The notes under the pieces were generated by a model. The model worked only from the letters and a program-made list of their open reading frames with translations, had not been told where the DNA came from and did no database searches. A program made the translations under genes and the position numbers. A stretch of DNA of 64,000 bases from Bradyrhizobium sp. CCBAU 53340 (GTDB lineage: Bacteria; Pseudomonadota; Alphaproteobacteria; Rhizobiales; Xanthobacteraceae). The stretch lies in the NCBI RefSeq assembly GCF_015291645.1, contig NZ_CP030055.1, positions 6,572,001 through 6,636,000 of the forward strand, written 5' to 3'. This document shows, in pieces, positions 1-64,000 of this stretch; position 1 is the first letter of the stretch, and the number at the start of each line of letters is the position of its first letter.

Positions 1-11
1 CTGATGCATGG

Positions 12-60
12 GCCCCGGACGCAGCGCTCCGTCGAAGAGACGCTGCGCTGCGTTCGGGGC
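12..60. repeat. Palindromic intergenic repeat (hairpin)
   Basis: Two 16-base arms (12-27 and 45-60) pair with a single G-U across a 17-base loop. The flanking text (catgggccccgg ... cggggcacgag) resembles a common interspersed palindrome of Bradyrhizobium genomes. It could also act as a terminator for a gene left of the window, but there is no T tract. Confidence 0.55.
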
Positions 61-97
61 ACGAGACCTGAGTTTCCGCGGACAACTGCCTCCACAT

Positions 98-214
98 CGT
101 CATTGCGAGCGCGGTGACTTGTCCGCCGAAGCCTTGGCGAAGGCGGAAGCAATCCAGAGTCTTTCCGCGGAGGGACTCTGGATTGCTTCGTCGCAAGGGC
201 TCCTCGCAATGACG
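98..214. repeat. Nested inverted repeat, cgtcattgcgag family
   Basis: The outer arms cgtcattgcgag (98-109) and ctcgcaatgacg (203-214) are perfect inverted copies. Inside them the arms at 149-161 and 174-186 (gcaatccagagtc and its complement) are also perfect. A second copy with the same outer and inner arms lies at 55550-55635. This is a noncoding interspersed repeat. Confidence 0.8.
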
Positions 215-834
215 AGTTCGAGGTGGCGACGTCGCTCTTTCAATCCGCATCTTCATCGCTGACACACCATCGCATCCTCGCGGCTCATCTCGCCCGAGTT
301 TTGTCCGTTGCCTCACCCTCATCTGAAAGAGGGCGCAGGGAAGGCCGGGTGCCCGGCTGGCACCCGCGGTCCACTGTGCGATGGTTGCGCTACAAGAGGC
401 TGCACAGCGGCATACAGGTGAAGCCGAAACATCCGGCCTTCCCTGCGCAGTGGTTTGACGGCTTATGTCGCGATCTCCCCGGGGAGCGATGCACTATTGC
501 CCCCGTCGCCTCGCAGATGACTGATGTGCGCATCCGGTTGGACATCGCACATCACCACGAGCCTTGGCGCACAGGCTCCGGGCGCCAGGACCACACGATT
601 TTGCCGTACGCCGATCACACCGGTCGTTTGCGCGGCGGCCTCGCTCACGGTTGCCCGCCCTGCAAAGCCCGTCGCGCCGATGTGACTAGCGTCCACCGCC
701 GTCCGGCCCGCGTCGTGACGATCGCGATACGCCCCTCTTCCTTGGGCCGGGTTGCCGCGATACATACGCCATTTCCGAATTTCGGTAAAGCGGAATATCT
801 TTGGCGTGAGGAATTGACCAATCTTTGGCGTGTT
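215..834. other. 620 bases without a convincing gene
   Basis: Three mutually overlapping reading frames run through this stretch on both strands, and one runs on into the insertion sequence. None has a plausible ribosome binding site or a recognisable protein family. From memory the text resembles a multi-copy noncoding segment of Bradyrhizobium genomes, but I could not check this. A 12-base direct repeat (atctttggcgtg) occurs at 797-808 and 821-832, immediately before the left end of the insertion sequence. Confidence 0.5.
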
Positions 835-2538
835 TTGCCCGTCGAGGCTGGGCAAGAATTGGTCGTTGGCGCCCTCAGGCCGGAGCGAACCGGCCGATTG
901 CTAGCCGTGGCTGTATATTGGCCCAGAAGGCCCCTAGAGCAACCTGGATGCCCTTCAGCAGGGCTGCGAGGGTGGATCGGCAAGGAGCGAGCGTCTTTGC
1001 CAGCGCAGCCAGAAACGCGTCGAACCCAAGGATGTTGAGCACGCGTGTGAAGTTGTAGCAGAGCGCCATCAGGCTCCACTCGCCGCGGACCTTGTCGAAA
1101 CCGCGGACCAGGAAATGACGGTAGCCGGCACGGCATTTGAGCGTGCCAAACGGATGCTCGACAATCCCCGAACGACGGCGCATCAGCTCGCCTGCGCCCT
1201 GCATCCGCGCGCGGTGACGTTCAAGAACGTCTTCATGCTCCCAGCGACCGATCGTCCGGTTGGTCGCGTTCGACGCGAGGCAACAGACCTTGAGTGGGCA
1301 GGTCTTGCAGGTCGCTCCGCGCGCCGCGTAGCGGATCTCGATGCGGCCACTGGTGTTCTTCTGCCTGCTCTTCATCGGATGTAGCTGATGGCCGGCGGGA
1401 CAACGGTAGGTGTCGGATGCGCCATCATAGTTGAAGTCCTTGAGGGCGAAGCGGCCTTGCTTCTCGAGCCGGGCGTTGCCCTCCGGCACCGGAACATAGG
1501 CCGTGATGCCATCGTCCTCACAGGCCTTCAGTTCGCGACTGCTGTAATAGCCCTCATCTGCCAGCGCCTGCAGGGCCTTGACCTCAAGGGACTCCTTTGC
1601 CGCTACGGCCAGTGCATGTAGCTGGCCGACATCGCTGCTGTCGTTCACCACCTCGCTGGCGACAATGAGCTTGTGCTTGTCGTCGACTGCGGTCTGCACA
1701 TTGTAGCCTGCAACCCCTTGGCCGCTCTTGACCAGAAGCCGGGCATCCGGATCTGTCAGGGACAGCTGCGTCTGGTCATTCTCTTCCAACCGAACAAGAT
1801 CGGCTTGGGCGCGCGAGCGCTTTGTCATCAGCGCCGCAACCTTCTCGCCGATGTCGCCACCATCTCCGTCGTCGCCATCGGCCCCATCCTTGCCCGGCTT
1901 CTTGGCTTCCGCGGCATCATTGTCCTCAAGAGACTTGCCGTAAGCCTCGATCTCCTGGTCCAGCTTTGCGATCTGATCGGCAAGCCTCTTGCGCGTAAAG
2001 ATGCTGGCCTTGCTGGCGTTGCCATGGAAGAACGAGCCGTCAATCGCAACAACGCTGCCGCCGACAAGACCGAGCTCGCGCATCAGCAGCACGAAGCTGC
2101 GGTTGGCCGCCTTCAGAGCCGCCCAGTTCTCTTTGCGGAAGTTGCCGATCGTCCGATAACCCGGCTTCAGATTCTTCAGAAGCCAGATTAGTTCCAGATT
2201 GCGGCAGGCCTCCCGCTCTAACCGACGCGACGACCTGATTTGGTTGATGTAGCCGTAAAGGTAGAGCTTCAGCAGATCGGCCGGATCGTACGGCGGCTGG
2301 CCGGCCCCTTCAGCCTTGCGGCCCGCATGGCGAAAGCCGAGTTTGGCAAGGTCGAGGACATGAACGAAGCTCTCGATCGCCCGGACCGGATTGTCCGGCC
2401 CGACATAGTCCTCAATCCGAGCGGGAAGCAGACTGGGTTGCTCCCGGCTCTCTCCGGTCTTGAATGTGCGATTCGCCATAAGACGAATCCTACATCAACT
2501 CCTGAGATCCAACGTTCTTGCCCAGCCTCGTCGGGCAA
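835..2538 (-). mobile_element. Insertion sequence, IS1182-type
   Basis: The element consists of one transposase gene bracketed by inverted repeats. The left end at 835-858 and the right end at 2515-2538 are inverted copies matching at 23 of 24 positions. Each end contains an internal palindrome (TTGCCC ... GGGCAA), so it can also fold on itself. The outer boundaries are inferred from where the match stops. I could not identify a target-site duplication with confidence. The reading frame is intact, so the copy may be active. Confidence 0.75.
875..2479 (-). CDS. IS1182-family transposase
   Basis: This 534-aa transposase is full length for the IS1182 family. The N-terminal part (IEDYVGPDNPVRAIESFV, PPYDPADLLKLYLYGY) is the family's characteristic opening. 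The DDE catalytic residues are suggested by VVAIDGSFFHGN (about residue 145), EVVNDSSDVGQLHAL (about 280) and a C-terminal glutamate region near the segment VEHPFGTLKCRAGYRHFL. A charged, Asp/Gly-rich insert near residues 195-215 interrupts the catalytic core. The gene fills the element between its inverted repeats and shows no frameshift or stop. It is unrelated in function to the neighbouring chromosomal genes. Confidence 0.9.
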   Translation of the reverse strand: MANRTFKTGESREQPSLLPARIEDYVGPDNPVRAIESFVHVLDLAKLGFRHAGRKAEGAGQPPYDPADLLKLYLYGYINQIRSSRRLEREACRNLELIWLLKNLKPGYRTIGNFRKENWAALKAANRSFVLLMRELGLVGGSVVAIDGSFFHGNASKASIFTRKRLADQIAKLDQEIEAYGKSLEDNDAAEAKKPGKDGADGDDGDGGDIGEKVAALMTKRSRAQADLVRLEENDQTQLSLTDPDARLLVKSGQGVAGYNVQTAVDDKHKLIVASEVVNDSSDVGQLHALAVAAKESLEVKALQALADEGYYSSRELKACEDDGITAYVPVPEGNARLEKQGRFALKDFNYDGASDTYRCPAGHQLHPMKSRQKNTSGRIEIRYAARGATCKTCPLKVCCLASNATNRTIGRWEHEDVLERHRARMQGAGELMRRRSGIVEHPFGTLKCRAGYRHFLVRGFDKVRGEWSLMALCYNFTRVLNILGFDAFLAALAKTLAPCRSTLAALLKGIQVALGAFWANIQPRLAIGRFAPA

Positions 2539-2637
2539 CGCAAGGGCTTGTAGATAAGGCGTGACTTTGCTCGGCCAGGCCAGAACGAAAGAGGCCGCCA
2601 GTTGAGGCGGCCCCCATCGTGCGCATGATTGCGCGTT

Positions 2638-2871
2638 CTAGTGCTTGATCTTGCCGGGCGCGTAGCCCGATGCGCCGGGATGTGCCGTCACCGATCCGGT
2701 GGTCTGCATCTGATGGCCGGGAGAATAGCCGGAAGCGCCATGCGTGCCTGACACCGGGCCGCTGGTCTGAAACGAATGTCCCGGCGAAAAGCCCGATGCG
2801 CCACCACCACGCGCATGAGCCGCGGACGTCACGACGGCCAACGCAGCTGCGATTACCAACATCTTTTTCAT
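2638..2871 (-). CDS. Small secreted protein with GASGxxPGH repeats
   Basis: The product is about 77 aa: a hydrophobic signal peptide (MKKMLVIAAALAVVTSAAHA) and a short mature part built from three copies of a GASG(F/Y)(S/A)PG motif, each followed by a polar QT/GxV segment. The function is unknown. Such low-complexity exported peptides are common in Bradyrhizobium. I chose the ATG at 2871 because aagga lies 8 bases upstream. An in-frame ATG at 2880 would add MAQ but sits directly on that Shine-Dalgarno sequence. It lies just outside the right end of the insertion sequence. Confidence 0.65.
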   Translation of the reverse strand: MKKMLVIAAALAVVTSAAHARGGGASGFSPGHSFQTSGPVSGTHGASGYSPGHQMQTTGSVTAHPGASGYAPGKIKH

Positions 2872-2880
2872 TTGAGCCAT

Positions 2881-3271
2881 CCTTGGTTCTTCTTAGATCC
2901 CCTGTCAGTCCATCGATTCGATGGGCTTTCCATATCGGGAAAAAGTAGAAATAGGCCGGTGTGTTCCAAATATGTCGCCGCAATGTTCATTAAATGAACG
3001 GAACTCGACGGCTGCGGCTTACTGCTCGATATTTTGGGGAAAAATCGCTGGCGTCCGCGCTGTCGCCAACGCCTCGGAGGACCATTGCAGCCTCGAGACG
3101 GGCCTGATCGGTATTTGGGACCAGGCAAACGATTTAATCAGGAAAATCTAGCAATCAGCTGGTTCGCATCTTGCGTCACGCCATCGAAGTCCTGTCCTCA
3201 GGAGGTGACAAAGCGGACATTGTTTTCGCCGCATTTATCGTTTCGTTTGATGGATGGGTAAACGGCCGAGC
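2881..3271. other. Intergenic, nothing recognised
   Basis: About 390 bases upstream of the small secreted protein and downstream of the flavoprotein. Short overlapping frames exist but none has a plausible start or a recognisable protein. It probably holds the promoter of the leftward small gene. Confidence 0.4.
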
Positions 3272-4498
3272 TCATCGACGCGGTGCCCCATAGGTCGGCG
3301 GCGGCGCCTGCACCGTTGGCGCTGCCGCAGCGAACAGCTCATCCTTGCTGCCTGAGAGCGGCGGGTAGATGCGCTTGCGGTTGATGGTCTGCTTGGTCGC
3401 CTTCGCAGCCTCGCCCGTCGTCCGCACCTCGCGATTCCATCCTTCCGTGTAGAGCGCACCCCAATCGCCGAGATCGAGCACGGTGACGTACCAGTCGATC
3501 CTGAGCGGCAGCATCGGCCGGCCGGCGAGATCGGCCACCACATTGTGGCCGGCGAAGCGGCCCATGGGGCGGGCGAACTGGCAGGACATCACGGTCGGAT
3601 GCAGGCCGTCGATCACGCTAGAGGCGACGTCGCCGGCGGCGAAGATTCCGGGCAGATCGGCGACCCGCATGAACGGATCGACCAGGAGGCGCCCGAGACG
3701 ATCGCGCGCGCCCGGAAAACTTTCAGCGAGCCGGCTTGCGCGCATGCCGGCGCACCAGATCACCGTTCGCGCCGGGATGAACTCGCCCGAGCTCAGGCGA
3801 ACACCTGAAGCCTCGACCGACGCGACGCGCACGCCAAGCCGCGTCTCGATCCCAAGCGACGATAGCGCCGTCTCGATGACGGGGCGTGCTTGGTCACCGA
3901 TCGTCGCACCGACAGCGGGATTGGGATCGACCAGGACGATGCGACGATCGCCGGTGATGCCGACGCGCACCAGTCGGTCGGGCATTTCGGCCGCAACCTC
4001 AATGCCGGTGAAGCCGGCACCGACCACTGCGATCGTCGACCGTCCCGGCAACGGCGCACTGCGTCCGAGCGAAGTGAGATGCTCCTCGAGGCGAAGCGCT
4101 GCAGCATAGGTGTCGACGTCGAACGCATGCTCGGCGAGGCCCGGAATATCGGGACGCATCACCTCGCTGCCAAGCGCAAGCACGAGGCGATCGTAGTTCA
4201 GCGTCTCCTTGCCGCCGCCCGTGACCAGCGAGATTTCACAGCGCGCCGGATCGACCGCCTTGACCTCGCCGATCCCGTGCGTGACACCGATGGGATCGAG
4301 CAGCTGCGACAGCGGCAGCGCGACCCCGCTGAGGTCGACCTCGTAGTTGCGCACGCGGATGTTGTGGTAGGGATTGCGGTCAATGAGATGGATCTCGATG
4401 TCGCGGCCGGCATCACCGATCGCCTCGCGCAGACGCGCGGCACCGATTGCCGCCCACAGGCCTGCAAACCCGGCGCCGAGCACGACGATACGCGCCAT
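3272..4498 (-). CDS. NAD(P)/FAD-dependent oxidoreductase, type II NADH dehydrogenase-like
   Basis: The protein of about 408 aa has two Rossmann dinucleotide folds: an N-terminal FAD site VVLGAGFAGLWAA (residues 4-16) and a central NAD(P)H site VVGAGFTGIEVAAEM. Near the C terminus GIFAAGDVAS is the second FAD contact typical of the disulphide-reductase-like superfamily. The best family match is the single-subunit, non-proton-pumping NDH-2 group, which passes electrons from NADH to quinone, but a related ferredoxin/thioredoxin-type reductase cannot be excluded. I take the ATG at 4498, because the upstream in-frame TTG at 4522 lacks a good ribosome binding site. It runs in the same direction as the AraC gene 110 bases upstream. 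Confidence 0.8.
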   Translation of the reverse strand: MARIVVLGAGFAGLWAAIGAARLREAIGDAGRDIEIHLIDRNPYHNIRVRNYEVDLSGVALPLSQLLDPIGVTHGIGEVKAVDPARCEISLVTGGGKETLNYDRLVLALGSEVMRPDIPGLAEHAFDVDTYAAALRLEEHLTSLGRSAPLPGRSTIAVVGAGFTGIEVAAEMPDRLVRVGITGDRRIVLVDPNPAVGATIGDQARPVIETALSSLGIETRLGVRVASVEASGVRLSSGEFIPARTVIWCAGMRASRLAESFPGARDRLGRLLVDPFMRVADLPGIFAAGDVASSVIDGLHPTVMSCQFARPMGRFAGHNVVADLAGRPMLPLRIDWYVTVLDLGDWGALYTEGWNREVRTTGEAAKATKQTINRKRIYPPLSGSKDELFAAAAPTVQAPPPTYGAPRR

Positions 4499-4608
4499 GT
4501 CCGTTGACTTCGCTGCTTCCAAGGATCCGGTGATCCGACCCGCGTGGGCAGATATAGCTCATTCAGCCGGATCGACCAAATGCGGGCAGCCGAGCGCCGC
4601 TGCAGACC

Positions 4609-5568
4609 TCACCCCTCGCGCAGTTCCGACGGCGTCGCGCCAAAGCGCTTGCGGAAGGCGCGGTTGAAATAGGACAGATCGGAGAAGCCCGAGGAGTGCG
4701 CGATGTCGCTGATCTTGCGCGCCCGCGCACGGGGATCGCCGAGCAGTTTGCGCGCCAGCAAGAGACGCTGCTCCAGCACGAATTCGGTGAAGGTGGTGCC
4801 GGCCTGTTCGAACAGCCGCTGCGCCTGGCGCGGGCTGAGGCCAGAGCGGGTTGCGACCTCGGACAGGCAGAGATCGTTGCGGCTGAGTGCGGCCATCACG
4901 TCGGCGCGCATGAGATCGAGGCGGGCCGCCGCATGGCCGCGGCCGCGCGCGAGCGCAGCGTGCTCGGCGTCGGTGCCGAGCAGGAGGCCGACGAGATCGA
5001 CCATGTGCTGCGCGGTCAGGCGCTGGCCGACGGCGTCGAGATGCGGTGCGTGATGAGCGGCAAGGGCGTGATAGCGGAAGATGGTCTCGGCGACCGCGCC
5101 GTCGGACAACACTTGCGAGAGCTTCTCCTCGGCGCGCGGATTGATGTCGAGCAGCGCGCGGCGCGGCATGCGGATGGTGGTGAAGCGGTTCTCGTCGGTA
5201 TGGCCGACGCTGCCGGTGATGCTCATGTCGGCCAGCACCATCTGCTCCGGCGCGAGCTCGACGGTATGGCCGTTCTGCCGGACGCTGACGAGGCCGGCAT
5301 GCGCGGCGATCAGCACGAGATCGTCGCTGCCATCGGCGAGGCCGCTCTGCGTGCGGGAGTATTGCGCGGAGGCCCCTTCGGGAATCGCGAGCGTGATGTT
5401 GTCGACCACGCTGACCTGCAACCGGCAATCAATGCTGTCGCCATGGCTCGGCCCGATCTCGAGGCCACAGGCCCCCAGGGCCCGATCGCGCCAATGTTCG
5501 AAGGCCGGACCCTGCGGCAGGCCCGCATATTGGTGAACAAAGATGCCCGGCGACTTGGCTGCATCCAT
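4609..5568 (-). CDS. AraC-family transcriptional regulator
   Basis: This 319-aa protein has an N-terminal AraC-binding-type sensory domain (about residues 40-190) and a C-terminal two-helix-turn-helix DNA-binding domain (about 215-317). The C-terminal signature ISDIAHSSGFSDLSYFNRAF followed by RKRFGATPSELR is diagnostic of AraC/XylS regulators. The ligand is unknown. The gene lies upstream of, and in the same direction as, the NDH-2-like flavoprotein, so it may regulate that gene or itself. Confidence 0.88.
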   Translation of the reverse strand: MDAAKSPGIFVHQYAGLPQGPAFEHWRDRALGACGLEIGPSHGDSIDCRLQVSVVDNITLAIPEGASAQYSRTQSGLADGSDDLVLIAAHAGLVSVRQNGHTVELAPEQMVLADMSITGSVGHTDENRFTTIRMPRRALLDINPRAEEKLSQVLSDGAVAETIFRYHALAAHHAPHLDAVGQRLTAQHMVDLVGLLLGTDAEHAALARGRGHAAARLDLMRADVMAALSRNDLCLSEVATRSGLSPRQAQRLFEQAGTTFTEFVLEQRLLLARKLLGDPRARARKISDIAHSSGFSDLSYFNRAFRKRFGATPSELREG

Positions 5569-5780
5569 CTGATTTCTAGCCCCTCTCCGGCACCATGATC
5601 AGCCGTGCCGACTGCAAATTCCGGGCATTTGACGCCGCGAAATGGATGGAGGTTCAAATCAGCGGCGGATTTGGCGGGACTTGTCGGATTGCGACGGCGA
5701 AATGGACCGTGGCGACAGGTTTGTGCGCGGTTCGCAGGCCTCAAGGTCGTACTCGCGAAAGCCAGGACGACGATGGAGAG

Positions 5781-6845
5781 CTACTTCTTTGCGGGCGCCT
5801 GCGGCTGGGAGGGCGGCACGGTCTCGATCAGCTTGCCAGAAAACACTGGCGCCGAGGTTGGCTGCCCGTTGGGCGAGCCGCCCGATTGCTCGACGGTGAC
5901 GGCATAGGTCGCGCCGTTGACGACATCGGCATCGTAGCCGGCGAGCACCGGGCGCGCGGTGAAGTCGCCGGCGCCGATTACACCCAGCGAACGCGGCCGC
6001 GGCAGCCTGTCGGAGATCAGCCAGAGCTCGAAGCTCTTGCCCGGCTCCGGCGGCGCGCCGACCTTGCGCACCGTGAAATTCTTGGTGGCGCCATCGATGG
6101 TGAGGATGAAGGCGGGACCGCCGCTCTGGCCCTGCAACAGCGCGACATATTGCGCGGGCGAAGACAATGGCGTGGCCGGTGTCTTCACCTCGACCGTCTG
6201 GATGCGCGGTGCGGGCCGTAGCGCGCCCGGCAGCGCATCGGGCAGGAAGATCTGAAGCGACAGGGTCACCAGCAGCGCGGCCGCAAGCGCGCCCATGGCG
6301 GAGGCGATCGTGCGCCAGCGCTTCACGTGGCCCTGCAGCCGGATCACCTTGGTGTTGTCGACGACCGGGATCTGCGTCACGGGCACGATGCGCGGATCGG
6401 GCGCATGAGTCTGCGGAATGAATTGCGGCGCCATCTCCGGAATGACGTCGGCGTCGGATTGCGCTGAGGTCGGCGGCTGCACGATCGGCGACGGAGGCTG
6501 TTGTGCTGGAGTCTCCGGCGAGACAGGCTGCGATGAAGCAATCTCCGGCGGCGGCGGTGGCGCATCCGACAGCACCGGCGGCGCCTCGGGCGAGCCTTGC
6601 TGAGACTCCTGCGTCGATACAGTCTGCGCGATCTCGCGCCTGATATTCTCCCACACGATCGGCCGCGGCTCGATCGTGCCGACCATCTGGTTGAGGGCGC
6701 CGAGCCGGTATTCCCAGGCCCGCACGATTGCGGCGAACCCCTCGTCCACCGCCATCATGGTCTCGACCTGCGCGCGCTCGCCGGCATCGAGTGTGCCGAG
6801 CGCATATTCCGCGGCGAGCGCGATATGGTCCTCGCTATAGGCCAT
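5781..6845 (-). CDS. RskA-type anti-sigma factor
   Basis: The 354-aa protein has an N-terminal anti-sigma region (about 1-75; EYALGTLDAGERAQVE), a long Pro/Ala/Gln-rich linker, one membrane segment (about 185-207) and a periplasmic RskA C-terminal domain containing FTLTIDG-like and FELWLISDRLP strands. It should hold the cognate sigma factor at the membrane. I see no zinc-binding HxxxCxxC motif. It begins 23 bases after the sigma gene's last codon region on the same strand, which is the usual sigma/anti-sigma operon. A TTG lies directly before the chosen ATG at 6845. Confidence 0.85.
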   Translation of the reverse strand: MAYSEDHIALAAEYALGTLDAGERAQVETMMAVDEGFAAIVRAWEYRLGALNQMVGTIEPRPIVWENIRREIAQTVSTQESQQGSPEAPPVLSDAPPPPPEIASSQPVSPETPAQQPPSPIVQPPTSAQSDADVIPEMAPQFIPQTHAPDPRIVPVTQIPVVDNTKVIRLQGHVKRWRTIASAMGALAAALLVTLSLQIFLPDALPGALRPAPRIQTVEVKTPATPLSSPAQYVALLQGQSGGPAFILTIDGATKNFTVRKVGAPPEPGKSFELWLISDRLPRPRSLGVIGAGDFTARPVLAGYDADVVNGATYAVTVEQSGGSPNGQPTSAPVFSGKLIETVPPSQPQAPAKK

Positions 6846-6867
6846 CAATAGCAGTCCAACACCACCC

Positions 6868-7413
6868 TCATAATCCGAGGCACTCCCGGATATCCAGCAT
6901 GCTGCGCCGAAGCCACGTCTTCACCGTGTTGACGGGCGCTGCGAACTTCTCCGCCAATTGTTCGCGGCTCCAGCCGTTGTAATAAGCGAGAAGCACGAGC
7001 TTCTGCCGGTCCGGCTCGAGCCGGCCAATACATTCCAAGAGCCGCTTCAACTCCTCGGACATCTCCCGGCGCGCCAGGGGATCCGGACTGTCGGAGGCGA
7101 CTTCCATCGCCTGCGGCTCCTCCTCGAGCGAGGCTTCCGTCTTCTTGCGCACGATATCGATGGCGCGGTTGCGCGCGATCGAGGCCATCCACGTGATCGG
7201 CGAGGACAGCGTCGGATTGAACTGGCCGGCACTGTTCCAGATCTTGACGTAGGTCTCCTGAATGACCTCCTCTGCGAGATCCTGTCGGCGCAAGATACGG
7301 AGCACGACGCCGTAGAGTTTCGCGCGCGTGGCGGCGTAGAGGCGCTCGAACGCGGCCTGATCGCGCCCCGCGACCGCCTCAATCAGCCCGACCAGCTCTG
7401 CTGGCGTCAGCAT
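6868..7413 (-). CDS. ECF-type RNA polymerase sigma factor
   Basis: This 181-aa sigma factor has region 2 (QDLAEEVIQETYVKIW, then SPITWMASIARNRAIDIVR) and region 4 (LEPDRQKLVLLAYYNGWSREQLAEKF, then NTVKTWLRRSMLDIRECL). The size and order are those of the ECF (SigK-like) group that is paired with RskA anti-sigma factors. It is followed directly by that anti-sigma gene. The start at 7413 has a G-rich ribosome binding site (ggggggctga before ATG). The inducing signal is unknown; envelope or oxidative stress is usual for this pairing. Confidence 0.88.
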   Translation of the reverse strand: MLTPAELVGLIEAVAGRDQAAFERLYAATRAKLYGVVLRILRRQDLAEEVIQETYVKIWNSAGQFNPTLSSPITWMASIARNRAIDIVRKKTEASLEEEPQAMEVASDSPDPLARREMSEELKRLLECIGRLEPDRQKLVLLAYYNGWSREQLAEKFAAPVNTVKTWLRRSMLDIRECLGL

Positions 7414-7531
7414 TCAGCCCCCCAACGCGCAGCCCCGTCGCATCCCGCACGGACCCCGTCGCTCCACCACCATAGCGCGCGGCCAAGCCCGTCACCAAGA
7501 GGCGGCGCGCCACACTGTGGACAGGACACGC

Positions 7532-7557
7532 AAAAACCCGGACCTTGCGGGTCCGGG
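7532..7557 (-). terminator. Intrinsic terminator of fliI-fliJ
   Basis: An 8-bp GC stem (cccggacc at 7537-7544 with ggtccggg at 7550-7557) with a 5-base loop is followed, on the minus strand, by a run of five T. It lies about 40 bases beyond the fliJ stop. Confidence 0.8.
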
Positions 7558-7595
7558 CTCGCAAATTCTCTGATGTCTTGATCGCGGGCTGCCGC

Positions 7596-8015
7596 TTACG
7601 CGACGGCGCCGATGCGGGAGCGCATCAAGCCGATGCTGTCGAGATCGGCCTGCTCGCGGGCATTTTCCTCGGCGCGCTCGCGGGCCTGGTCGCGCTCGTC
7701 CAGCAGCTCGACCTTCTTCAGCTCCTCGAAGGCCTCACCGAGCGCAGCCTTGGCTTCCTCGAGCTGGCCCTTCAGCTCGTCGGCCGAGCGGGTCAGGTTC
7801 TCGCGGCGCTGGATGGCGGCCTTGGCATAGGTCGGATAGGCGAAATGCGCGGGATCGTTGATCCCGGCGCGGTCCTGCTCGGTCTGGATCTCGCGTTCAA
7901 GATCGACCGACATCCGCTGGAAATCGGCGATCATGGACTCGATCTGGGCGACCCGGCGGCGCTTCTCGTCGACCTGAAACTTCTTCAGGCGAATGAGGGT
8001 ATCACGTGACTTCAT
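7596..8015 (-). CDS. fliJ: Flagellar export protein FliJ
   Basis: This 139-aa, highly charged protein is predicted to be almost entirely coiled coil (LIRLKKFQVDEKRRRVAQIE and QLEEAKAALGEAFEEL), as FliJ is. FliJ stirs the FliI ATPase ring and ferries export chaperones to FlhA in the flagellar type III secretion apparatus. The start at 8015 is chosen because ggggag lies 9 bases upstream; an earlier ATG at 8060 lacks this and would add residues not typical of FliJ. It follows fliI on the same strand and is followed by a strong terminator, so fliI-fliJ forms an operon. Confidence 0.85.
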   Translation of the reverse strand: MKSRDTLIRLKKFQVDEKRRRVAQIESMIADFQRMSVDLEREIQTEQDRAGINDPAHFAYPTYAKAAIQRRENLTRSADELKGQLEEAKAALGEAFEELKKVELLDERDQARERAEENAREQADLDSIGLMRSRIGAVA

Positions 8016-8148
8016 CGACTCGTACTCCCCAGAAGTCCCTTGGCTGCAGGATATACACACATTGGGACGGCACCGGTCTCCCCACTGGCCCCGTTTGGGC
8101 CAAGACCGGCTCTGCTACTCTGTGGGAACGGATGATGACGCGACAAAG

Positions 8149-9474
8149 TTAGCGTTCCGTTTCCAAATTACCGAGGATTTGCGCCAACTGCCGGTAGCCA
8201 TCGGCCAGCGAGGCATTTTCGTCCTTGCGTTGGCGCAGGAAAGCTTCCAGCGGCTCGTGCAGGCGGATCGCCTCGTCGACCTCGGGGCTGGAGCCGGCCC
8301 GGTAGGCGCCCAGCCGGATCAGTTCCTCCATGTCGGCATAGGTCGCCATCACCGCCCGCGCCTTCTGGATCACCGGCCAGAACTGCGGATCGGCCGATTT
8401 CGGCATGGTGCGCGAGACCGATTTGAGGATGTTGATGGCGGGGTAGCGGCCGCGCTCGGCGATCGAGCGCTGCATCACGATATGGCCGTCGAGGATGCCG
8501 CGGACGGCGTCGGCGATCGGCTCGTTGTGATCGTCGCCGTCGACCAGCACCGTGAAGATCGCGGTGATGGCGCCCTCGCCCAGCCCCGGGCCGGCGCGCT
8601 CCAGCAGCTTCGGCAGCTCGGTGAAGACGGTCGGCGTGTAGCCCTTGGCAGTCGGCGGCTCGCCGGCGGACAGGCCGATCTCGCGCTGCGCCATCGCAAA
8701 GCGCGTCACCGAGTCCATCAGGCAGAGCACGTCCTGGCCCTCGTCGCGAAAATATTCGGCGACCGCGAGCGTGAGGTACGCCGCCTGCCGCCGCATCAAG
8801 GCCGGCTCGTCGGAGGTCGCGACCACCACGACGGAACGCGCGAGGCCCTCTTCTCCAAGGTCATCCTGCAGGAATTCCTGCACCTCGCGGCCACGTTCGC
8901 CGATCAGGCCGATGACGCTGACGGCGGCATCGACGTTGCGCGCCAGCATCGACAGCAGCACGGATTTGCCGACGCCAGAACCAGCAAAGATGCCCATGCG
9001 CTGGCCGCGGCAGCAGGTGAGAAAGGTGTTCATCGCGCGCACGCCGAGATCGAGCGGGCTGCCGACGCGCTTGCGCGAATGCGCCGGCGGCGGCGTATTG
9101 CGGAACGGCATCGGCGAAGCGCCTTGCGGCAACGGCCCCTTGCCGTCGATCGGCTCGCCCAGCGCATTGACGACACGACCGAGCCAGGCCGACGACGGAC
9201 GCACCAGATTGGCGGCATTGGCGATCACGGCCTTGCAGCCGCGACGCACGCCCTCAAGCCCGGCGAACGGCATCACGACAGCGTTGCTGCCGGAGAAGCC
9301 GATCACCTCGCAGGGAATGCAACGGTTGGCGCCGGTCTCGATCACCAGTCGCGCGCCGACCGACATCGCGTGGATCGGGCCGGCCACCTCGACCATCAGA
9401 CCGCGCACGCCGACGACGCGGCCATAGATGTTGATGCCGTCGATGTCGCCGATCTGTTCGGCAAGAGCCTTCAT
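8149..9474 (-). CDS. fliI: Flagellum-specific ATP synthase FliI
   Basis: FliI is the hexameric ATPase that energises flagellar protein export at the base of the basal body. The 441-aa protein has a Walker A motif GSGVGKS (about residues 166-171), a Walker B region [19 protein letters not shown] and the family segments [10 protein letters not shown] and [11 protein letters not shown]. The length is normal for FliI. The ATG at 9474 is the last of six tandem ATGAAGG-type units, so the true start cannot be fixed by Shine-Dalgarno alone, but only this one gives the standard N terminus. It heads the fliI-fliJ operon and is divergent from ctrA. Confidence 0.93.
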
Positions 9475-9545
9475 AGAGCAGCCTTCATTGCTCAGCCTTC
9501 ATAGGACGGCCATCATAGAACGCGCCTTCATCAGAGGACCTTCAT
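9461..9545 (-). repeat. Six tandem 14-15-bp units containing ATGAAGG at the fliI start
   Basis: Read on the minus strand, ATGAAGG begins at 9545, 9531, 9502, 9488 and 9474, with ATGATGG at 9516. The spacing is 14, 15, 14, 14 and 14 bases. The last unit is the beginning of fliI itself (ATGAAGGCTCTTGC). The AAGG inside each unit lies 7 bases before the next ATG, so each copy supplies a Shine-Dalgarno sequence for the copy that follows. The period is not a multiple of three, so successive ATGs are out of frame. Confidence 0.85.
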
Positions 9546-9618
9546 TAAGATGGTCCACCTTCGATATCCGGGCCTTCACGGTGAAACTCTTAAGTTTCGC
9601 CATATTTCTGAACGGCGC

Positions 9619-9869
9619 TTAACTTCGTGTTTACCCGCATCATTAATCATTGCGTCACTGTCTTTGTGACTGAGCGTGGCTCCCCTTCAGAAGAAGGCTG
9701 AGTCGCGGGAGTCGGTTAGGCCCGTCTCTTAAAGTGGAACTTGAACGGAATCGGGTAACGAAAGCTGCTTCGCGCGCAAGACCTTAGGGCGATTCGACAA
9801 AAATTGCACCGGGGGGACTTGCGTTCCAGAATCAGGATTTGTTAACCATCTGTTGTCAGGATCCGAATC
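9619..9869 (+). promoter_or_regulatory. ctrA control region: GANTC cluster and CtrA-like sites
   Basis: Six GANTC sites, the target of the cell-cycle methylase CcrM, lie at 9700, 9709, 9748, 9791, 9829 and 9865, where fewer than one is expected by chance. A CtrA half-site TTAACCAT is at 9842-9849 and a near-match to the full site, TTAA-N7-TTTA, at 9619-9633. By analogy with Caulobacter this suggests methylation-dependent and self-regulated transcription of ctrA. Exact promoter positions were not determined. Confidence 0.6.
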
Positions 9870-9948
9870 AGTTGTTCAAAGGCGTTTTGTTGAGTGCCGC
9901 GAATGCGGCCGACCTGACGCCCAGGAGCGGCGACTATGGGGAACTGGC

Positions 9949-10650
9949 ATGCGCGTTTTGCTGATTGAAGATGACAGCGCCGTCGCGCAGTCGATCGAGC
10001 TGATGCTGAAGTCTGAGAGCTTCAATGTCTACACGACCGATTTGGGGGAAGAAGGCGTCGATCTCGGTAAGTTATACGATTACGACATTATCCTTCTCGA
10101 CCTTAACCTGCCCGACATGTCCGGTTACGACGTGCTCAAGCAGCTTCGGGTCTCCAAGATCAAGACACCGATCCTGATCCTCTCCGGCCTTGCCGGCATC
10201 GAGGACAAGGTCAAGGGTCTCGGCGTCGGCGCCGACGACTACATGACCAAACCCTTCCACAAGGACGAGCTGGTTGCCCGCATCCACGCGATCGTGCGCC
10301 GCTCCAAGGGTCACGCCCAGTCGGTCATCCAGACCGGCGACCTCGTCGTCAACCTCGACACCAAGACGGTCGAAGTCGGCGGCCAGCGCGTGCACCTGAC
10401 CGGCAAGGAGTACCAGATGCTGGAGCTGCTCTCGCTCCGCAAGGGTACCACCCTGACCAAGGAAATGTTCCTCAACCACCTCTATGGCGGCATGGACGAG
10501 CCCGAGCTGAAGATCATCGACGTCTTCATCTGCAAGCTCCGCAAGAAGCTGGCCAACGCTTCCGAAGGCCGCAACTTCATCGAGACCGTGTGGGGCCGTG
10601 GCTACGTGCTGCGCGAGCCGCACGAGGCCGACGAGCGCATCCCCGCCTGA
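9949..10650 (+). CDS. ctrA: Cell cycle response regulator CtrA
   Basis: This 233-aa OmpR-class regulator has a receiver domain ([10 protein letters not shown]; phospho-acceptor D51 in [16 protein letters not shown]) and a winged-helix DNA-binding domain ([19 protein letters not shown], then FICKLRKKL). The sequence is almost word-for-word that of alphaproteobacterial CtrA. CtrA is phosphorylated through CckA-ChpT and controls replication, division and flagellar genes. The start at 9949 gives the standard N terminus; a longer frame from 9853 is not conserved-looking. chpT is in this same window. The C-terminal tail ends in IPA rather than the Ala-Ala degron seen in Caulobacter. Confidence 0.95.
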
Positions 10651-10697
10651 TCCGTTCACGTCGCGAGCCCCTGTCGGGCTCGCTCCTCCCAGCCTGG

Positions 10698-10729
10698 ACC
10701 CCGCCGCAAATGGCGGGGTTTTGTTTTTT
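10698..10729 (+). terminator. Intrinsic terminator of ctrA
   Basis: A 7-bp stem (ccccgcc at 10699-10705, ggcgggg at 10712-10718) with a 6-base loop is followed by ttttgtttttt. It lies about 50 bases after the ctrA stop. Confidence 0.88.
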
Positions 10730-10738
10730 GGGATAGCG

Positions 10739-12322
10739 TCAGGTGCCGGCGAGGGACGGCGCCATGAAGTCCGGCTTCCAGACCGGGCTGCGCGCGGCTG
10801 CCTCGCGCAGCCGGCCGATCATCGCGTAGCCGATGACGAAGCCGAACGCGAAAGTCGGCAGCACGAAGGACAGCAGGAACGCCCCGGCGGAGACGTGGTC
10901 GACGATCTCCATCACCGGCATCGAGATCATCCGGTGGATGGCGAGCAGCAGCCACAACATCACCGTCATGCCGGCACCAAAGACCAGACCATCGCGGATC
11001 CGCCGCGTCTTGCGCGACCGCCTGCCCCAGGTCGAATCCTGCACCAGCAGCGCGGTCATCGCCCCGACGCCCCAGGGGAAGATCAGAAGCGGCAGCTCGC
11101 GCAGGACGACGTCGGGATAGGATCGATCGGGAAACTGGTAGTAATCGAACGTTGCCTGGATCGGGAAGAAGATCAGGGCGCTACAGAGACCGATCGACAG
11201 GATGAATCCCACCGGCAGGTGGCCGAAGATGGTCTCGTTCGCAAAGCCGTAATACCTCTTGAAATAGTAGATCAGCCAGAAATTCAGGATGAACTGCAGC
11301 GGCGTCGTGACCAGCGTCCGCAGCACGCCGGCGGCCTGGTCTCCGGGAACGTGAATGACCTTGCCGGAGCCAAGCAGCCACAGCAGGCACCAGCCGAAGG
11401 TGAAGGCGGCAACGGTTGCCACGAACTTCGCAATTCCGGGCGGCGGCGGCTCCAGCGTGAAGCCGATCGCGCCCAGCCTGCGCTGGCTGCGCGCCAGCGT
11501 CCATTCGCCGGCGAGCGCGGCGCGCGCTGCGAACAAAAGCAGATTGTTGAGCAGCGAATCCATGTCCTTGCGCAGATCCTCCAGCATGCATCCCGCGGCG
11601 GTCTGTGCGGCGAGCTGAAGCTGGCTGACCGCGCTGCGGCGGGTCGAGAGCTGGTCGAGCGCCTGCCAGTCGTCAGGCTCGACCCGGCTGTCCTCCATGA
11701 TCCCACCATAGATCTCGGCGCAGCTCTTGAGCACGCGCACGGTGCGGAAGCAGAGCTGGTCGTAGACCGCGAGCAGCTCCGCATAGAGCTCGGAGTTGCG
11801 ATCCATGAAGGCCTCATGCTCGGAGGTCCAGCGCTCGAGATGGAGCATCAGCGCGGAGATCTTGAGGAAGCGCGACTGGATCGCGGTCGATTGCGTGGCG
11901 CGGAAGTCGTCGATCTGGTAGCCGATCCTGGACAGCTTGCGCTGCAGGCTCGGCATGTCATCCGGACCAACCTGGAACGGCGCCGCAGCCAGCACGTCGC
12001 GCAGCGCGAGTGCGCGCACAGGTATCCCGGCCAATCCATGACAGAACGTCCGCCACGCTTTCGGCGCGAACGGAACGAGCCAGGCGAGCATCAGCAGCCA
12101 GACCGCGGCGAGCGGCGACAGCTTGTCCGGAAGGACGGCGTAGATCACCAGGAACGGCGTGACGAACACCGCGAGGCCGAGCAGAAACAGCGGACGCGTC
12201 GTGAACGAGCGGGTCCCCTTCAGCGTGTGAAACCTGAACCAGTAGAACAGCACGACCAGAAGCGGTCCGCCGAACGACTCGAAGATTGCATTCAAGGATT
12301 CTACGACATGAGCAAGCGGCAC
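10739..12322 (-). CDS. Polytopic membrane protein of unknown function, partner of the CHAT protein
   Basis: I do not recognise the family. The 527-aa protein has an N-terminal pair or trio of membrane segments (around residues 15-100), a long polar central region of about 200 residues rich in helices (LQRKLSRIGYQIDDFRATQS ... LDQLSTRRSAVSQLQLAAQT), and five or so C-terminal membrane segments (from FVATVAAFTFGWCLLWLL onwards). No catalytic motif is visible. It lies 75 bases downstream of the CHAT-TPR protease on the same strand, which suggests one operon. A membrane effector, a sensor, or an unrelated housekeeping protein are all possible. Confidence 0.75.
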   Translation of the reverse strand: MPLAHVVESLNAIFESFGGPLLVVLFYWFRFHTLKGTRSFTTRPLFLLGLAVFVTPFLVIYAVLPDKLSPLAAVWLLMLAWLVPFAPKAWRTFCHGLAGIPVRALALRDVLAAAPFQVGPDDMPSLQRKLSRIGYQIDDFRATQSTAIQSRFLKISALMLHLERWTSEHEAFMDRNSELYAELLAVYDQLCFRTVRVLKSCAEIYGGIMEDSRVEPDDWQALDQLSTRRSAVSQLQLAAQTAAGCMLEDLRKDMDSLLNNLLLFAARAALAGEWTLARSQRRLGAIGFTLEPPPPGIAKFVATVAAFTFGWCLLWLLGSGKVIHVPGDQAAGVLRTLVTTPLQFILNFWLIYYFKRYYGFANETIFGHLPVGFILSIGLCSALIFFPIQATFDYYQFPDRSYPDVVLRELPLLIFPWGVGAMTALLVQDSTWGRRSRKTRRIRDGLVFGAGMTVMLWLLLAIHRMISMPVMEIVDHVSAGAFLLSFVLPTFAFGFVIGYAMIGRLREAAARSPVWKPDFMAPSLAGT

Positions 12323-12397
12323 GATGAACTCCTATTGCTAGGGTTCGCTGTTGAAAGGCGCGCCGGACACAGCGGCATCCGGCGACGTGCGTGAGCG

Positions 12398-14215
12398 TCA
12401 CGCAGCCTGGGCGACCATCTTGGCCTTCTGGACCAGGAGATCGATATTGTCGGGGGCCAGCGCAATCGCGCTGTCCATATCGTTCTGGGCCTTCGCCACG
12501 TCCTTGATCTGGGCATAGGCATTGGCCCGCGACACCAGATATTTCGGCTCGTTCACGTCGGTCGCGATCGCCGTGCCGAAGGCCTTGATCGCCTCCTCGA
12601 CATAGCCGCGCTTGTCGTCGGTGCCGGCCGCCGTCATGCTGACGATGCCCTTGATCCAGTAGAACTCGGCGCTCGTCGGCTTGAGCTTGATCGCTTCGGT
12701 GATGTCGCTCAGCGCGTTCTCGTAGAGACCGACCGTGACGTTGAAATTGGCGCGGCGCACGAAATATTCCGGCTTCGCCGGATCGAGCTTGAGCATGTAG
12801 GCGAAGCTCGCGGCGGCCTTCGGAATCTGCTTCTGCTTGTGCTGGAGCGTGCCGAGATCGAAATAGACTTTCGCGAGCCGGACCGAGAGCTCGGAATCGT
12901 CGGCGAGGAGGCCATGCAGCTCCTGCCCGCGCCGGGTCAGGTCCTCAAGCGCCTCGATCGTCATCGGGGTAGTCGGCAGCGCCTCCATGAACTCGTCGCG
13001 GCGTCGTTGCAGCATTTCCTTCGAGGGGCGCGCCGCCTCGGGCGGCAGTGCCAGCGGCTGCGGCGCCTCGACGTCGAAGATCCTTCCGTCCGGCGAGCGC
13101 ATGTAGAGGACGGGAATTCCCCACTCCACCCGCGACTTCTCCTGGATGAACTTGCGCGCGAGCGTCACCGCATCGTCGATCGGACGGTTGCCGGCGAGCG
13201 CGGCGTAAAAGCCTTCCGACATCGAGATCGCGGCGTTGTCGGTGATCGGAAACTGCATCGCCACCACGGCCGGCAGCCATCCGGTCTTCATCAAGCCGAT
13301 CGCCGGATTGCCGAAGCGGTCGCCGACGTTGATCCTCGCGCTCTCGCAGCAATTGAGCACGATCAGGCGCAGGCTGCGCCGCGCCCCCGTCAGCATCATC
13401 GCAAGGTCGGAGGCGAACTTCTTCACCGGCCTGCCGTCCTCGTCGACCATGACGACGAAGCCGCTGGCACCGGCGCCGGGCGAGGCTTCCTCGACGCCGC
13501 CATGCCCGATGAAGTGGAAGATATGCCATTCGCCTTCGAGCAGCTTCTTCATCAGGTCCTTGCCGGTGCCGCCGGGGACCCACTGGAAATCAACCTTGCC
13601 TTCGTGCTGGAGCGCATCGATGCCCTTGTTGATGCGGTCGCGCTCCTTGACCACGTTGAGCTTCGGCCATTCGCTGGTGGAGGGATCGGCGATCATGCCG
13701 AGGATGCGCAGGGGTCCCTTGACACCCATCCGGCTGACGCCGCCTGCCGTCTCGAGATAGCGCACGATCGGGCGCGTCAGGCTGACGAAGCCGGGCATGT
13801 CGTCTTCGTCGTAGAGATATTCCCACGGCAGTCCGGCAAGGTCGGCCGCCTCGATGCGCAGCTTGATCCTCAGATCCTGCGCCGCGCCCTTGCTGCGCTC
13901 GTAGATCCGCTGGATCGACGGCACGTCGGTGAAGACGCTGCGGAACACGCCGCGGCCGAAATCGCGCAGCACCTGCTCGCCGCGCGTGGTCGGGCCCTGG
14001 CGATTTTTCTCGTCAATCTCGAGGACGGCGTTTTCCAGTTCGCCCCGCAACTTGGCCAGTTCGCCCGGCGCGGAGAACCAGAACTTGACCTGGCTCTTCG
14101 GCGCCTCGCCCGCCGGCGACCTGACGACCCGGCCGTAATATTGCTGAGGGCCGCCGCCCACCGGCAGATCGGAGCCGATCTCGAGCTCGAAATCTTCGTA
14201 TTCGGCAACGGGCAT
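12398..14215 (-). CDS. CHAT caspase-like protease with C-terminal TPR repeats
   Basis: The 605-aa protein has an N-terminal region of unknown fold, a CHAT (caspase HetF-associated with TPR) peptidase domain (about 115-385), and TPR repeats (about 430-600). The catalytic dyad is visible: His238 in FHFIGHGG and Cys290 in IVLNCCESA. LAGLPWEYLYDE is the usual CHAT N-terminal strand. CHAT proteases in bacteria cut partner proteins, including gasdermins and CRISPR-linked substrates; the substrate here is unknown. I chose the ATG at 14215, which has gtgagg upstream, over an in-frame GTG at 14227. The membrane protein immediately downstream is the obvious candidate partner. Confidence 0.87.
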   Translation of the reverse strand: MPVAEYEDFELEIGSDLPVGGGPQQYYGRVVRSPAGEAPKSQVKFWFSAPGELAKLRGELENAVLEIDEKNRQGPTTRGEQVLRDFGRGVFRSVFTDVPSIQRIYERSKGAAQDLRIKLRIEAADLAGLPWEYLYDEDDMPGFVSLTRPIVRYLETAGGVSRMGVKGPLRILGMIADPSTSEWPKLNVVKERDRINKGIDALQHEGKVDFQWVPGGTGKDLMKKLLEGEWHIFHFIGHGGVEEASPGAGASGFVVMVDEDGRPVKKFASDLAMMLTGARRSLRLIVLNCCESARINVGDRFGNPAIGLMKTGWLPAVVAMQFPITDNAAISMSEGFYAALAGNRPIDDAVTLARKFIQEKSRVEWGIPVLYMRSPDGRIFDVEAPQPLALPPEAARPSKEMLQRRRDEFMEALPTTPMTIEALEDLTRRGQELHGLLADDSELSVRLAKVYFDLGTLQHKQKQIPKAAASFAYMLKLDPAKPEYFVRRANFNVTVGLYENALSDITEAIKLKPTSAEFYWIKGIVSMTAAGTDDKRGYVEEAIKAFGTAIATDVNEPKYLVSRANAYAQIKDVAKAQNDMDSAIALAPDNIDLLVQKAKMVAQAA

Positions 14216-14489
14216 TTTGAGCCTCACTCAACAAGATCTTGATCTGAACGAAGCATCCCTCGAATGAGCGCGGCCGGTCGAAATCACGTCGGCCGCAATA
14301 CAATGCCTCGGACTATCGCACACAACCAGGAGAGGCATTTGTGAAGCATGTCTCATACAGCCCGAAAATTTGTGCGGCGCCCCGCGCGCGCCGCGGAGCC
14401 CGCTTGTTTCTGGGGATCGAACCTGCCGGCCCCGTGCAGCGACCAAGCGATCGTGCCAGAATTCGCGCGCGCCAAATTCGGACCTCCCC

Positions 14490-14894
14490 ATGATCCTGCA
14501 ATCGCTCGCCGGCCTGCCCGCCTTCCTGGTCTATTTCTGCACCGGGTTGGTCGCGATAGTGGCATATCTGTTCGTCTACACGCGGATCACGCCGCACAAC
14601 GAGTTCCAGCTGATCCGGGACAACGATCCTGCCGCAGCGATTGCGCTCGGCCTTAGCCTGCTCGGCTTCGTCGCACCGCTGTTCAGCGCGATCGCGCATT
14701 CGGCCAACGTGCTGGACTGCCTGATCTGGGCTATCATCGCGCTGATCGTGCAAATCGCCGTCTTCTACATCGTGAAAATTCCGGTGCCGAACCTGTCGGG
14801 GCGGATCGCCGCCGGCGAGCTCGCGCCCGCCATCTGGCTCGGCCTGTCCTCGCTTGCCGCGGGCCTCCTCAACGCCGCCTGCATGATCTACTGA
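14490..14894 (+). CDS. DUF350 (YjfL-like) inner-membrane protein
   Basis: This 134-aa protein is nearly all membrane: four hydrophobic segments (LAGLPAFLVYFCTGLVAIVA, IALGLSLLGFVAPLFSAIA, LIWAIIALIVQIAVFYIV, IWLGLSSLAAGLLNAACM). DUF350 proteins such as E. coli YjfL have this size and layout. The function is unknown. It is the first gene of a cluster with a YjfM/YgiB-like lipoprotein-like gene and a glutathionylspermidine-synthase-like gene, the same set as E. coli yjfL-M-C. The start at 14490 begins just before the first membrane segment; a longer frame upstream is not supported. Confidence 0.75.
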   Translation: MILQSLAGLPAFLVYFCTGLVAIVAYLFVYTRITPHNEFQLIRDNDPAAAIALGLSLLGFVAPLFSAIAHSANVLDCLIWAIIALIVQIAVFYIVKIPVPNLSGRIAAGELAPAIWLGLSSLAAGLLNAACMIY

Positions 14895-14924
14895 CATGGT
14901 CGCGAAGTGACATGGTAGCGAAGT
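14893..14924 (+). repeat. 16-bp tandem duplication before the YjfM-like start
   Basis: Two 16-base copies, gacatggtcgcgaagt and gacatggtagcgaagt, lie head to tail and run into aacatggcc, the start of the next gene. They fill the whole gap between the DUF350 stop and that start, giving three ATGs 16 bases apart. Confidence 0.85.
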
Positions 14925-14927
14925 AAC

Positions 14928-15353
14928 ATGGCCAACAAGCCGCCCAGCCAGGAGTTCGGCAAGCGCCGGCCGCGCCTGCCGGCGGACCTGCCGCTGCCGC
15001 CACGCGAGCCGGTGAAGCGCTCAGGGCATGTGGCGCTGCTGGTGATGGGGACGATTGCGGTCGGTACCACGGCCTTCGCGTTGATGCCGCGGCGAACCTG
15101 CGAACCGACGCCTCCCGGAGCGACAGTCTCCGGGGCGACAGTCGCCGGGACAACGGCGCCTGCGCAGGCCAGCACCAATTGTAGCAGCAGCTCATCCGGC
15201 GGCAGCGGCTCGCGCTGGTCGTCGCGATCAGGCTTCTACAGCAGCGACTCGTCAAGTCATTCCTCGTCGGGTGGCTCGTCCGATGGAGGCTCCGGCGGCG
15301 TCACGCGCGGCGGCTTCGGCTCGTTCGCGCATGCTTTCTCGGGCGGCAGCTGA
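14928..15353 (+). CDS. Ser/Gly-rich membrane protein, YgiB/YjfM-like
   Basis: The 141-aa protein has a basic, Pro-rich N terminus, one membrane segment (VALLVMGTIAVGTTAFALM, about 35-53) and a very Ser/Gly-rich C-terminal half. This composition, together with its place between a DUF350 gene and a glutathionylspermidine-synthase-like gene, matches the DUF1190 (YgiB/YjfM) position in E. coli. The assignment rests mostly on context because the tail is low complexity. The gene begins 33 bases after the DUF350 stop, behind a 16-bp tandem duplication. Confidence 0.65.
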   Translation: MANKPPSQEFGKRRPRLPADLPLPPREPVKRSGHVALLVMGTIAVGTTAFALMPRRTCEPTPPGATVSGATVAGTTAPAQASTNCSSSSSGGSGSRWSSRSGFYSSDSSSHSSSGGSSDGGSGGVTRGGFGSFAHAFSGGS

Positions 15354-15417
15354 CGCGCGAGGTTTTGAATTCAACGCCGCGCACCGGTCTGTTTTAAAGC
15401 GCGCGGGAGGACACACC

Positions 15418-15660
15418 ATGAAACGCTCGCGAAGGGTCATGCTCACGCTGATGGGAAGCGCCGCGGTCAGCACCGTCTCGATGGGATTCACGAAACGCGA
15501 GCGTCCCTGCGGCTCCGGGCTCGAAGCCGTGCCCGGCATCGACGGCGAGCCGTATTGCCGGCCAAGCTATGGCGGCTTCGGCGGCACGCTGCATCGCATG
15601 CACGGCCATGGCGATCATGGGCACGCCGGTCACGGGCATGGCGGCCACGGCGGCGGCTGA
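15418..15660 (+). CDS. Small secreted or membrane-anchored His/Gly-rich protein
   Basis: This 80-aa product has a basic N terminus and a hydrophobic stretch (VMLTLMGSAAVSTVSMGF), and ends in a GHGDHGHAGHGHGGHGGG tail that could bind metal ions. GSGLEAVPGIDGEPYCRPSYG in the middle is unfamiliar. A strong ribosome binding site (gggagg) stands 7 bases before the ATG, and the next gene starts 3 bases after the stop, so it is translated in the YjfLMC-like cluster. The function is unknown. Confidence 0.7.
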   Translation: MKRSRRVMLTLMGSAAVSTVSMGFTKRERPCGSGLEAVPGIDGEPYCRPSYGGFGGTLHRMHGHGDHGHAGHGHGGHGGG

Positions 15661-15663
15661 CAC

Positions 15664-16821
15664 ATGCAACGCATCCCTTGTCCCGAGCGCGACGACTGGC
15701 AACAGACCGCCGAGCAATGCGGCTTCGCCTTCCACACCATCGACGGCGAGCGCTATTGGGACGAGCGCGCCTATTACGCCTTCTCGCTCGACGAGATCGA
15801 ACGCGGCATCGAGACGCCAACCGGCGAAATCGACGCGATGTGCGTTGAACTCGCCGGCCGTGTGATCGGCGACGAGCAGCACCTGCGGCGCTTGAAGATT
15901 CCGGAGGCATTCTGGGATCTCATCACGGAAAGCTGGGAGCGCGATGACCGCAGCCTCTACGGCCGGCTCGATCTGAAGTTCGACGGCGAAGGTCCGGCAA
16001 AACTGCTCGAATACAATGCGGACACACCGACCTCGATCTTCGAGGCCGCGGTGTTTCAATGGACCTGGCTGGAGCAGGCGATCGAACGGCGCATCATCCC
16101 TGCGCGCGCCGACCAGTTCAATTCGATCCACGAGCGGCTGATCGAGGCCTGGAAGCGGATCGGCGCGGGTCACCATCTGCACCTCACCGGCACCACCGGC
16201 AACGAGGAAGACGCCGGCACGCTTGCCTATCTGGAAGACACCGCGCGTCAGGCAGGCCTGTCGACGACGCTGCTCGACATCGAGCAGATCGGCTGGCGCG
16301 ACGTCGGCGGCTTCGTCGATCTGGACGATCGCGACATGGAGCTCGTCTTCAAGCTCTATCCCTGGGAATGGATGTTCCACGATGCCTTCGGCGCCAAGCT
16401 CAAGGAGGCACCGACGCGCTGGATCGAGCCGCCCTGGAAGGCGGTGCTCTCCAACAAGGGCATCCTGCCGCTATTGTGGGAGATGTTTCCGAACCATCCC
16501 AATTTGCTGCCGGCCTTTTTCGAGGATGACCCGCGCGCCGCCGAGCTCGGCAGCTCCTATGTCCGCAAGCCGCTGCTGTCGCGCGAAGGCGCCAATGTCA
16601 CGCTGGTCTCTGGCGGAATGTCGCTCGACGAGCACGAAGGCCCCTATGGCGCCGAAGGTTTCGTGCGCCAAGCGCTGTCACCGCTGCCGAACTTTTCCGG
16701 TGTCTATCCGGTGGTGGGAAGCTGGCTGGTGAACCACGAGCCCTGCGGGCTTTCGATCCGCGAGGACGAAAGCCCGATCACGGGCAACAGCTCGCGATTT
16801 CTGCCGCATGCGATCCTGTGA
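15664..16821 (+). CDS. Glutathionylspermidine-synthase-like ATP-grasp enzyme (YgiC/YjfC family)
   Basis: The 385-aa protein matches the YgiC/YjfC family, which resembles the synthetase domain of glutathionylspermidine synthase: ATP-dependent amide formation of the C-N ligase type. Family hallmarks are GRLDLKFDGEGPAKLLEYNADTP (seen in part at residues about 101-120), FKLYPWEWMFHD and SYVRKPLLSREGANV, with the ATP-grasp Arg/Lys and acidic residues. Members of this group lack the amidase domain, and their acceptor substrate is unknown. It closes the DUF350/YjfM-like cluster, where a role in envelope or peptide modification has been proposed but not shown. Confidence 0.85.
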   Translation: MQRIPCPERDDWQQTAEQCGFAFHTIDGERYWDERAYYAFSLDEIERGIETPTGEIDAMCVELAGRVIGDEQHLRRLKIPEAFWDLITESWERDDRSLYGRLDLKFDGEGPAKLLEYNADTPTSIFEAAVFQWTWLEQAIERRIIPARADQFNSIHERLIEAWKRIGAGHHLHLTGTTGNEEDAGTLAYLEDTARQAGLSTTLLDIEQIGWRDVGGFVDLDDRDMELVFKLYPWEWMFHDAFGAKLKEAPTRWIEPPWKAVLSNKGILPLLWEMFPNHPNLLPAFFEDDPRAAELGSSYVRKPLLSREGANVTLVSGGMSLDEHEGPYGAEGFVRQALSPLPNFSGVYPVVGSWLVNHEPCGLSIREDESPITGNSSRFLPHAIL

Positions 16822-16879
16822 AACGCCGCTCGCGCACCCACCGGTGAAGGCGCGCGAGCGCGAAGATCATCGCGTCGGA

Positions 16880-17350
16880 TCAGGGTGTCTTGACGATGAA
16901 TCGTCCATCATACAGGAAGGCGCCCTTGAACCCGCTTTGCACACTCTCAAAGCCGCCGGTGCCGGTCGCGTTCGCGTACATTCCGGTGCCCGACAGGATC
17001 GTGTATTCGCCCTTCGCCTTGCCGTCCTTGATCGCACCGGTGTAGCGCGCCGTGATCGAGGAGCCATCGTCGAAGGTGTAGGTGCTGTAGCCGAACATCG
17101 GCCCCGAGCCCTTGAGCAGATCACTGGAGTTGACGAAATCCTTCACGGCAATTCGGCCATCCTTGAAGACGGCGACGCCGAACATCTTGCCGGACATGAC
17201 AGTCTGGCCTTCGACATTCGCGACCTCGGTGACCTTGACGTCCACCGGCCTGGTGACGAGCTTGAATTCGAGCACTTGCTCGCCGGCGCGAGCAGTCGTC
17301 GGCAACGAAACGGCAATCAGTAAGAGGTACGAGGCACAAGACATTCGCAT
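16880..17350 (-). CDS. Secreted protein with allene-oxide-cyclase-like barrel
   Basis: The 156-aa protein has a signal peptide (YLLLIAVSLPTTARA) and a mature beta-rich domain. YTFDDGSSITARYTG and the segment ILSGTGMYANATGTGGFES resemble the AOC/dirigent-type barrel, where a GTGxYxxATGxG turn is common. No catalytic function is implied. The ATG at 17350 has gaggagg upstream. It is convergent with the ATP-grasp gene and stands alone. Confidence 0.65.
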   Translation of the reverse strand: MRMSCASYLLLIAVSLPTTARAGEQVLEFKLVTRPVDVKVTEVANVEGQTVMSGKMFGVAVFKDGRIAVKDFVNSSDLLKGSGPMFGYSTYTFDDGSSITARYTGAIKDGKAKGEYTILSGTGMYANATGTGGFESVQSGFKGAFLYDGRFIVKTP

Positions 17351-17617
17351 GGTATGTCCTCCTCAAATTCGTTCATGATGGAATGGAATCCCGCCTCGGT
17401 TGAGTGGGACCATCGGCAGCATAGCACAACCTTCAGATGCTCATGGAGTCGCGATCATGCCGCATCGCAGCGCAATCTCCGTTGCGCGGTAGTGGAGTAA
17501 TTCGCGAGCGCTCAAACGCTGTGCAGCGTCGCGCACGATGGCGAAAGATATCTCGTCAGATGTTGCCGATCGGCGACAACGACCGCGCTCTCGCGGAGCG
17601 CCCGTCGTTCGGCCATC

Positions 17618-18490
17618 TCACCTTGCCGCGGCGACTTTCAGCGGCTGCGGCATCAAGCCGCCCATCGGGCGGCCGGAGCGCGCGGGGTTGAGCTGATAGA
17701 GACCACGCCGATCGGAGATGGGGCGGAACACATCGGTGATGCCGACGACGGATTCCGCAGCACCCAGGAGCAGCGTGCCATCGGCTTCCAGGCCCTTCGC
17801 CATCCGCTCGAAGGTCACCGCCTTGGTGTCCTGATCGAAATAGATCAGCACGTTGCGGCAGAAGATCACGTCGAACGTGCCGAGATGGGAGAAGTCCTGC
17901 AACAGATTGAGCTGACGGAATTGCACCATCGCGCGGACATCGGCGTTGAGCTGCCAGACATCGCTGCATTGGGTGAAATATTTCATCAGCAGCTGGATCG
18001 GCAGGCCGCGCTGCACCTCGAACTGGCTGTAGACGCCGGCTTTGGATTTCTCCAGCACCTCCTGCGACAGATCGGTGGCAACAATCTCGATGCGCCAGCC
18101 GGCGAGCGCCGGGCCCATCTCCTTCAGGCACATCGCGATCGAATAGGGCTCCTGCCCCGTCGACGAAGCCGCTGACCAGATCCGTAAGCTCTTGCGCGCG
18201 GCGCGGGCCTGGATCAGGCCGGGCACGATGCTGTCGCGCAGATGATCGAACGGGATTTTGTCGCGGAAGAAGAAGGTCTCGTTGGTGGTCATGGCCTCGA
18301 CCACGTCGGTCGCGAGCCGGCCATCGCCGTTCCTGATCTTGAGAACGAGATCGGGAATGCCAGGCAGACTCGCCTTGCGGGCCAGCGGCAGCAACCGGCT
18401 CTCGACCAGATATTGCTTGTCGGGCGAGAGATCGAGACCGGAGCGTTCTTTCAGGAACTTGCGGAGGTAGTCGTAGTCCGCGGGCGTCAC
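17618..18490 (-). CDS. cheR: Chemotaxis protein methyltransferase CheR
   Basis: CheR methylates glutamates of chemoreceptors using S-adenosylmethionine. The 290-aa protein has the CheR N-terminal helical domain ([20 protein letters not shown]) and the methyltransferase fold with [16 protein letters not shown] (SAM-binding), NLLQDF and [14 protein letters not shown]. The start is a GTG at 18490 that overlaps the cheB stop as GTGA, with gggag 7 bases upstream; the long open frame extending upstream inside cheB is not coding. It is the last gene of cheA-W-Y-B-R and should be translationally coupled to cheB. Confidence 0.92.
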
Positions 18491-19683
18491 GAGCGGTCTC
18501 CCGCGAACAGGCGGGTGACCTTGGCGCCGATCTGGTTGAGCGGCAGGATCGCCGCGCAGATGCCGGCATTGGCGGCCGCCCCCGGCATGCCCCACACCAC
18601 GCTGGAGGCTTCGTCCTGCGCGATCACGCTGCCGCCGGCGGCAACGATGTCCTTGCCGCCGCGCATGCCGTCCGAGCCCATGCCGGTCAGGATCACGGAG
18701 AGAATGTTGCCGTGCCAAACGTCGATGGCAGAGGTGAAGAGCGGATCGACCGCGGGCTTGCAGAAATTGACCGCGGGACCGTCGTCGAGCGCGATCGCGG
18801 CCTCCATGCCGTTGCGTACGACGCGCATGTGCTTGCCGCCGGGCGCGAGATAGATCCGCCCCGGCTTGACCGGCTCGCCATCAACAGCCTCGGCTGCCGG
18901 CTTGCGGCTCGAACGCGCCAGATGCTCGGCGAGAATGGTGGTGAAGGTCGGCGGCATGTGCTGGGTGATTAGCACCGGGAAGCGATCAATCACCGGGCCC
19001 AGCTCGGTGACCAGCGCCATCAGCGCCTGTGGGCCACCGGTCGAGGAGCCGATCAGCAGCACCTTCGGCGCCTGGGTCGAGAACGGACGCGTGGAGAGCG
19101 AACCGGACGATGGAGCATGCGCGGCCGGAGCGGGCGCGGCAGGCCGAGCGACAACGGGCGCACGCGCAGCCGGTGCGGCAGGGCTCGCGGGCGCCAGCGG
19201 CGGGCTCGCCACGGCCGGTTTCCGGCGCAGCCGCGCACCGAGGTGGCGGATCTTCTGGATCAGGTCGTGATGGAAGATATCGGCGGCCGACGTCTCGCGC
19301 GTCGATTCCGGTTTGGGAATGTAGTCGGCCGCGCCGAGCGACAGCGCCTTGAAGCTGATCTCCGCATTGCGGCGGGTCAGCGTCGAAGCCATGATGATGA
19401 CGAGATCGCGCTTCTTCGCCAGCAGTTGCGGCAACGCCGAGATGCCGTCGAGCTGGGGCATTTCGATATCAAGCACGGCGACGTCAGGGTTGATGCGTTC
19501 GAGCTGGTTGACCGCCTCGAGTCCGGTGCGCAGCGACGCCGCGACCTCCATGTCGTGCTCGGCGCCGATCCAGCGCGAGATCAGACCGCGTATGACGACG
19601 GAGTCGTCGACGATCATCACTCGCAGCGGCCCGGCTTCGCGCGACGGGCTCATGATCGAATTACCTGCGAACGCCACACTCAT
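18487..19683 (-). CDS. cheB: Chemotaxis response regulator protein-glutamate methylesterase CheB
   Basis: CheB removes methyl groups from chemoreceptors and is activated by phosphorylation from CheA. The 398-aa protein has a receiver domain ([11 protein letters not shown]72 in [13 protein letters not shown]), a long Ala/Pro linker (about 155-200), and the methylesterase domain with the catalytic triad context [12 protein letters not shown] (Ser), [10 protein letters not shown] (His) and [12 protein letters not shown] (Asp). The linker is longer than in enteric CheB. Its stop overlaps the cheR start by four bases. Confidence 0.93.
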
Positions 19684-19758
19684 TACTCACCAACTCAGAC
19701 TGACACGGCTCAGTTGACAACAAACGCCGAAGGAGCCGTCCAGCCTCCGGGGGTTCGC

Positions 19759-20124
19759 TCAGATCAAGCCGACTTCCTGGAACTTCGCCGTCACGATGTC
19801 CTTGTCGAACGGCTTCATGATGTACTCGTTGGCACCGGCATGCAGCGCCCGCGCGATATGCGCGACGTCGTTCTCGGTGGTGCAGAACACCACCTTGGGC
19901 TGGTCGCCACCCGGCATGCGGCGGAGGTGGCCGAGAAATTCGTAACCGTCCATGACCGGCATGTTCCAGTCGAGCAGCACGGCGTCGGGCAGGCCGCGCT
20001 TGCAGGCCTCCAGGGCCTTCTCACCGTCCTCGGCTTCGAGAATCTGGAAGTCGAGGCCTTCCAGGATCCGGCGCGCAACCTTGCGGATGACGCTGGAATC
20101 ATCAACGACGAGACAAGTCCGCAT
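19759..20124 (-). CDS. cheY: Single-domain response regulator, CheY type
   Basis: A 121-aa receiver-only protein with the acidic pair DD at 8-9, phospho-acceptor D52 (AVLLDWNMPVMDG), the switch Thr in CTTEND, and K in IMKPFD. It lies between cheW and cheB on the same strand. In chemotaxis operons this protein carries the phosphoryl group from CheA to the flagellar motor or acts as a phosphate sink. Clear ribosome binding site (agagg) before the ATG. Confidence 0.9.
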   Translation of the reverse strand: MRTCLVVDDSSVIRKVARRILEGLDFQILEAEDGEKALEACKRGLPDAVLLDWNMPVMDGYEFLGHLRRMPGGDQPKVVFCTTENDVAHIARALHAGANEYIMKPFDKDIVTAKFQEVGLI

Positions 20125-20197
20125 GTGAACCTCTACTTCCTATCCCCTGTGCGGGGGCACTTCCAATTACAGGTACGTCGGCGGGTGCGCCGGCGTA

Positions 20198-20671
20198 TCA
20201 AGCCGCCATCATCTCGGGCGCGAGCTCGAGGACGCGATCGACGTCGAGGACGACCATGAGCTGGCCGTCGAGACGGTGGACGCCGCCGGCGAGCTTGGCC
20301 ATGCGGGGGTCGAGGTTGACGGGGTTCTCTTCCTTGCCGTCCTCGGGCAGGCGCAGCACCTCGCCGATCTGGTCGATCAGCAGGCCATAGGATTCACCAC
20401 GAAGGTCGACGCCGACAGCCATGGGGGTCTTGCCGTCCTCGTCCCTGGGCAGGCCGAGACGGGCGCGCATGTCGACCACGGTGACGATGCGGCCGCGCAG
20501 GTTCAGAACGCCCGAGATCTCGCGCGAGGACAAGGGAACGCGGGTGACGCGCTCGGGCATGAACACGTCCTGGACGCGGGAGATCGGCAGGCCGAACAGC
20601 TGGCCGCCGATCATCGCGGTGACGTATTCGACCATGGCGCCTTCGGTGGACTGGGTCTTCTTATTGCTCAT
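20198..20671 (-). CDS. cheW: Chemotaxis coupling protein CheW
   Basis: The 157-aa protein is a single CheW domain (VEYVTAMIGGQLFGLPISRV, ISGVLNLRGRIVTVVDMR, LIDQIGEVLRL) that links CheA to chemoreceptors. It is normal in length. The ATG at 20671 follows aggaga, 7 bases upstream. It lies 23 bases after cheA. No receptor gene is present in this window, so the cluster presumably serves receptors encoded elsewhere. Confidence 0.92.
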   Translation of the reverse strand: MSNKKTQSTEGAMVEYVTAMIGGQLFGLPISRVQDVFMPERVTRVPLSSREISGVLNLRGRIVTVVDMRARLGLPRDEDGKTPMAVGVDLRGESYGLLIDQIGEVLRLPEDGKEENPVNLDPRMAKLAGGVHRLDGQLMVVLDVDRVLELAPEMMAA

Positions 20672-20694
20672 TGCGATCTCTCCTCAGGTCCCGC

Positions 20695-23469
20695 TCAGGC
20701 TGCCGCGCGGCTCAGCTCGGAGGCGCCGGCGGCGCCCGCGGTCTGCTCCTTCAGCGCCGCGATCAGGCCGGGACGGTCGAACTTGGCGACATAGTCGTGG
20801 AAGCCGGCCTGACGGCCGCGCTCGATCGCCGCCGGCGACACCAGCGCGGAGAGGCCGATGATCGGCATCGAGCCCAGATTGCTGTCGGACCGGATAACTT
20901 CCGCAAACTCGAACCCGTTCATGTCGGGCATCTCGATGTCGGTCAGCACCACGTCGAAGCTCTGCGCACGCAGCGCCGCAAGTCCCTCCTGCGCGGTCGG
21001 CGCGGTGCGGACGCGGTAGCCGGCGGCCTTGAGCACCGGGGCCAGCATGTTGCGGAAGAAGGCGCTGTCGTCGACCAGCAGCACCGACTGCGAATGCATC
21101 GACGGCTTCATCTCCTTGCGGGTGAACCAGTCGGCGAACGCCATCGGGAGGAAGTGGCCGACGTCGATCACCTCGGTGGCCTGGCCCTTGATCACGGCCG
21201 AGCCGAGGATGCCGCTGGCCGAGCCGCCGACCTCGATGTTGAGGCGTTCCTCGACGATGTCGATGATCTCGTCGACGACGAGGCCCATGGAGCGGCCGTC
21301 ATCGGCGAACACCAGGATCGGCTGGGCGCCCTGGCTCGCAACGGTGACGCCCTCCATGGAGACGAGCGGCATCAGCTGCTCGCGATACTGCACCATGTGG
21401 CGGCCGTTGGAGAACTCGATCTTGTCGGCGGGGAGCTCTTCGAGGCGGGTGACGAGGCCGAGCGGGACCGCCTTGGGCTGCGCCGAGCCGGCGCGGAACA
21501 CCAGGAGCGAGGTGGTCTGCTCGCCAGAGCCGATGTGGAGCGCGCCATTGTCGTCGCCCATGTCATGGGCCGAGGAGCCGGCGGCGCCGAGCGCCTTGGC
21601 AATGCCGTTGGGGTCGATGATCATGATCACGGCACCATCGCCCAGGATGGTGTTGCCGGAGAACATGTCGATGTGACGCAGTTTCGTCGACATCGGCTTG
21701 ACCACGATTTCTTCGGTGTGGAAGACGCCGTCGACCACGATGCCGAAGGTCTGGCTGCCCACTTGCGTGACCACGATGAAGCCGTTCTCGGGATCGCTCG
21801 CCGCGCCGTCGTCGATCTTGAGCAGCTTCTTCAGGTGGATCAGCGGCAATAGCTTGTTGCGCAGGCGGAGCACAGCCGTGTCCTTGATGCGCTCGATGCG
21901 GTGCTCGCTGTTGGCGCGGGCGCGCACCAGCTCGACCACCGAGAGCTGCGGGATGGCGAAGCGATCGCCGGCGGCTTCCACGATCAGCGCCGAGACGATC
22001 GCGAGCGTCAGCGGGATCTTGATGGTGACGGAGGAGCCTTCGCCGGCGACGCTCTTGATGTCGATGGTGCCGCCAATCTGGTCGATATTGGTACGCACCA
22101 CGTCCATGCCGACGCCGCGGCCCGAGACCGAGGTGATGGCGGCCGCGGTCGAGAAGCCCGGCGCGAAGATGAACTTGTGGATCTGGGCTTCGCTCATCTT
22201 CTCCAGCTCAGCCTCGGTGACGAGACCTGAGGAGAGCGCCTTGGCCTTGATCTTCTCGGTGTTGAGGCCTCTTCCGTTGTCGGCGATGCAGATGATGATG
22301 TGACCGCCTTCGTGATAGGCGGAGAGGCGAATGGTGCCCTGCTCGCCCTTGCCGGAAGCCAGCCGCTCGGCCGGCGTCTCCAGGCCATGATCGGCGGAGT
22401 TGCGCACCATGTGGGTGAGCGGGTCCTTGATCAGGTCGAGCACCTGGCGATCGAGCTCGGTGTCGGCACCGTGCATCTCCAGCTCGATCTGCTTGCCGAG
22501 TTCGCTCGAGAGGTCGCGGACGATGCGGGGCAGCTTCTGCCAGGCATTGCCAATCGGCTGCATGCGCGTCTTCATGACGCCTTCCTGCAGCTCGGCGGTG
22601 ACGTTGGAGAGGCGCTGCAACGGCACCTTGAACTCGGTGTCCTCGTTGCGGCGGGAGATCTCCAGGAGCTGATTGCGGGTCAAGACCAGCTCGGAGACCA
22701 TGGTCATCAGATGCTCCAGCGTATCCACGTTGACGCGGATCGACTGGTTGGCAATGCGGTCGCCTTCGACCGCACTCTCGTCGGCCATCGACTTCTTCGG
22801 CGCGGCCTTCTCCTTGGCCGGCTTGGCAGCGGCCGGGGCTTCCGCGACCGGCGCGGGCTCGGCCTTCACTTCGGCCTTGGCAACGGGCGCAGGCGCCGGG
22901 GCTTCGATCGCGGTCTCGCGGAAGGCGCGCTCGAGCTCGTCGAGCGAGACTTCGCCCGGACGCAAGGGGCGCTCCAGGGTCTGGTCGACCAGCGAGCCCG
23001 TGGTCATCTCCTTGGCGGGAGCGGCAGCAGGTTCTTCCGGCACCAGCGGCGGAGCGTCAGCGACAGGAGCAGCACCGGCCGCCATAGCGGCCATGCCCTG
23101 CTCGACCATCGCTTCCAGCTTGTCGATGAGATCGCGGTCGTTGCCCTCGGGCTCGGCTTCGGTCGCTTCCAGCCCTGCGAGGATCTCCTTGATGCGGTCG
23201 ATCGAGGACAGGATCACCGTCACGGCCTGGCCGGTCACCGGCATGCCGTCGCGAAATTTGCCCATCAACGTCTCGCCGGCATGCGCCAGCGCTTCGAGCC
23301 GCGGCAACCCTAAGAAGCCGCACGTACCCTTGATGGTGTGGACCAGGCGGAAGATGTTATCCAGGATCTTGGCGTTGTTCGGCTCCTGCTCGAACTTCAC
23401 CAGCTGATTGTCGACGGTGTCCAGGCTCTCGCTGGTCTCCGTCAGAAACTCCCGCAACAGATCATCCAT
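20695..23469 (-). CDS. cheA: Hybrid chemotaxis histidine kinase CheA with C-terminal receiver
   Basis: This 924-aa protein is longer than classical CheA (about 650 aa). In order: an HPt domain with phosphorylated H44 (LVHTIKGTCGFLG), an Ala/Pro-rich linker (about 130-235), the dimerisation domain, the HATPase (N box HMVRNSADHGLE, G boxes NGRGL and GRGVGMD), a first CheW domain (about 500-630), a second CheW-like domain (about 660-790), and a receiver (VLLVDDSAFFRNML, VVLTDIEMPDMNG). The extra CheW copy and fused receiver make it a hybrid kinase, probably with an internal phosphate sink. It leads cheA-W-Y-B-R and follows chpT by about 200 bases. Confidence 0.93.
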   Translation of the reverse strand: MDDLLREFLTETSESLDTVDNQLVKFEQEPNNAKILDNIFRLVHTIKGTCGFLGLPRLEALAHAGETLMGKFRDGMPVTGQAVTVILSSIDRIKEILAGLEATEAEPEGNDRDLIDKLEAMVEQGMAAMAAGAAPVADAPPLVPEEPAAAPAKEMTTGSLVDQTLERPLRPGEVSLDELERAFRETAIEAPAPAPVAKAEVKAEPAPVAEAPAAAKPAKEKAAPKKSMADESAVEGDRIANQSIRVNVDTLEHLMTMVSELVLTRNQLLEISRRNEDTEFKVPLQRLSNVTAELQEGVMKTRMQPIGNAWQKLPRIVRDLSSELGKQIELEMHGADTELDRQVLDLIKDPLTHMVRNSADHGLETPAERLASGKGEQGTIRLSAYHEGGHIIICIADNGRGLNTEKIKAKALSSGLVTEAELEKMSEAQIHKFIFAPGFSTAAAITSVSGRGVGMDVVRTNIDQIGGTIDIKSVAGEGSSVTIKIPLTLAIVSALIVEAAGDRFAIPQLSVVELVRARANSEHRIERIKDTAVLRLRNKLLPLIHLKKLLKIDDGAASDPENGFIVVTQVGSQTFGIVVDGVFHTEEIVVKPMSTKLRHIDMFSGNTILGDGAVIMIIDPNGIAKALGAAGSSAHDMGDDNGALHIGSGEQTTSLLVFRAGSAQPKAVPLGLVTRLEELPADKIEFSNGRHMVQYREQLMPLVSMEGVTVASQGAQPILVFADDGRSMGLVVDEIIDIVEERLNIEVGGSASGILGSAVIKGQATEVIDVGHFLPMAFADWFTRKEMKPSMHSQSVLLVDDSAFFRNMLAPVLKAAGYRVRTAPTAQEGLAALRAQSFDVVLTDIEMPDMNGFEFAEVIRSDSNLGSMPIIGLSALVSPAAIERGRQAGFHDYVAKFDRPGLIAALKEQTAGAAGASELSRAAA

Positions 23470-23599
23470 GAAAACAGGCCTTCATACAGGGAGGGCACGC
23501 ACGTGTCGTGATACGCCACGTCAGAATGGGGCCAGCTTCACCGCAAAGCGTTTAATATTGGTTGAGTATGTGCAAAAGAACGGAACCAACAAAGACATA

Positions 23600-23626
23600 A
23601 GGCGCTCCGGACAAGCCGAAGCGCCT
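23600..23626 (-). terminator. Hairpin downstream of chpT
   Basis: The 7-bp arms aggcgct (23600-23606) and agcgcct (23620-23626) enclose a further cgg/ccg pair. On the minus strand it is followed by a moderately T-rich stretch (ttatgtctttgtt). It lies 40 bases past the chpT stop, before cheA, so it may reduce readthrough between them. Confidence 0.5.
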
Positions 23627-23665
23627 CGTAAAGGTTCGATTAAGATCTGAGAGCGATCGAGGCGT

Positions 23666-24319
23666 TTACGAAGCGGTAACGATGATCGCTTCGCCCTCGG
23701 GCTTGAGCGTCACGGTGAGACCGCAGGCCTGCGCGAGCAGCCGCGTATAATAAGGCTGGATCGCGTGCGCATCCGCGGCAGGTCCCCGCGCGCCGCTCAG
23801 AAGCTCGGAGATGTTCTGCGGCAGACGTGCATTATGTCCGGTTGCGTTGATGCGGAAGCTCATCGTCTCGCCCTCGCCGATCGGATCGACCGTCAGCATG
23901 CCGCCACGCGGGATCGTGTGCTGGGACACGACCAGCATGTTGAGCAGCAGCTTGACGCGGTTCTTCGGCAGCAGCAGCCGCGGCAGATTCCACGTGATCG
24001 TGCACTTGCCGTCCTCGATATGACCGCGTGCCATGGTCTGGGCGTCGCCGAGGTCGATCTGCGCACCGGAGGAACCGGCCGCGCCAAAGGCGAGGCGGCA
24101 GAATTGCAGGCGGGCGGAGGCGGTCTTGGCGCTCTTGCGGATCAGGTCGAGCGCGAATTCGCGGTCCTCGGGCTTGGGATCGTCATCGAGCACTTCGAGC
24201 CCGTTGACGATGGCACCGACCGGGCTGATCAGATCGTGACAGACCCGCGAACACAGCAGTGCCGCGAGTTCGAGCATATCGGGAGCGGAAGCGGTACCTG
24301 AAGACGGAGCGTCAGACAT
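23666..24319 (-). CDS. chpT: Histidine phosphotransferase ChpT
   Basis: ChpT relays phosphate from the membrane kinase CckA to CtrA and CpdR. The 217-aa protein has the hallmark CHDLISPVGAIVNGLE with the phosphorylated H28, followed by a degenerate HATPase-like domain without ATP-binding boxes, as expected for ChpT. I take the ATG at 24319, where aggaa stands 6 bases upstream; a longer frame begins at 24361. It lies upstream of the chemotaxis operon, and its target ctrA is about 14 kb away. Confidence 0.88.
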   Translation of the reverse strand: MSDAPSSGTASAPDMLELAALLCSRVCHDLISPVGAIVNGLEVLDDDPKPEDREFALDLIRKSAKTASARLQFCRLAFGAAGSSGAQIDLGDAQTMARGHIEDGKCTITWNLPRLLLPKNRVKLLLNMLVVSQHTIPRGGMLTVDPIGEGETMSFRINATGHNARLPQNISELLSGARGPAADAHAIQPYYTRLLAQACGLTVTLKPEGEAIIVTAS

Positions 24320-24495
24320 AAAGGGTTCCTGGAATTGCACGGCGTGGATGCGGCGAATCACGCATGGCTTAAACTGTTGCTGCGGGTTCTATCATTCGCC
24401 AGCCCGTGGCAGGAAGCTTGCGATAGGTTCAAAGCGGCCATAAGGGGACACGGACGAATCACGTGAAGCGAGGCAGATTTGCCAATGAATGAGGC

Positions 24496-25323
24496 ATGCA
24501 AGTGAGGATCATCGACGGCGCCGCCGCTGACCGGCTGATGGAGCCCCTGACCGCGCTGGTGGTGCAGGCCAGCGAGGCGATTCTTGGCGTCAACCGCGCA
24601 TCGATGCGGGTCGAAGGCAAGCAGGACGGCTCGCCGGTCACCGAAGCGGACCTCGCCGCCGACCGGATCATTGCCGAGGGGCTGGCCAGACTTGCGGGCG
24701 ATGTGCCGACGCTCTCGGAAGAGCGGACCCACCTCGCCTCGCCCCCGTTTCGCGGCAGCTTCTTCTTGATCGATCCGCTCGACGGCACCAAGGAGTTCGT
24801 CGCCGGCCGCGACGAATTCACCGTCAATCTCGCGCTGGTGACCGAGGGCGTGCCGCTGCTCGGCATCGTAGCGGCGCCCGCGCTCGGATTGCTCTGGCGG
24901 GGGATCGTCGGCCGCGGCGCCGAGCGGGTGACATTTGACGGCACCGGCATCGGCGAAGCCGAACCGATCCGGACCCGCAAATTGCCCCGGCAGGGCGAGC
25001 CCTGGATCGCCGCGGTAAGCCGCTCGCATGGCGATCCAAAAAGCGAAGCATTCATCGCCAGCAGGCCCAACGCCGTCAGAAAGACGTGCGGCTCAGCGGT
25101 CAAATTCGGCCGGATCGCGGAGGGCAGCGCCGACATCTATCCCCGCTTCGGGCCGACATCGGAATGGGACGTCGGGGCGGGTTGCGCCGTGGTGACGGCC
25201 GCCGGCGGCAAGGTCACCGACGGCAAGGGCGGCGAAATCAGGTTCGGCGAACGCGGCGACACTGGTTTCATCATCCCGGCTTTCATTGCCTGGGGCGACG
25301 CCGGAGCGGTAGCGAGCTACTGA
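24496..25323 (+). CDS. cysQ: 3'(2'),5'-bisphosphate nucleotidase CysQ
   Basis: This inositol-monophosphatase-family enzyme of 275 aa hydrolyses PAP, a by-product of sulphate assimilation, to AMP. Metal-binding motifs are present: the segment FFLIDPLDGTKEF (about residues 90-105) and EWDVGAGCAVVTAAGG near the C terminus, with the lithium-sensitive family's EERT segment upstream. CysQ rather than inositol monophosphatase is favoured by the length and by DPLDGTKEFV. Its 3' end overlaps the convergent neighbour by 7 bases. Confidence 0.88.
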   Translation: MQVRIIDGAAADRLMEPLTALVVQASEAILGVNRASMRVEGKQDGSPVTEADLAADRIIAEGLARLAGDVPTLSEERTHLASPPFRGSFFLIDPLDGTKEFVAGRDEFTVNLALVTEGVPLLGIVAAPALGLLWRGIVGRGAERVTFDGTGIGEAEPIRTRKLPRQGEPWIAAVSRSHGDPKSEAFIASRPNAVRKTCGSAVKFGRIAEGSADIYPRFGPTSEWDVGAGCAVVTAAGGKVTDGKGGEIRFGERGDTGFIIPAFIAWGDAGAVASY

Positions 25324-25850
25324 CTGAGCTTGTCCTGCAGCGCCGGCCAGCGCTTGCCGACTTCGTAGAGGAAGCGTTCGGCGTCGGCGGCGAAGGCGTC
25401 GCGGTTGTGCTCCCGGCTGAACAGATAAAGCCGCTGCGCCGAGATCGCGAAGAAGCGGGGATTGCCGGCGATGGTCACGCCGCGGGCGATGTCGACGGGG
25501 TCATAGCCGCCGAATTGCGGTCCATAGATCTCGGGATGGGACAGGAACTCCGCCCGGTTGCCCTCATTCCGGAAGCGCCAGACCGCGCCCCAGAGGTTGG
25601 CCTCGAACTCCGCGCTACCCAGCCTGGGCCTGCGATCGACGAAATAGGCCACGGGGTCGAAGCCTTCGATGGCGACGCCCGAGAAGCGATTGACAACGAT
25701 GCGCTCGGTGGTGGCGGCCTGTGCAGGCAACCAGGACAGGCCGAGCCAAATGCCCGTCAGCAGGCAGATCAGACGGCCGATCAAGGCAATTCCGGGGCGT
25801 AAAGGGTTATCTTCCTGCCGTTGTGCCGTCATAGTTGCTGCGGATAACAT
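25317..25850 (-). CDS. Exported YHS-domain-like protein
   Basis: The 177-aa protein has a membrane or signal segment (LICLLTGIWLGLSWLPAQA) and a mature domain with AIEGFDPVAYFVDRRPRLG and FGGYDPVDIARG, a pattern typical of the YHS family that often binds metals. The expected paired cysteines of YHS are absent, so metal binding is doubtful. Its stop overlaps the cysQ stop tail to tail by 7 bases. The start is uncertain: ATGs at 25850 and 25832 both lack a good ribosome binding site. Confidence 0.7.
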   Translation of the reverse strand: MLSAATMTAQRQEDNPLRPGIALIGRLICLLTGIWLGLSWLPAQAATTERIVVNRFSGVAIEGFDPVAYFVDRRPRLGSAEFEANLWGAVWRFRNEGNRAEFLSHPEIYGPQFGGYDPVDIARGVTIAGNPRFFAISAQRLYLFSREHNRDAFAADAERFLYEVGKRWPALQDKLSQ

Positions 25851-25944
25851 CCGAGTCGAGGGGACATCCGGCGCAACCTAGAGCCGTGCCTAATAGCATC
25901 AGGTTAAGGGAAGCGGACCGGGATCGATACCAGGGGTTCTTTTT

Positions 25945-26553
25945 ATGACTTTCGCATCACGCCTTGCCGCAGTGGCGCTCATCGCGCTGGCTGGCTGGAC
26001 CGTGCCGGCCTCCGCCCAGACCGCCGCGCCGTCGCCGGACCTGCCGCCGCCGCAGCGGGCCCCGTCCCCGAACACCTACGGGCCGGACGAGCTCGTCACC
26101 GCCGGCCATCGATTCTTCGGCAATGTCTCGCGCGGGCTTGCCTCGATCATCGAGAAGGCGGTCAGCCAGTGGGGCCTGCCCAACGGTTACATCCTCGGCG
26201 AGGAAGGCTCGGGTGCCTTCGTCGCCGGCCTGCGCTATGGCGAGGGCACGCTCTACACCAAGAACGCCGGCGACCTGCGCGTCTACTGGCAGGGTCCCTC
26301 ACTCGGCTTCGACTGGGGCGGCGACGGCGCGCGCACCATGACGCTGGTATATAACCTGCCGGCCACCAACGCGATCTACCAGCGCTTCGCCGGCATCGAC
26401 GGCTCGGCCTACATCATCGGCGGCTTTGGCATGACGGCGCTCACCGCCAACAACATCGTGCTGGTGCCGATTCGGTCCGGCCTCGGCCTGCGGCTCGGTG
26501 CCAATATCGGCTACCTCAAATACACCCCGCGGGCGACCTGGAACCCGTTCTAG
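25945..26553 (+). CDS. eipA: DUF1134 envelope protein, EipA family
   Basis: The 202-aa protein has a signal peptide (LAAVALIALAGWTVPASAQ), a short Pro-rich linker and the DUF1134 domain (AVSQWGLPNGYILGEEGSGA, GFDWGGDGARTM, YIIGGFGMTAL). In Brucella and Caulobacter, EipA is a periplasmic protein needed for cell-envelope integrity and has been linked to CtrA control. The size and domain order are typical. It stands alone, ahead of the membrane-anchored coiled-coil gene. Confidence 0.87.
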   Translation: MTFASRLAAVALIALAGWTVPASAQTAAPSPDLPPPQRAPSPNTYGPDELVTAGHRFFGNVSRGLASIIEKAVSQWGLPNGYILGEEGSGAFVAGLRYGEGTLYTKNAGDLRVYWQGPSLGFDWGGDGARTMTLVYNLPATNAIYQRFAGIDGSAYIIGGFGMTALTANNIVLVPIRSGLGLRLGANIGYLKYTPRATWNPF

Positions 26554-26673
26554 GATTCTGTCCTCCCATCCGGCCCTCGGATTCACGTTAACGACAGGGC
26601 GGGGCTGGCTTTTTGCCGGCCCGCCATGCATTGTCGTTGGTAAATTTTTCCTTAGTTCTGGGAGTTCTGGCCC

Positions 26674-27969
26674 ATGGTCGAACCGATCATGTACCTCGCG
26701 ATCGGTTTCCTGCTGGCGATGTTGTGCGGTCTCGCCCTCGTGCCGCTGGTGCATAACCGTGCAGTGCGCCTGACCACGCGACGGCTCGAGGCCGCGACGC
26801 CGCTGTCGATGGCGGAGATCCAGGCCGACAAGGACCAACTCCGGGCCGAGTTCGCCATGTCGGCGCGACGGCTGGAGATGAGCGTCGACCAGCTCAAGAA
26901 CAAGACGACGAGCCAGCTCGCCGAGCTCGGCAAGAAGACCGACGCCATCAACCGCATGAAGATCGAGCTCGGGGAGAAGAACGCTACGATCTTCGCGCTC
27001 GAGGCCCGCGAGAAGGCGGTGAAGGAGCAGCTCCGCGCCACCGAGGAGGAATTCAACGCCAAGACCGAAGCGCTACGCGAGGCCGAGATCGCGCTGAGCA
27101 ACAAGCAGGGCGAGCTCGCCAAGATCAACTCTGAACTGTCCGACCGTTCGATGATGGCGGAGACTCGCCAGGTCGAGCTGGTGGCGGTGCGCGCGCAGAT
27201 CGAGGAATTGAAGAACCGCGTCGGCGATGCCGAGAAGGAGTTCGCCGCGACGCAGGCCCGCCTGACCCAGGAGCGCGCCGAGTCGGAGACCGTCTCGCGC
27301 GATCTCGGCGACGCGCGTGGTCGCGTCGAGAGCCTGAGCCAGCGCGTCACCGAGCTCGATCGCCAGCTGATCGTGCAGGTCAAGGAAGCCGAGATGCTGT
27401 CGGGCCGTGTCGCCGACCTCGAAGGCCGCCTCGCCACCCAAGGCAAGCTGCTGGCCGAGCGCGACTACGAGAACAACCAGCTCCGCCAGGGCAATGAGAG
27501 CTCCGAACGCACCATCAAGGAGCTGCGCGTCGAGCTCGCCGCCTTGAGCGGCGGCAAATCGTCGGCCGCAATGGAGCAGCTCCGCGCAGAGAAGGCCACG
27601 CTGGAAGAGCAGCTCCGCACCGCGCGCGACGAGCGCGCCAAACTTCAGCGCGACATCAACGCGATCCAGCAGCAGGCGGAAAGCTCCTGGGCGACCGAGC
27701 GGATGGAGAACGCGCTGCTGCGCGAGCGCATCAACGACATCGCCGCCGAGGTGGCCAAGCTCGCGATGCAGCTCGAGGGTCCGAACTCGCCGATCGAGGC
27801 GCTGCTGGCGGCCGAGGCGGGCCAGACGCCGAAGCCGGCCCCGCGCCCGGCCAATGGCACCGGCACCAACGGCGCCACAGCCACGCTGCCCGAGGGCGGC
27901 GGAACGCTGGCCGAGCGCATCCGCGCGCTGCAGGCCCACGCCTCCCGCGCCCGCCAGCAGGGCGCGTAA
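26674..27969 (+). CDS. Membrane-anchored coiled-coil protein
   Basis: The 431-aa protein has an N-terminal membrane anchor (YLAIGFLLAMLCGLALVPLV, about 7-26) followed by about 330 residues of near-continuous coiled coil (Leu/Glu/Arg/Ala heptads) and a Pro/Gly/Ala-rich tail ending in a short helix (AERIRALQAHASRARQ). I recognise no enzymatic motif. The architecture suggests a scaffold or spacer at the inner membrane and is found in related alphaproteobacteria as an unnamed conserved protein. No partner is encoded next to it. Confidence 0.75.
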   Translation: MVEPIMYLAIGFLLAMLCGLALVPLVHNRAVRLTTRRLEAATPLSMAEIQADKDQLRAEFAMSARRLEMSVDQLKNKTTSQLAELGKKTDAINRMKIELGEKNATIFALEAREKAVKEQLRATEEEFNAKTEALREAEIALSNKQGELAKINSELSDRSMMAETRQVELVAVRAQIEELKNRVGDAEKEFAATQARLTQERAESETVSRDLGDARGRVESLSQRVTELDRQLIVQVKEAEMLSGRVADLEGRLATQGKLLAERDYENNQLRQGNESSERTIKELRVELAALSGGKSSAAMEQLRAEKATLEEQLRTARDERAKLQRDINAIQQQAESSWATERMENALLRERINDIAAEVAKLAMQLEGPNSPIEALLAAEAGQTPKPAPRPANGTGTNGATATLPEGGGTLAERIRALQAHASRARQQGA

Positions 27970-28128
27970 TCAGCAAAAATCCGGCCGCGCCGCCGAATTG
28001 TGACACCGAGATAAGGTTTTCCGGCCCCAAGCCGCCTGAAAACTTGACACTGATAGCCCGCACTTCTAAATCGCGGGCTCCAATGCGCCGGCCGGCCGAT
28101 GAGGTCCGGCCGTCTGCATGATGGTCCC

Positions 28129-28203
28129 GGGCGCATAGCTCAGCGGGAGAGCGTTCCCTTCACACGGGAGAGGTCCAAGGTTCGATCCCTTGTGCGCCCA
28201 CCA
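28129..28203 (+). tRNA. tRNA-Val (anticodon CAC)
   Basis: The cloverleaf is complete: acceptor gggcgca (28129-28135) pairs with tgcgccc, the D stem is gctc/gagc, the anticodon loop is ttCACac, and the T arm is caagg ttcgatc ccttg. The CCA end is encoded (28201-28203). Anticodon CAC reads GUG valine codons. Confidence 0.95.
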
Positions 28204-28558
28204 CGCTTCGCCAAATGGCTTCGCGTGGCGCAGCCACGCCCAATAACGGCGAAGCGTGTCCGGCGTAGCTCGAAGAGCGTAGACGGACTGGGGGCTTGCT
28301 TCCGCTCTGCCAAAAATTCGAAAACAACCCCATGCACAGTAGCCGGCGTCCGCCGGACCAGCGAACTACGATTATTCCGAAATTAACTTGCTCCGTCGGG
28401 CAAAACACGGGCAAGATGGCATCATCGGAGACGACAAGACGTCATGACCTCGCTGCTCGTAGCCGCCGCCGATCCAAGCGCGACCCAGGGCCGTAAAGCG
28501 CTATAGTCTCATCCGCTGAACACCAACATACATAAGATCCAGGGAGAGTGAGCGACCG
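28204..28558. other. Intergenic region with repeat fragments
   Basis: Just after the tRNA is a short inverted repeat (gcgtggc/gccacgc). The stretch 28258-28287 (gtccggcgtagctcgaagag...) matches the complement of 37377-37406 at all but a few bases, so it is an interspersed repeat fragment. The rest has no convincing gene. The lyase gene's ribosome binding site (agggagag) ends the region. Confidence 0.55.
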
Positions 28559-29926
28559 ATGGGCAGCACAGTTTTCGATTCGGCTTTGTTCCGCGACATG
28601 TTCGGGACTGCCGAAATGCGGGCGGTCTTTGCCGACGAGGCGCTCATCGGGCGCTATATCGAAGCCGAAGCCGCACTTGCCCGCGCCCAGGCCCGATTGG
28701 GGGTGGTGCCCAAGGCCGCGGCCGACGCCATCGAGGCGGCTGCGCACTCCATCAAGATCGACTTCGAGAAGCTGCGTCACGAAACCGAGATCGTCGGCTA
28801 CCCCATCCTGCCGCTTGTGCATCAGCTCTCGGAAGCTGCGGGTGAGGCCGGTCGTTACGTTCATTGGGGGGCGACAACCCAGGACATCATGGACACTGCC
28901 AACGTCCTGCAGATCCGCGCAGCGCTCCAGATCGTTGCACGCGACCTGCGCGAGGTCCGGGACATCCTGGCGACGATGGCTCGGAAATATCGCGACACGC
29001 CGATGGCCGGGCGAACCCATCTGCAGCAAGCGCTTCCAGTGACGTTCGGCTACAAGGCCGCGGTCTGGCTGTCCTCCATCGACCGGCATATCGAACGTGT
29101 CGATCAGGCGCTTCCGCGAATCCTGCTCGGCGAATTCTCCGGGGCAGCCGGCACGCTCGCCTCTGTCGGTGCCGCCGGCCTCGAAATGCAGAAACTGTTC
29201 TGCGAGGAACTGGGACTGCGTCAGCCGCCGATCACGTGGCATGTCGCCCGGGATGGCATCGCTGAATCGGTGACGTTGCTGGGTCTCATCACCGGCACAT
29301 TGGGGAAGATCGCGACCGACGTGATGCTGATGTCGGCGTCGGAATTCGGCGAAGTCTCCGAGCCATTCGTGCCCGGACGCGGTGCCTCCTCGACCATGCC
29401 GCAGAAGCGTAATCCAATCTCCAGCGAGCTGATGCTCGCGGCGGCGAAGGCCGTGCGGCAGCACGTCGCTGCGATGCTGGACGGCATGATCCACGACTTC
29501 GAGCGGGCTACCGGCCCCTGGCATCTCGAATGGGTGTCCCTGCCGGAAAGCTTCCTGCTGACGGCCTCGTCACTGGCCAACGCCAAGTTCATGCTCGCCG
29601 GCCTCGTCGTCCACGAGCGGCGAATGCGGGACAATCTCGATCTCACCCAAGGCCTCATCGTTGCGGAGGCTGTGATGATGGCCGCCGCACCAAAGCTCGG
29701 GCGGCAAAAAGCGCACGACGTCGTCTATGACGCCTGCCGCAAGGCCATCGAAGGCGGCGGACAACTCGCCGACATTCTGGCGGACCAGCCGGAGATTGCC
29801 GAGGCCCTCGGTGGCAAGGCCGCGATCCGGGACAAGTGCGATCCGGCAAACTATTTGGGCCTGTGCGGCCCGATGGTCGATCGCGTTCTGGACATTTCAG
29901 GCGCGAATGCCGCCCGCAAGGGCTGA
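28559..29926 (+). CDS. Lyase of the fumarase/aspartase superfamily (adenylosuccinate lyase / PcaB-like)
   Basis: The 455-aa protein carries the superfamily signature GRGASSTMPQKRNPISSE, the catalytic-His region MAGRTHLQQALPVTFG, and the N-terminal segment HWGATTQDIMDTANV. These are closer to adenylosuccinate lyase and 3-carboxy-cis,cis-muconate cycloisomerase than to fumarase. No purine or protocatechuate genes are nearby, so the substrate is unknown. A second, unrelated fragment of the same superfamily lies directly downstream. Confidence 0.82.
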   Translation: MGSTVFDSALFRDMFGTAEMRAVFADEALIGRYIEAEAALARAQARLGVVPKAAADAIEAAAHSIKIDFEKLRHETEIVGYPILPLVHQLSEAAGEAGRYVHWGATTQDIMDTANVLQIRAALQIVARDLREVRDILATMARKYRDTPMAGRTHLQQALPVTFGYKAAVWLSSIDRHIERVDQALPRILLGEFSGAAGTLASVGAAGLEMQKLFCEELGLRQPPITWHVARDGIAESVTLLGLITGTLGKIATDVMLMSASEFGEVSEPFVPGRGASSTMPQKRNPISSELMLAAAKAVRQHVAAMLDGMIHDFERATGPWHLEWVSLPESFLLTASSLANAKFMLAGLVVHERRMRDNLDLTQGLIVAEAVMMAAAPKLGRQKAHDVVYDACRKAIEGGGQLADILADQPEIAEALGGKAAIRDKCDPANYLGLCGPMVDRVLDISGANAARKG

Positions 29927-29937
29927 CATCGCCCGCG

Positions 29938-30099
29938 CATTGCGAAACTGCGTATCGAGCCTCGAACGCCCTTCTGCTCGCGACCGCCCTCACTCCGATC
30001 CTTGGTTACGACAAGGTCGCGAAGATCACCGCCAAGGCGTTAAGCGATTCCACGACACCGCGCGACTCCGCGGTGGCCCTCGGTCTTCTTGAGTGCTGA
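29938..30099 (+). pseudogene. Remnant of a class II fumarase/aspartase C terminus
   Basis: One frame encodes NALLLATALTPILGYDKVAK followed by a segment with SDSTTPRDSAVALGLL, which matches the C-terminal domain of class II fumarases (usually LVTALxPxIGYDxAAxIA ... LREAAxxLG). Only about 50 residues survive and there is no start or catalytic core, so it is a relic. It begins 12 bases past the stop of the intact lyase, whose own C terminus is different, so it is not a frameshifted end of that gene. Confidence 0.75.
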
Positions 30100-30195
30100 G
30101 GACAATGATCGTCACGTCGATCCCTACCTTATGGCAGGGATCAGAAACAGAAGTCGCCAGTAGCGCCTCTGATTGCGGCAAGGCTCGCCTGGCGC

Positions 30196-30678
30196 CTACC
30201 CGATCGCCAGAATCTCGATCTCCTGCGCGCCCGCGCCCACGACGTCCGCGACGCCCTTCCCCATCAGCGACCTCGCAACAGGCGATACGAACGAGATCGA
30301 GCCGGCCTTCGGATCGGCTTCGTCCTCGCCGACGATGCGGTAGGTCTGCACGCGGCCGTCCGTGCGGCTGAAGGTCACGGTGCTGCCGAAAGCAACCGTG
30401 TCGTTCGACGCTGGGCTGGCAACCAGTTGCGCCGTGCGCAGCCTTTCACCGAAATACCTGACATCGCGCAAGGGCACCGCCGACTGCCGGCGCTTCTCGT
30501 TGACGTCGTCGATGGCCTGCGCGGCCTCATAGGCTTCGCGCGCTTGATGAAGCTGCGCCTGCAAGGTCTGCAAGCCCGTCTCCGTCACGAGGTTCGGATG
30601 CGGCGAGATCGGACGATCCGGCAGCAGCGTTTCGGAGGCGGTCTCGGCGCTCTCTTCTTTGGTAAAGGCGACGCTCAA
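30196..30678 (-). CDS. GreA/GreB-family transcription elongation factor
   Basis: The 160-aa protein has an N-terminal coiled coil (NLVTETGLQTLQAQLHQARE, then DDVNEKRRQSAVPLRDVRYF) and the C-terminal FKBP-like domain (VTFSRTDGRVQTYRIVGEDE, FVSPVARSLMGKGVADVV). Gre factors stimulate cleavage of backtracked transcripts in the RNA polymerase secondary channel. The coil-tip acidic pair of true GreA is only loosely preserved, so it may be a diverged paralogue. I choose a TTG start at 30678, preceded by ggga 8 bases upstream, because it gives the family's usual beginning (SVAFTKEE ... LPDRPISPHPNLV); a GTG at 30714 is the alternative. Confidence 0.8.
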   Translation of the reverse strand: MSVAFTKEESAETASETLLPDRPISPHPNLVTETGLQTLQAQLHQAREAYEAAQAIDDVNEKRRQSAVPLRDVRYFGERLRTAQLVASPASNDTVAFGSTVTFSRTDGRVQTYRIVGEDEADPKAGSISFVSPVARSLMGKGVADVVGAGAQEIEILAIG

Positions 30679-30777
30679 TTCAAAAATCCCGTCGAACGTT
30701 CTTGGAGCGACCACCGCGGCATCAGGACGTGATTCACCGAGGGTGAATGGCAGCCCGTCGCCGGCGATCGTCCTCGA

Positions 30778-31263
30778 CTATATCTCAAGTTCGACGAATC
30801 GGCGCAGCTTGAAGATGAGGTCGGGCAGCGCCTGACGGAACCGCGTCGCGTTCTGGAACGTGGTCGAGAACGGAGCGAAAGTGAGCATCGCGTTCCAGTT
30901 CCGGTAGCCATAGACCGTCACCGAGACGCCGGCCGGGGGGAAATCCTCGAGCTTGCGCAGCTCGCCGAGCACGAGCTCGGCAATCGCCTCCGCCGGCAGC
31001 AGTCGCTTGCCATCGGGCGTCATGGATTGACTTGCAGGCGGCGCGACCGGCTTCGGAGCCGCCGCCGCTTGATCGGATGCCTCCTGGAGCTTCGGCGACT
31101 CCGCTTCCGGGATCTCGGGCACCACGGGGACCGGCTCGCCCGCCGGCGCGGCCGGCATGACCTCAGCGAGCGGCGGCGGGCTGGCAGCCTCTGTGCGCTT
31201 GTTGCCTCCCAGGATGCTGCTGATCATGGCCACAAGGCCAGCATCCTTCGCGTCGTCGCTCAT
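30778..31263 (-). CDS. Hypothetical protein, Pro/Ala-rich N terminus
   Basis: I do not recognise this protein. The 161 residues have an acidic N terminus, a Pro/Ala-rich region to about residue 75, and a folded-looking C-terminal part (LLPAEAIAELVLGELRKLED, VSVTVYGYRNWNAML, LPDLIFKLRRFVEL). There is no signal peptide or membrane segment. The ATG at 31263 is supported by gggggagg 5 bases upstream, against a longer frame from 31377. It runs in the same direction as the Gre-factor gene downstream. Confidence 0.65.
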   Translation of the reverse strand: MSDDAKDAGLVAMISSILGGNKRTEAASPPPLAEVMPAAPAGEPVPVVPEIPEAESPKLQEASDQAAAAPKPVAPPASQSMTPDGKRLLPAEAIAELVLGELRKLEDFPPAGVSVTVYGYRNWNAMLTFAPFSTTFQNATRFRQALPDLIFKLRRFVELEI

Positions 31264-31416
31264 CACGGCCTCCCCCCCGGGCTCGGGCCACTCTAGCATC
31301 GGCACGCGCGACTGCCACAGGGTCAGCTGATCAGATCGAGCCCTCGCTGCTGCATGGCTCCCAACCAGATCCGCCACGGCGCAACACGGGGGCAGCTTGC
31401 GCCGCGGTGTGACCGG

Positions 31417-31767
31417 TCACTGTTTCTCGAACGGAATATATTGCTGGTACTGCTTCGGCACCGAGCTGCGATAGCGGGCCGGGACGGTGCCGGTGTCGAT
31501 CGAATGATCAATCTCCTGCTGCCGCGTCATCTTCTTCTTCGGTTTTTTCTCGGCGCTCTTCTTGGTGGCGGCCGGCGGGGTCGACGTGTCGGTGGCGGCA
31601 GCCGGAGCTGTGGTCGCAGCCGGCGCTGTGTTCGCAGCAGGTGCCGTGGTGGTTGCTGCGGCCGGCGGCGTGCCTGATGCCGCCGGCGCGCTCTGCGCCA
31701 GCGCGAGCGGTGTCTGCATGATGAGCGCCAGTGCCGCGGTCGCAGCCAGCAAATATGATTTTTGCAT
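31417..31767 (-). CDS. Small exported protein with Ala/Pro/Thr-rich region
   Basis: The 116-aa protein has a signal peptide (SYLLAATAALALIMQTPLALAQ), an Ala/Pro/Thr-rich stretch (about 24-68), a Lys-rich segment, and a C-terminal MTRQQEIDHSIDTGTVPARY plus QQYIPF. The tail recurs in small periplasmic proteins of Bradyrhizobium of unknown role. The ATG at 31767 has a perfect ggagg 5 bases upstream. Confidence 0.72.
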   Translation of the reverse strand: MQKSYLLAATAALALIMQTPLALAQSAPAASGTPPAAATTTAPAANTAPAATTAPAAATDTSTPPAATKKSAEKKPKKKMTRQQEIDHSIDTGTVPARYRSSVPKQYQQYIPFEKQ

Positions 31768-32358
31768 CAGAACCTCCAAAATGCCCGATCCCCAATGACG
31801 GGTGCCTGATCCCGCGGGATCGACGCGTGCAAGTTCACCGAAGATAAGCGGGGCCACGGCTGCAAACTGTGGCCGAGATCACATGCCCATGACGGCTTGC
31901 CGCATCATAGGCGCATGCCGAACCCAGCGCACGCGACGAGACCAGGACGCGTGCGACAATGTGTCGGGCGAGTCCCGGAGCACGCGGGGCAATCGTGTGG
32001 CGCCTTCGCGCCAGCCAGCGGTCGACGAGGCGGTGTGCGCATGCCATTGCAATTTTTGCGCGAACACGATGCTCGCCACGCCGATCGCGTCGCCGCTTAG
32101 GTCGGTGACGCTGACATTGCTTTGAATCGCCGATGTCGATGACGAGAATGTTATTCGGCATCGCTGCGGGAAAAATTTGCAAAGCACATCCACAGCTTGA
32201 TCGCAGCGCGGCCCCATGGAACCCGATCGACGTCTCACAATGTGTGAAGCAATGCATTGCGACGCTCAATTCCGCGATCTAGCCTCACATGCATATCTTA
32301 TCACGAACAACTTTAGCTTTAGTTGCTTACCGCCGTAACTTTTCATGGAGGATTCTTT
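31768..32358. other. 590-base intergenic region, nothing recognised
   Basis: Frames on both strands (one of 119 codons on the minus strand) have no good start site and no recognisable family. The base composition falls toward 32,130-32,340, as in a promoter region ahead of the peroxidase gene. No inverted repeat or known RNA was identified. Confidence 0.4.
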
Positions 32359-33900
32359 ATGAGCAGTCGTCACGCCATTACGCCCCGCGGTCTCAACGCA
32401 ACCCGCTCACCGCTGTCACAAGGCCGCTTCGGCCGCATGTTTCGCACTCTGACACCGGCGACATTCGGCCCGAATGAGGCCGACAACATCGCCAACCTCT
32501 CTGCGCTGGCCGACAACATGGTCGGCGATTTCGACGCTCCCAAGGACAATCCCGATGCCGAGGAGAGCGGAATTCCCGCGCTCTACACTTATTTCGGCCA
32601 ATTCGTCGATCACGACATCACCTTCGATCCGGTGAGTTCGCTGACCAAGCAGCAGGATCCGGACGGGCTCATCGATTTCCGCACGCCCTCGTTCGATCTG
32701 GACAATGTCTACGGGCGCGGTCCGAACGACCAGCCCTACATGTACGACAGCAACGGCAAGTTCCTGCTGGGCGAGACGCTCACCGGCACCGGAGTCTCCA
32801 GCGCCTTCGACCTGCCGCGCTTCAAAGGCCGCGCACTGATCGGCGATCCCCGCAACGACGAGAACAGCATCGTATCCCAGCTGCAGGGACTGATGCTGCG
32901 CTTCCACAACCGCATGGTCGACGACAATGAAGGGCTCTCCTTCCAAGACGTGCAGCAGCGCGTGCGCTTCCACTACCAATACGTCGTGCTGAACGACTTC
33001 CTGCCGCGCATCGTCAACGCCAGCGTGTTGAACGAGCTCAAGACCGGCGGCCATTACGATCGCAGCAAGCTCGCCTACTATCACTGGCACACGTTCCCGT
33101 ACATGCCGGTTGAGTTTTCGGTCGCGGCCTACCGGCTGGGGCATTCCATGATCCGGCCCGGCTATCGGCTGAACGACGCCGATAACATGCTGCTGCAGAT
33201 CTTCCCCGATCCCAACAACCCCGACAACAACGCGCTGACCGGCTTCCGTTCCATGGGTCCCGGCCGCGCCATCGACTGGGGCCGCTTCATCGACGTCGAC
33301 ACCCGTGCCTATGGCGTCGACGGCGACAGCACCAACCCTGATAACAAGCGGCGGCTCCAGTTCGCCTATCGCATCGACACCTCGCTGGTCGACCCGCTGC
33401 GCAAGCTGCCGCCGGAGGTCGCCTCCAATCCGTCATCGCTGGCGCTTCGCAATCTCGAACGCGGCTGGCGGCTTGGCCTGCCGTCGGGCCAGGCGGTCGC
33501 CAAGGCGATGCACCAGACGCCGCTGACCGACGAGCAGATCATCATCGGCCGGGCCGTCGACGTCCCCGGGACAGGCGATCCACAAGTTCCGATCGCCTCG
33601 ATCGCCAATGGGGCATTCAAGGGCAATTGCCCGCTCTGGACTTACATCCTGGCGGAAGCGCGCCAATTCTCGACCATGGTTGCGGTCCCGGCCACCGGTG
33701 CGCCGGCGGGCGGCATCAACACGCCGCAGCTCGGTCCGGTCGGCGGCCGCATCGTCGCCGAAGTCTTCCTCGGCATGATGTTCGGCGATGCCTCCTCCAT
33801 GCTGTCGCTCGACCCGAACTGGGCGCCGGTGAGCGGTCCCGATTTCAAGCTGAAGGATCTCGTGACTTACGCGCTCGGGAACGGCGCTCCGCTGCATTGA
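32359..33900 (+). CDS. Animal-type haem peroxidase
   Basis: This 513-aa enzyme belongs to the peroxidase-cyclooxygenase superfamily. The distal His85 lies in FGQFVDHDITF and the proximal His262 in YRLGHSMIRPGYR, with the supporting LMLRFHNRMVDD segment. No signal peptide is visible, unlike mammalian members, so it is either cytosolic or exported by another route. Bacterial members of this group are known but their substrates are mostly unknown. The ATG at 32359 is supported by ggagg 7 bases upstream; the frame from 32323 is not. A hairpin follows the stop. Confidence 0.88.
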   Translation: MSSRHAITPRGLNATRSPLSQGRFGRMFRTLTPATFGPNEADNIANLSALADNMVGDFDAPKDNPDAEESGIPALYTYFGQFVDHDITFDPVSSLTKQQDPDGLIDFRTPSFDLDNVYGRGPNDQPYMYDSNGKFLLGETLTGTGVSSAFDLPRFKGRALIGDPRNDENSIVSQLQGLMLRFHNRMVDDNEGLSFQDVQQRVRFHYQYVVLNDFLPRIVNASVLNELKTGGHYDRSKLAYYHWHTFPYMPVEFSVAAYRLGHSMIRPGYRLNDADNMLLQIFPDPNNPDNNALTGFRSMGPGRAIDWGRFIDVDTRAYGVDGDSTNPDNKRRLQFAYRIDTSLVDPLRKLPPEVASNPSSLALRNLERGWRLGLPSGQAVAKAMHQTPLTDEQIIIGRAVDVPGTGDPQVPIASIANGAFKGNCPLWTYILAEARQFSTMVAVPATGAPAGGINTPQLGPVGGRIVAEVFLGMMFGDASSMLSLDPNWAPVSGPDFKLKDLVTYALGNGAPLH

Positions 33901-33924
33901 AGTCGCGACGGTTGAGAATGCAGG

Positions 33925-33949
33925 GGCCGCCCGTGTGATCCGGGCGGCC
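33925..33949 (+). terminator. GC hairpin after the peroxidase gene
   Basis: A 9-bp perfect stem (ggccgcccg at 33925-33933, cgggcggcc at 33941-33949) with a 7-base loop lies 25 bases past the stop. There is no T tract, so it may terminate weakly or just stabilise the message. Confidence 0.5.
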
Positions 33950-34098
33950 TCGTGGTTCACGTCTCCTCAACGGGATGGGATGAACAGCGTCCCGAGCGCA
34001 AACCGAACGTGCTTGAAGTCACAGTCGGGCGTCGTCGCACGGTCCATGCTGCGAGGGGTCGATAATGACATCGACCAGCCATCAGAGAGGAACGATCC

Positions 34099-34326
34099 AT
34101 GTTGCGCAAATTCTCACTTCTTGCAGTTGCCGCGGCCTTATTGGGCACGGCCGCTTTGGCCCCAACCTCCGCCTCCGCATTTGAGTTCGGCGGCTCACAT
34201 CATCGGGGTGGTGTAACCATCGTGCTCGGCTCCCCCGGCTACTATGGTCATGGTTACGGTTACGACGACTGCGATCACGACTACGATTATTACCGGCACC
34301 ATCCGCGTCGCTGGCGGCCGCTCTGA
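34099..34326 (+). CDS. Small secreted His/Tyr/Gly-rich protein
   Basis: The 75-aa product has a signal peptide (LLAVAAALLGTAALAPTSASA) and a mature part of about 45 residues containing GSHHRGG, HGYGYDDCDHDYDYYRHH and a basic end. The His, Asp and Tyr richness could bind metal, but no family is recognised. An upstream gagaggaacg ribosome binding site supports the start. Confidence 0.7.
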   Translation: MLRKFSLLAVAAALLGTAALAPTSASAFEFGGSHHRGGVTIVLGSPGYYGHGYGYDDCDHDYDYYRHHPRRWRPL

Positions 34327-34413
34327 ACGGTTGTTCAGCCGAAGCCCGTGAATGTGTCTTGAGGCGCGCGAGTTGTGCAAATTCGCGCGCCTCTGACGCG
34401 GTAAGTGGACGCT

Positions 34414-34932
34414 CTATTTCATCGCCCCAAGACCGCTCTCCTCGAGCCGCGCCGCGAACCATCGCGACTGCTGCTCATCGACGATGCCGCTGACATAGAC
34501 TTCCGACGACGTCACGCTGTGCCTGTCCAACACCAGCAGCACGCCGATCCAATAGGCGAACCAGACATGCGGATCGGTCATCGCCTTCAGCTTGTGCTGG
34601 TCGTGCTCGAGCGGCGTGTGATTGCTCGCCTTGCGGATCTCGACGGTGAGCAGATTGTTCGGGATCTCGCGCTGGTGCACGACGACGTCAGGATAGATCG
34701 ACTTGCCGAGATGATCGTCGGTGGAGATGATCGTGCCATGCGGCAGGTGCAGCGTGCGCTCGCCGAGCCGGTCGTAATTGCAATCGACCGCCCAGCCCTG
34801 GAACTGGCGCTCGAGATAGACGGCGAAGCGGTGCGTGATCGCGCGCTCGCCGATGTCCTTCTCGAACAGGAATTCTTCGTGGGCGTAGAACTCCCTGAGC
34901 GCCGCGATCACCTTGTTCAGCTCGGTCTGCAT
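34414..34932 (-). CDS. Hypothetical protein with possible PD-(D/E)XK nuclease-like fold
   Basis: The 172-aa protein is not assigned to a named family. SIYPDVVVHQREIPNNLL followed by TVEIRKASN has the PD...E-x-K layout of the restriction-endonuclease-like fold, but the final Lys is replaced by Arg in EIRK, with the Lys one place later. RITHRFAVYLERQF-like N-terminal helices precede it. This could be an active, altered or inactive nuclease; only a structural comparison would tell. It is the only gene between two small intergenic gaps and its neighbours are not mobile genes. Confidence 0.6.
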   Translation of the reverse strand: MQTELNKVIAALREFYAHEEFLFEKDIGERAITHRFAVYLERQFQGWAVDCNYDRLGERTLHLPHGTIISTDDHLGKSIYPDVVVHQREIPNNLLTVEIRKASNHTPLEHDQHKLKAMTDPHVWFAYWIGVLLVLDRHSVTSSEVYVSGIVDEQQSRWFAARLEESGLGAMK

Positions 34933-34965
34933 CGTGCCTCCCGACCCCGGCGCTCCGGATGATGC

Positions 34966-36513
34966 CTACATCTGCACTTCGATCAGCCGCGGGCCCGGCT
35001 CGGCGACGGCTTCAGCCAGTGCCTTGTTGAACTCGTCGGCATTGGTGACGGCCCGGCCCGGCACGCCCATGCCCTTGGCCAGCGCGACGAAATCGAGCGT
35101 CGGGCGGTCGAGGCGGAGCATGTCGTTGGCACGCTGGCCGGGCTCGCCGGCGCCGACATTGTCGAACTCGCCGCGCAGGATCTGATAGATGCGGTTGGCG
35201 AACACGATGGTGACGATGTTGAGGTTCTCTCTCGCCTGCGTCCACAGCGACTGGATCGTGTACATCGCGCTGCCGTCGCCGACCATGGTGATCACCTTGC
35301 GGTCCGGGCAGGCGATCGCGGCGCCGATCGACAGCGGGGTCGAGAAGCCGATCGAGCCGCCCATGTTCTGCAGCCAGTCGTGCGGGGCGGCGGCCGCCGT
35401 CGGCGGGAAGAAGCCGCGGCCGGTGGTCAGCGACTCGTCGACCATGATCGCGTTCTCGGGGATCGCACAGGCGATCGCCTGCGCGATCGAGGCGAAGGTG
35501 AGCGCGCCGGTCGGCTTGACCAGTTCCTGCAAAGCCTGCGGCTTGACGTCCCTGGCGCTGGCCTTCACGGCACCGGCAAGCGCTTCCAGCGCTGCCACCG
35601 AATTCTCGCCCCAGGAGGTCATGCGATGCACCTCGCAGCCCTCAGGCTTGAGCATGCTCGGCTTGTTCGGATAGGCAAAGAACGCGACGGGATCGTCGGA
35701 CTCGACCAGCACGATGTGACGGAACTTGGCCAGCATCGGCAGCGCGTTCTCGATGACGTAGTGGATGCGGTCGATCGAATAGCGGCCGCGGCCGCGCGCC
35801 ATTTTCGGGCGGAAGGTCGGGCCCATCACGGTGCAGCCGGTCTTGCCTGCGATGCGCTCTGCCAGCGCCAGGCCCTTTTCGCTCAGTGCGCTGCCGGTCA
35901 TCAGCAGCAGCGTGCCCTCGCCGTCGCCGTGCAGGATTTTTGCGGCCTGCTCGACTGCCTGCGGCGAGTAGCTGGCGCGCTGCTGCTCGGCCGGGACCTC
36001 GGCGATGCCGTCGGCCTCGTTCCAGGCGGTGTCGGCGGGCAGGATCAGGGTCGCGATCTGCGGCGGGGCGCTTTTGGCGGCGGCAATCGCCGCGGCGCCG
36101 TCTGCGGCAACCGATTTGGAATCCGGGGAGGTGCGGACCCAGGACGACATCGGCCGGGCGAGGCCCTCGATGTCGGAGGTCAGCGGTGCGTTGTAGCCGA
36201 TATGGTAGACGGCATGCTGGCCGACGATGTTGACGATGCCGGAATTGGCCTTCTTGGCATTGTGCAGATTGGCAAGGCCGTTGGCGAGGCCCGGGCCGAG
36301 GTGCAGCAGGGTGGAGGCCGGCGTGCCCTTCATGCGAAAATAGCCGTCGGCCGCGCCCGTCACCACGCCCTCGAACAGGCCGAGCACGCAGCGCATGCCC
36401 GGCACGCGGTCGAGCGCGGCGACAAAATGCATCTCGGAGGTGCCGGGGTTTGTGAAGCAGACGTCCACCCCACCCTTGACCATCGTCCGCACCAGGCTTT
36501 CCGCACCATTCAT
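34966..36513 (-). CDS. Acetolactate-synthase-like thiamine pyrophosphate enzyme
   Basis: The 515-aa protein has the TPP-enzyme order: Pyr domain with catalytic Glu (LFEGVVTGAADGYFRM), a central domain, and PP domain with VGDGSAMYTIQSLW and a later Asn residue for diphosphate/Mg binding. The family annotation is acetolactate synthase large subunit-like, but no small (regulatory) subunit or ilv gene is adjacent, so the true substrate is uncertain. I choose the ATG at 36513 with gggag 8 bases upstream, not the frame start at 36564. Confidence 0.8.
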   Translation of the reverse strand: MNGAESLVRTMVKGGVDVCFTNPGTSEMHFVAALDRVPGMRCVLGLFEGVVTGAADGYFRMKGTPASTLLHLGPGLANGLANLHNAKKANSGIVNIVGQHAVYHIGYNAPLTSDIEGLARPMSSWVRTSPDSKSVAADGAAAIAAAKSAPPQIATLILPADTAWNEADGIAEVPAEQQRASYSPQAVEQAAKILHGDGEGTLLLMTGSALSEKGLALAERIAGKTGCTVMGPTFRPKMARGRGRYSIDRIHYVIENALPMLAKFRHIVLVESDDPVAFFAYPNKPSMLKPEGCEVHRMTSWGENSVAALEALAGAVKASARDVKPQALQELVKPTGALTFASIAQAIACAIPENAIMVDESLTTGRGFFPPTAAAAPHDWLQNMGGSIGFSTPLSIGAAIACPDRKVITMVGDGSAMYTIQSLWTQARENLNIVTIVFANRIYQILRGEFDNVGAGEPGQRANDMLRLDRPTLDFVALAKGMGVPGRAVTNADEFNKALAEAVAEPGPRLIEVQM

Positions 36514-36778
36514 TCTGTCTGCTCCCGCAACCGGCGATTTCCAGTGATCACAGCGGTCAATCATTGTTCGCTCGCTCCGTCAAAGCAAGAGCCGGCGTTG
36601 CGACCCTGCCCCGCATCATGACCCGCCGGCTTGGCTAACGCTTTTCGGCAAATTGGCGTGGTTGCCGATTTGGTAACGTCATTCGTTAAGGATGATCCCT
36701 CACGGGGCCGTGGCTTGCGGAAAGCCCGCAAATATGGCCTCTGGCCTTCGTTGAGAAGATCATTTGCCGGGGGATACA

Positions 36779-37357
36779 ATGATTCGGTTTTTTGCCGCGC
36801 CGATCACCGCCATCGCACTCTTGACCGCCACCGCCGGCGGCGCCTTCGCCGAGGAGTTCGACTCCCGCGACATCATGGGTGGCGGCCCGAACTTCTTCCG
36901 CGGCGGCGTGAACCCGGTCCCCCGCACCACCGTCATGTACAACGGCAATTACGCTCCCGGCACGATCGTGGTGAACACCGCCGAGCGGCGGCTCTACCTG
37001 GTGCTCCCGAACGGCCAGGCGCTGCGCTACGGCATCGGCGTCGGCCGCGACGGCTTCCGCTGGGGCGGGGTGCACAAGATCACCGCCAAGAAGGAATGGC
37101 CGGACTGGACACCGCCGTCGCAAATGATCGCCCGCCGGCCCGACCTGCCGCGCCACATGAAAGGCGGCATCGAGAACCCGCTCGGCGCGCGCGCGATGTA
37201 TCTGGGCTCGACGCTCTACCGCATCCACGGCTCCAACGAGCCGGAGACGATCGGCCAGGCGGTCTCCTCGGGCTGCTTCCGCATGACCAATGACGACGTC
37301 ACCGACCTCTACGGCCGCGTCTCGGTCGGCACGACGGTGGTGGTGCTGAACAACTGA
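36779..37357 (+). CDS. L,D-transpeptidase (YkuD family)
   Basis: The 192-aa protein has a signal peptide (AAPITAIALLTATAGGAFA) and a YkuD domain with catalytic His150 and Cys166 in HGSNEPETIGQAVSSGCFRM. Such enzymes form 3-3 cross-links in peptidoglycan or attach proteins to it, in the periplasm. The length and motif are standard for the rhizobial multi-copy ErfK/YbiS type. The ATG at 36779 has gggggat 5 bases upstream; the TTG of the longer frame is unlikely. Confidence 0.88.
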   Translation: MIRFFAAPITAIALLTATAGGAFAEEFDSRDIMGGGPNFFRGGVNPVPRTTVMYNGNYAPGTIVVNTAERRLYLVLPNGQALRYGIGVGRDGFRWGGVHKITAKKEWPDWTPPSQMIARRPDLPRHMKGGIENPLGARAMYLGSTLYRIHGSNEPETIGQAVSSGCFRMTNDDVTDLYGRVSVGTTVVVLNN

Positions 37358-37376
37358 CCACGCACGAGCCGCCGCT

Positions 37377-37406
37377 TCCGCTTTCGCTCTTCGAGCTACG
37401 GCGGAC
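37377..37406. repeat. Interspersed repeat fragment
   Basis: The 30 bases tccgctttcgctcttcgag... match the complement of 28258-28287 at nearly every position. It resembles part of a longer bradyrhizobial intergenic element that also contains cccaccctacgg, which follows here. Confidence 0.6.
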
Positions 37407-37516
37407 AAGTCGCTCTGCCCACCCTACGGCACCGTGCTTGAAGCGACCGGAACCGCCCGGCCGCCTAAATTTGCGGACTTGTGCACGGGCATCGAATACG
37501 GCAGCGTTGCGCAACG

Positions 37517-38332
37517 ATGAGCGCATTGGTCTCGCCCTCGACTGCCCTTCGCTTCGCCCTGCTGGCGTTTGCTGCGCTCACCTGTGTGCCTGACACCGCT
37601 ACCATGGCCGTCGCCGGCGAACTGCCCGCGATCGTCTCGCGCCAGCGCACTGAAAAGAAGAGCTTCACCGACGCCGAGATCGTCGACGGCTTTTTCAAGA
37701 CCGCCTTCGGCGCCGAATACCACCTCGCCGGCCGCGTCGATCGCATCCGCAAGTTCGACACTCCGGTGCGGGTGTTCGCCGAAACCGACCGCGCCGACCG
37801 CAAGGCGCAGCTCGCCAAGGTCGTCGCCGACATCGCCGCGCGTGTGCAGCATCTCGACATCGCCATGACCGATGCCGCCGAGGCGGCGAATGTGCGGGTC
37901 AAGCTGGTGCGCGACCGCGACCTCTACCGCACCATTGCGAGCTTCTATGGCGCGGAGAAGGCGCGCGAGATCCGCACCTCGCTCGATCCCCAGTGCCTGT
38001 CCGGCTTCCGCAAGAACGATCAATTCGAGATCGAGCATTCCGACGTCATCCTCACCGTCGACACCAGCGAGTTCACCTTCCTCGACTGCGCCTATGAGGA
38101 GGTGCTGCAATCGCTCGGGCCGATCAACGACACATCAAGCGTGCCGTGGACGATGTTCAACGACAACGTCTCGATGGGCTATTTCGACGTCTACGACCAG
38201 TACATCCTCAATTTGCTCTACGATCCCCGCATCAAGGCAGGCATGACCGTGCTGGAGGTGAGAGCGGTGCTGCCCGAAGTGCTCGCGGATGTCAGGGCAT
38301 GGGTGAAGCGGGTGAATGAGTTGAAGGACTGA
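37517..38332 (+). CDS. DUF2927 exported protein
   Basis: The 271-aa protein has an N-terminal signal or anchor (FALLAFAALTCVPDTATMAVA) and a DUF2927 domain (FVETDR-like strand, DVILTVDTSEFTFLDCAYEE, LGPINDTSSVPWTMFND). DUF2927 proteins are exported and uncharacterised, with weak resemblance to metal-dependent hydrolases. The start at 37517 fits the signal peptide; the frame begins at 37481. A terminator-like hairpin follows the stop, before the convergent gene. Confidence 0.75.
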   Translation: MSALVSPSTALRFALLAFAALTCVPDTATMAVAGELPAIVSRQRTEKKSFTDAEIVDGFFKTAFGAEYHLAGRVDRIRKFDTPVRVFAETDRADRKAQLAKVVADIAARVQHLDIAMTDAAEAANVRVKLVRDRDLYRTIASFYGAEKAREIRTSLDPQCLSGFRKNDQFEIEHSDVILTVDTSEFTFLDCAYEEVLQSLGPINDTSSVPWTMFNDNVSMGYFDVYDQYILNLLYDPRIKAGMTVLEVRAVLPEVLADVRAWVKRVNELKD

Positions 38333-38338
38333 GGTGCT

Positions 38339-38361
38339 CTTACCTTCCGCTGGAGGGTAAG
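38339..38361. terminator. Hairpin between convergent genes
   Basis: The arms cttacctt (38339-38346) and agggtaag (38354-38361) pair, with inner cc/gg, to make a 10-bp stem with a tiny loop. It lies between the stops of the DUF2927 and threonine-synthase-like genes. It could be a bidirectional terminator or a remnant of the cttaccctcccc repeat also found at 63032. Confidence 0.55.
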
Positions 38362-38376
38362 AACCATCGCCCCGCC

Positions 38377-39504
<1,128 letters not shown>

Positions 39505-39561
39505 GGCGTGCTCCGGGACGTGACCGAGGCCGTACCCTATGTCTGATTATGCCGGCATTAT

Positions 39562-41481
39562 CTAGAGGCCGATGCGGCGCATGAGCTCCGTGAACCGTGC
39601 ATCGCTGCGCAGCGGATCGAAGGCGGGCCGCAGCAGGATCGAGGGGTTGAACCTGATGGCATAGGCCTTGTCGAGCCAGTCGAGGGCGGCGTCACGGTCG
39701 CCGAGGCCGACATAGATGAGCGCGATGTTGGCCTGCGCCGACGGATAGGTCTCGCTGTGCGCAGCCATCTCAGTCGCAATCATGATCGCATCGTCCTTGC
39801 GGCCGGACACCGCATAGGCGTAAGCGAGATTGGAATCGAACACGCTGCTGTGGCCGGAGATCGCGATGGCCTTGCGGAACTCGGCAATGGCCTCGTCGAA
39901 GCGGCCAAGCTGGACCAGGGCCTGGCCAAGCTCATAATGGCCGACGGCAAATTGCGGATCGAGCTCGAGCGTCTTGCGGCTCTGCGCGACCGCCGCGTCG
40001 AAATCCCTGACGATGCACAGCGCATCGGCGATGTCCGCGCCGATGATCAGGGACAGCGGATCGAGGCTTTGCGCCTGGCTGAACTCCTTGAGCGCCTCCG
40101 CCGTCTTGCCCATCAGCATCAGATGCCAGGCGTACCAATGGTGCGCCGTGGCGTAGTTGGGGTTGAGGCGGATGGCGGCCTCGTATTCGGAAGCAGCGAC
40201 ATCCCAATCCCAGCCGTAGAGGTCGAGCGCGAAGGCGAGCGAGGTGTGGGCTTCGCCGAGCGTGCCATCGAGCTCGAGCGCCTTGCCGGCCGCCGCAGTC
40301 GCCTTGGCGAAGGCCTCCTCGGTCGAGAGCACGCCATATTCCCAATCACCGGCTAGAGCATAGGCATCGGCAAGGCCGGAATGGGCCTCGGCATAATTGC
40401 GGTCGGTCTCGATGGCCTGGCGGAAATATTTGATGGCGGCCTTCAGGCCCTCGCCGGTGCGCTTGTTCAGGAAGTAGCGTCCTTTCAAATAATCTTCGTA
40501 AGCCAGCGGATCCACGCTGCGCGTCTTGTCCAAGGCGGCGCGCTCGCCGTGATTCAGCGTGGCGCGCACCTGGCCTGCCACGGCGCGGGCGACGCGAACC
40601 CGAAGCGTCAGCGCATCGCGCACCTCGCCTTCGTAACTGTCGGCCCAGATGCGGCTGTCGTCGGGGGCACGGATTAGCTGGGCGGTGATCCGCACCCGCC
40701 CACCCGCGCGCATCACGCTGCCCTCGATCACGGCATCGACGTTGAGCTCGCGGGCGATGGTCGCGAGCGATTTATGCGCACCCTTGTAAGTCATCGCCGA
40801 GGTGCGCGAGATCACCCGGAGCGAATCGACCTTGCCGAGCTCCGTGATCAGCTCGCCGGTCATGCCGTCGGCGAAGAAGTCCTGCGACGGATCTTGCGAG
40901 GTATCGACCAGCGGCAGCACCGCCAGCGAATGGATCACTTTGGCTCCCGGACGCAAGGCAGACAGCCAGGCTGCAAGCGCCACGGCCAGCAGGAGAGCAA
41001 GGCCGATCAAAGCGAAAAGGCCGTGCTGGCGACCGATGACGGGACGTGCCGGGGGCGCCGCCTCGGCCGCAGGCGACGGCGGAGGCGGATCGGGCTCGCG
41101 CGGCGTGCTGCCATCGACGACGACGGTGACGTCGGCAAGAAAGCGATAGCCGCGGCGCGCCACCGTTTCGACGAAGCGCGGGCTCTCCGCGGAATCCCCG
41201 AGCGCCTCCCTGATCTTGCTCACGGCCTTGTTGAGCCCGTGATCGTAGTCAACCACCGTCTGCGGCCAGAGCAGCGTGCGCAACTCCTCGCGCGTCACCA
41301 CCTCGCCCGGTCGCTCCAGCAGCGCCGCGAGCAATTGAAACGGCTGCTCCTGCAACCGCACCCGCCTGCCGTTCTTGACCAGCTCGCCGCTGCGCGGGTC
41401 GGCCTCGAATGCGCCGAACCTGGCGCGCTTTGCCGGATGTGTCGCGGCGGGTCTTTCGATCAATTCCGGTTCGTGCAGCAT
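39562..41481 (-). CDS. Winged-helix / membrane / TPR regulator (CadC-like)
   Basis: The 639-aa protein has an N-terminal OmpR-type winged helix (about 22-118; RLQEQPFQLLAALLERPGEV), a Pro-rich linker, one membrane segment (about 155-177), a periplasmic TolB-like N-terminal domain (VLPLVDTS...DFFADGMTGEL), and four or more TPR repeats to the C terminus (EAHSGLADAYALAGDWEYG and later copies). This order is that of the alphaproteobacterial membrane-bound one-component regulators, often annotated as adenylate-cyclase-related. The targets are unknown; it is divergent from the next gene, an ECF-like sigma factor, which it might control. Confidence 0.83.
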   Translation of the reverse strand: MLHEPELIERPAATHPAKRARFGAFEADPRSGELVKNGRRVRLQEQPFQLLAALLERPGEVVTREELRTLLWPQTVVDYDHGLNKAVSKIREALGDSAESPRFVETVARRGYRFLADVTVVVDGSTPREPDPPPPSPAAEAAPPARPVIGRQHGLFALIGLALLLAVALAAWLSALRPGAKVIHSLAVLPLVDTSQDPSQDFFADGMTGELITELGKVDSLRVISRTSAMTYKGAHKSLATIARELNVDAVIEGSVMRAGGRVRITAQLIRAPDDSRIWADSYEGEVRDALTLRVRVARAVAGQVRATLNHGERAALDKTRSVDPLAYEDYLKGRYFLNKRTGEGLKAAIKYFRQAIETDRNYAEAHSGLADAYALAGDWEYGVLSTEEAFAKATAAAGKALELDGTLGEAHTSLAFALDLYGWDWDVAASEYEAAIRLNPNYATAHHWYAWHLMLMGKTAEALKEFSQAQSLDPLSLIIGADIADALCIVRDFDAAVAQSRKTLELDPQFAVGHYELGQALVQLGRFDEAIAEFRKAIAISGHSSVFDSNLAYAYAVSGRKDDAIMIATEMAAHSETYPSAQANIALIYVGLGDRDAALDWLDKAYAIRFNPSILLRPAFDPLRSDARFTELMRRIGL

Positions 41482-41646
41482 GGCCGTCTCGAAGCGTTGG
41501 GGAGGTGTGGCCGGAAGCCGATGATTTCACGGGGCTTCCCGGGGGATTGCGATTCCAGCGAAAGACCACGCACGGTCCATTGAGACCGGCTGCCGTGCGG
41601 GCGAAGAAAGCCGCGCACGACAACACGGGACCGCACGGGACACGCG

Positions 41647-42198
41647 ATGAAGAACGGAGTCGATCCGGGACGAAACGGCATGCCTATGCTCGACTCGGCA
41701 TATAATTTCGCGCGCTTCCTGAGCGGCGACGCCGATGCCGCCGAGCACATCGTGCAGGCGGCCTTCCTTCGCGGCGATGTCGGCACGGAACGACGAAGCC
41801 GGACCCGGCTGCTGAAGGGCGTGCGGAATTGCTATCGGACATGGCTGACCACCCGGCGGCGACGCGATCGGCAAAGTGATGTGTTCGCACACAAGCCGTT
41901 ACCTGATGCGGTCGCCGGTTCCGTCCTCCGAACGGACGACCGTACCGACAAAATTTCGGTGGGCGCTGAGGCCGATGCCAGCGCGGTGCGCTGCGCCATC
42001 GAGACCCTGCCGCGGCGCCTCCGCGAAATCCTGGTTCTGCGCGAGCTCGATTCGCTGTCCTACCGGGAGATATCAGAGGTGACGTCGCTGCCGACGGGCG
42101 AGATCATGTCGCGATTGGCCCACGCGCGGCGCCGGCTGGCGAGATCGGTCGATCGACAATTCAAAAATCGAAATTATTTCAATATCTTAAGCGAATAA
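41647..42198 (+). CDS. Divergent ECF-like sigma factor
   Basis: The 183-aa protein has a good region 4 (LPRRLREILVLRELDSLSYR followed by EISEVTSLPTGEIMSRLAHA), but region 2 is poor: FLSGDADAAEHIVQAAFL is the usual start of region 2.2, and RTRLLKGVRNCYRTW stands where the core-binding and -10 helices should be. No anti-sigma gene follows. It could be an orphan ECF sigma with relaxed region 2, or degenerating. It is divergent from the winged-helix/TPR gene 165 bases away, and a GC-rich hairpin follows the stop. Confidence 0.7.
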   Translation: MKNGVDPGRNGMPMLDSAYNFARFLSGDADAAEHIVQAAFLRGDVGTERRSRTRLLKGVRNCYRTWLTTRRRRDRQSDVFAHKPLPDAVAGSVLRTDDRTDKISVGAEADASAVRCAIETLPRRLREILVLRELDSLSYREISEVTSLPTGEIMSRLAHARRRLARSVDRQFKNRNYFNILSE

Positions 42199-42306
42199 AA
42201 TGACCCGCAGGCGGCGCGGGCGGCGCCGCCCCGCCATTTCCCTCGGGACCTCCGATCCCCATATCTAGGTGAGATCAACGGCCCTGCCCGCTCCGCACGA
42301 TTAACT

Positions 42307-42333
42307 TGTCTGTCGTCGCTGGCCGCTACAATA
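42307..42333 (+). promoter_or_regulatory. Possible promoter of the uracil-catabolism operon
   Basis: TTGTCT (42307-42312) and TACAAT (42328-42333) resemble -35 and -10 boxes, though the 15-base spacer is short. Transcription would begin near 42340 and give a leader of about 85 bases before the first gene. Confidence 0.4.
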
Positions 42334-42348
42334 TGTTGGATTGCGTCG

Positions 42349-42413
42349 CCGGGGCTCTGGTCCGGCAACGCTGATGAGCCAGGCCCGTCCGAGCGGCGGG
42401 CCGTTGGCTTTTT
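42349..42413 (+). promoter_or_regulatory. Candidate transcription attenuator in the URC operon leader
   Basis: A terminator-like hairpin (gcca-ggccc at 42378-42386 with gggcc-gt-tggc at 42398-42408) is followed by five T (42409-42413), only one base before the Shine-Dalgarno of the first gene. Upstream, gccgg/ccggc (42349-42353/42362-42366) forms a first hairpin. ggctc (42354-42358) can instead pair with gagcc (42376-42380), which would break the terminator stem. This mutually exclusive pairing suggests regulated readthrough, but nothing identifies the signal. Confidence 0.5.
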
Positions 42414-42425
42414 AGGAGTTTGGCC

Positions 42426-43682
42426 ATGAGCCGCGCGAACCGTACTGAGCATATCCGCCTCACCTCTCATCCGGAGCCGGGCAAGAAAGCCGCCTATCCG
42501 ATTCACTGGGGCGCACCCGATGCGCGCGCCCGCGGGCCGATCATCGGCACGGTGTCGCGCGCCGGGGATCGCAACGTGATCGGCAGCCATGGCGGCTCCT
42601 ATGCGATGTACCGCGCACTCGCGGTCTCCGCCGGCGCGCTGGATCCGATCAAGCGCCCCGATCTCACCAACACGTTCCCCGCAGCGACCATCGGGCCGTT
42701 CGAGCAATGGCGCGATCCCGCAAAGATCGTCGCGCTCGATCCCTGGGGGCACCTGGTCGCCGAGAACTTTGGCAAGGATATCGCCGAGGGCGTCGATATC
42801 CGCCCGAGCATCGCGGTGACGCGGGCACGGCTCGACCTGCCGGAGATCCGCGAGGCGCTCGCCGCCAAGCGCCTGCGCGCCGACGGCGAAGTCGTGCACG
42901 CCAATGGCAGCGTCTCGGTGGTGAAGATCGCGATCGATCCGGTCTGGTACCTGCCCGGCCTTGCCGAACGCTTCAAGACCAACGAGACCGAACTGCGGCG
43001 CACGCTGTTCGAGCAGACCGCCGGCATGTTCCCCGAGCTGGTAACCCGCCCGGACATGAAGGTGTTCCTGCCGCCGATCGGCGGCACCACCGTCTACATG
43101 TTCGGCGATGTGACAAAACTGCCGGATCATCGCACCAGGATCACCTGCCGCGTCCATGATGAGTGCAACGGCTCGGACGTGTTCGGCTCCGACATCTGCA
43201 CCTGCCGGCCCTATCTGATTCACGGCATCGAGGAATCCGCGCGCGGTGCGCAGGAGGGCGGGCTGGGACTCGTCGTCTACAATCGCAAGGAAGGCCGCGC
43301 GCTCGGCGAGGTCACCAAATTCCTGGTCTACAACGCGCGCAAGCGCCAGGAGGACGGCGATGCCGCCGCAGCCTATTTCGAGCGCACCGAATGCGTCGCC
43401 GGCGTCCAGGACGCGCGCTTCCAGCAGCTGATGCCGGATACGATCCACTGGCTCGGCCTCAAGCGCATCGACCGCTTCCTGTCGATGAGCGACATGAAGT
43501 ACGACGCGCTGACCTCGCAGGGCATCGACATCGTCGAGCGCGTCCCGATCCCGCCGGAGCTGATCCCCGCCGACGCCTATGTCGAGATCGCCGCGAAGAA
43601 GGCCGCCGGCTATTACTCGACCGACATCGCGCCCGAGAAGGACGTGGGCGGCGTGGTCGGACGTTCGCTGGAAAAATACTGA
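42426..43682 (+). CDS. GTP cyclohydrolase II-like protein (URC1)
   Basis: The 418-aa protein has a GTP cyclohydrolase II domain in its C-terminal half: zinc cysteines in CRVHDECNGSDVFGSDICTC and the catalytic Arg region VVYNRKEGRALGEV. Its N-terminal 180 residues are not part of riboflavin RibA. This longer arrangement is the URC1 type of the fungal/bacterial uracil catabolism pathway, and the next genes are URC4-like and a uracil phosphoribosyltransferase. The start at 42426 has aggag 7 bases upstream. A hairpin leader lies just ahead. Confidence 0.85.
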   Translation: MSRANRTEHIRLTSHPEPGKKAAYPIHWGAPDARARGPIIGTVSRAGDRNVIGSHGGSYAMYRALAVSAGALDPIKRPDLTNTFPAATIGPFEQWRDPAKIVALDPWGHLVAENFGKDIAEGVDIRPSIAVTRARLDLPEIREALAAKRLRADGEVVHANGSVSVVKIAIDPVWYLPGLAERFKTNETELRRTLFEQTAGMFPELVTRPDMKVFLPPIGGTTVYMFGDVTKLPDHRTRITCRVHDECNGSDVFGSDICTCRPYLIHGIEESARGAQEGGLGLVVYNRKEGRALGEVTKFLVYNARKRQEDGDAAAAYFERTECVAGVQDARFQQLMPDTIHWLGLKRIDRFLSMSDMKYDALTSQGIDIVERVPIPPELIPADAYVEIAAKKAAGYYSTDIAPEKDVGGVVGRSLEKY

Positions 43683-43689
43683 CCTGGCG

Positions 43690-44928
43690 ATGGCGAACGC
43701 TTCAGAACTGCAGGCACGCGCGCTGCTCACCGCAAAGGCGGTTCGCGCGCGGGCTGGCCAAATGTTCGCAATCGGCCTCGACGGCGGGCTCACGCATTTC
43801 ACCATCGATCTCGATCGCATGGACGGCGTCGCCGACGCGGTGCTCGCCGTGACGCGAAAGGCCTATCCGACGCTCGACATTCCCTTCCACGCGCGGTGGC
43901 GGCACTTTGTGTTCGGCGGCGTCGACCGCTGGGCGCGGCTCGCCGATGCGGCATCGTGGCCCGATCGTGCGGCGCGAGCACGCGCGGAGTTCGACCTCGC
44001 CATCGTCAGCGTGCTGCTCGACGCCGGCGCGGGCGCGACCTGGCGATATCGCGACGCCGTCACGGGACAAGGCATCGGCCGATCCGAGGGGCTGGCACTC
44101 GCGAGCCTCGACATGTTTGCCGGCGGGCTGTTTTCGCGCGATGCGCGCGCACTATACAGGGTCGATGCCGATGTGCTTGCAAAGCTGCCGCTCCCGGCCC
44201 TGACGTCGGCCTTCCAGGCCGGCGATGCCAATCCGCTGCTTGGCCTCGAGGGACGCACCGATCTGCTGCAGCGTCTGGGCCGACTGGTGGCCGCGCGCGC
44301 CGACATTTTCGGCATGCAGGACACGCCGCGGCCGGGCGGGCTGTTCGACCACATCGCCGCGCAGGCAACAAACGGCGCCATCCCAGCGCCCGCGATCCTG
44401 TCCGCGGTGCTGAACCAGCTTGGACCGATCTGGCCGTCCCGGCTCGAACTTGCGGGCGTCCCGCTGGGCGATTGCTGGCGGCATCCGGCGATCAGAGCTG
44501 ACGATGCGACCGCCGGCCTCGTGCCCTTGCACAAGCTGTCGCAATGGCTGAGCTATTCGCTGATCGAGCCGCTGCAGCGCGCAGGCTTCGACGTCACCGA
44601 CATCGACGGCCTGACCGGGCTTGCCGAATACCGCAATGGCGGACTGTTCGTCGATCACGAGGTGCTGCGCCTGCGCGATACAGCGGATGCGGATCGCGCG
44701 CACGCGGTGGACTCGCTGCTCGTCGTGGAATGGCGTGCGTTGACGGTCGCGCTGCTGGATCGTGTTGCCGAGCTGGTTCGCGCCAAGCTTGGCCGCAGGC
44801 CGGAGTCATTGCCGCTCGCCAGCATCCTGGAAGGCGGCACCTGGGCCGCGGGCCGCGCCATTGCATTTGCGCGCCGTCCCGATGGCTCCCCGCCCCTCAA
44901 GGTGATCAGCGACGGCACCGTGTTTTAA
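43690..44928 (+). CDS. DUF1688 / URC4 family uracil-catabolism protein
   Basis: The 412-aa protein belongs to the URC4/URG3 (DUF1688) family, needed for uracil breakdown in yeast and encoded in bacterial URC clusters. Characteristic segments are SVLLDAGAGATWRYRDAVTG, RSEGLALASLDMFAGGLFS and LTGLAEYRNGGLFVDHEVL. The catalysed step is unresolved. It begins 7 bases after the URC1 stop, so the two are co-transcribed. The start at 43690 was taken, not the frame start at 43579 inside URC1. Confidence 0.85.
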   Translation: MANASELQARALLTAKAVRARAGQMFAIGLDGGLTHFTIDLDRMDGVADAVLAVTRKAYPTLDIPFHARWRHFVFGGVDRWARLADAASWPDRAARARAEFDLAIVSVLLDAGAGATWRYRDAVTGQGIGRSEGLALASLDMFAGGLFSRDARALYRVDADVLAKLPLPALTSAFQAGDANPLLGLEGRTDLLQRLGRLVAARADIFGMQDTPRPGGLFDHIAAQATNGAIPAPAILSAVLNQLGPIWPSRLELAGVPLGDCWRHPAIRADDATAGLVPLHKLSQWLSYSLIEPLQRAGFDVTDIDGLTGLAEYRNGGLFVDHEVLRLRDTADADRAHAVDSLLVVEWRALTVALLDRVAELVRAKLGRRPESLPLASILEGGTWAAGRAIAFARRPDGSPPLKVISDGTVF

Positions 44929-44982
44929 CCCACCATTGTTGCCCTGCCGAACTGACTTGATGAATTTCAGGAGCATCCGATC

Positions 44983-45612
44983 ATGGAAGGCGTCACGATC
45001 GTCGATCATCCGCTGGTGCAGCACAAGCTGACCCTGGTGCGGGACAAATCGATCTCGACAAAATCGTTCCGGGAGCTGATCAAGGAGATCGGCATGCTGC
45101 TCTGCTACGAGGTGACGCGCGATTTGCCGCTTACCGACACCGTGATCGAGACGCCGCTGGCGACGATGCACTCGGCCAAGATCGCCGGCAAGAAGCTGGT
45201 GTTCGTGCCGATGCTGCGCGCCGGCACCACCTTCGTCGACGGCATGATGGACCTGGTGCCGACCGCGCGCGTCGCCCATATCGGCCTCTACCGCGAACCC
45301 GAGAGTTTTGCCGCGGTCGAGTACTTCTTCAAATCGCCGTCGGATCTCAGCGAGCGCCTCGCCATCGTGGTGACGCCTGTCGTCGCCACCGCCAACACGG
45401 CCGTCGCCGCCGTCGACCGCCTGAAGGAGCGCGGCGCCAAGGACATTCGCCTGGCCTGCCTGATCGCAGCACCGGAGGGATTAGAGCGCCTGCGCGGCCT
45501 GCATCCGGACGTGCACATCTGGACTGCCGCAGTGGACGAAGGCCTCGACGAGAACGGCTTTATCCTGCCCGGCCTCGGCGATGCCGGCGATCGCGCTTAC
45601 GGGACGCGGTAG
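44983..45612 (+). CDS. upp: Uracil phosphoribosyltransferase with altered PRPP loop
   Basis: UPRT makes UMP from uracil and PRPP. The 209-aa protein has the normal length and the uracil-binding end ([39 protein letters not shown]). However, the PRPP-binding loop, DPMLATGGS in E. coli Upp, reads TPVVATANT here, losing the Asp and the GGS. It may have weaker PRPP binding or a changed role. It follows the URC4 gene by 54 bases in the same direction, completing the URC set (URC1-URC4-URC6). Confidence 0.85.
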
Positions 45613-45636
45613 TCGCGAGGCTATATCCTTGTTTGG

Positions 45637-45682
45637 CGCGTCTTCTTCACGCGAACCGGGTCTCCACTTCGCTTGAAAACGC
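45637..45682. repeat. Short intergenic repeat-like segment
   Basis: The text gcgtcttcttcacgcgaacc ... cacttcgcttgaaaacgc resembles, from memory, a frequent bradyrhizobial intergenic segment. Only one copy is in this window, so it is not proven here. Confidence 0.35.
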
Positions 45683-45683
45683 C

Positions 45684-46817
45684 TTAAATCTTCCCGCTGC
45701 CGCAGATGTTCTTCAGCGCCTGCCACTCCGTGTCCGTCAGCAGCGGCGGGCCACTGGCGGGGCGGTCTTCTTTCGTCATGCGTGCAAGTCGGTCCTCGGT
45801 GAGCGGATGGCTCGCCAGGATCGTCGCGAAGCTCGAACCGCCTTCCTTGCCGGTGATGCGGAACATCAGCTCGGCCGCGGGCTTGGGCGAGCGACCGAGC
45901 TTGTGCATGATCTCGATCGCGAACGTGTCGGCAGCGGTCTCGGCCTCGCGCGAATAGGAGGCCTCGACCACGCTGCGCGAGGCGAAGATCACGGCCGAGG
46001 AGCCGGTGACGTCGCCGAACAACAGGCCGATCAGGAACGAGGTGCCGCCGTTGTAGATCAGGCCGCGCATGTTGTCGTGATGCTTGAGATGGCCGAGCTC
46101 GTGGGCGAGGATACCGGCAAGCTCGTCGGGACTTTCGGCCTTGTCGAGCAAGGCGCTCAGCACGTAGACCTTGCCGCCCGGCAGCGCGAACGCATTCGGC
46201 ACCGAGGTTCGCAGCACGCCTGCCGTCATGGAATCGTCGTCGAGGCCGGCGGCGTCGCGCAGGCGGTTGACGAGCTTGCGGAACGCCGCCTGGCCGGCCG
46301 CGTCGTTGCAAGCCTCGCCGCGGAAGATCGTCTTCACCTGCACCTCGGACGCATCGCCAATGCGCCGCTCGATCGGCTTCGGCACCAGCGGCGCGAGACG
46401 ATCCGCGGCCAGCGGTACCCCGAACAGCACGACGCAGACGATGGAAACGGCGGCGGCCACCGACCAGCCGACGATTTTTGCAATGCCGCGGCCGGTGGTC
46501 TGGTGCTCGTCGATGCGAGTACAGCGCGCGACGAGATCGCCTCCGAAAGCAGCGTCGCGAATCTCCAGCCGCGCCAGCGGCGGGGCGGACGTCGAGGTCA
46601 AACGCAGGATGCCGGCCGGACTGTCCGCGCGGCGGATTTCGTCATAGGCCCAGCGTGTGACGGTCCCGCCCGCCTGCGCCTCGCCCGGTTCGGCAATTTC
46701 GAGCGCGTCGCCGAGCGTCAGCGTGACTTGCCGCCGGCGGCTCGACAGGCCGTCGAAGAAGATCGCCTCCTGTCCGGGGTTCATCTCGGCGTTGGGCTCG
46801 GCGCTCACATCACTCAC
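45684..46817 (-). CDS. M48-family zinc metalloprotease
   Basis: The 377-aa protein has a membrane segment (about 112-135), and a peptidase domain with the zinc motif HELGH (His239-His243) and the third ligand region SREAETAADTFA. It resembles the M48 group of periplasmic/inner-membrane proteases such as HtpX and BepA-like enzymes. About 110 N-terminal residues, not part of the peptidase, are predicted cytosolic. Its ATG at 46817 is 2 bases from the stop of the DUF898 gene, so translation is coupled. Confidence 0.87.
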   Translation of the reverse strand: MSDVSAEPNAEMNPGQEAIFFDGLSSRRRQVTLTLGDALEIAEPGEAQAGGTVTRWAYDEIRRADSPAGILRLTSTSAPPLARLEIRDAAFGGDLVARCTRIDEHQTTGRGIAKIVGWSVAAAVSIVCVVLFGVPLAADRLAPLVPKPIERRIGDASEVQVKTIFRGEACNDAAGQAAFRKLVNRLRDAAGLDDDSMTAGVLRTSVPNAFALPGGKVYVLSALLDKAESPDELAGILAHELGHLKHHDNMRGLIYNGGTSFLIGLLFGDVTGSSAVIFASRSVVEASYSREAETAADTFAIEIMHKLGRSPKPAAELMFRITGKEGGSSFATILASHPLTEDRLARMTKEDRPASGPPLLTDTEWQALKNICGSGKI

Positions 46818-46819
46818 GT

Positions 46820-47968
46820 CTAGAATCCCGCGACATCGAGGCCATCGGCAAAGCCTTCGCCGAGCGCGTTGGCAAGCTCACCGCTGGCGCGGACATCGGC
46901 TGCCGCTCCGATATCATGCACCTCGACGGTTTCCAGAACCTTGGCCCAGAGATCGCGCTGGAGATAGACACGCATGATGATGTTGGCGCCGAGCGCAAGA
47001 GCGAAATAGCCGATCACCATCACCACCAGCATCGGGATGTTCGCCCCGGGACCGCCGCCCTGTGCGGGCGGCGCGAGTTCAAGCTTGACGGTGATCGCGA
47101 CGGCAGCAGCGAGATAGGCGCCGTAGACGGTCGTCAGCAGCACCCACCAGCCGATGACCTTCCAATAGAGGCCGTAGAACGCGTTGTGAGGCAGATCCGA
47201 GGACAGGCGGACATCACCGATGCGGATGCCGTTGAGCCACCAACGCCATTCGCGCGCCTTGAACTCGGCATAGAGGAACGGCGCTGCCGGGAAGAACAGC
47301 AGCGCGAGCGGCGTGAGGAGCCACAGCCCCCAGGCGCGCTTGAAGAACTCCCAGCCATTGCCATCGAAATCGCCCTGCAGATCGCCGAAATGCGTGTGCT
47401 GCATCTTGTAGCGCTCCAGCGACGCCTCGCGCCACGGCAGCGCCAGGCCGAGCGTCAGGAACATCAGCAGGCCCCACAGCATCGCGCGAAACGAATAGGC
47501 CCAGCCGGAGCCGTCCATCCAGAACCGCACGCCGCGCCAGACCGTGCGGGTCAAACGATAGCGCCGCGCGCGATAGATCGCGAACTGACCGAAGGCATAA
47601 AAGGAGATGAACAGCGGCGTCGAGGCAAAGCCCTTCCAGCGCTCGAACTCGATACCGACGAGGAAATAAGCGACGTAGATCGGCCCCAGGATCGCGAGCG
47701 CGACAAGGAAGCCGATCAGAAGTTCCCTGGCCCGTCCGGTGTATTCGGCAGCATCGCCGTCGATCGATGTATTCGACCACAGATGACGGCGGATGTCGGT
47801 GACGAGCCAGAACCGGTAGAAACCGAACGTGACGAGCTCGAGCATGGCCCCCTTGGTGACCATTTTTCGGAACTCGGAGCGATCGCCGGTGAAGTCGACT
47901 CGCGTGGGCGGCAGCGGCGGCGGGACCGGTTCGGAGGGGCCGATAGGGGTCCATTGCATGTCGTTCAC
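46820..47968 (-). CDS. DUF898 (YjgN-like) inner-membrane protein
   Basis: The 382-aa protein has a Pro-rich N terminus and about seven membrane segments (LLIGFLVALAILGPIYVAYF and later FLTLGLALPW, LLTPLALLFFPAAPFLY, VLVVMVIGYFALAL-like). RFWLVTDIRRHLWSNTSIDG, GWAYSFRAMLWGLLM and similar W/R-rich stretches are typical of DUF898/YjgN. The function is unknown. I choose a GTG start at 47968 because gagg lies 8 bases upstream, over the TTG at 48016 or an ATG nine bases downstream. Together with the M48 protease gene it forms an operon. Confidence 0.8.
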   Translation of the reverse strand: MNDMQWTPIGPSEPVPPPLPPTRVDFTGDRSEFRKMVTKGAMLELVTFGFYRFWLVTDIRRHLWSNTSIDGDAAEYTGRARELLIGFLVALAILGPIYVAYFLVGIEFERWKGFASTPLFISFYAFGQFAIYRARRYRLTRTVWRGVRFWMDGSGWAYSFRAMLWGLLMFLTLGLALPWREASLERYKMQHTHFGDLQGDFDGNGWEFFKRAWGLWLLTPLALLFFPAAPFLYAEFKAREWRWWLNGIRIGDVRLSSDLPHNAFYGLYWKVIGWWVLLTTVYGAYLAAAVAITVKLELAPPAQGGGPGANIPMLVVMVIGYFALALGANIIMRVYLQRDLWAKVLETVEVHDIGAAADVRASGELANALGEGFADGLDVAGF

Positions 47969-48115
47969 AGCGGCAACCTCGGGATGCGGATATGATCCGT
48001 CCAAACTATAGATCAAAGATTAGTCGATCCCCAAGACGCGCGGGTTCGATTTACCTCTGTTTCGAGCGATTTCTGACAGGATTTCATGACGAACGGCGTG
48101 CGGCTGCTCACGCTT

Positions 48116-48203
48116 CGTAGCCCGGATGGCACGGAGCGCAACCCGGACAGTGTCAATCGCGGACTGGAATCCCGGATTACGCTTGCACTCCATCAGGGCT
48201 ACG
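48116..48203. repeat. Palindromic repeat, cgtagcccgg family
   Basis: The ends cgtagcccggatggcac and the complement-type cccggattacgcttgcactc/catcagggctacg form an imperfect inverted pair. It is the common bradyrhizobial element with CGTAGCCCGGATGG and CCATCCGGGCTACG ends. A short minus-strand frame over it is not a gene. Confidence 0.65.
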
Positions 48204-48324
48204 CATCTCGCTTGCGGCAAAACTGCCGCTTGCTCCGAAGCACGTAACGCGTTGTAATTGTAGTCCAAATACCGCAGCGCAGAATTCAGAAAAGATCGCG
48301 CGGTCCACGCCAGGGAGAGCGGTC

Positions 48325-49590
48325 ATGCACGGGACCATCGAGAACACGGCGAAACTCGACGCATTGCGCGAGCGCGCGATGTCGCTGCCGCTGGAGCAGT
48401 TCGATCCAGGCGATCCTGAACTGTTCAGGACCGATACGTTCTGGCCCTATTTCGACCGGCTGCGCCGCGAAGATCCCGTGCACTATTGCAAGGATTCGAT
48501 GTTCGGGCCGTACTGGTCGGTGACGCGCTACAACGACATCATGGAGATCGAGACCAACCATGCGGTGTTCTCCTCCGCCTCCGCGCTCGGCGGCATCACC
48601 ATCAGAGACATCGATCCCGACCTGCGCCGCGAAAGCTTCATCTCGATGGATCCGCCGCGCCACGCCGCGCAGCGCAAGACCGTGGCACCGATGTTCACGC
48701 CGACGCATCTGGACAATCTCGCCATCAACATCCGCAAGCGCTCGGCCGAGTGCCTGGACAATCTGCCGCGCGGTGAGGTGTTCGACTGGGTCGACCAGGT
48801 CTCGATCGAGCTCACCACGCAGATGCTCGCCGTCCTGTTCGACTTCCCCTGGGAGGACCGCCGCAAGCTGACGCGCTGGTCCGATATTGCCACGACCATT
48901 CCCGGCCCTGATGGACTCGTCGCCACCGAGGACGAGCGGCAGGCCGAACTGACCGAATGCGCGGGCTATTTCGCGCGGCTGTGGAAGGAACGCATCGAGC
49001 AGCCGCCGAAGAGCGATCTGCTCTCGATGATGGCGCATGGCGCTGCGACGCGCGACATGGATGCCAGGAACTTCCTCGGCAATCTCGTTCTTTTGATCGT
49101 CGGCGGCAATGACACCACACGCAACACCATGTCGGGCTCGCTGCTCGCGCTGAGCCAGCATCCCGATCAGTATCGCAAGCTGCGCGAGAACCCCGCGCTG
49201 CTCGACAGCTTCGTGCCTGAAGTGATCCGCTGGCAGACGCCGCTGGCGCATATGCGCCGCACCGCGCTCGCCGACTTCGAGTTCCGCGGCAAGCAGATCA
49301 AGAAAGGTGACAAGGTCGTGATGTGGTACGTCTCGGGCAACCGTGACGAGGAGGCGATCGAGAAGCCCTACGATTTCATCATCGACCGCGCCCGGCCGCG
49401 CACGCATTTGTCCTTCGGCTTCGGCATCCACCGCTGCGTCGGATTGCGCCTTGCCGAACTCCAGCTCAAGATTATCTGGGAGGAGATCCTGAAGCGGTTC
49501 GACCATATCGACGTGGTCGGCGAGCCGAAGCGGGTGTATTCGAGTTTCGTGAAAGGCTTGGAAACATTGCCGGTCAAGATTGCGGCGTGA
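48325..49590 (+). CDS. Cytochrome P450, CYP153-like
   Basis: The 421-aa P450 has the haem-ligand Cys371 in SFGFGIHRCVG, the K-helix ExxR in PEVIRW (Glu299, Arg302), and an I-helix GGNDTTRNTM (about 260-269), the pattern of the CYP153 group of alkane and terminal hydroxylases, where GGNDTTRN replaces AGxDT. The substrate cannot be read from sequence. Ferredoxin and ferredoxin reductase genes, needed for such enzymes, are not adjacent. It is followed by a closely related second P450. Confidence 0.87.
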   Translation: MHGTIENTAKLDALRERAMSLPLEQFDPGDPELFRTDTFWPYFDRLRREDPVHYCKDSMFGPYWSVTRYNDIMEIETNHAVFSSASALGGITIRDIDPDLRRESFISMDPPRHAAQRKTVAPMFTPTHLDNLAINIRKRSAECLDNLPRGEVFDWVDQVSIELTTQMLAVLFDFPWEDRRKLTRWSDIATTIPGPDGLVATEDERQAELTECAGYFARLWKERIEQPPKSDLLSMMAHGAATRDMDARNFLGNLVLLIVGGNDTTRNTMSGSLLALSQHPDQYRKLRENPALLDSFVPEVIRWQTPLAHMRRTALADFEFRGKQIKKGDKVVMWYVSGNRDEEAIEKPYDFIIDRARPRTHLSFGFGIHRCVGLRLAELQLKIIWEEILKRFDHIDVVGEPKRVYSSFVKGLETLPVKIAA

Positions 49591-49619
49591 GCTTGAGCTA
49601 TTTCCACGACGGTACTGCG

Positions 49620-49742
49620 CCCCCTCTCCCGCTTGCGGGAGAGGGTTGGGGAGAGGGTATCTCCGCAAAGGGACAATCCCCCAGAGGAGAAAACCCTCAC
49701 CCGGCGCTGCGCGCCGACCTCTCCCGCAAGCGAGAGAGGTTT
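49620..49742. repeat. Interspersed repeat between the two P450 genes
   Basis: The left part, 49622-49645, is a hairpin of cctctcccgc/gcgggagagg type. The right part contains ctctcccgcaagcgagagag, and the two sides enclose gggttggggagaggg and ccctcaccc. This is a common bradyrhizobial intergenic element. It lies just ahead of the second P450. Confidence 0.7.
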
Positions 49743-49765
49743 AAGAACAACTGGAGCGACTGCCC

Positions 49766-51040
49766 ATGAACATTCAGACCCCGGTCAAGGCCGACAAGGC
49801 CGAACGCATGCGGCGCGCGCGCGAGGAAGCCTATGCGACGCCGCTGAAGAACTTTCATCCGGGCGCGCCCAGACTGTTCCAAGACGACACCCTGTGGCCG
49901 TGGTTCGAGCGGCTGCGCAAGGAAGAGCCGGTGCATTACTGCACCAATGCGCCGATCGATCCCTACTGGTCGGTGGTGAAATACAACGACATCATGCATG
50001 TCGACACCAACCACGGCATCTTCTCGTCGGACTCGACGCTCGGCGGCATCTCGATCCGCGACGTGCCTGAGGGCTACGACTGGCCGAGCTTCATTGCGAT
50101 GGACCAGCCGAAACACTCATCGCAGCGCAAGACCGTGTCGCCGATGTTCACGCCGACGCATCTGGACGAGCTGGCAAAACTGATCAGGCAGCGCTCGCAG
50201 ACCGTGCTGGACAATCTGCCGCGCAACGAGACCTTCAATTTCGTCGAGCGCGTCTCGATCGAGCTGACGACGCAGATGCTGGCGACACTGTTCGACTTCC
50301 CCTGGGAGGAACGGCGCAAGCTGACGCGCTGGTCCGACGTCTCGACCGCGCTGCCCAAGAGCGGCATCGTCGCCTCGGCCGAAGAGCGCCGCCGCGAGAT
50401 GGACGAGTGCTACGCCTACATGTCGAAGCTGTGGAACGAGCGCGTCAACTCCGCGCCACGCAACGATCTGTTGTCGCTGATGGCCCACAACGACGCGACG
50501 CGCTTCATGGACCCCGACAACCTCATGGGCAACATCATCCTGCTCATCGTCGGCGGCAACGATACCACCCGCAACACCATGACCGGCTCGGTGCTCGCGC
50601 TGAACGAGAACCCGGACCAGTACGACAAGCTTCGCGCCAACCCCGCGCTGATCGATTCCATGGTGCCGGAGGTGATCCGCTGGCAGACGCCGCTGGCGCA
50701 TATGCGCCGCACCGCGCTGCAGGACACCGAAATCGGCGGCAAGCAGATCAAGAAGGGCGACCGCGTCGTGATGTGGTACGTCTCGGGCAACCGCGACGAG
50801 GAGATGTTTGAGAATCCTGACGAGTTCATCATCGACCGCCCGCGCCCGCGCACTCACCTCTCCTTCGGCTTCGGCATCCACCGCTGCGTCGGCATGCGGC
50901 TCGCGGAGCTGCAGCTGCGGATCGTCTGGGAGGAGATGCTCAAGCGCTTCGACCGCATCGAAGTGGTCGGCGAGCCCAAGCGGATCTATTCCAGCTTCAT
51001 CAAGGGATACGAGACGCTGCCGGTGCGGATTCCGGGGTAG
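49766..51040 (+). CDS. Second cytochrome P450, CYP153-like
   Basis: The 424-aa protein is a close paralogue of the upstream P450, with the same GGNDTTRNTM I-helix, PEVIRWQTPLAHMRRTAL, and the haem Cys374 in SFGFGIHRCVG. The N-terminal regions differ (GYDWPSFIAMDQP against RRESFISMDPP), so substrate ranges may differ. The two genes are separated by 175 bases containing a repeat and run in the same direction, so they may not be co-transcribed. Confidence 0.87.
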   Translation: MNIQTPVKADKAERMRRAREEAYATPLKNFHPGAPRLFQDDTLWPWFERLRKEEPVHYCTNAPIDPYWSVVKYNDIMHVDTNHGIFSSDSTLGGISIRDVPEGYDWPSFIAMDQPKHSSQRKTVSPMFTPTHLDELAKLIRQRSQTVLDNLPRNETFNFVERVSIELTTQMLATLFDFPWEERRKLTRWSDVSTALPKSGIVASAEERRREMDECYAYMSKLWNERVNSAPRNDLLSLMAHNDATRFMDPDNLMGNIILLIVGGNDTTRNTMTGSVLALNENPDQYDKLRANPALIDSMVPEVIRWQTPLAHMRRTALQDTEIGGKQIKKGDRVVMWYVSGNRDEEMFENPDEFIIDRPRPRTHLSFGFGIHRCVGMRLAELQLRIVWEEMLKRFDRIEVVGEPKRIYSSFIKGYETLPVRIPG

Positions 51041-51091
51041 CGGATAGGAAGCCATCACTCCCGACGAAAGGGAGGGCGCACAACTCCATCA

Positions 51092-51229
51092 CCGTCATCC
51101 TGAGGTGCTCATCCTGCGCAGCAGGATGAGCCTCGAAGGGCGACGGCCCCGGCTGCATCGAGGCCGTACATCCTTCGAGGCTCGCTGCGCGAAGCTGCGC
51201 ATCGCGCAACTCGCACCTCAGGATGACGG
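51092..51229. repeat. Palindromic repeat, ccgtcatcctgaggtgc family
   Basis: Outer ends ccgtcatcctgaggtgc (51092-51108) and gcacctcaggatgacgg (51213-51229) are perfect inverted copies, with cctcgaag and its complement repeated inside. It is a typical bradyrhizobial interspersed element. Confidence 0.8.
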
Positions 51230-51336
51230 AATCCTCAGCATCGGACCAGTCGATATAGAAATCCGGCATATCAGCTCGCGCCAGATGAGATGAGAGTGGC
51301 GGACTCCATTGCCCTAGGACATTAGCATCAGCTGGC

Positions 51337-52257
51337 TCAGGTCAGCTTGATGTCCCACACGCCTTCCTTGCGGCAGGCGGCGACCTCCTCGCGCAGGAGT
51401 GCGGTGACGGCGAGCGAGGCCGTGGAGGCCGGGCGGTCGATCGGAGAAGCGAAAATGAGCTCGCGTGTCATCGGCTTGGAGACGACAGCGGTTTCCAGCC
51501 GTCCTTCCGCGACCTCGCCATGGACGGAGGACGGCGGCAGCAGCGCGAAGCCGAGCCCTTCCTCGACCAGGCTCGTCAGCACCCGGAACGAATCCGCCTC
51601 TAACTGGACGCTGAGCTTGATCTTGCGCTGCGCGGCGGCGTGCTCGATCAGCGCGCGGAGACCATGGGAATGACTGGGCAGCACCAGCCGCTGCCGCAGC
51701 AGCCAGCCGATATCGACGCTCTTCTTGCGCGCCAGCCCGCAGCCGCGCGGGCCGACCGCGACGATGTTGTCGCGTCCAAGGCTCTGCACATTGAGATGCA
51801 GATCGGCGGAACGGCCGTAGAGGATGGCGAGATCCATCTCGCCGCGATGCAGCCATTCGACGATGTGGCCGCTGTAGCTCTCGACGATGCGCAGCGAAAT
51901 GCCGGGAAATTTTTCGACGCAGCGCCGCGCAAAACGCGCCGACAGCACGCAGCTCACCGTCGGCACCAGGCCGAGCACGACCTGCCCCGATGGCGGGCCC
52001 TTGGCCGACTGGATATCGTCGCGGATCTGGTCGATCTGCCGCACGATGCCGGAGGTGCGCGCCAGCAGAAGCCGGCCGGCCTCGGTCAGCACCATACCGC
52101 GGCCGTTGCGGGTGAACAGTTCCGTGCGCAGCTCGTGCTCCAGCAGCTTGATCTGCCTCGACAGCGCGGGCTGCGCCACGCGCAACGTGTCGGAGGCCTT
52201 GGAGAGGCTGCCGAGCTCCGCAACGCAACTAAAGGTCCTGAGCTGCCGGAAATCCAT
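51337..52257 (-). CDS. LysR-family transcriptional regulator
   Basis: The 306-aa protein has an N-terminal winged helix (MDFRQLRTFSCVAELGSLSK and RVAQPALSRQIKLLEHELR, about 1-60) and a LysR effector domain. The start at 52257 gives the standard N terminus; an earlier frame begins at 52305. It is divergent from the acyl-CoA dehydrogenase gene with 125 bases between, the usual arrangement for a regulator and its target operon. Confidence 0.9.
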   Translation of the reverse strand: MDFRQLRTFSCVAELGSLSKASDTLRVAQPALSRQIKLLEHELRTELFTRNGRGMVLTEAGRLLLARTSGIVRQIDQIRDDIQSAKGPPSGQVVLGLVPTVSCVLSARFARRCVEKFPGISLRIVESYSGHIVEWLHRGEMDLAILYGRSADLHLNVQSLGRDNIVAVGPRGCGLARKKSVDIGWLLRQRLVLPSHSHGLRALIEHAAAQRKIKLSVQLEADSFRVLTSLVEEGLGFALLPPSSVHGEVAEGRLETAVVSKPMTRELIFASPIDRPASTASLAVTALLREEVAACRKEGVWDIKLT

Positions 52258-52382
52258 ACTTGCCAATCCTGGAAGGCTACTCCATACGCTATAGCAAATG
52301 AGCATAGGGGGCTGGCGATGTTTTCACAACGCCGGAGGATCGGCCGGCGTTATCTTGACTGCCGCGACAACCGGGAAACGCC

Positions 52383-53552
52383 ATGAGTGAAGAACACCAC
52401 ACCGAAGACCACGCCGACATCCGCGAAGCCGTCGCCAAGCTCTGCGCGCAGTTTCCCGGCGAATATTGGCGCAAGCTCGATCGCGAGATGGCTTATCCCA
52501 AGGCCTTCGTCGATGCGCTGACAGAGGCCGGCTATCTCTCGGTGCTGATCCCCGAGGAATATGGCGGGGCAGGTCTGAAGCTCTCCGCGGCCGCGGCGAT
52601 CCTCGAAGAGATCCAGCGCGCCGGCTGCAACGGCGGCGGCTGCCATGCCCAGATGTACACGATGGGCACCGTGCTGCGGCACGGCAATGCCGAGCAGAAG
52701 GCCAAATATCTGCCGAAGATCGCGAGCGGCGAATTGCGCCTGCAGGCGTTCGGCGTCACCGAGCCGACCAGCGGCACCGACACCTCCTCGCTGAAGACCT
52801 TCGCGCGCAAGGAAGGCAACGACAGCTATATCGTCAACGGCCAGAAGATCTGGACCAGCCGCGCCGAGCATTCCGATTTGATGGTGCTGCTGGCGCGCAC
52901 CACGCCGAAGGAGCAGACCAAGAAGCGCACCGATGGGCTTTCCGTGTTCATCGTCGACATGCGCGAGGCCAAGAACAATGGCCTCGAGATCCGTCCGATC
53001 CGCACCATGATGAACCACGCCACGACAGAAGTGTTCTTTACCGACATGAAGGTGCCGGCGGGGAATCTGATCGGCGAGGAAGGCAAGGGCTTTCGCTACA
53101 TCCTCTCCGGCATGAATGCCGAGCGCATTTTGATCGCCGCCGAATGCATCGGCGACGCCAAATGGTTCATCGCCAAGGCCACGAACTACGCCAAGGAGCG
53201 CAGCGTTTTCGGCCGCCCTATCGGCCAAAATCAAGGCATCCAGTTCCCGATCGCCAAAGCCTATGCCTCAATGCGTGCGGCCGAATTGATGGTGAAGGAG
53301 GCGACGCGCAAATACGAGGCCGGGCTCGACTGCGGCGCTGAAGCGAACATGGCCAAGATGCTGGCGGCAGATGCGTCCTGGGAAGCGGCGAATGCCTGCA
53401 TCCAGACGCATGGCGGCTTTGGATTTGCCGAGGAATATGACGTCGAGCGCAAGTTCCGCGAGACGCGGCTGTATCAAGTCGCGCCGATCTCGACCAACCT
53501 CGTGCTGTCCTTCGTTGCCGAGCACGTGCTCGGCATGCCCCGCTCGTATTGA
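52383..53552 (+). CDS. Acyl-CoA dehydrogenase
   Basis: The 389-aa flavoenzyme has the family motifs FGVTEPTSGTDTSSLKTFAR and YIVNGQKIWTS and the C-terminal CIQTHGGFGFAEEYDVERKF. The usual catalytic Glu of medium-chain enzymes (in YEGT) is not present: that place reads RLYQVAPIS, so the base may sit elsewhere, as in isovaleryl-type enzymes. Substrate unknown. It heads a run with CaiB and MaoC-like genes (9 and 16 bases of spacing), suggesting one degradation operon controlled by the divergent LysR gene. Confidence 0.87.
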   Translation: MSEEHHTEDHADIREAVAKLCAQFPGEYWRKLDREMAYPKAFVDALTEAGYLSVLIPEEYGGAGLKLSAAAAILEEIQRAGCNGGGCHAQMYTMGTVLRHGNAEQKAKYLPKIASGELRLQAFGVTEPTSGTDTSSLKTFARKEGNDSYIVNGQKIWTSRAEHSDLMVLLARTTPKEQTKKRTDGLSVFIVDMREAKNNGLEIRPIRTMMNHATTEVFFTDMKVPAGNLIGEEGKGFRYILSGMNAERILIAAECIGDAKWFIAKATNYAKERSVFGRPIGQNQGIQFPIAKAYASMRAAELMVKEATRKYEAGLDCGAEANMAKMLAADASWEAANACIQTHGGFGFAEEYDVERKFRETRLYQVAPISTNLVLSFVAEHVLGMPRSY

Positions 53553-53561
53553 GGTCGCACC

Positions 53562-54662
53562 ATGGGAGCACTTGACGGGATCAGGGTGATTGCGGTCGAG
53601 CAGGCGGTGGCGGCGCCGTTCTGCTCGTCACGGCTGGCGGACGCCGGCGCCGAGGTGATCAAGATCGAGCGGCCGGAGGGCGATTTCGCCCGCGGCTATG
53701 ACGCGGCGGCCAAGGGTCAGAGCAGCTATTTCGTCTGGCTCAACCGTGGCAAGCAATCGGCCGTGGTCGACCTCGCCACCAAGGAAGGCCGCACTGAACT
53801 GGAGAAGCTGATCGCGAGCGCCGACGTGCTGGTGCAGAACCTCAAGCCCGGCTCGATGGACAAGCTCGGCTTTTCGCGCGAGCGCCTCTTGAAGGACTAT
53901 CCGAAGCTGATCTCGTGCACGATTACCGGCTATGGCGACGAGGGCCCATATGCGCATCGCAAGGCGTATGATCTCCTGATCCAGGCCGAGAGCGGCCTGG
54001 CCTCGATCACGGGCAACCCTGACGGCGCCTCGCGCGTCGGCATGTCGATCGTGGACGTCGCCACCGGCGCCACCGCCCATGCGGCGATCCTGGAGGCGCT
54101 GATCGCGCGCGGGCGCACCGGCAAGGGCGCCGACATCCGCATCTCCATGTTCGACGTGATGGCGGACTGGTGCACCGTGCCGCTGCTCAACGCCGAGGCC
54201 GGCAATCCGCCGAAGCGTATGGGGCTGCGGCATCCCTCGATCGCGCCCTATGGCGTGTTCACCTCGAAGGACGGCAAGGACATCCTGATCTCGATCCAGA
54301 GCGAGCGCGAGTGGAAGACGCTCTGCGCCGAGGTGCTTGATAAGCCTGACCTGCCCAAAGACCCCCGCGTCGCCAACATGGTTGAGCGCGTGCGCAACCG
54401 CGACTTCACCGACAAGACCGTCGCCGACATCTTCGGCAGGATGACGCGCGATGAGCTCCTGAAGCGACTGTCGGATGCCGACATTGCGTTCGCCGAAGTC
54501 AACACCATGACCGACCTCGCCAACCATCCGCATCTCCGCCGCATCGAGGTGGATACGCCGAATGGCCGTGTCAGCTACCCCGCGCCGGCGCCGATCATCG
54601 TCGGCGAGACGCGCGTTTACGGCGCGGTGCCGGCCATCGGCGAGAAACCAGCCAAGAAGTAA
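53562..54662 (+). CDS. CaiB/BaiF-family CoA-transferase
   Basis: The 366-aa family III CoA-transferase has LADAGAEVIKIERPEGDFAR near the N terminus and the catalytic Asp137 in AHRKAYDLLIQAESGLAS. Such enzymes move CoA between carboxylic acids through an aspartyl-CoA thioester. The donor and acceptor are unknown. It lies 9 bases after the acyl-CoA dehydrogenase and 16 before the MaoC-type gene. CaiB and mesaconyl-CoA hydratase-like genes together occur in C5-dicarboxylate pathways, so a mesaconate/itaconate-type substrate is a fair guess. Confidence 0.87.
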   Translation: MGALDGIRVIAVEQAVAAPFCSSRLADAGAEVIKIERPEGDFARGYDAAAKGQSSYFVWLNRGKQSAVVDLATKEGRTELEKLIASADVLVQNLKPGSMDKLGFSRERLLKDYPKLISCTITGYGDEGPYAHRKAYDLLIQAESGLASITGNPDGASRVGMSIVDVATGATAHAAILEALIARGRTGKGADIRISMFDVMADWCTVPLLNAEAGNPPKRMGLRHPSIAPYGVFTSKDGKDILISIQSEREWKTLCAEVLDKPDLPKDPRVANMVERVRNRDFTDKTVADIFGRMTRDELLKRLSDADIAFAEVNTMTDLANHPHLRRIEVDTPNGRVSYPAPAPIIVGETRVYGAVPAIGEKPAKK

Positions 54663-54678
54663 CAAGAGCGAGGGCGAC

Positions 54679-55530
54679 ATGACCGAAAAGCTCGACATCG
54701 ATCACTTGAGGCAATGGATCGGCCGCAGCGAAGAGGCGACCGACATCGTCACCGTGCAGCTCGTCAAGGGCCTGCGCGCGACGCTGTTTCAGGAGGTCGG
54801 CGAGCCCAAGCCTGGCGACGCTGCGCCGTTCACGGTGCATTGGTGCCTGGCGCCGCCGGTGTTTCCGATGGCGATGCTGGGACCCGACGGCCACCCGACC
54901 CGCGGCGGCTTCCTGCCGCCGGTGCCGTTGCCGCGCCGGATGTGGGCCGGCGGCGAGATCGAGTTCCTGCAGCCTTTGCGGGTCGGCGACGAATCGACGC
55001 GCAGCTCGCGCATTGCCGACGTGCAGGTGAAGACAGGTTCGACCGGCACGCTATGCTTCGTCTCGGTCGAGCACAGCATCTCCTCGCCCCGTGGCATCGC
55101 CATCCGCGAGCGGCAGGACATCGTCTATCGCGAGATGACCAGCAGTGCGCCGGCGACCGCGAAGGCTCCTCCCCCGCCACCGAAGGCACAGCATCGCGAG
55201 ACCCATGTCAGCGATCCCGTGCTGCTGTTTCGCTATTCCGCGCTGACCTTCAACGGCCACCGCATCCACTACGATCGCGATTACGTCACCAAGGTCGAGG
55301 GCTACCCGGGCCTGATCTTCCACGGACCGTTGCAGGCTGCACTCATCATTGAGATGGCGGCAAAGCTCCGCAGCGGCAAGCCGCCGAAGAAGTTCACCTA
55401 CCGCGGCGTGCAGCCGTTGTTCGAGGGGACCGAGTTCTCCATCAACGCCAATGAGACCGCTGATGGCATGGAGCTTTGGACTGCGAATGCGGAGGGGCAA
55501 CCGACGATGAAGGGGACGGCGGTGTGGTGA
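54679..55530 (+). CDS. Double hot-dog hydratase (MaoC/FAS1-like), mesaconyl-CoA hydratase type
   Basis: The 283-aa protein has two hot-dog domains: an N-terminal FAS1-like dehydratase domain (IEFLQPLRVGDESTRSSRI) and a C-terminal MaoC-like domain with LFRYSALTFNGHRIHYDRDY and GYPGLIFHGPLQAAL. This is the layout of mesaconyl-C4-CoA hydratase and itaconyl-CoA hydratase. The ATG at 54679 follows aggg; the longer frame from 54562 overlaps the CaiB gene and is not used. It ends the ACAD-CaiB-MaoC run, and a palindromic repeat follows. Confidence 0.85.
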   Translation: MTEKLDIDHLRQWIGRSEEATDIVTVQLVKGLRATLFQEVGEPKPGDAAPFTVHWCLAPPVFPMAMLGPDGHPTRGGFLPPVPLPRRMWAGGEIEFLQPLRVGDESTRSSRIADVQVKTGSTGTLCFVSVEHSISSPRGIAIRERQDIVYREMTSSAPATAKAPPPPPKAQHRETHVSDPVLLFRYSALTFNGHRIHYDRDYVTKVEGYPGLIFHGPLQAALIIEMAAKLRSGKPPKKFTYRGVQPLFEGTEFSINANETADGMELWTANAEGQPTMKGTAVW

Positions 55531-55549
55531 GCCACCGAAGCCTCCCCAT

Positions 55550-55635
55550 CGTCATTGCGAGCGCAGCGAAGCAATCCAGAATCCCTAAACGATGGCAGTC
55601 TGGATTGCTTCGTCGCTTCGCTCCTCGCAATGACG
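55550..55635. repeat. Nested inverted repeat, cgtcattgcgag family
   Basis: This is a second copy of the element at 98-214. Outer arms cgtcattgcgag (55550-55561) and ctcgcaatgacg (55624-55635) are perfect, and inner arms gcaatccaga/tctggattgc are present. It separates the MaoC-like gene from the decarboxylase gene. Confidence 0.82.
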
Positions 55636-55676
55636 GTTGGGGTTGGCAGCGTCAACAATAACAGGGCACGGAAACA

Positions 55677-57299
<1,623 letters not shown>

Positions 57300-57304
57300 C
57301 GCTG

Positions 57305-58081
57305 CTACGCCGCCAGGAATCCCCCATCAGCCGCCAGCACGTGGCCGACCACATACGACGACGCATCGGACGCCAGCCACACCACGGCTTCCGCGACCTC
57401 CTCCGGCGTTCCCGTCCGGCGTAGCGGCAGGCCTGCGCCGATGGTCGCGACATCGCCGACGCCGGAACGCAGCATCATGTCAGTAACGACGCGGCCGGGC
57501 GCGATCGCGTTGATGCGGATGCCGCGCGGGGCATTTTCCATGGCGGCCGAGCGCGTCAGGGAGATCGCCGCGGCCTTCGAGGCCGAGTAGAGCGCCAAGC
57601 CAGCATTGGGGTTGCGCACGCCGCTGACGGACGCGTTGACGACGATGTTGCCGGTGCCTTTCGCCAGCATCGGCGGCAATTGATAGCGCAGACACAGGAA
57701 CAGCGCGCGGACATTGGTGTCGAACACGCTGTCATAGGCCTCCGGGCCCTGCTCCTCTAGCGGCGCCCGGCGCTCCTGGAAGCCGGCATTGTTGAAGGCG
57801 ACGTCGAGACGGCCGCAGCGCTCGAGGGTGGTGCGGACCATGCGTTCGACGTCGTCCTCACGCGTGATATCGGTCTTGATCGCGATGGCGTCGGCGCCGT
57901 GCTCCCGGCATGCCACCGCGACCGCTTCGATCTCGGCCTCGCGCCGGCCTGCAACGATCACCGCATCAGCGCCTTCGGACGCCATCCGCAGCGCCGTGGC
58001 GCGGCCGATACCGCTGCCGCCGCCCGTGATGAGGCAGACCTTGCCTCTCATCCGATCTCCGGTTGGCAAAGTTCCGCTCAT
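57305..58081 (-). CDS. Short-chain dehydrogenase/reductase
   Basis: The 258-aa SDR has the NAD(P) motif TGGGSGIG, NNAG, and the YSASK catalytic pair. The substrate is unknown. It ends 5 bases from the decarboxylase stop (convergent) and is divergent from the MarR gene, with a near-perfect palindrome between. The ATG at 58081 has ggag 6 bases upstream. The MarR regulator probably controls it. Confidence 0.88.
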   Translation of the reverse strand: MSGTLPTGDRMRGKVCLITGGGSGIGRATALRMASEGADAVIVAGRREAEIEAVAVACREHGADAIAIKTDITREDDVERMVRTTLERCGRLDVAFNNAGFQERRAPLEEQGPEAYDSVFDTNVRALFLCLRYQLPPMLAKGTGNIVVNASVSGVRNPNAGLALYSASKAAAISLTRSAAMENAPRGIRINAIAPGRVVTDMMLRSGVGDVATIGAGLPLRRTGTPEEVAEAVVWLASDASSYVVGHVLAADGGFLAA

Positions 58082-58118
58082 GGCTCACTCCAAAACGCTT
58101 GCGCGCGCCGCTGCGTTC

Positions 58119-58143
58119 ATATAGTTGTATGATACAACTATAT
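58119..58143. promoter_or_regulatory. Palindromic operator between SDR and MarR genes
   Basis: The 12-base arms atatagttgtat (58119-58130) and atacaactatat (58132-58143) are perfect inverted copies around one central G. It lies 13 bases before the chosen MarR start and 37 bases before the SDR start. This is the position and symmetry of a MarR-dimer binding site controlling both genes. Confidence 0.8.
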
Positions 58144-58156
58144 GCCGGGAGTCAAG

Positions 58157-58618
58157 ATGGCCGAGCTTTCGCTGATCGACGATATTCGCGCGGCCTCACG
58201 TCTGATGGTGCGCGAGCTCGGCTTCATGGATGCGACGGTGGCGGCCTCGGACTATCCGCCATCGGCGGTGCACACGATCCTGGAGATCGGCATTCGCGGC
58301 CCGCTGACGTCTGGCCAGCTCGGCGATTTCCTGCGGCTGGAGAAATCCAGCGTCAGCCGCCTGGTGCGCAAGCTGATCGATTACGGCGAGCTCAGGGAGA
58401 CGACAGATGAGGCGGACGCGCGCAGCAAGCTGCTGTCGCTGACGGCGAAGGGACGGCGCACGCTGGAGGCGCTGCACGCGTTCGGCCGCCAGCAGGTGAA
58501 CGGCGCGTTGGCAGTGCTGACCGAAGTCGAGCAGCGCAAGGTGCGCGAGGGGATGATGCTCTATGCGCGGGCGCTGCGACAGAGCCGGGTGGAGGATGAG
58601 GCGCAATCGGCCGCTTGA
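58157..58618 (+). CDS. MarR-family transcriptional regulator
   Basis: The 153-aa protein has the MarR winged-helix core (LTSGQLGDFLRLEKSSVSRL and VRKLIDYGELRETTDEADAR, then LSLTAKGRRTLEALH). The start at 58157 follows gggag by 5 bases and leaves the upstream palindrome outside the coding region; an ATG at 58142 would place the palindrome over the start. It is divergent from the SDR gene and probably represses it and itself. Confidence 0.87.
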   Translation: MAELSLIDDIRAASRLMVRELGFMDATVAASDYPPSAVHTILEIGIRGPLTSGQLGDFLRLEKSSVSRLVRKLIDYGELRETTDEADARSKLLSLTAKGRRTLEALHAFGRQQVNGALAVLTEVEQRKVREGMMLYARALRQSRVEDEAQSAA

Positions 58619-58625
58619 CCAAAGA

Positions 58626-58764
58626 TGTCGTCCCGGCGAAGGCCGGGACCCATACCGCGTGATCTATCGATGGACCGTTGGTGTCAGTATCACGAAAGCA
58701 ACACCAACAGTCTTCGTCAAACTACTCCCTGGGGTTATGGCTCCCGGCCTTCGCCGGGACGACA
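58626..58764. repeat. Palindromic repeat, tgtcgtcccggcgaaggccggga family
   Basis: The left hairpin (tcccggcgaaggccggga) and right hairpin (tcccggccttcgccggga) are inverted copies of each other around a core with caccaacag / gttggtgt. It is a common bradyrhizobial intergenic element. Confidence 0.8.
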
Positions 58765-58804
58765 CTGTTTGTTTGGCATGAGCGTGCCATCAGCATCGCC
58801 AGCC

Positions 58805-59599
58805 CTACTTCCCGAACTCCTCCCGCATCTTCGCCTGGATCTTCGCCATTCCCCCGATCCAGCGGTCGTAATTTTCGGTCTTCTTGCGCATGTAGCCGAG
58901 CACCTGGGGGTGCGGCAGGATCAGGAAGCTTTCCTGATCGAGGCCGGCGAGAACGTCCTTTGCCACCTGCTCGGGCGTGAGATCGCCATCTCCGGATTGC
59001 GGCCCCTTCGGGATCGACCGCAGCATGTTGGTGTCGACGCCCTGCGGGCAGAGGATCGAGACCTTGATGTTGTCGACCTTGTGCGAGATCGCGAGGTTCT
59101 CGGCAAAGCCGACTGCGGCGTGCTTGGTGGTGGAATAGGCGGGGCTGCCGACCTGCGAGAGCAGGCCCGCGGCAGAGATGGTGTTGAGGAAATAACCGCC
59201 GCCGCGCGTCTTCATCCGCGGAATGAGATGCCGCGCCGCATAGACATGGGCCATGACGTGGATCGCCCAGCTGCGCTGCCACGGCTCGTCGGAGGCGCCG
59301 CCGGCATTCACCGACATCGGATCGAAACCGCCGCCGATGCCGGCGTTTGAGCAAAAGAGATCAATGGGCCCGAACTGCCGCTCGGTCTCATCGATAACGT
59401 GGGCGACCTCCTTCTCCTGCGCGACGTCGCATTTGAAGGCGGCGCCATCGACCATGGCGGCGACGGCGCGCGCATTGGCGGCATCCATGTCCGCGACCAC
59501 GACCTTGGCGGCGCCCGCCTTGTGAAAGGCCTCGCACAGCGCCTTGCCGATACCATTAGCGCCGCCCGTGACGACCACGACCTTGCCGGTCACCTGCAT
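58805..59599 (-). CDS. Short-chain dehydrogenase/reductase, second
   Basis: The 264-aa SDR has TGGANGIG and NAG motifs and YSTTK catalytic residues, with a C-terminal stretch (LILPHPQVLGYMRKKTENYD) common in a rhizobial SDR subgroup. Substrate unknown. The ATG at 59599 follows aggag. It is not close to the first SDR and shares no operator with it. Confidence 0.86.
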   Translation of the reverse strand: MQVTGKVVVVTGGANGIGKALCEAFHKAGAAKVVVADMDAANARAVAAMVDGAAFKCDVAQEKEVAHVIDETERQFGPIDLFCSNAGIGGGFDPMSVNAGGASDEPWQRSWAIHVMAHVYAARHLIPRMKTRGGGYFLNTISAAGLLSQVGSPAYSTTKHAAVGFAENLAISHKVDNIKVSILCPQGVDTNMLRSIPKGPQSGDGDLTPEQVAKDVLAGLDQESFLILPHPQVLGYMRKKTENYDRWIGGMAKIQAKMREEFGK

Positions 59600-59653
59600 G
59601 CGACGTCTCCTCTTGTCTTGCGCCGCTTAGCTTATACCGCTTCGCGGAACTGC

Positions 59654-60349
59654 TCAGCTCAACACGAGGTCGAGCACCGCAGTATAATGGCATGCCGCGC
59701 CGGCCAAGACAAAGCCGTGCCAGATTGCATTCTGGAAGCGCAACCGCCGCCAGGCGTGGAAGATGACGCCGAAGCTGTAGAGCAGGCCGCCGGCGAGGAT
59801 GAAGCCCAGCGCCAGCGCCGGCAGCGCCCTGACCACGGCATCGTAGAGCATCACGCCGCTCCAGCCCATGACGAGATAGATGCCGACCGAGATGCGATCG
59901 AACCGACCCGGAAAGAAAAGCTTCAGCACGATGCCTAGGATGGCGACGCACCAGACGCCGGCGAGCAGCACCAGCGCGAACACGCTGTCCTTTACCTCCA
60001 GGATGAACGGCGTGTAGGTCGCCGCGATCAACAGATAGATCGCGGAATGATCGAAGCGTCGCAGCAGCCATTTGGCCGGCGAGACCGGCCAGAGATTATA
60101 GGTCGCAGACAGTACCAGCATCGACAGCAGCCCGGCGACATAGATCGAGACGCCGACGATATCGGTTGCATCGGCATAGACCGCCGTCAACACCACCAGC
60201 ACGGTCGCGGCGACGATGCCGGAGAGCACACCGATGGCGTGGATGATGCCGTCGGCGATCAGCTCGGCGCGATCGTAATTCCAGCCGATCACGTCGGCGG
60301 CGGCGTGGACCGAGGTGGATGCAAGTTGTTTCAATTGGAAGACGGTCAT
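59654..60349 (-). CDS. Hemolysin III / PAQR-family membrane protein
   Basis: The 231-aa protein has seven hydrophobic segments and the PAQR motifs: ADGIIHAIGVLSG, YNLWP, RFDHSAIYLLIAATYTPF, and HAWRRLRFQNAIWHGFVLAG near the C terminus. Such proteins are related to hemolysin III and adiponectin receptors; bacterial functions are uncertain. The start at 60349 begins MTVFQLKQL, which fits the family better than the TTG at 60433. Confidence 0.84.
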   Translation of the reverse strand: MTVFQLKQLASTSVHAAADVIGWNYDRAELIADGIIHAIGVLSGIVAATVLVVLTAVYADATDIVGVSIYVAGLLSMLVLSATYNLWPVSPAKWLLRRFDHSAIYLLIAATYTPFILEVKDSVFALVLLAGVWCVAILGIVLKLFFPGRFDRISVGIYLVMGWSGVMLYDAVVRALPALALGFILAGGLLYSFGVIFHAWRRLRFQNAIWHGFVLAGAACHYTAVLDLVLS

Positions 60350-60528
60350 GGCAATCCGCAAAGCTGAGATAATGCCCTCTTCTATGGGTCTTTCGGGACC
60401 GGCGCGTCGTTCAATCGGCTGATTTGCCGACAAAGGCGGTGGAAGTATGAAGCTTGATTTTCCTCACGCAATTGCCACTTTTGTGAACGGCTTCACTGTT
60501 CCGCCCGCCCGAGAATATCAGCGTTCAT

Positions 60529-61998
60529 ATGGCATTCAGCTTTCAGGATATGGTCGAGGAGGCGCGCCTGTCGGCCCGGGCGCTGATCGACTATGGCGAG
60601 CACTTCTTCAATCCGACGGTGCGGCTTGGTGTCACCGGCCTGTCGCGGGCCGGTAAGACGGTATTCATCACCGCACTGATCCATGGGCTGACGCGCGGCG
60701 GACGGTTTCCGGTGTTCGAAGCCTATGCCTCGGGCCGGATTGCGCGGGCGCATCTGGCGCCGCAACCCGATGATGCCGTGCCGCGCTTTTCCTATGAAAG
60801 CCATCTGCGCGCGCTGATCGAGGAGCGGCGCTGGCCGAGCTCGACCGTCGACATCAGCGAGCTGCGCCTCGTCATCGACTATCAGCGCCCGAACGGCGCC
60901 GATCGCACACTCACGCTCGACATTGTCGACTATCCCGGCGAATGGCTGCTCGACCTGCCGTTGCTCCAGAAAAGCTACGAGCAGTGGGCGGCCGAGAGCC
61001 TGGCGTTGTCGCGCGAGGCACCGCGCGCGCATCTTGCGGTAGATTGGCACGCGCATCTGGCGATGCTCAAGCCCGAGGCGCGCGAGGACGAGCAGGCAAC
61101 GCTGTCGGCCGCAAAGCTCTTCACCGAATATTTGCGCGCCTGCCGCGACGAGCGGTTTGCGATGAGCCTGTTGCCGCCCGGCCGCTTCCTGATGCCCGGC
61201 AGTCTCGCCGACACGCCGGCCCTCACCTTCGCTCCACTCGATGTGCCCGCAGGCAGGCAGGCGCCCGAGGGCTCGCTGTGGGCGATGATGGTGCGGCGCT
61301 TTGAAGCCTACAAGGACGTCGTGGTGCGGCCGTTCTTCAGGGATCATTTTGCCCGGCTCGATCGCCAGATCGTGCTGGCCGACGCGCTTGCTGCATTCAA
61401 CGCGGGACCCGAGGCGCTGCACGATCTCGAAGCGGCGCTATCAGGCATTCTAGATTGCTTCCGCATCGGCCGCAGCACGTTTCTGTCGAGCCTGTTCAGG
61501 CCACGTATCGATCGCATCCTGTTCGCGGCGACCAAAGCGGATCATCTGCATCATTCCAGCCACGACCGCCTCGAGGCCGTGCTGCGCCGCGCCGTCACCC
61601 GCGCGGTCGCGCGCGCCGAAGATACCGGCGCCGAGATCGACGTGGTGGCGCTCGCCGCGGTGCGCGCGACGCGCGAGGCACAGGTTGCGCATGGCCGCGA
61701 CAAGCTGCCCTCGATCCTGGGCACACCGGCCGCAGGCGAAAGTGCCAATGGCGAGTTCTTTGACGGCAACACGGAGGTCGCGACATTTCCGGGCGATCTG
61801 CCAGATGATCCCGAGCCGCTGTTCAATGGCATCGATGCGTTCCGCGGATTGTCGACACAAGCCGCCGAGAAGAGCGATTTCCGTTTCCTGCGCTTCCGCC
61901 CACCCAAGCTCGAACGCGAGGGCACGGAAGAGCCCGCGCTGCCGCACATCCGCCTCGACCGGGCCTTGCAGTTCCTGATCGGAGACAAGCTCGCATGA
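60529..61998 (+). CDS. YcjX-family P-loop ATPase/GTPase (DUF463)
   Basis: The 489-aa protein has a P-loop GLSRAGKT (37-44), a Walker B-like DIVDYPGEWLLDLPL, and the DUF463 central segments (LLPPGRFLMPGSLADTPALT, FSSHDRLEA-like). YcjX is a stress-linked protein of E. coli, phage-shock-associated, with uncertain activity. Its last codon overlaps the next gene by 4 bases (ATGA). Confidence 0.86.
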   Translation: MAFSFQDMVEEARLSARALIDYGEHFFNPTVRLGVTGLSRAGKTVFITALIHGLTRGGRFPVFEAYASGRIARAHLAPQPDDAVPRFSYESHLRALIEERRWPSSTVDISELRLVIDYQRPNGADRTLTLDIVDYPGEWLLDLPLLQKSYEQWAAESLALSREAPRAHLAVDWHAHLAMLKPEAREDEQATLSAAKLFTEYLRACRDERFAMSLLPPGRFLMPGSLADTPALTFAPLDVPAGRQAPEGSLWAMMVRRFEAYKDVVVRPFFRDHFARLDRQIVLADALAAFNAGPEALHDLEAALSGILDCFRIGRSTFLSSLFRPRIDRILFAATKADHLHHSSHDRLEAVLRRAVTRAVARAEDTGAEIDVVALAAVRATREAQVAHGRDKLPSILGTPAAGESANGEFFDGNTEVATFPGDLPDDPEPLFNGIDAFRGLSTQAAEKSDFRFLRFRPPKLEREGTEEPALPHIRLDRALQFLIGDKLA

Positions 61999-63023
61999 AC
62001 GACCGATCGAAATCACGACGGCCGGCGACGTTTCGACTCGATGATCCCGATGTCGTCGTGTCCGAGGCCGACGAAACCAGCCGGCTCAGCCGCGCTACGA
62101 TCCAGATCACGCCGGAGCACGATCTAATGGCCTTGCCGGTGCCGATTGAGACGGCGGCCCCCGCGCGGCGCGGCTTTCCCTGGGGCGCGATGTTCTGGTC
62201 CGGGCTCGCAGGGCTGACGTTGCTGGGCACCGGGCTTGGTGTTGTCAATCTGATCGAGAATCTGTTTGCGCGCAGCGAAAGCCTCGGCTTCGTCGGGCTT
62301 GCGCTTGCCTTCGTCACCACGCTCGCACTCGCAGTGGTGGTCGGGCGCGAGGCCTTTGGCCTCGCACGGCTTGCGACGATCGAAAAACTGCATCGGCGCG
62401 CCGCCGAGGTGCTCGCCAGCGACGATCGCAAGGAGAGCCGCGCCATCGTGCAGGATCTCATCAAGATCGCGCACCAGAATCCTCAACTCGCGCGGGCCCG
62501 TGCTGCGCTGGAGAGCCACACCGGCGAGATCATCGACGGCGCCGACATGATCCGACTTGCCGAGCGCAATCTGATGTCGCCGCTGGATGCGGAGGCGCGG
62601 CGGCTGGTGTCGGCGGCGGCGCAGCGGGTCTCGATCGTCACGGCGGTGTCGCCGCGCGCGCTGTTTGACGTTCTGTTCGTGTTCGTGGCCTCGTTGCGCC
62701 TGATCCGCCAGCTCGCCCGCCTCTATGGCGGCCGGCCAGGCGCGCTCGGCATGATCCGCCTGCTCCGCCACGTCATCGCCCATCTCGCCATCACCGGCGG
62801 CCTCGCCGCCAGCGACAGCCTGGTGCAGCAGATGCTCGGGCATGGGATTGCAGCAAAGCTGTCGCAGCGTCTCGGCGAAGGCATGCTCAATGGCCTGCTG
62901 ACGGCGCGGCTTGGCTTGGCGGCGATCCATGTCACGAGGCCCCTCCCGTTTGCGGCGTTGCCGCCGCCGAAACTGTCTGATCTCGCGACGGATCTGTTGC
63001 GGCGGAAAGAGGAGGAGGAGTAG
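61995..63023 (+). CDS. YcjF-family membrane protein
   Basis: The 342-aa protein has two membrane segments (MFWSGLAGLTLLGTGLGVVN and GFVGLALAFVTTLALAVVV) and a C-terminal TIGR01620-type domain (LLRHVIAHLAITGGLAASDS, GEGMLNGLLTARLGLAAIHV). YcjF is always found with YcjX. The overlap with the ycjX-like gene implies coupled translation. A palindromic repeat follows. Confidence 0.86.
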   Translation: MNDRSKSRRPATFRLDDPDVVVSEADETSRLSRATIQITPEHDLMALPVPIETAAPARRGFPWGAMFWSGLAGLTLLGTGLGVVNLIENLFARSESLGFVGLALAFVTTLALAVVVGREAFGLARLATIEKLHRRAAEVLASDDRKESRAIVQDLIKIAHQNPQLARARAALESHTGEIIDGADMIRLAERNLMSPLDAEARRLVSAAAQRVSIVTAVSPRALFDVLFVFVASLRLIRQLARLYGGRPGALGMIRLLRHVIAHLAITGGLAASDSLVQQMLGHGIAAKLSQRLGEGMLNGLLTARLGLAAIHVTRPLPFAALPPPKLSDLATDLLRRKEEEE

Positions 63024-63031
63024 GCTCCTTC

Positions 63032-63195
63032 CTTACCCTCCCCTGGAGGGGGAGGGTCGGCATGTGATCGAGCGAAGCGAGACACGTGACGGGGTGGGTG
63101 TCAGTCTCTCCACTCGAACACTGCCCGTGCTGAGAGATCACCCCACCCCGCTCGCGCTACGCGCGATCGACCCTCCCCCTCCAGGGGAGGGTAAG
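63032..63195. repeat. Interspersed palindromic repeat, cttaccctcccc family
   Basis: The outer hairpins cttaccctcccctggagggg (63032 on) and cccctccaggggagggtaag (63176-63195) are inverted copies, with gatcgagcgaagcgag and ctcgcgctacgcgcgatcga inside. The 3' end of the leftward glycosyltransferase-like gene runs into its right end. Confidence 0.85.
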
Positions 63196-64000
63196 CAAGT
63201 GCGCGGCTCGCGTGCTGAACTCCCCTGCCAGCACGCGCCACTGGAACAGCGGCGAGTCCTTCGGCGGGTTGAGCTCCGGGGTCCATCCGGTGAGCTTGTC
63301 GAGCGTATAGGTGTCGATCAGGACGCCGCGCCAGCGGCGCTCGACCTCGCCAAATTGCTCACGCTTGGCGGGGATCGTCTCCCATAGCGGCGAACGATCG
63401 TCGGGCTGGCGACCGACATAAATCCCCGCGTGTCCGCTAATCCTGTCCATGCCGGGATCGCGAAAATCCTGGAAGCGGCCGCGTTCGTTGATCTCGATCA
63501 CGGGGACGCGCCCGCGGAACAGCCAGCGCATCATGGCATAGGTGCGGTAGTCCGTGGTCGCGATCCAGGTCGCGCCGGTCTCGTCCAGCGCGGCCTGCGT
63601 GCGCGCGGCGACCTGATCGTAGCCGGCCTCGGCGCCGATCGGATCCATCTTGCCGAGGACATTCCAGGGCGCGGCGACATAATAGAGGAACACGATGACG
63701 ACGAAGGCGATCCCCGACACCAGCGCCGTCTTCACCCAGAAGGTGCTTGAGCGGATCATCGGCGCCGACCAGCCTTCCTGCGGCAGCGTCGCCAGATTGA
63801 TCGCAGCGGCAGCAAAGCCCACCGGCCACATGAACATCGGCCAGGTGTCACCGACCCTGAGCGTCAACGACTTGAAGAAGAAATAGGCGAACGGCACCAG
63901 CACCGCCGTCGACAGCAGGATCGCCACCGGCTCACGGGAGCGATAGCCGCGCCACGCCGTCATCAAAAGGCCGGACAGCACCACCGGCAACATCACGAAG
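63157..64000 (-). CDS. Membrane glycosyltransferase-like protein, 3' part (window edge)
   Basis: The gene continues past the right end of the window, so only the C-terminal 280 or so residues are seen. They include several membrane segments (MLPVVLSGLLMTAW, EPVAILLSTAVLVPFAYFFF, LVSGIAFVVIVFLYYVA) and a soluble C-terminal domain. This is like the C-terminal part of GT39-type glycosyltransferases, but the N-terminal catalytic part is missing, so the assignment is tentative. The last 12 residues (LTLPWRGRVDRA) are encoded by the interspersed repeat, so the protein's end appears to have been changed by it. Confidence 0.65.
   Translation of the reverse strand, partial: FVMLPVVLSGLLMTAWRGYRSREPVAILLSTAVLVPFAYFFFKSLTLRVGDTWPMFMWPVGFAAAAINLATLPQEGWSAPMIRSSTFWVKTALVSGIAFVVIVFLYYVAAPWNVLGKMDPIGAEAGYDQVAARTQAALDETGATWIATTDYRTYAMMRWLFRGRVPVIEINERGRFQDFRDPGMDRISGHAGIYVGRQPDDRSPLWETIPAKREQFGEVERRWRGVLIDTYTLDKLTGWTPELNPPKDSPLFQWRVLAGEFSTRAAHLLTLPWRGRVDRA

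What the first reader, a model, noticed from the sequence alone, without database searches (positions are those of the whole stretch)
10739..14215. Two-gene CHAT protease plus polytopic membrane protein cassette
The membrane protein starts 75 bases after the CHAT gene on the same strand, and has an unusual layout: membrane segments at both ends around a ~200-residue helical cytosolic block. A protease next to an uncharacterised membrane protein is the configuration of several bacterial death/defence modules, in which the protease cuts the membrane partner. This pairing is not one I know as described.
Basis: inference. Interest (0 to 1): 0.7.

Follow-up and report, generated by a model that had tools for sequence, protein, structure and literature searches.

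The report
CHAT protease with nine-helix membrane partner
A caspase-like protease gene in soil bacteria is found beside a gene for a membrane protein of an unnamed family; the two stay together across three diverged versions, which points to a dedicated, probably cell-defence, protease-membrane switch not yet tested in the laboratory.

The parts
12398..14215 (-). CHAT-TPR protein gene, 605 aa (P0001)
   Evidence: AlphaFold2 model m789d3bfd0e85, pLDDT 82
13127..13843 (-). CHAT (caspase/separase-like) domain, residues 125-363; in the fold match the alignment to Csx29 runs from residue 5 to 375
13502..13504 (-). His238 codon (FHFIGHGG), predicted catalytic histidine
   Evidence: FHFIGHGG in 30 of 30 pair loci; H in 56 of 56 aligned CHATs
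13346..13348 (-). Cys290 codon (LNCCES), predicted catalytic cysteine; aligns with the Cys of LNSC in CHAT2
   Evidence: C in 56 of 56
12404..12895 (-). C-terminal TPR array, residues 441-604
   Evidence: Pfam TPR families, helices in model, TPR fold matches
12323..12397 (-). 75-nt intergenic stretch with a ribosome-binding-like GGAG before the MP start; no terminator-like site in it; 35-77 nt long in the 29 loci with intact MP
10739..12322 (-). Nine-helix membrane protein gene, 527 aa (MP, P0002)
12062..12289 (-). MP N-terminal membrane part, residues 12-87 (3 helices)
11426..12061 (-). MP cytosolic helical block, residues 88-299, the best conserved part
11564..11581 (-). Invariant EDLRKD motif (residues 248-253) in the cytosolic block; EDLR recurs at the aligned place in MP2 (not in MP3)
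11633..11686 (-). Lower-confidence loop region, residues 213-230, with the conserved stretch around EPDDW-AL: candidate docking or cut site (inference)
10814..11425 (-). MP C-terminal membrane part, residues 300-503 (6 helices)
10696..10721 (+). Terminator-like hairpin with T-run between convergent ctrA and MP
9949..10650 (+). Flank: OmpR-type response regulator gene, read as ctrA (name recalled); left neighbour in 30 of 30, with about 3 kb of other genes between in one (L106)
14493..14894 (+). Flank: DUF350 gene; right neighbour in 30 of 30, with about 3 kb of other genes between in two (L103, L122)

Best explanation
A dedicated two-component, membrane-bound CHAT protease switch of the biological-conflict kind. 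CHAT-TPR is a separase/Csx29-like cysteine protease that docks on the conserved cytosolic block of its nine-helix partner. An infection or stress signal, read through the C-terminal TPRs and/or the partner, sets the active-site loop. The protease then cuts inside the partner's cytosolic block, so that the membrane part changes the inner membrane (leak or loss of function) and stops or kills the cell. Shown here: gene pairing, co-inheritance, domain make-up, invariant dyad, predicted topology, and homology of three pair types. Inferred: docking, cleavage, membrane action, defence role.
For: MP in 30 of 265 and CHAT (E <= 1e-60) in the same 30 of 265 genomes; adjacent, same strand, same order in 30 of 30. 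CHAT-MP distances rho 0.93 (0.89 after removing fliI), pair versus flanks 0.53-0.63, flank versus flank 0.88, 28 loci. In metagenome-rich protein lists 34 of 117 MP entries share the exact longest-contig length with a CHAT entry, 0-4 under 20 shifted controls (one CHAT entry is matched twice, so at least one is chance). Second pair type in 13 of 13 MP2 loci and a third in one, none beside fliI, the 100%-type ctrA or DUF350. MP versus MP2/MP3 profile score 87.5 over 434 columns; 60 block shuffles at most 40.3, reversed 22.7. His238 and Cys290 invariant. CHAT model like Csx29 and separase. Paralogous CHAT in an AAA/TIR/STAND island. Type 2 adds a DUF7379/DUF7363/CHAT gene (DUF7379 looks like an a/b-hydrolase, by appearance), which recalls the caspase plus a/b-hydrolase pairing of ternary conflict systems (PMC7159879, passages). 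MP has about twice the dN/dS of CHAT (0.26 versus 0.13). In the two genome loci with one broken member, MP or MP2 is broken and CHAT intact.
Against: No test of cleavage, toxicity or defence. The locus is beside core genes, not in a defence island; no match in the plasmid collection or in viral contigs (MP only). The carriers share one site, so 30 genomes are not 30 independent events (4 changes on the fliI tree, at least 3 forced by well-supported branches). Purifying selection on both genes, no sign of positive selection. The MP fold has no confident match to a pore or channel. The sister 938-aa CHAT lost its Cys and has no MP nearby. The least conserved parts of MP are the periplasmic loops, which suits a sensor at least as well. 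CHAT entries cut short or frame-shifted after the CHAT domain also occur in the protein lists (P0161, P0168, P0169), so loss is not limited to MP.
Confidence: 0.4

Rival explanations
1. MP is the sensor and CHAT the executioner. The nine-helix protein senses membrane or periplasmic damage, and its cytosolic block switches on the bound CHAT protease, which cuts other cell proteins (in type 2 perhaps the neighbouring hydrolase-CHAT).
For: Periplasmic loops are the least conserved part (0.59 and 0.29 mean identity) and the cytosolic block the most (0.79 and 0.60). In type 2 the CHAT has no TPR yet MP stays, so MP may be the input. A second CHAT enzyme is attached in 13 of 13 type-2 loci.
Against: Nine helices are more than a sensor needs; the predicted periplasmic loops are only 1-18 residues; fast loops are common in membrane proteins.
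Confidence: 0.3
2. A non-defence regulator of envelope or cell cycle: the protease works in normal physiology near ctrA, comparable to HetF in cyanobacteria.
For: Same site beside ctrA and the DUF350 operon in 30 of 30 loci; type-2 loci too have a response-regulator gene (31% identical to ctrA) nearby in 13 of 13; weak HetF-model hit, 26 bits with cut-off 1200; CHAT under strong purifying selection.
Against: Present in only 30 of 265 genomes; the same interval is empty or holds other ORFs in 25 of 25 non-carriers looked at; pair alleles do not follow flank phylogeny; types 2 and 3 lie elsewhere.
Confidence: 0.17
3. The membrane protein is an inhibitor or antidote that keeps a toxic CHAT protease silent (toxin-antitoxin type).
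For: Tight pairing and order.
Against: In both genome loci with one broken member, MP is broken while CHAT is intact (L117/G034; L164/G470); draft assemblies, so errors are possible.
Confidence: 0.08
4. Chance neighbours kept together only by linkage at one locus.
For: Carriers share one site.
Against: Three diverged CHAT-MP pair types at different loci; in 265 genomes never MP without CHAT, and CHAT without MP only as one paralogue.
Confidence: 0.02

Closest known systems
EACC1-caspase two-gene membrane-associated conflict system (Kaur et al. 2020, PMC7159879; passages read)
   Same: Two genes, a caspase-superfamily peptidase and a constant membrane component, patchy, tied to conflict-system networks
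   Different: EACC1 is the 5' gene with a single membrane helix and the caspase protein is 3' with many fused effectors; here CHAT is 5', the partner is 3' with nine predicted helices and matches no known family
Craspase: Csx29 (TPR-CHAT) with Csx30 (PMC10028731, passages)
   Different: Neighbours at the pair loci are not Cas7-11; TPR is C-terminal, not N-terminal; the partner is a polytopic membrane protein
MoxR-vWA ternary systems with caspase and a/b-hydrolase (PMC7159879, passages)
   Same: A CHAT paralogue 64% identical sits two genes from a MoxR-like AAA gene in L126; type 2 carries a DUF7379-CHAT gene
   Different: No such genes beside the pair loci
SAVED-CHAT (PADLOC PDLC02016; PDB 8tl0)
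   Different: No SAVED domain hit in the protein; the PADLOC match covers only part of the model
Bacterial gasdermin with protease (recalled; PMC10989679 seen in listing only)
   Same: Protease beside a membrane-acting partner; reported from Bradyrhizobium too (recalled)
   Different: Gasdermin is soluble before cutting (recalled); MP is a predicted nine-helix membrane protein

Membership tests
CHAT protease family (PF12770) | CHAT domain above curated cut-off | tested here: met
   55 bits, cut-off 24
CHAT protease family (PF12770) | Conserved His and Cys of the dyad | tested here: met
   H238, C290 in 56 of 56 aligned and 30 of 30 pair loci; the dyad motif itself is partly recalled
CHAT protease family (PF12770) | Proteolytic activity | not testable with these tools
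   needs biochemistry
Craspase Csx29 | Separase-like CHAT fold | tested here: met
Craspase Csx29 | TPR N-terminal to CHAT | tested here: not met
   TPR at 441-604, after CHAT
Craspase Csx29 | Encoded beside Cas7-11 and Csx30 | tested here: not met
   immediate neighbours in 30 of 30 loci are ctrA, MP and DUF350 genes; the three loci with extra DNA (L103, L106, L122) hold a sedolisin-type ORF and one other there (Pfam run for L122 only). The rest of the genomes was not searched for Cas7-11
EACC1-caspase system | 5' gene with a single-helix EACC1 domain | tested here: not met
   5' gene is CHAT; partner has nine predicted helices
EACC1-caspase system | Caspase-superfamily peptidase in a two-gene unit with a membrane component | tested here: met
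MoxR-vWA ternary systems | MoxR and vWA genes next to the CHAT gene | tested here: not met
   not beside the pair. At the 938-aa paralogue an AAA gene (AAA_5 51 bits; bpMoxR 22.3 bits, under its cut-off 27) stands two genes upstream; the ORF between, taken for a vWA gene by position only, had no Pfam hit
SAVED-CHAT | SAVED domain in the same protein | tested here: not met
   Pfam at E <= 0.1 lists CHAT, C25-like and TPR-type families only; PADLOC match covers model 124-287 of 498
Bacterial gasdermin | Soluble beta-rich pore-former with inhibitory C-terminus (recalled) | tested here: not met
   MP model is nearly all helix with nine predicted membrane segments
HetF | NCBIfam HetF score of at least 1200 bits | tested here: not met
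   26.4 bits
Any known membrane-protein fold for MP | Confident structural match in PDB | tested here: inconclusive
MP superfamily (MP, MP2, MP3) | Full-length profile homology | tested here: met
   hhalign 96.8%, 434 columns; controls

The most novel reading that the evidence does not exclude
A new class of caspase-gated membrane executioner: a nine-helix protein, unrelated to gasdermins, that a partner CHAT protease cuts to open or disrupt the inner membrane. It has radiated into three CHAT-MP types inside one bacterial genus, alleles being swapped between strains as a unit.
Probability: 0.28. Interest if true: 0.82.

Novelty: new variant of a known kind. Interest (0 to 1): 0.58.

Why it matters
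CHAT proteases are the bacterial relatives of separase and caspases, and for most of them no substrate or partner is known (recalled). Here is one with a constant, narrowly distributed membrane partner of an unnamed family, kept through three diverged types. That makes a concrete question testable in a non-pathogenic soil bacterium: does a caspase-like protease control a polytopic membrane protein, and is this cell death, defence or envelope control?

Tried and rejected
Remote homology of MP: Pfam on MP and on 37 members (only weak scattered hits, the best repeated one Ala_racemase_N 0.0028 in 10 of 37, judged chance; one member has a fused sugar transferase), NCBIfam, PADLOC, PDB by profile, Foldseek PDB and viral libraries, VIA-align: no usable relative. 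A profile search of a protein database of 5.8 billion returned nearly the same set as the single-sequence search (121 versus 118 entries, three new ones being partial); both scored only the 7999 candidates sharing most words.

Gasdermin-like and HetF-like readings were considered and not supported. A recalled name for a CHAT/transmembrane system ('CATRA') was searched together with 'CHAT domain' and found in 0 papers, so it was dropped. Defence-island reading of the window locus: dropped, neighbours are core genes.

Whether other CHAT proteins also have such a partner: of 10 loci fetched, eight (L149-L156) show no MP-like ORF (phmmer with MP and MP2, E <= 1e-4, ORFs of 120 aa or more); the two with one (L147, L148) belong to the MP2/MP3 carrier G471. 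So among the loci looked at, the pairing belongs to one CHAT lineage.

Distribution outside the genus: MP in 4 of 296 family genomes, 1 of 47 genera; CHAT at E <= 1e-25 in 3 of 297 order genomes, 1 of 122 genera; joint MP profile in 1 of 250 class genomes, 1 of 209 genera: Bradyrhizobium only. These are samples. No protein-database search was made for MP2 or MP3, so they may be wider.

Rows dropped: L117 (broken MP) and L106 (fliI too short) from rates or trees; 25 of the 235 non-carriers were used in the fliI tree. In one search the printed label '28 genomes' is really 29 sequences. The typed listings held 117 of 118 MP rows (P0119 left out) and 118 of 119 new CHAT rows (P0214 has no contig); the CHAT listing itself was the best 120 of 2389.
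Full report
WHAT IS THERE. The window lies in a Bradyrhizobium-type genome (G000, contig 1, 6572001-6636000; genus judged from the named relatives). On the minus strand a 605-aa protein with a CHAT domain (residues 125-363) and C-terminal TPRs (12398-14215) is followed after 75 nt by a 527-aa protein without any Pfam, NCBIfam or PADLOC match (10739-12322). No terminator-like site lies between them, and a GGAG-type ribosome site precedes the second start in nearly all relatives. Hydropathy averaged over 87 relatives gives nine membrane segments, three before and six after a 212-residue block, with charges that place the block and the C-tail in the cytosol. The AlphaFold2 model (pLDDT 81, pTM 0.59) is nearly all helix.

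IS THE PAIR REAL? In a first sample of 146 Bradyrhizobium genomes MP was in 15, and a CHAT hit of at least 63% identity was in the same 15, the next best CHAT being 33-34% identical. In the fuller set of 265, MP was in 30 (profile, E <= 1e-10) and the CHAT protein (E <= 1e-60) in the same 30. Of the 31 CHAT matches, 30 have MP adjacent; the exception is a 938-aa paralogue in G442. In 30 of 30 the order is fliI - ctrA - MP - CHAT - DUF350 (in L106 fliI was seen only in part, at the end of the fetched stretch). Three of the 30 have about 3 kb more: L103 and L122 between CHAT and DUF350, L106 between ctrA and MP, each holding a sedolisin-type ORF and a second ORF of about 400 aa (Pfam was run on the L122 pair only). 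The gap between CHAT and MP is 35-77 nt in the 29 loci with an intact MP; in G034 MP is broken into two frames. In the protein lists, 34 of 117 MP entries share the exact length of their longest contig with a CHAT entry, against 0-4 when lengths are shifted by 1-10 bases either way, and the identities to the window proteins rise and fall together (rho 0.82). This is indirect, since contig names were not shown, and one CHAT entry is matched by two MP entries, so at least one match is chance.

HOW IT IS INHERITED. In 25 non-carrier loci ctrA is followed at once by DUF350 in 14 and by other ORFs in 11 (in 8 of these DUF350 was not within the 1.5 kb fetched). On a fliI tree of 29 carriers and 25 non-carriers the carrier state needs 4 changes, at least 3 of them forced by well-supported branches. 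Among 28 loci with all genes, CHAT and MP distances correlate at 0.93 (0.89 after removing fliI), the two flanks at 0.88, and pair against flanks at only 0.53-0.63. For example G027 groups with G519, G096 and G043 by fliI but carries a pair 61% (CHAT) and 47% (MP) identical to the window's, where those three have 86-90% and 77-79%. The pair is therefore gained, lost and apparently replaced as a unit at one site. dN/dS is 0.13 for CHAT and 0.26 for MP (medians of 406 pairs of 29 loci): both are under purifying selection, MP less. In MP the cytosolic block is best conserved (0.79 among 29 genomes, 0.60 in the 87-member family), membrane helices 0.72 and 0.49, other cytosolic parts 0.72 and 0.50, periplasmic loops 0.59 and 0.29; circular-shift control 15 and 24 of 527 for the block.

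A SECOND AND A THIRD TYPE. The nearest other CHATs in the genus (33-34% identical, 408-418 aa, no TPR hit) turned out also to be followed by a membrane protein of about 540 aa. It was found in 13 of 257 genomes, and in 13 of 13 loci the order is CHAT2 - MP2 - a DUF7379/DUF7363/CHAT protein of about 1110 aa (Pfam was run on the L130 copy). In 13 of 13 a response-regulator gene, 31% identical to ctrA and so not ctrA itself, lies further downstream; fliI and DUF350 gave no hit in any of the 14 type-2/3 loci. In G471 a third pair, CHAT3 (441 aa) - MP3 (598 aa), lies near a gyrB-like gene (gene name by appearance). All three membrane proteins show the 3 + block + 6 layout (single sequences for MP2 and MP3). 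Profile comparison of MP with MP2/MP3 gives 96.8% probability over 434 columns. Repeated with controls the score is 87.5, against at most 40.3 in 60 block shuffles, 22.7 for the reversed profile and 13.7-22.3 for five other ORFs with predicted membrane segments from these loci, given as single sequences. Without the MP3 row the score falls to 56.7 over 304 columns, and MP3 alone scores 48.8, both still above every shuffle. P0001 and CHAT2 align at E 2e-45. None of the 13 MP2 genomes carries type 1, but with these numbers that has a chance of 0.19. The pairing thus holds across deep divergence and different loci, which linkage at one site cannot explain.

HOW IT MOST LIKELY WORKS. A CHAT protease on a membrane platform, used in conflict or controlled cell stop. 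The conserved cytosolic block is the obvious docking face; its EDLR motif recurs at the aligned place in MP2, not in MP3, and the loop 213-230 is well conserved in part but of lower model confidence, a candidate cut site. Whether MP is the membrane effector set free by cutting or the sensor that switches the protease on is nearly even. I put the effector reading slightly first because CHAT carries a generic sensor part (TPR) in type 1 and because the two genome loci with one broken member lost MP, not CHAT, as expected if an unwanted effector is lost. This is weak: both are draft assemblies, and CHAT entries cut short or frame-shifted after the CHAT domain occur in the protein lists (P0161, P0168, P0169). 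Against it, type 2 has no TPR and the periplasmic loops vary most.

AGAINST AND OPEN. Nothing here tests cleavage, toxicity or phage defence. The site is beside ctrA, the family is narrow (Bradyrhizobium only in the family, order and class samples), MP and MP2 gave no match in the plasmid collection and MP none in viral contigs. The MP fold is without a confident match, which is not proof of a new fold.

KNOWN OR NEW. The closest described system is the EACC1-caspase membrane-associated two-gene system (PMC7159879, passages); it differs in gene order, helix number and partner. The caspase plus a/b-hydrolase pairing in the same paper resembles type 2 (DUF7379 as a hydrolase is by appearance). 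Eight searches of an open-licence paper library and passages of four papers showed no CHAT protease with a polytopic partner; subscription papers and preprints were not covered. I call it a new variant of a known kind.

Noticed in passing
window 10651-14492 and L030-L059, L096-L125: The interval between ctrA and the DUF350 operon is a variable site: empty in 14 of 25 non-carriers; others hold sedolisin-like, transposase-like, cupredoxin/cytochrome-like or 380-390-aa ORFs (names from appearance; Pfam run only on the L122 sedolisin). The same sedolisin-type cargo lies beside the pair in 3 of 30 carriers (L103, L106, L122).
   Followed up: partly
L126 (G442 C1:1060000-1077000): Conflict-type island with TIR proteins, a MoxR-like AAA gene, a 938-aa CHAT-TPR protein that has lost its catalytic Cys, and a TIR-STAND-WD40 protein of 1470 aa.
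   Followed up: partly
Could be real or an assembly fusion.
   Followed up: no
protein P0235 (metagenome): A CHAT-TPR relative with an extra N-terminal stretch that looks like an effector-associated (death-like) adaptor domain; by appearance only.
   Followed up: no
L117 (G034) and L144/L145/L164 (G470): The membrane gene of the pair is broken into two frames while CHAT is intact; both are draft assemblies.
   Followed up: partly
L016: The record titled Frankia sp. RB7 carries the Bradyrhizobium locus (MP 78%, CHAT 94% identical): probably a mislabelled or mixed assembly.
   Followed up: no
L130:9223-13433 and the other 12 type-2 loci: Behind MP2 follow a protein of about 1110 aa (DUF7379, DUF7363, CHAT in L130) and, further on, a response-regulator gene, in 13 of 13 loci; in L148 an ORF that looks like its sensor kinase comes next.
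   Followed up: partly
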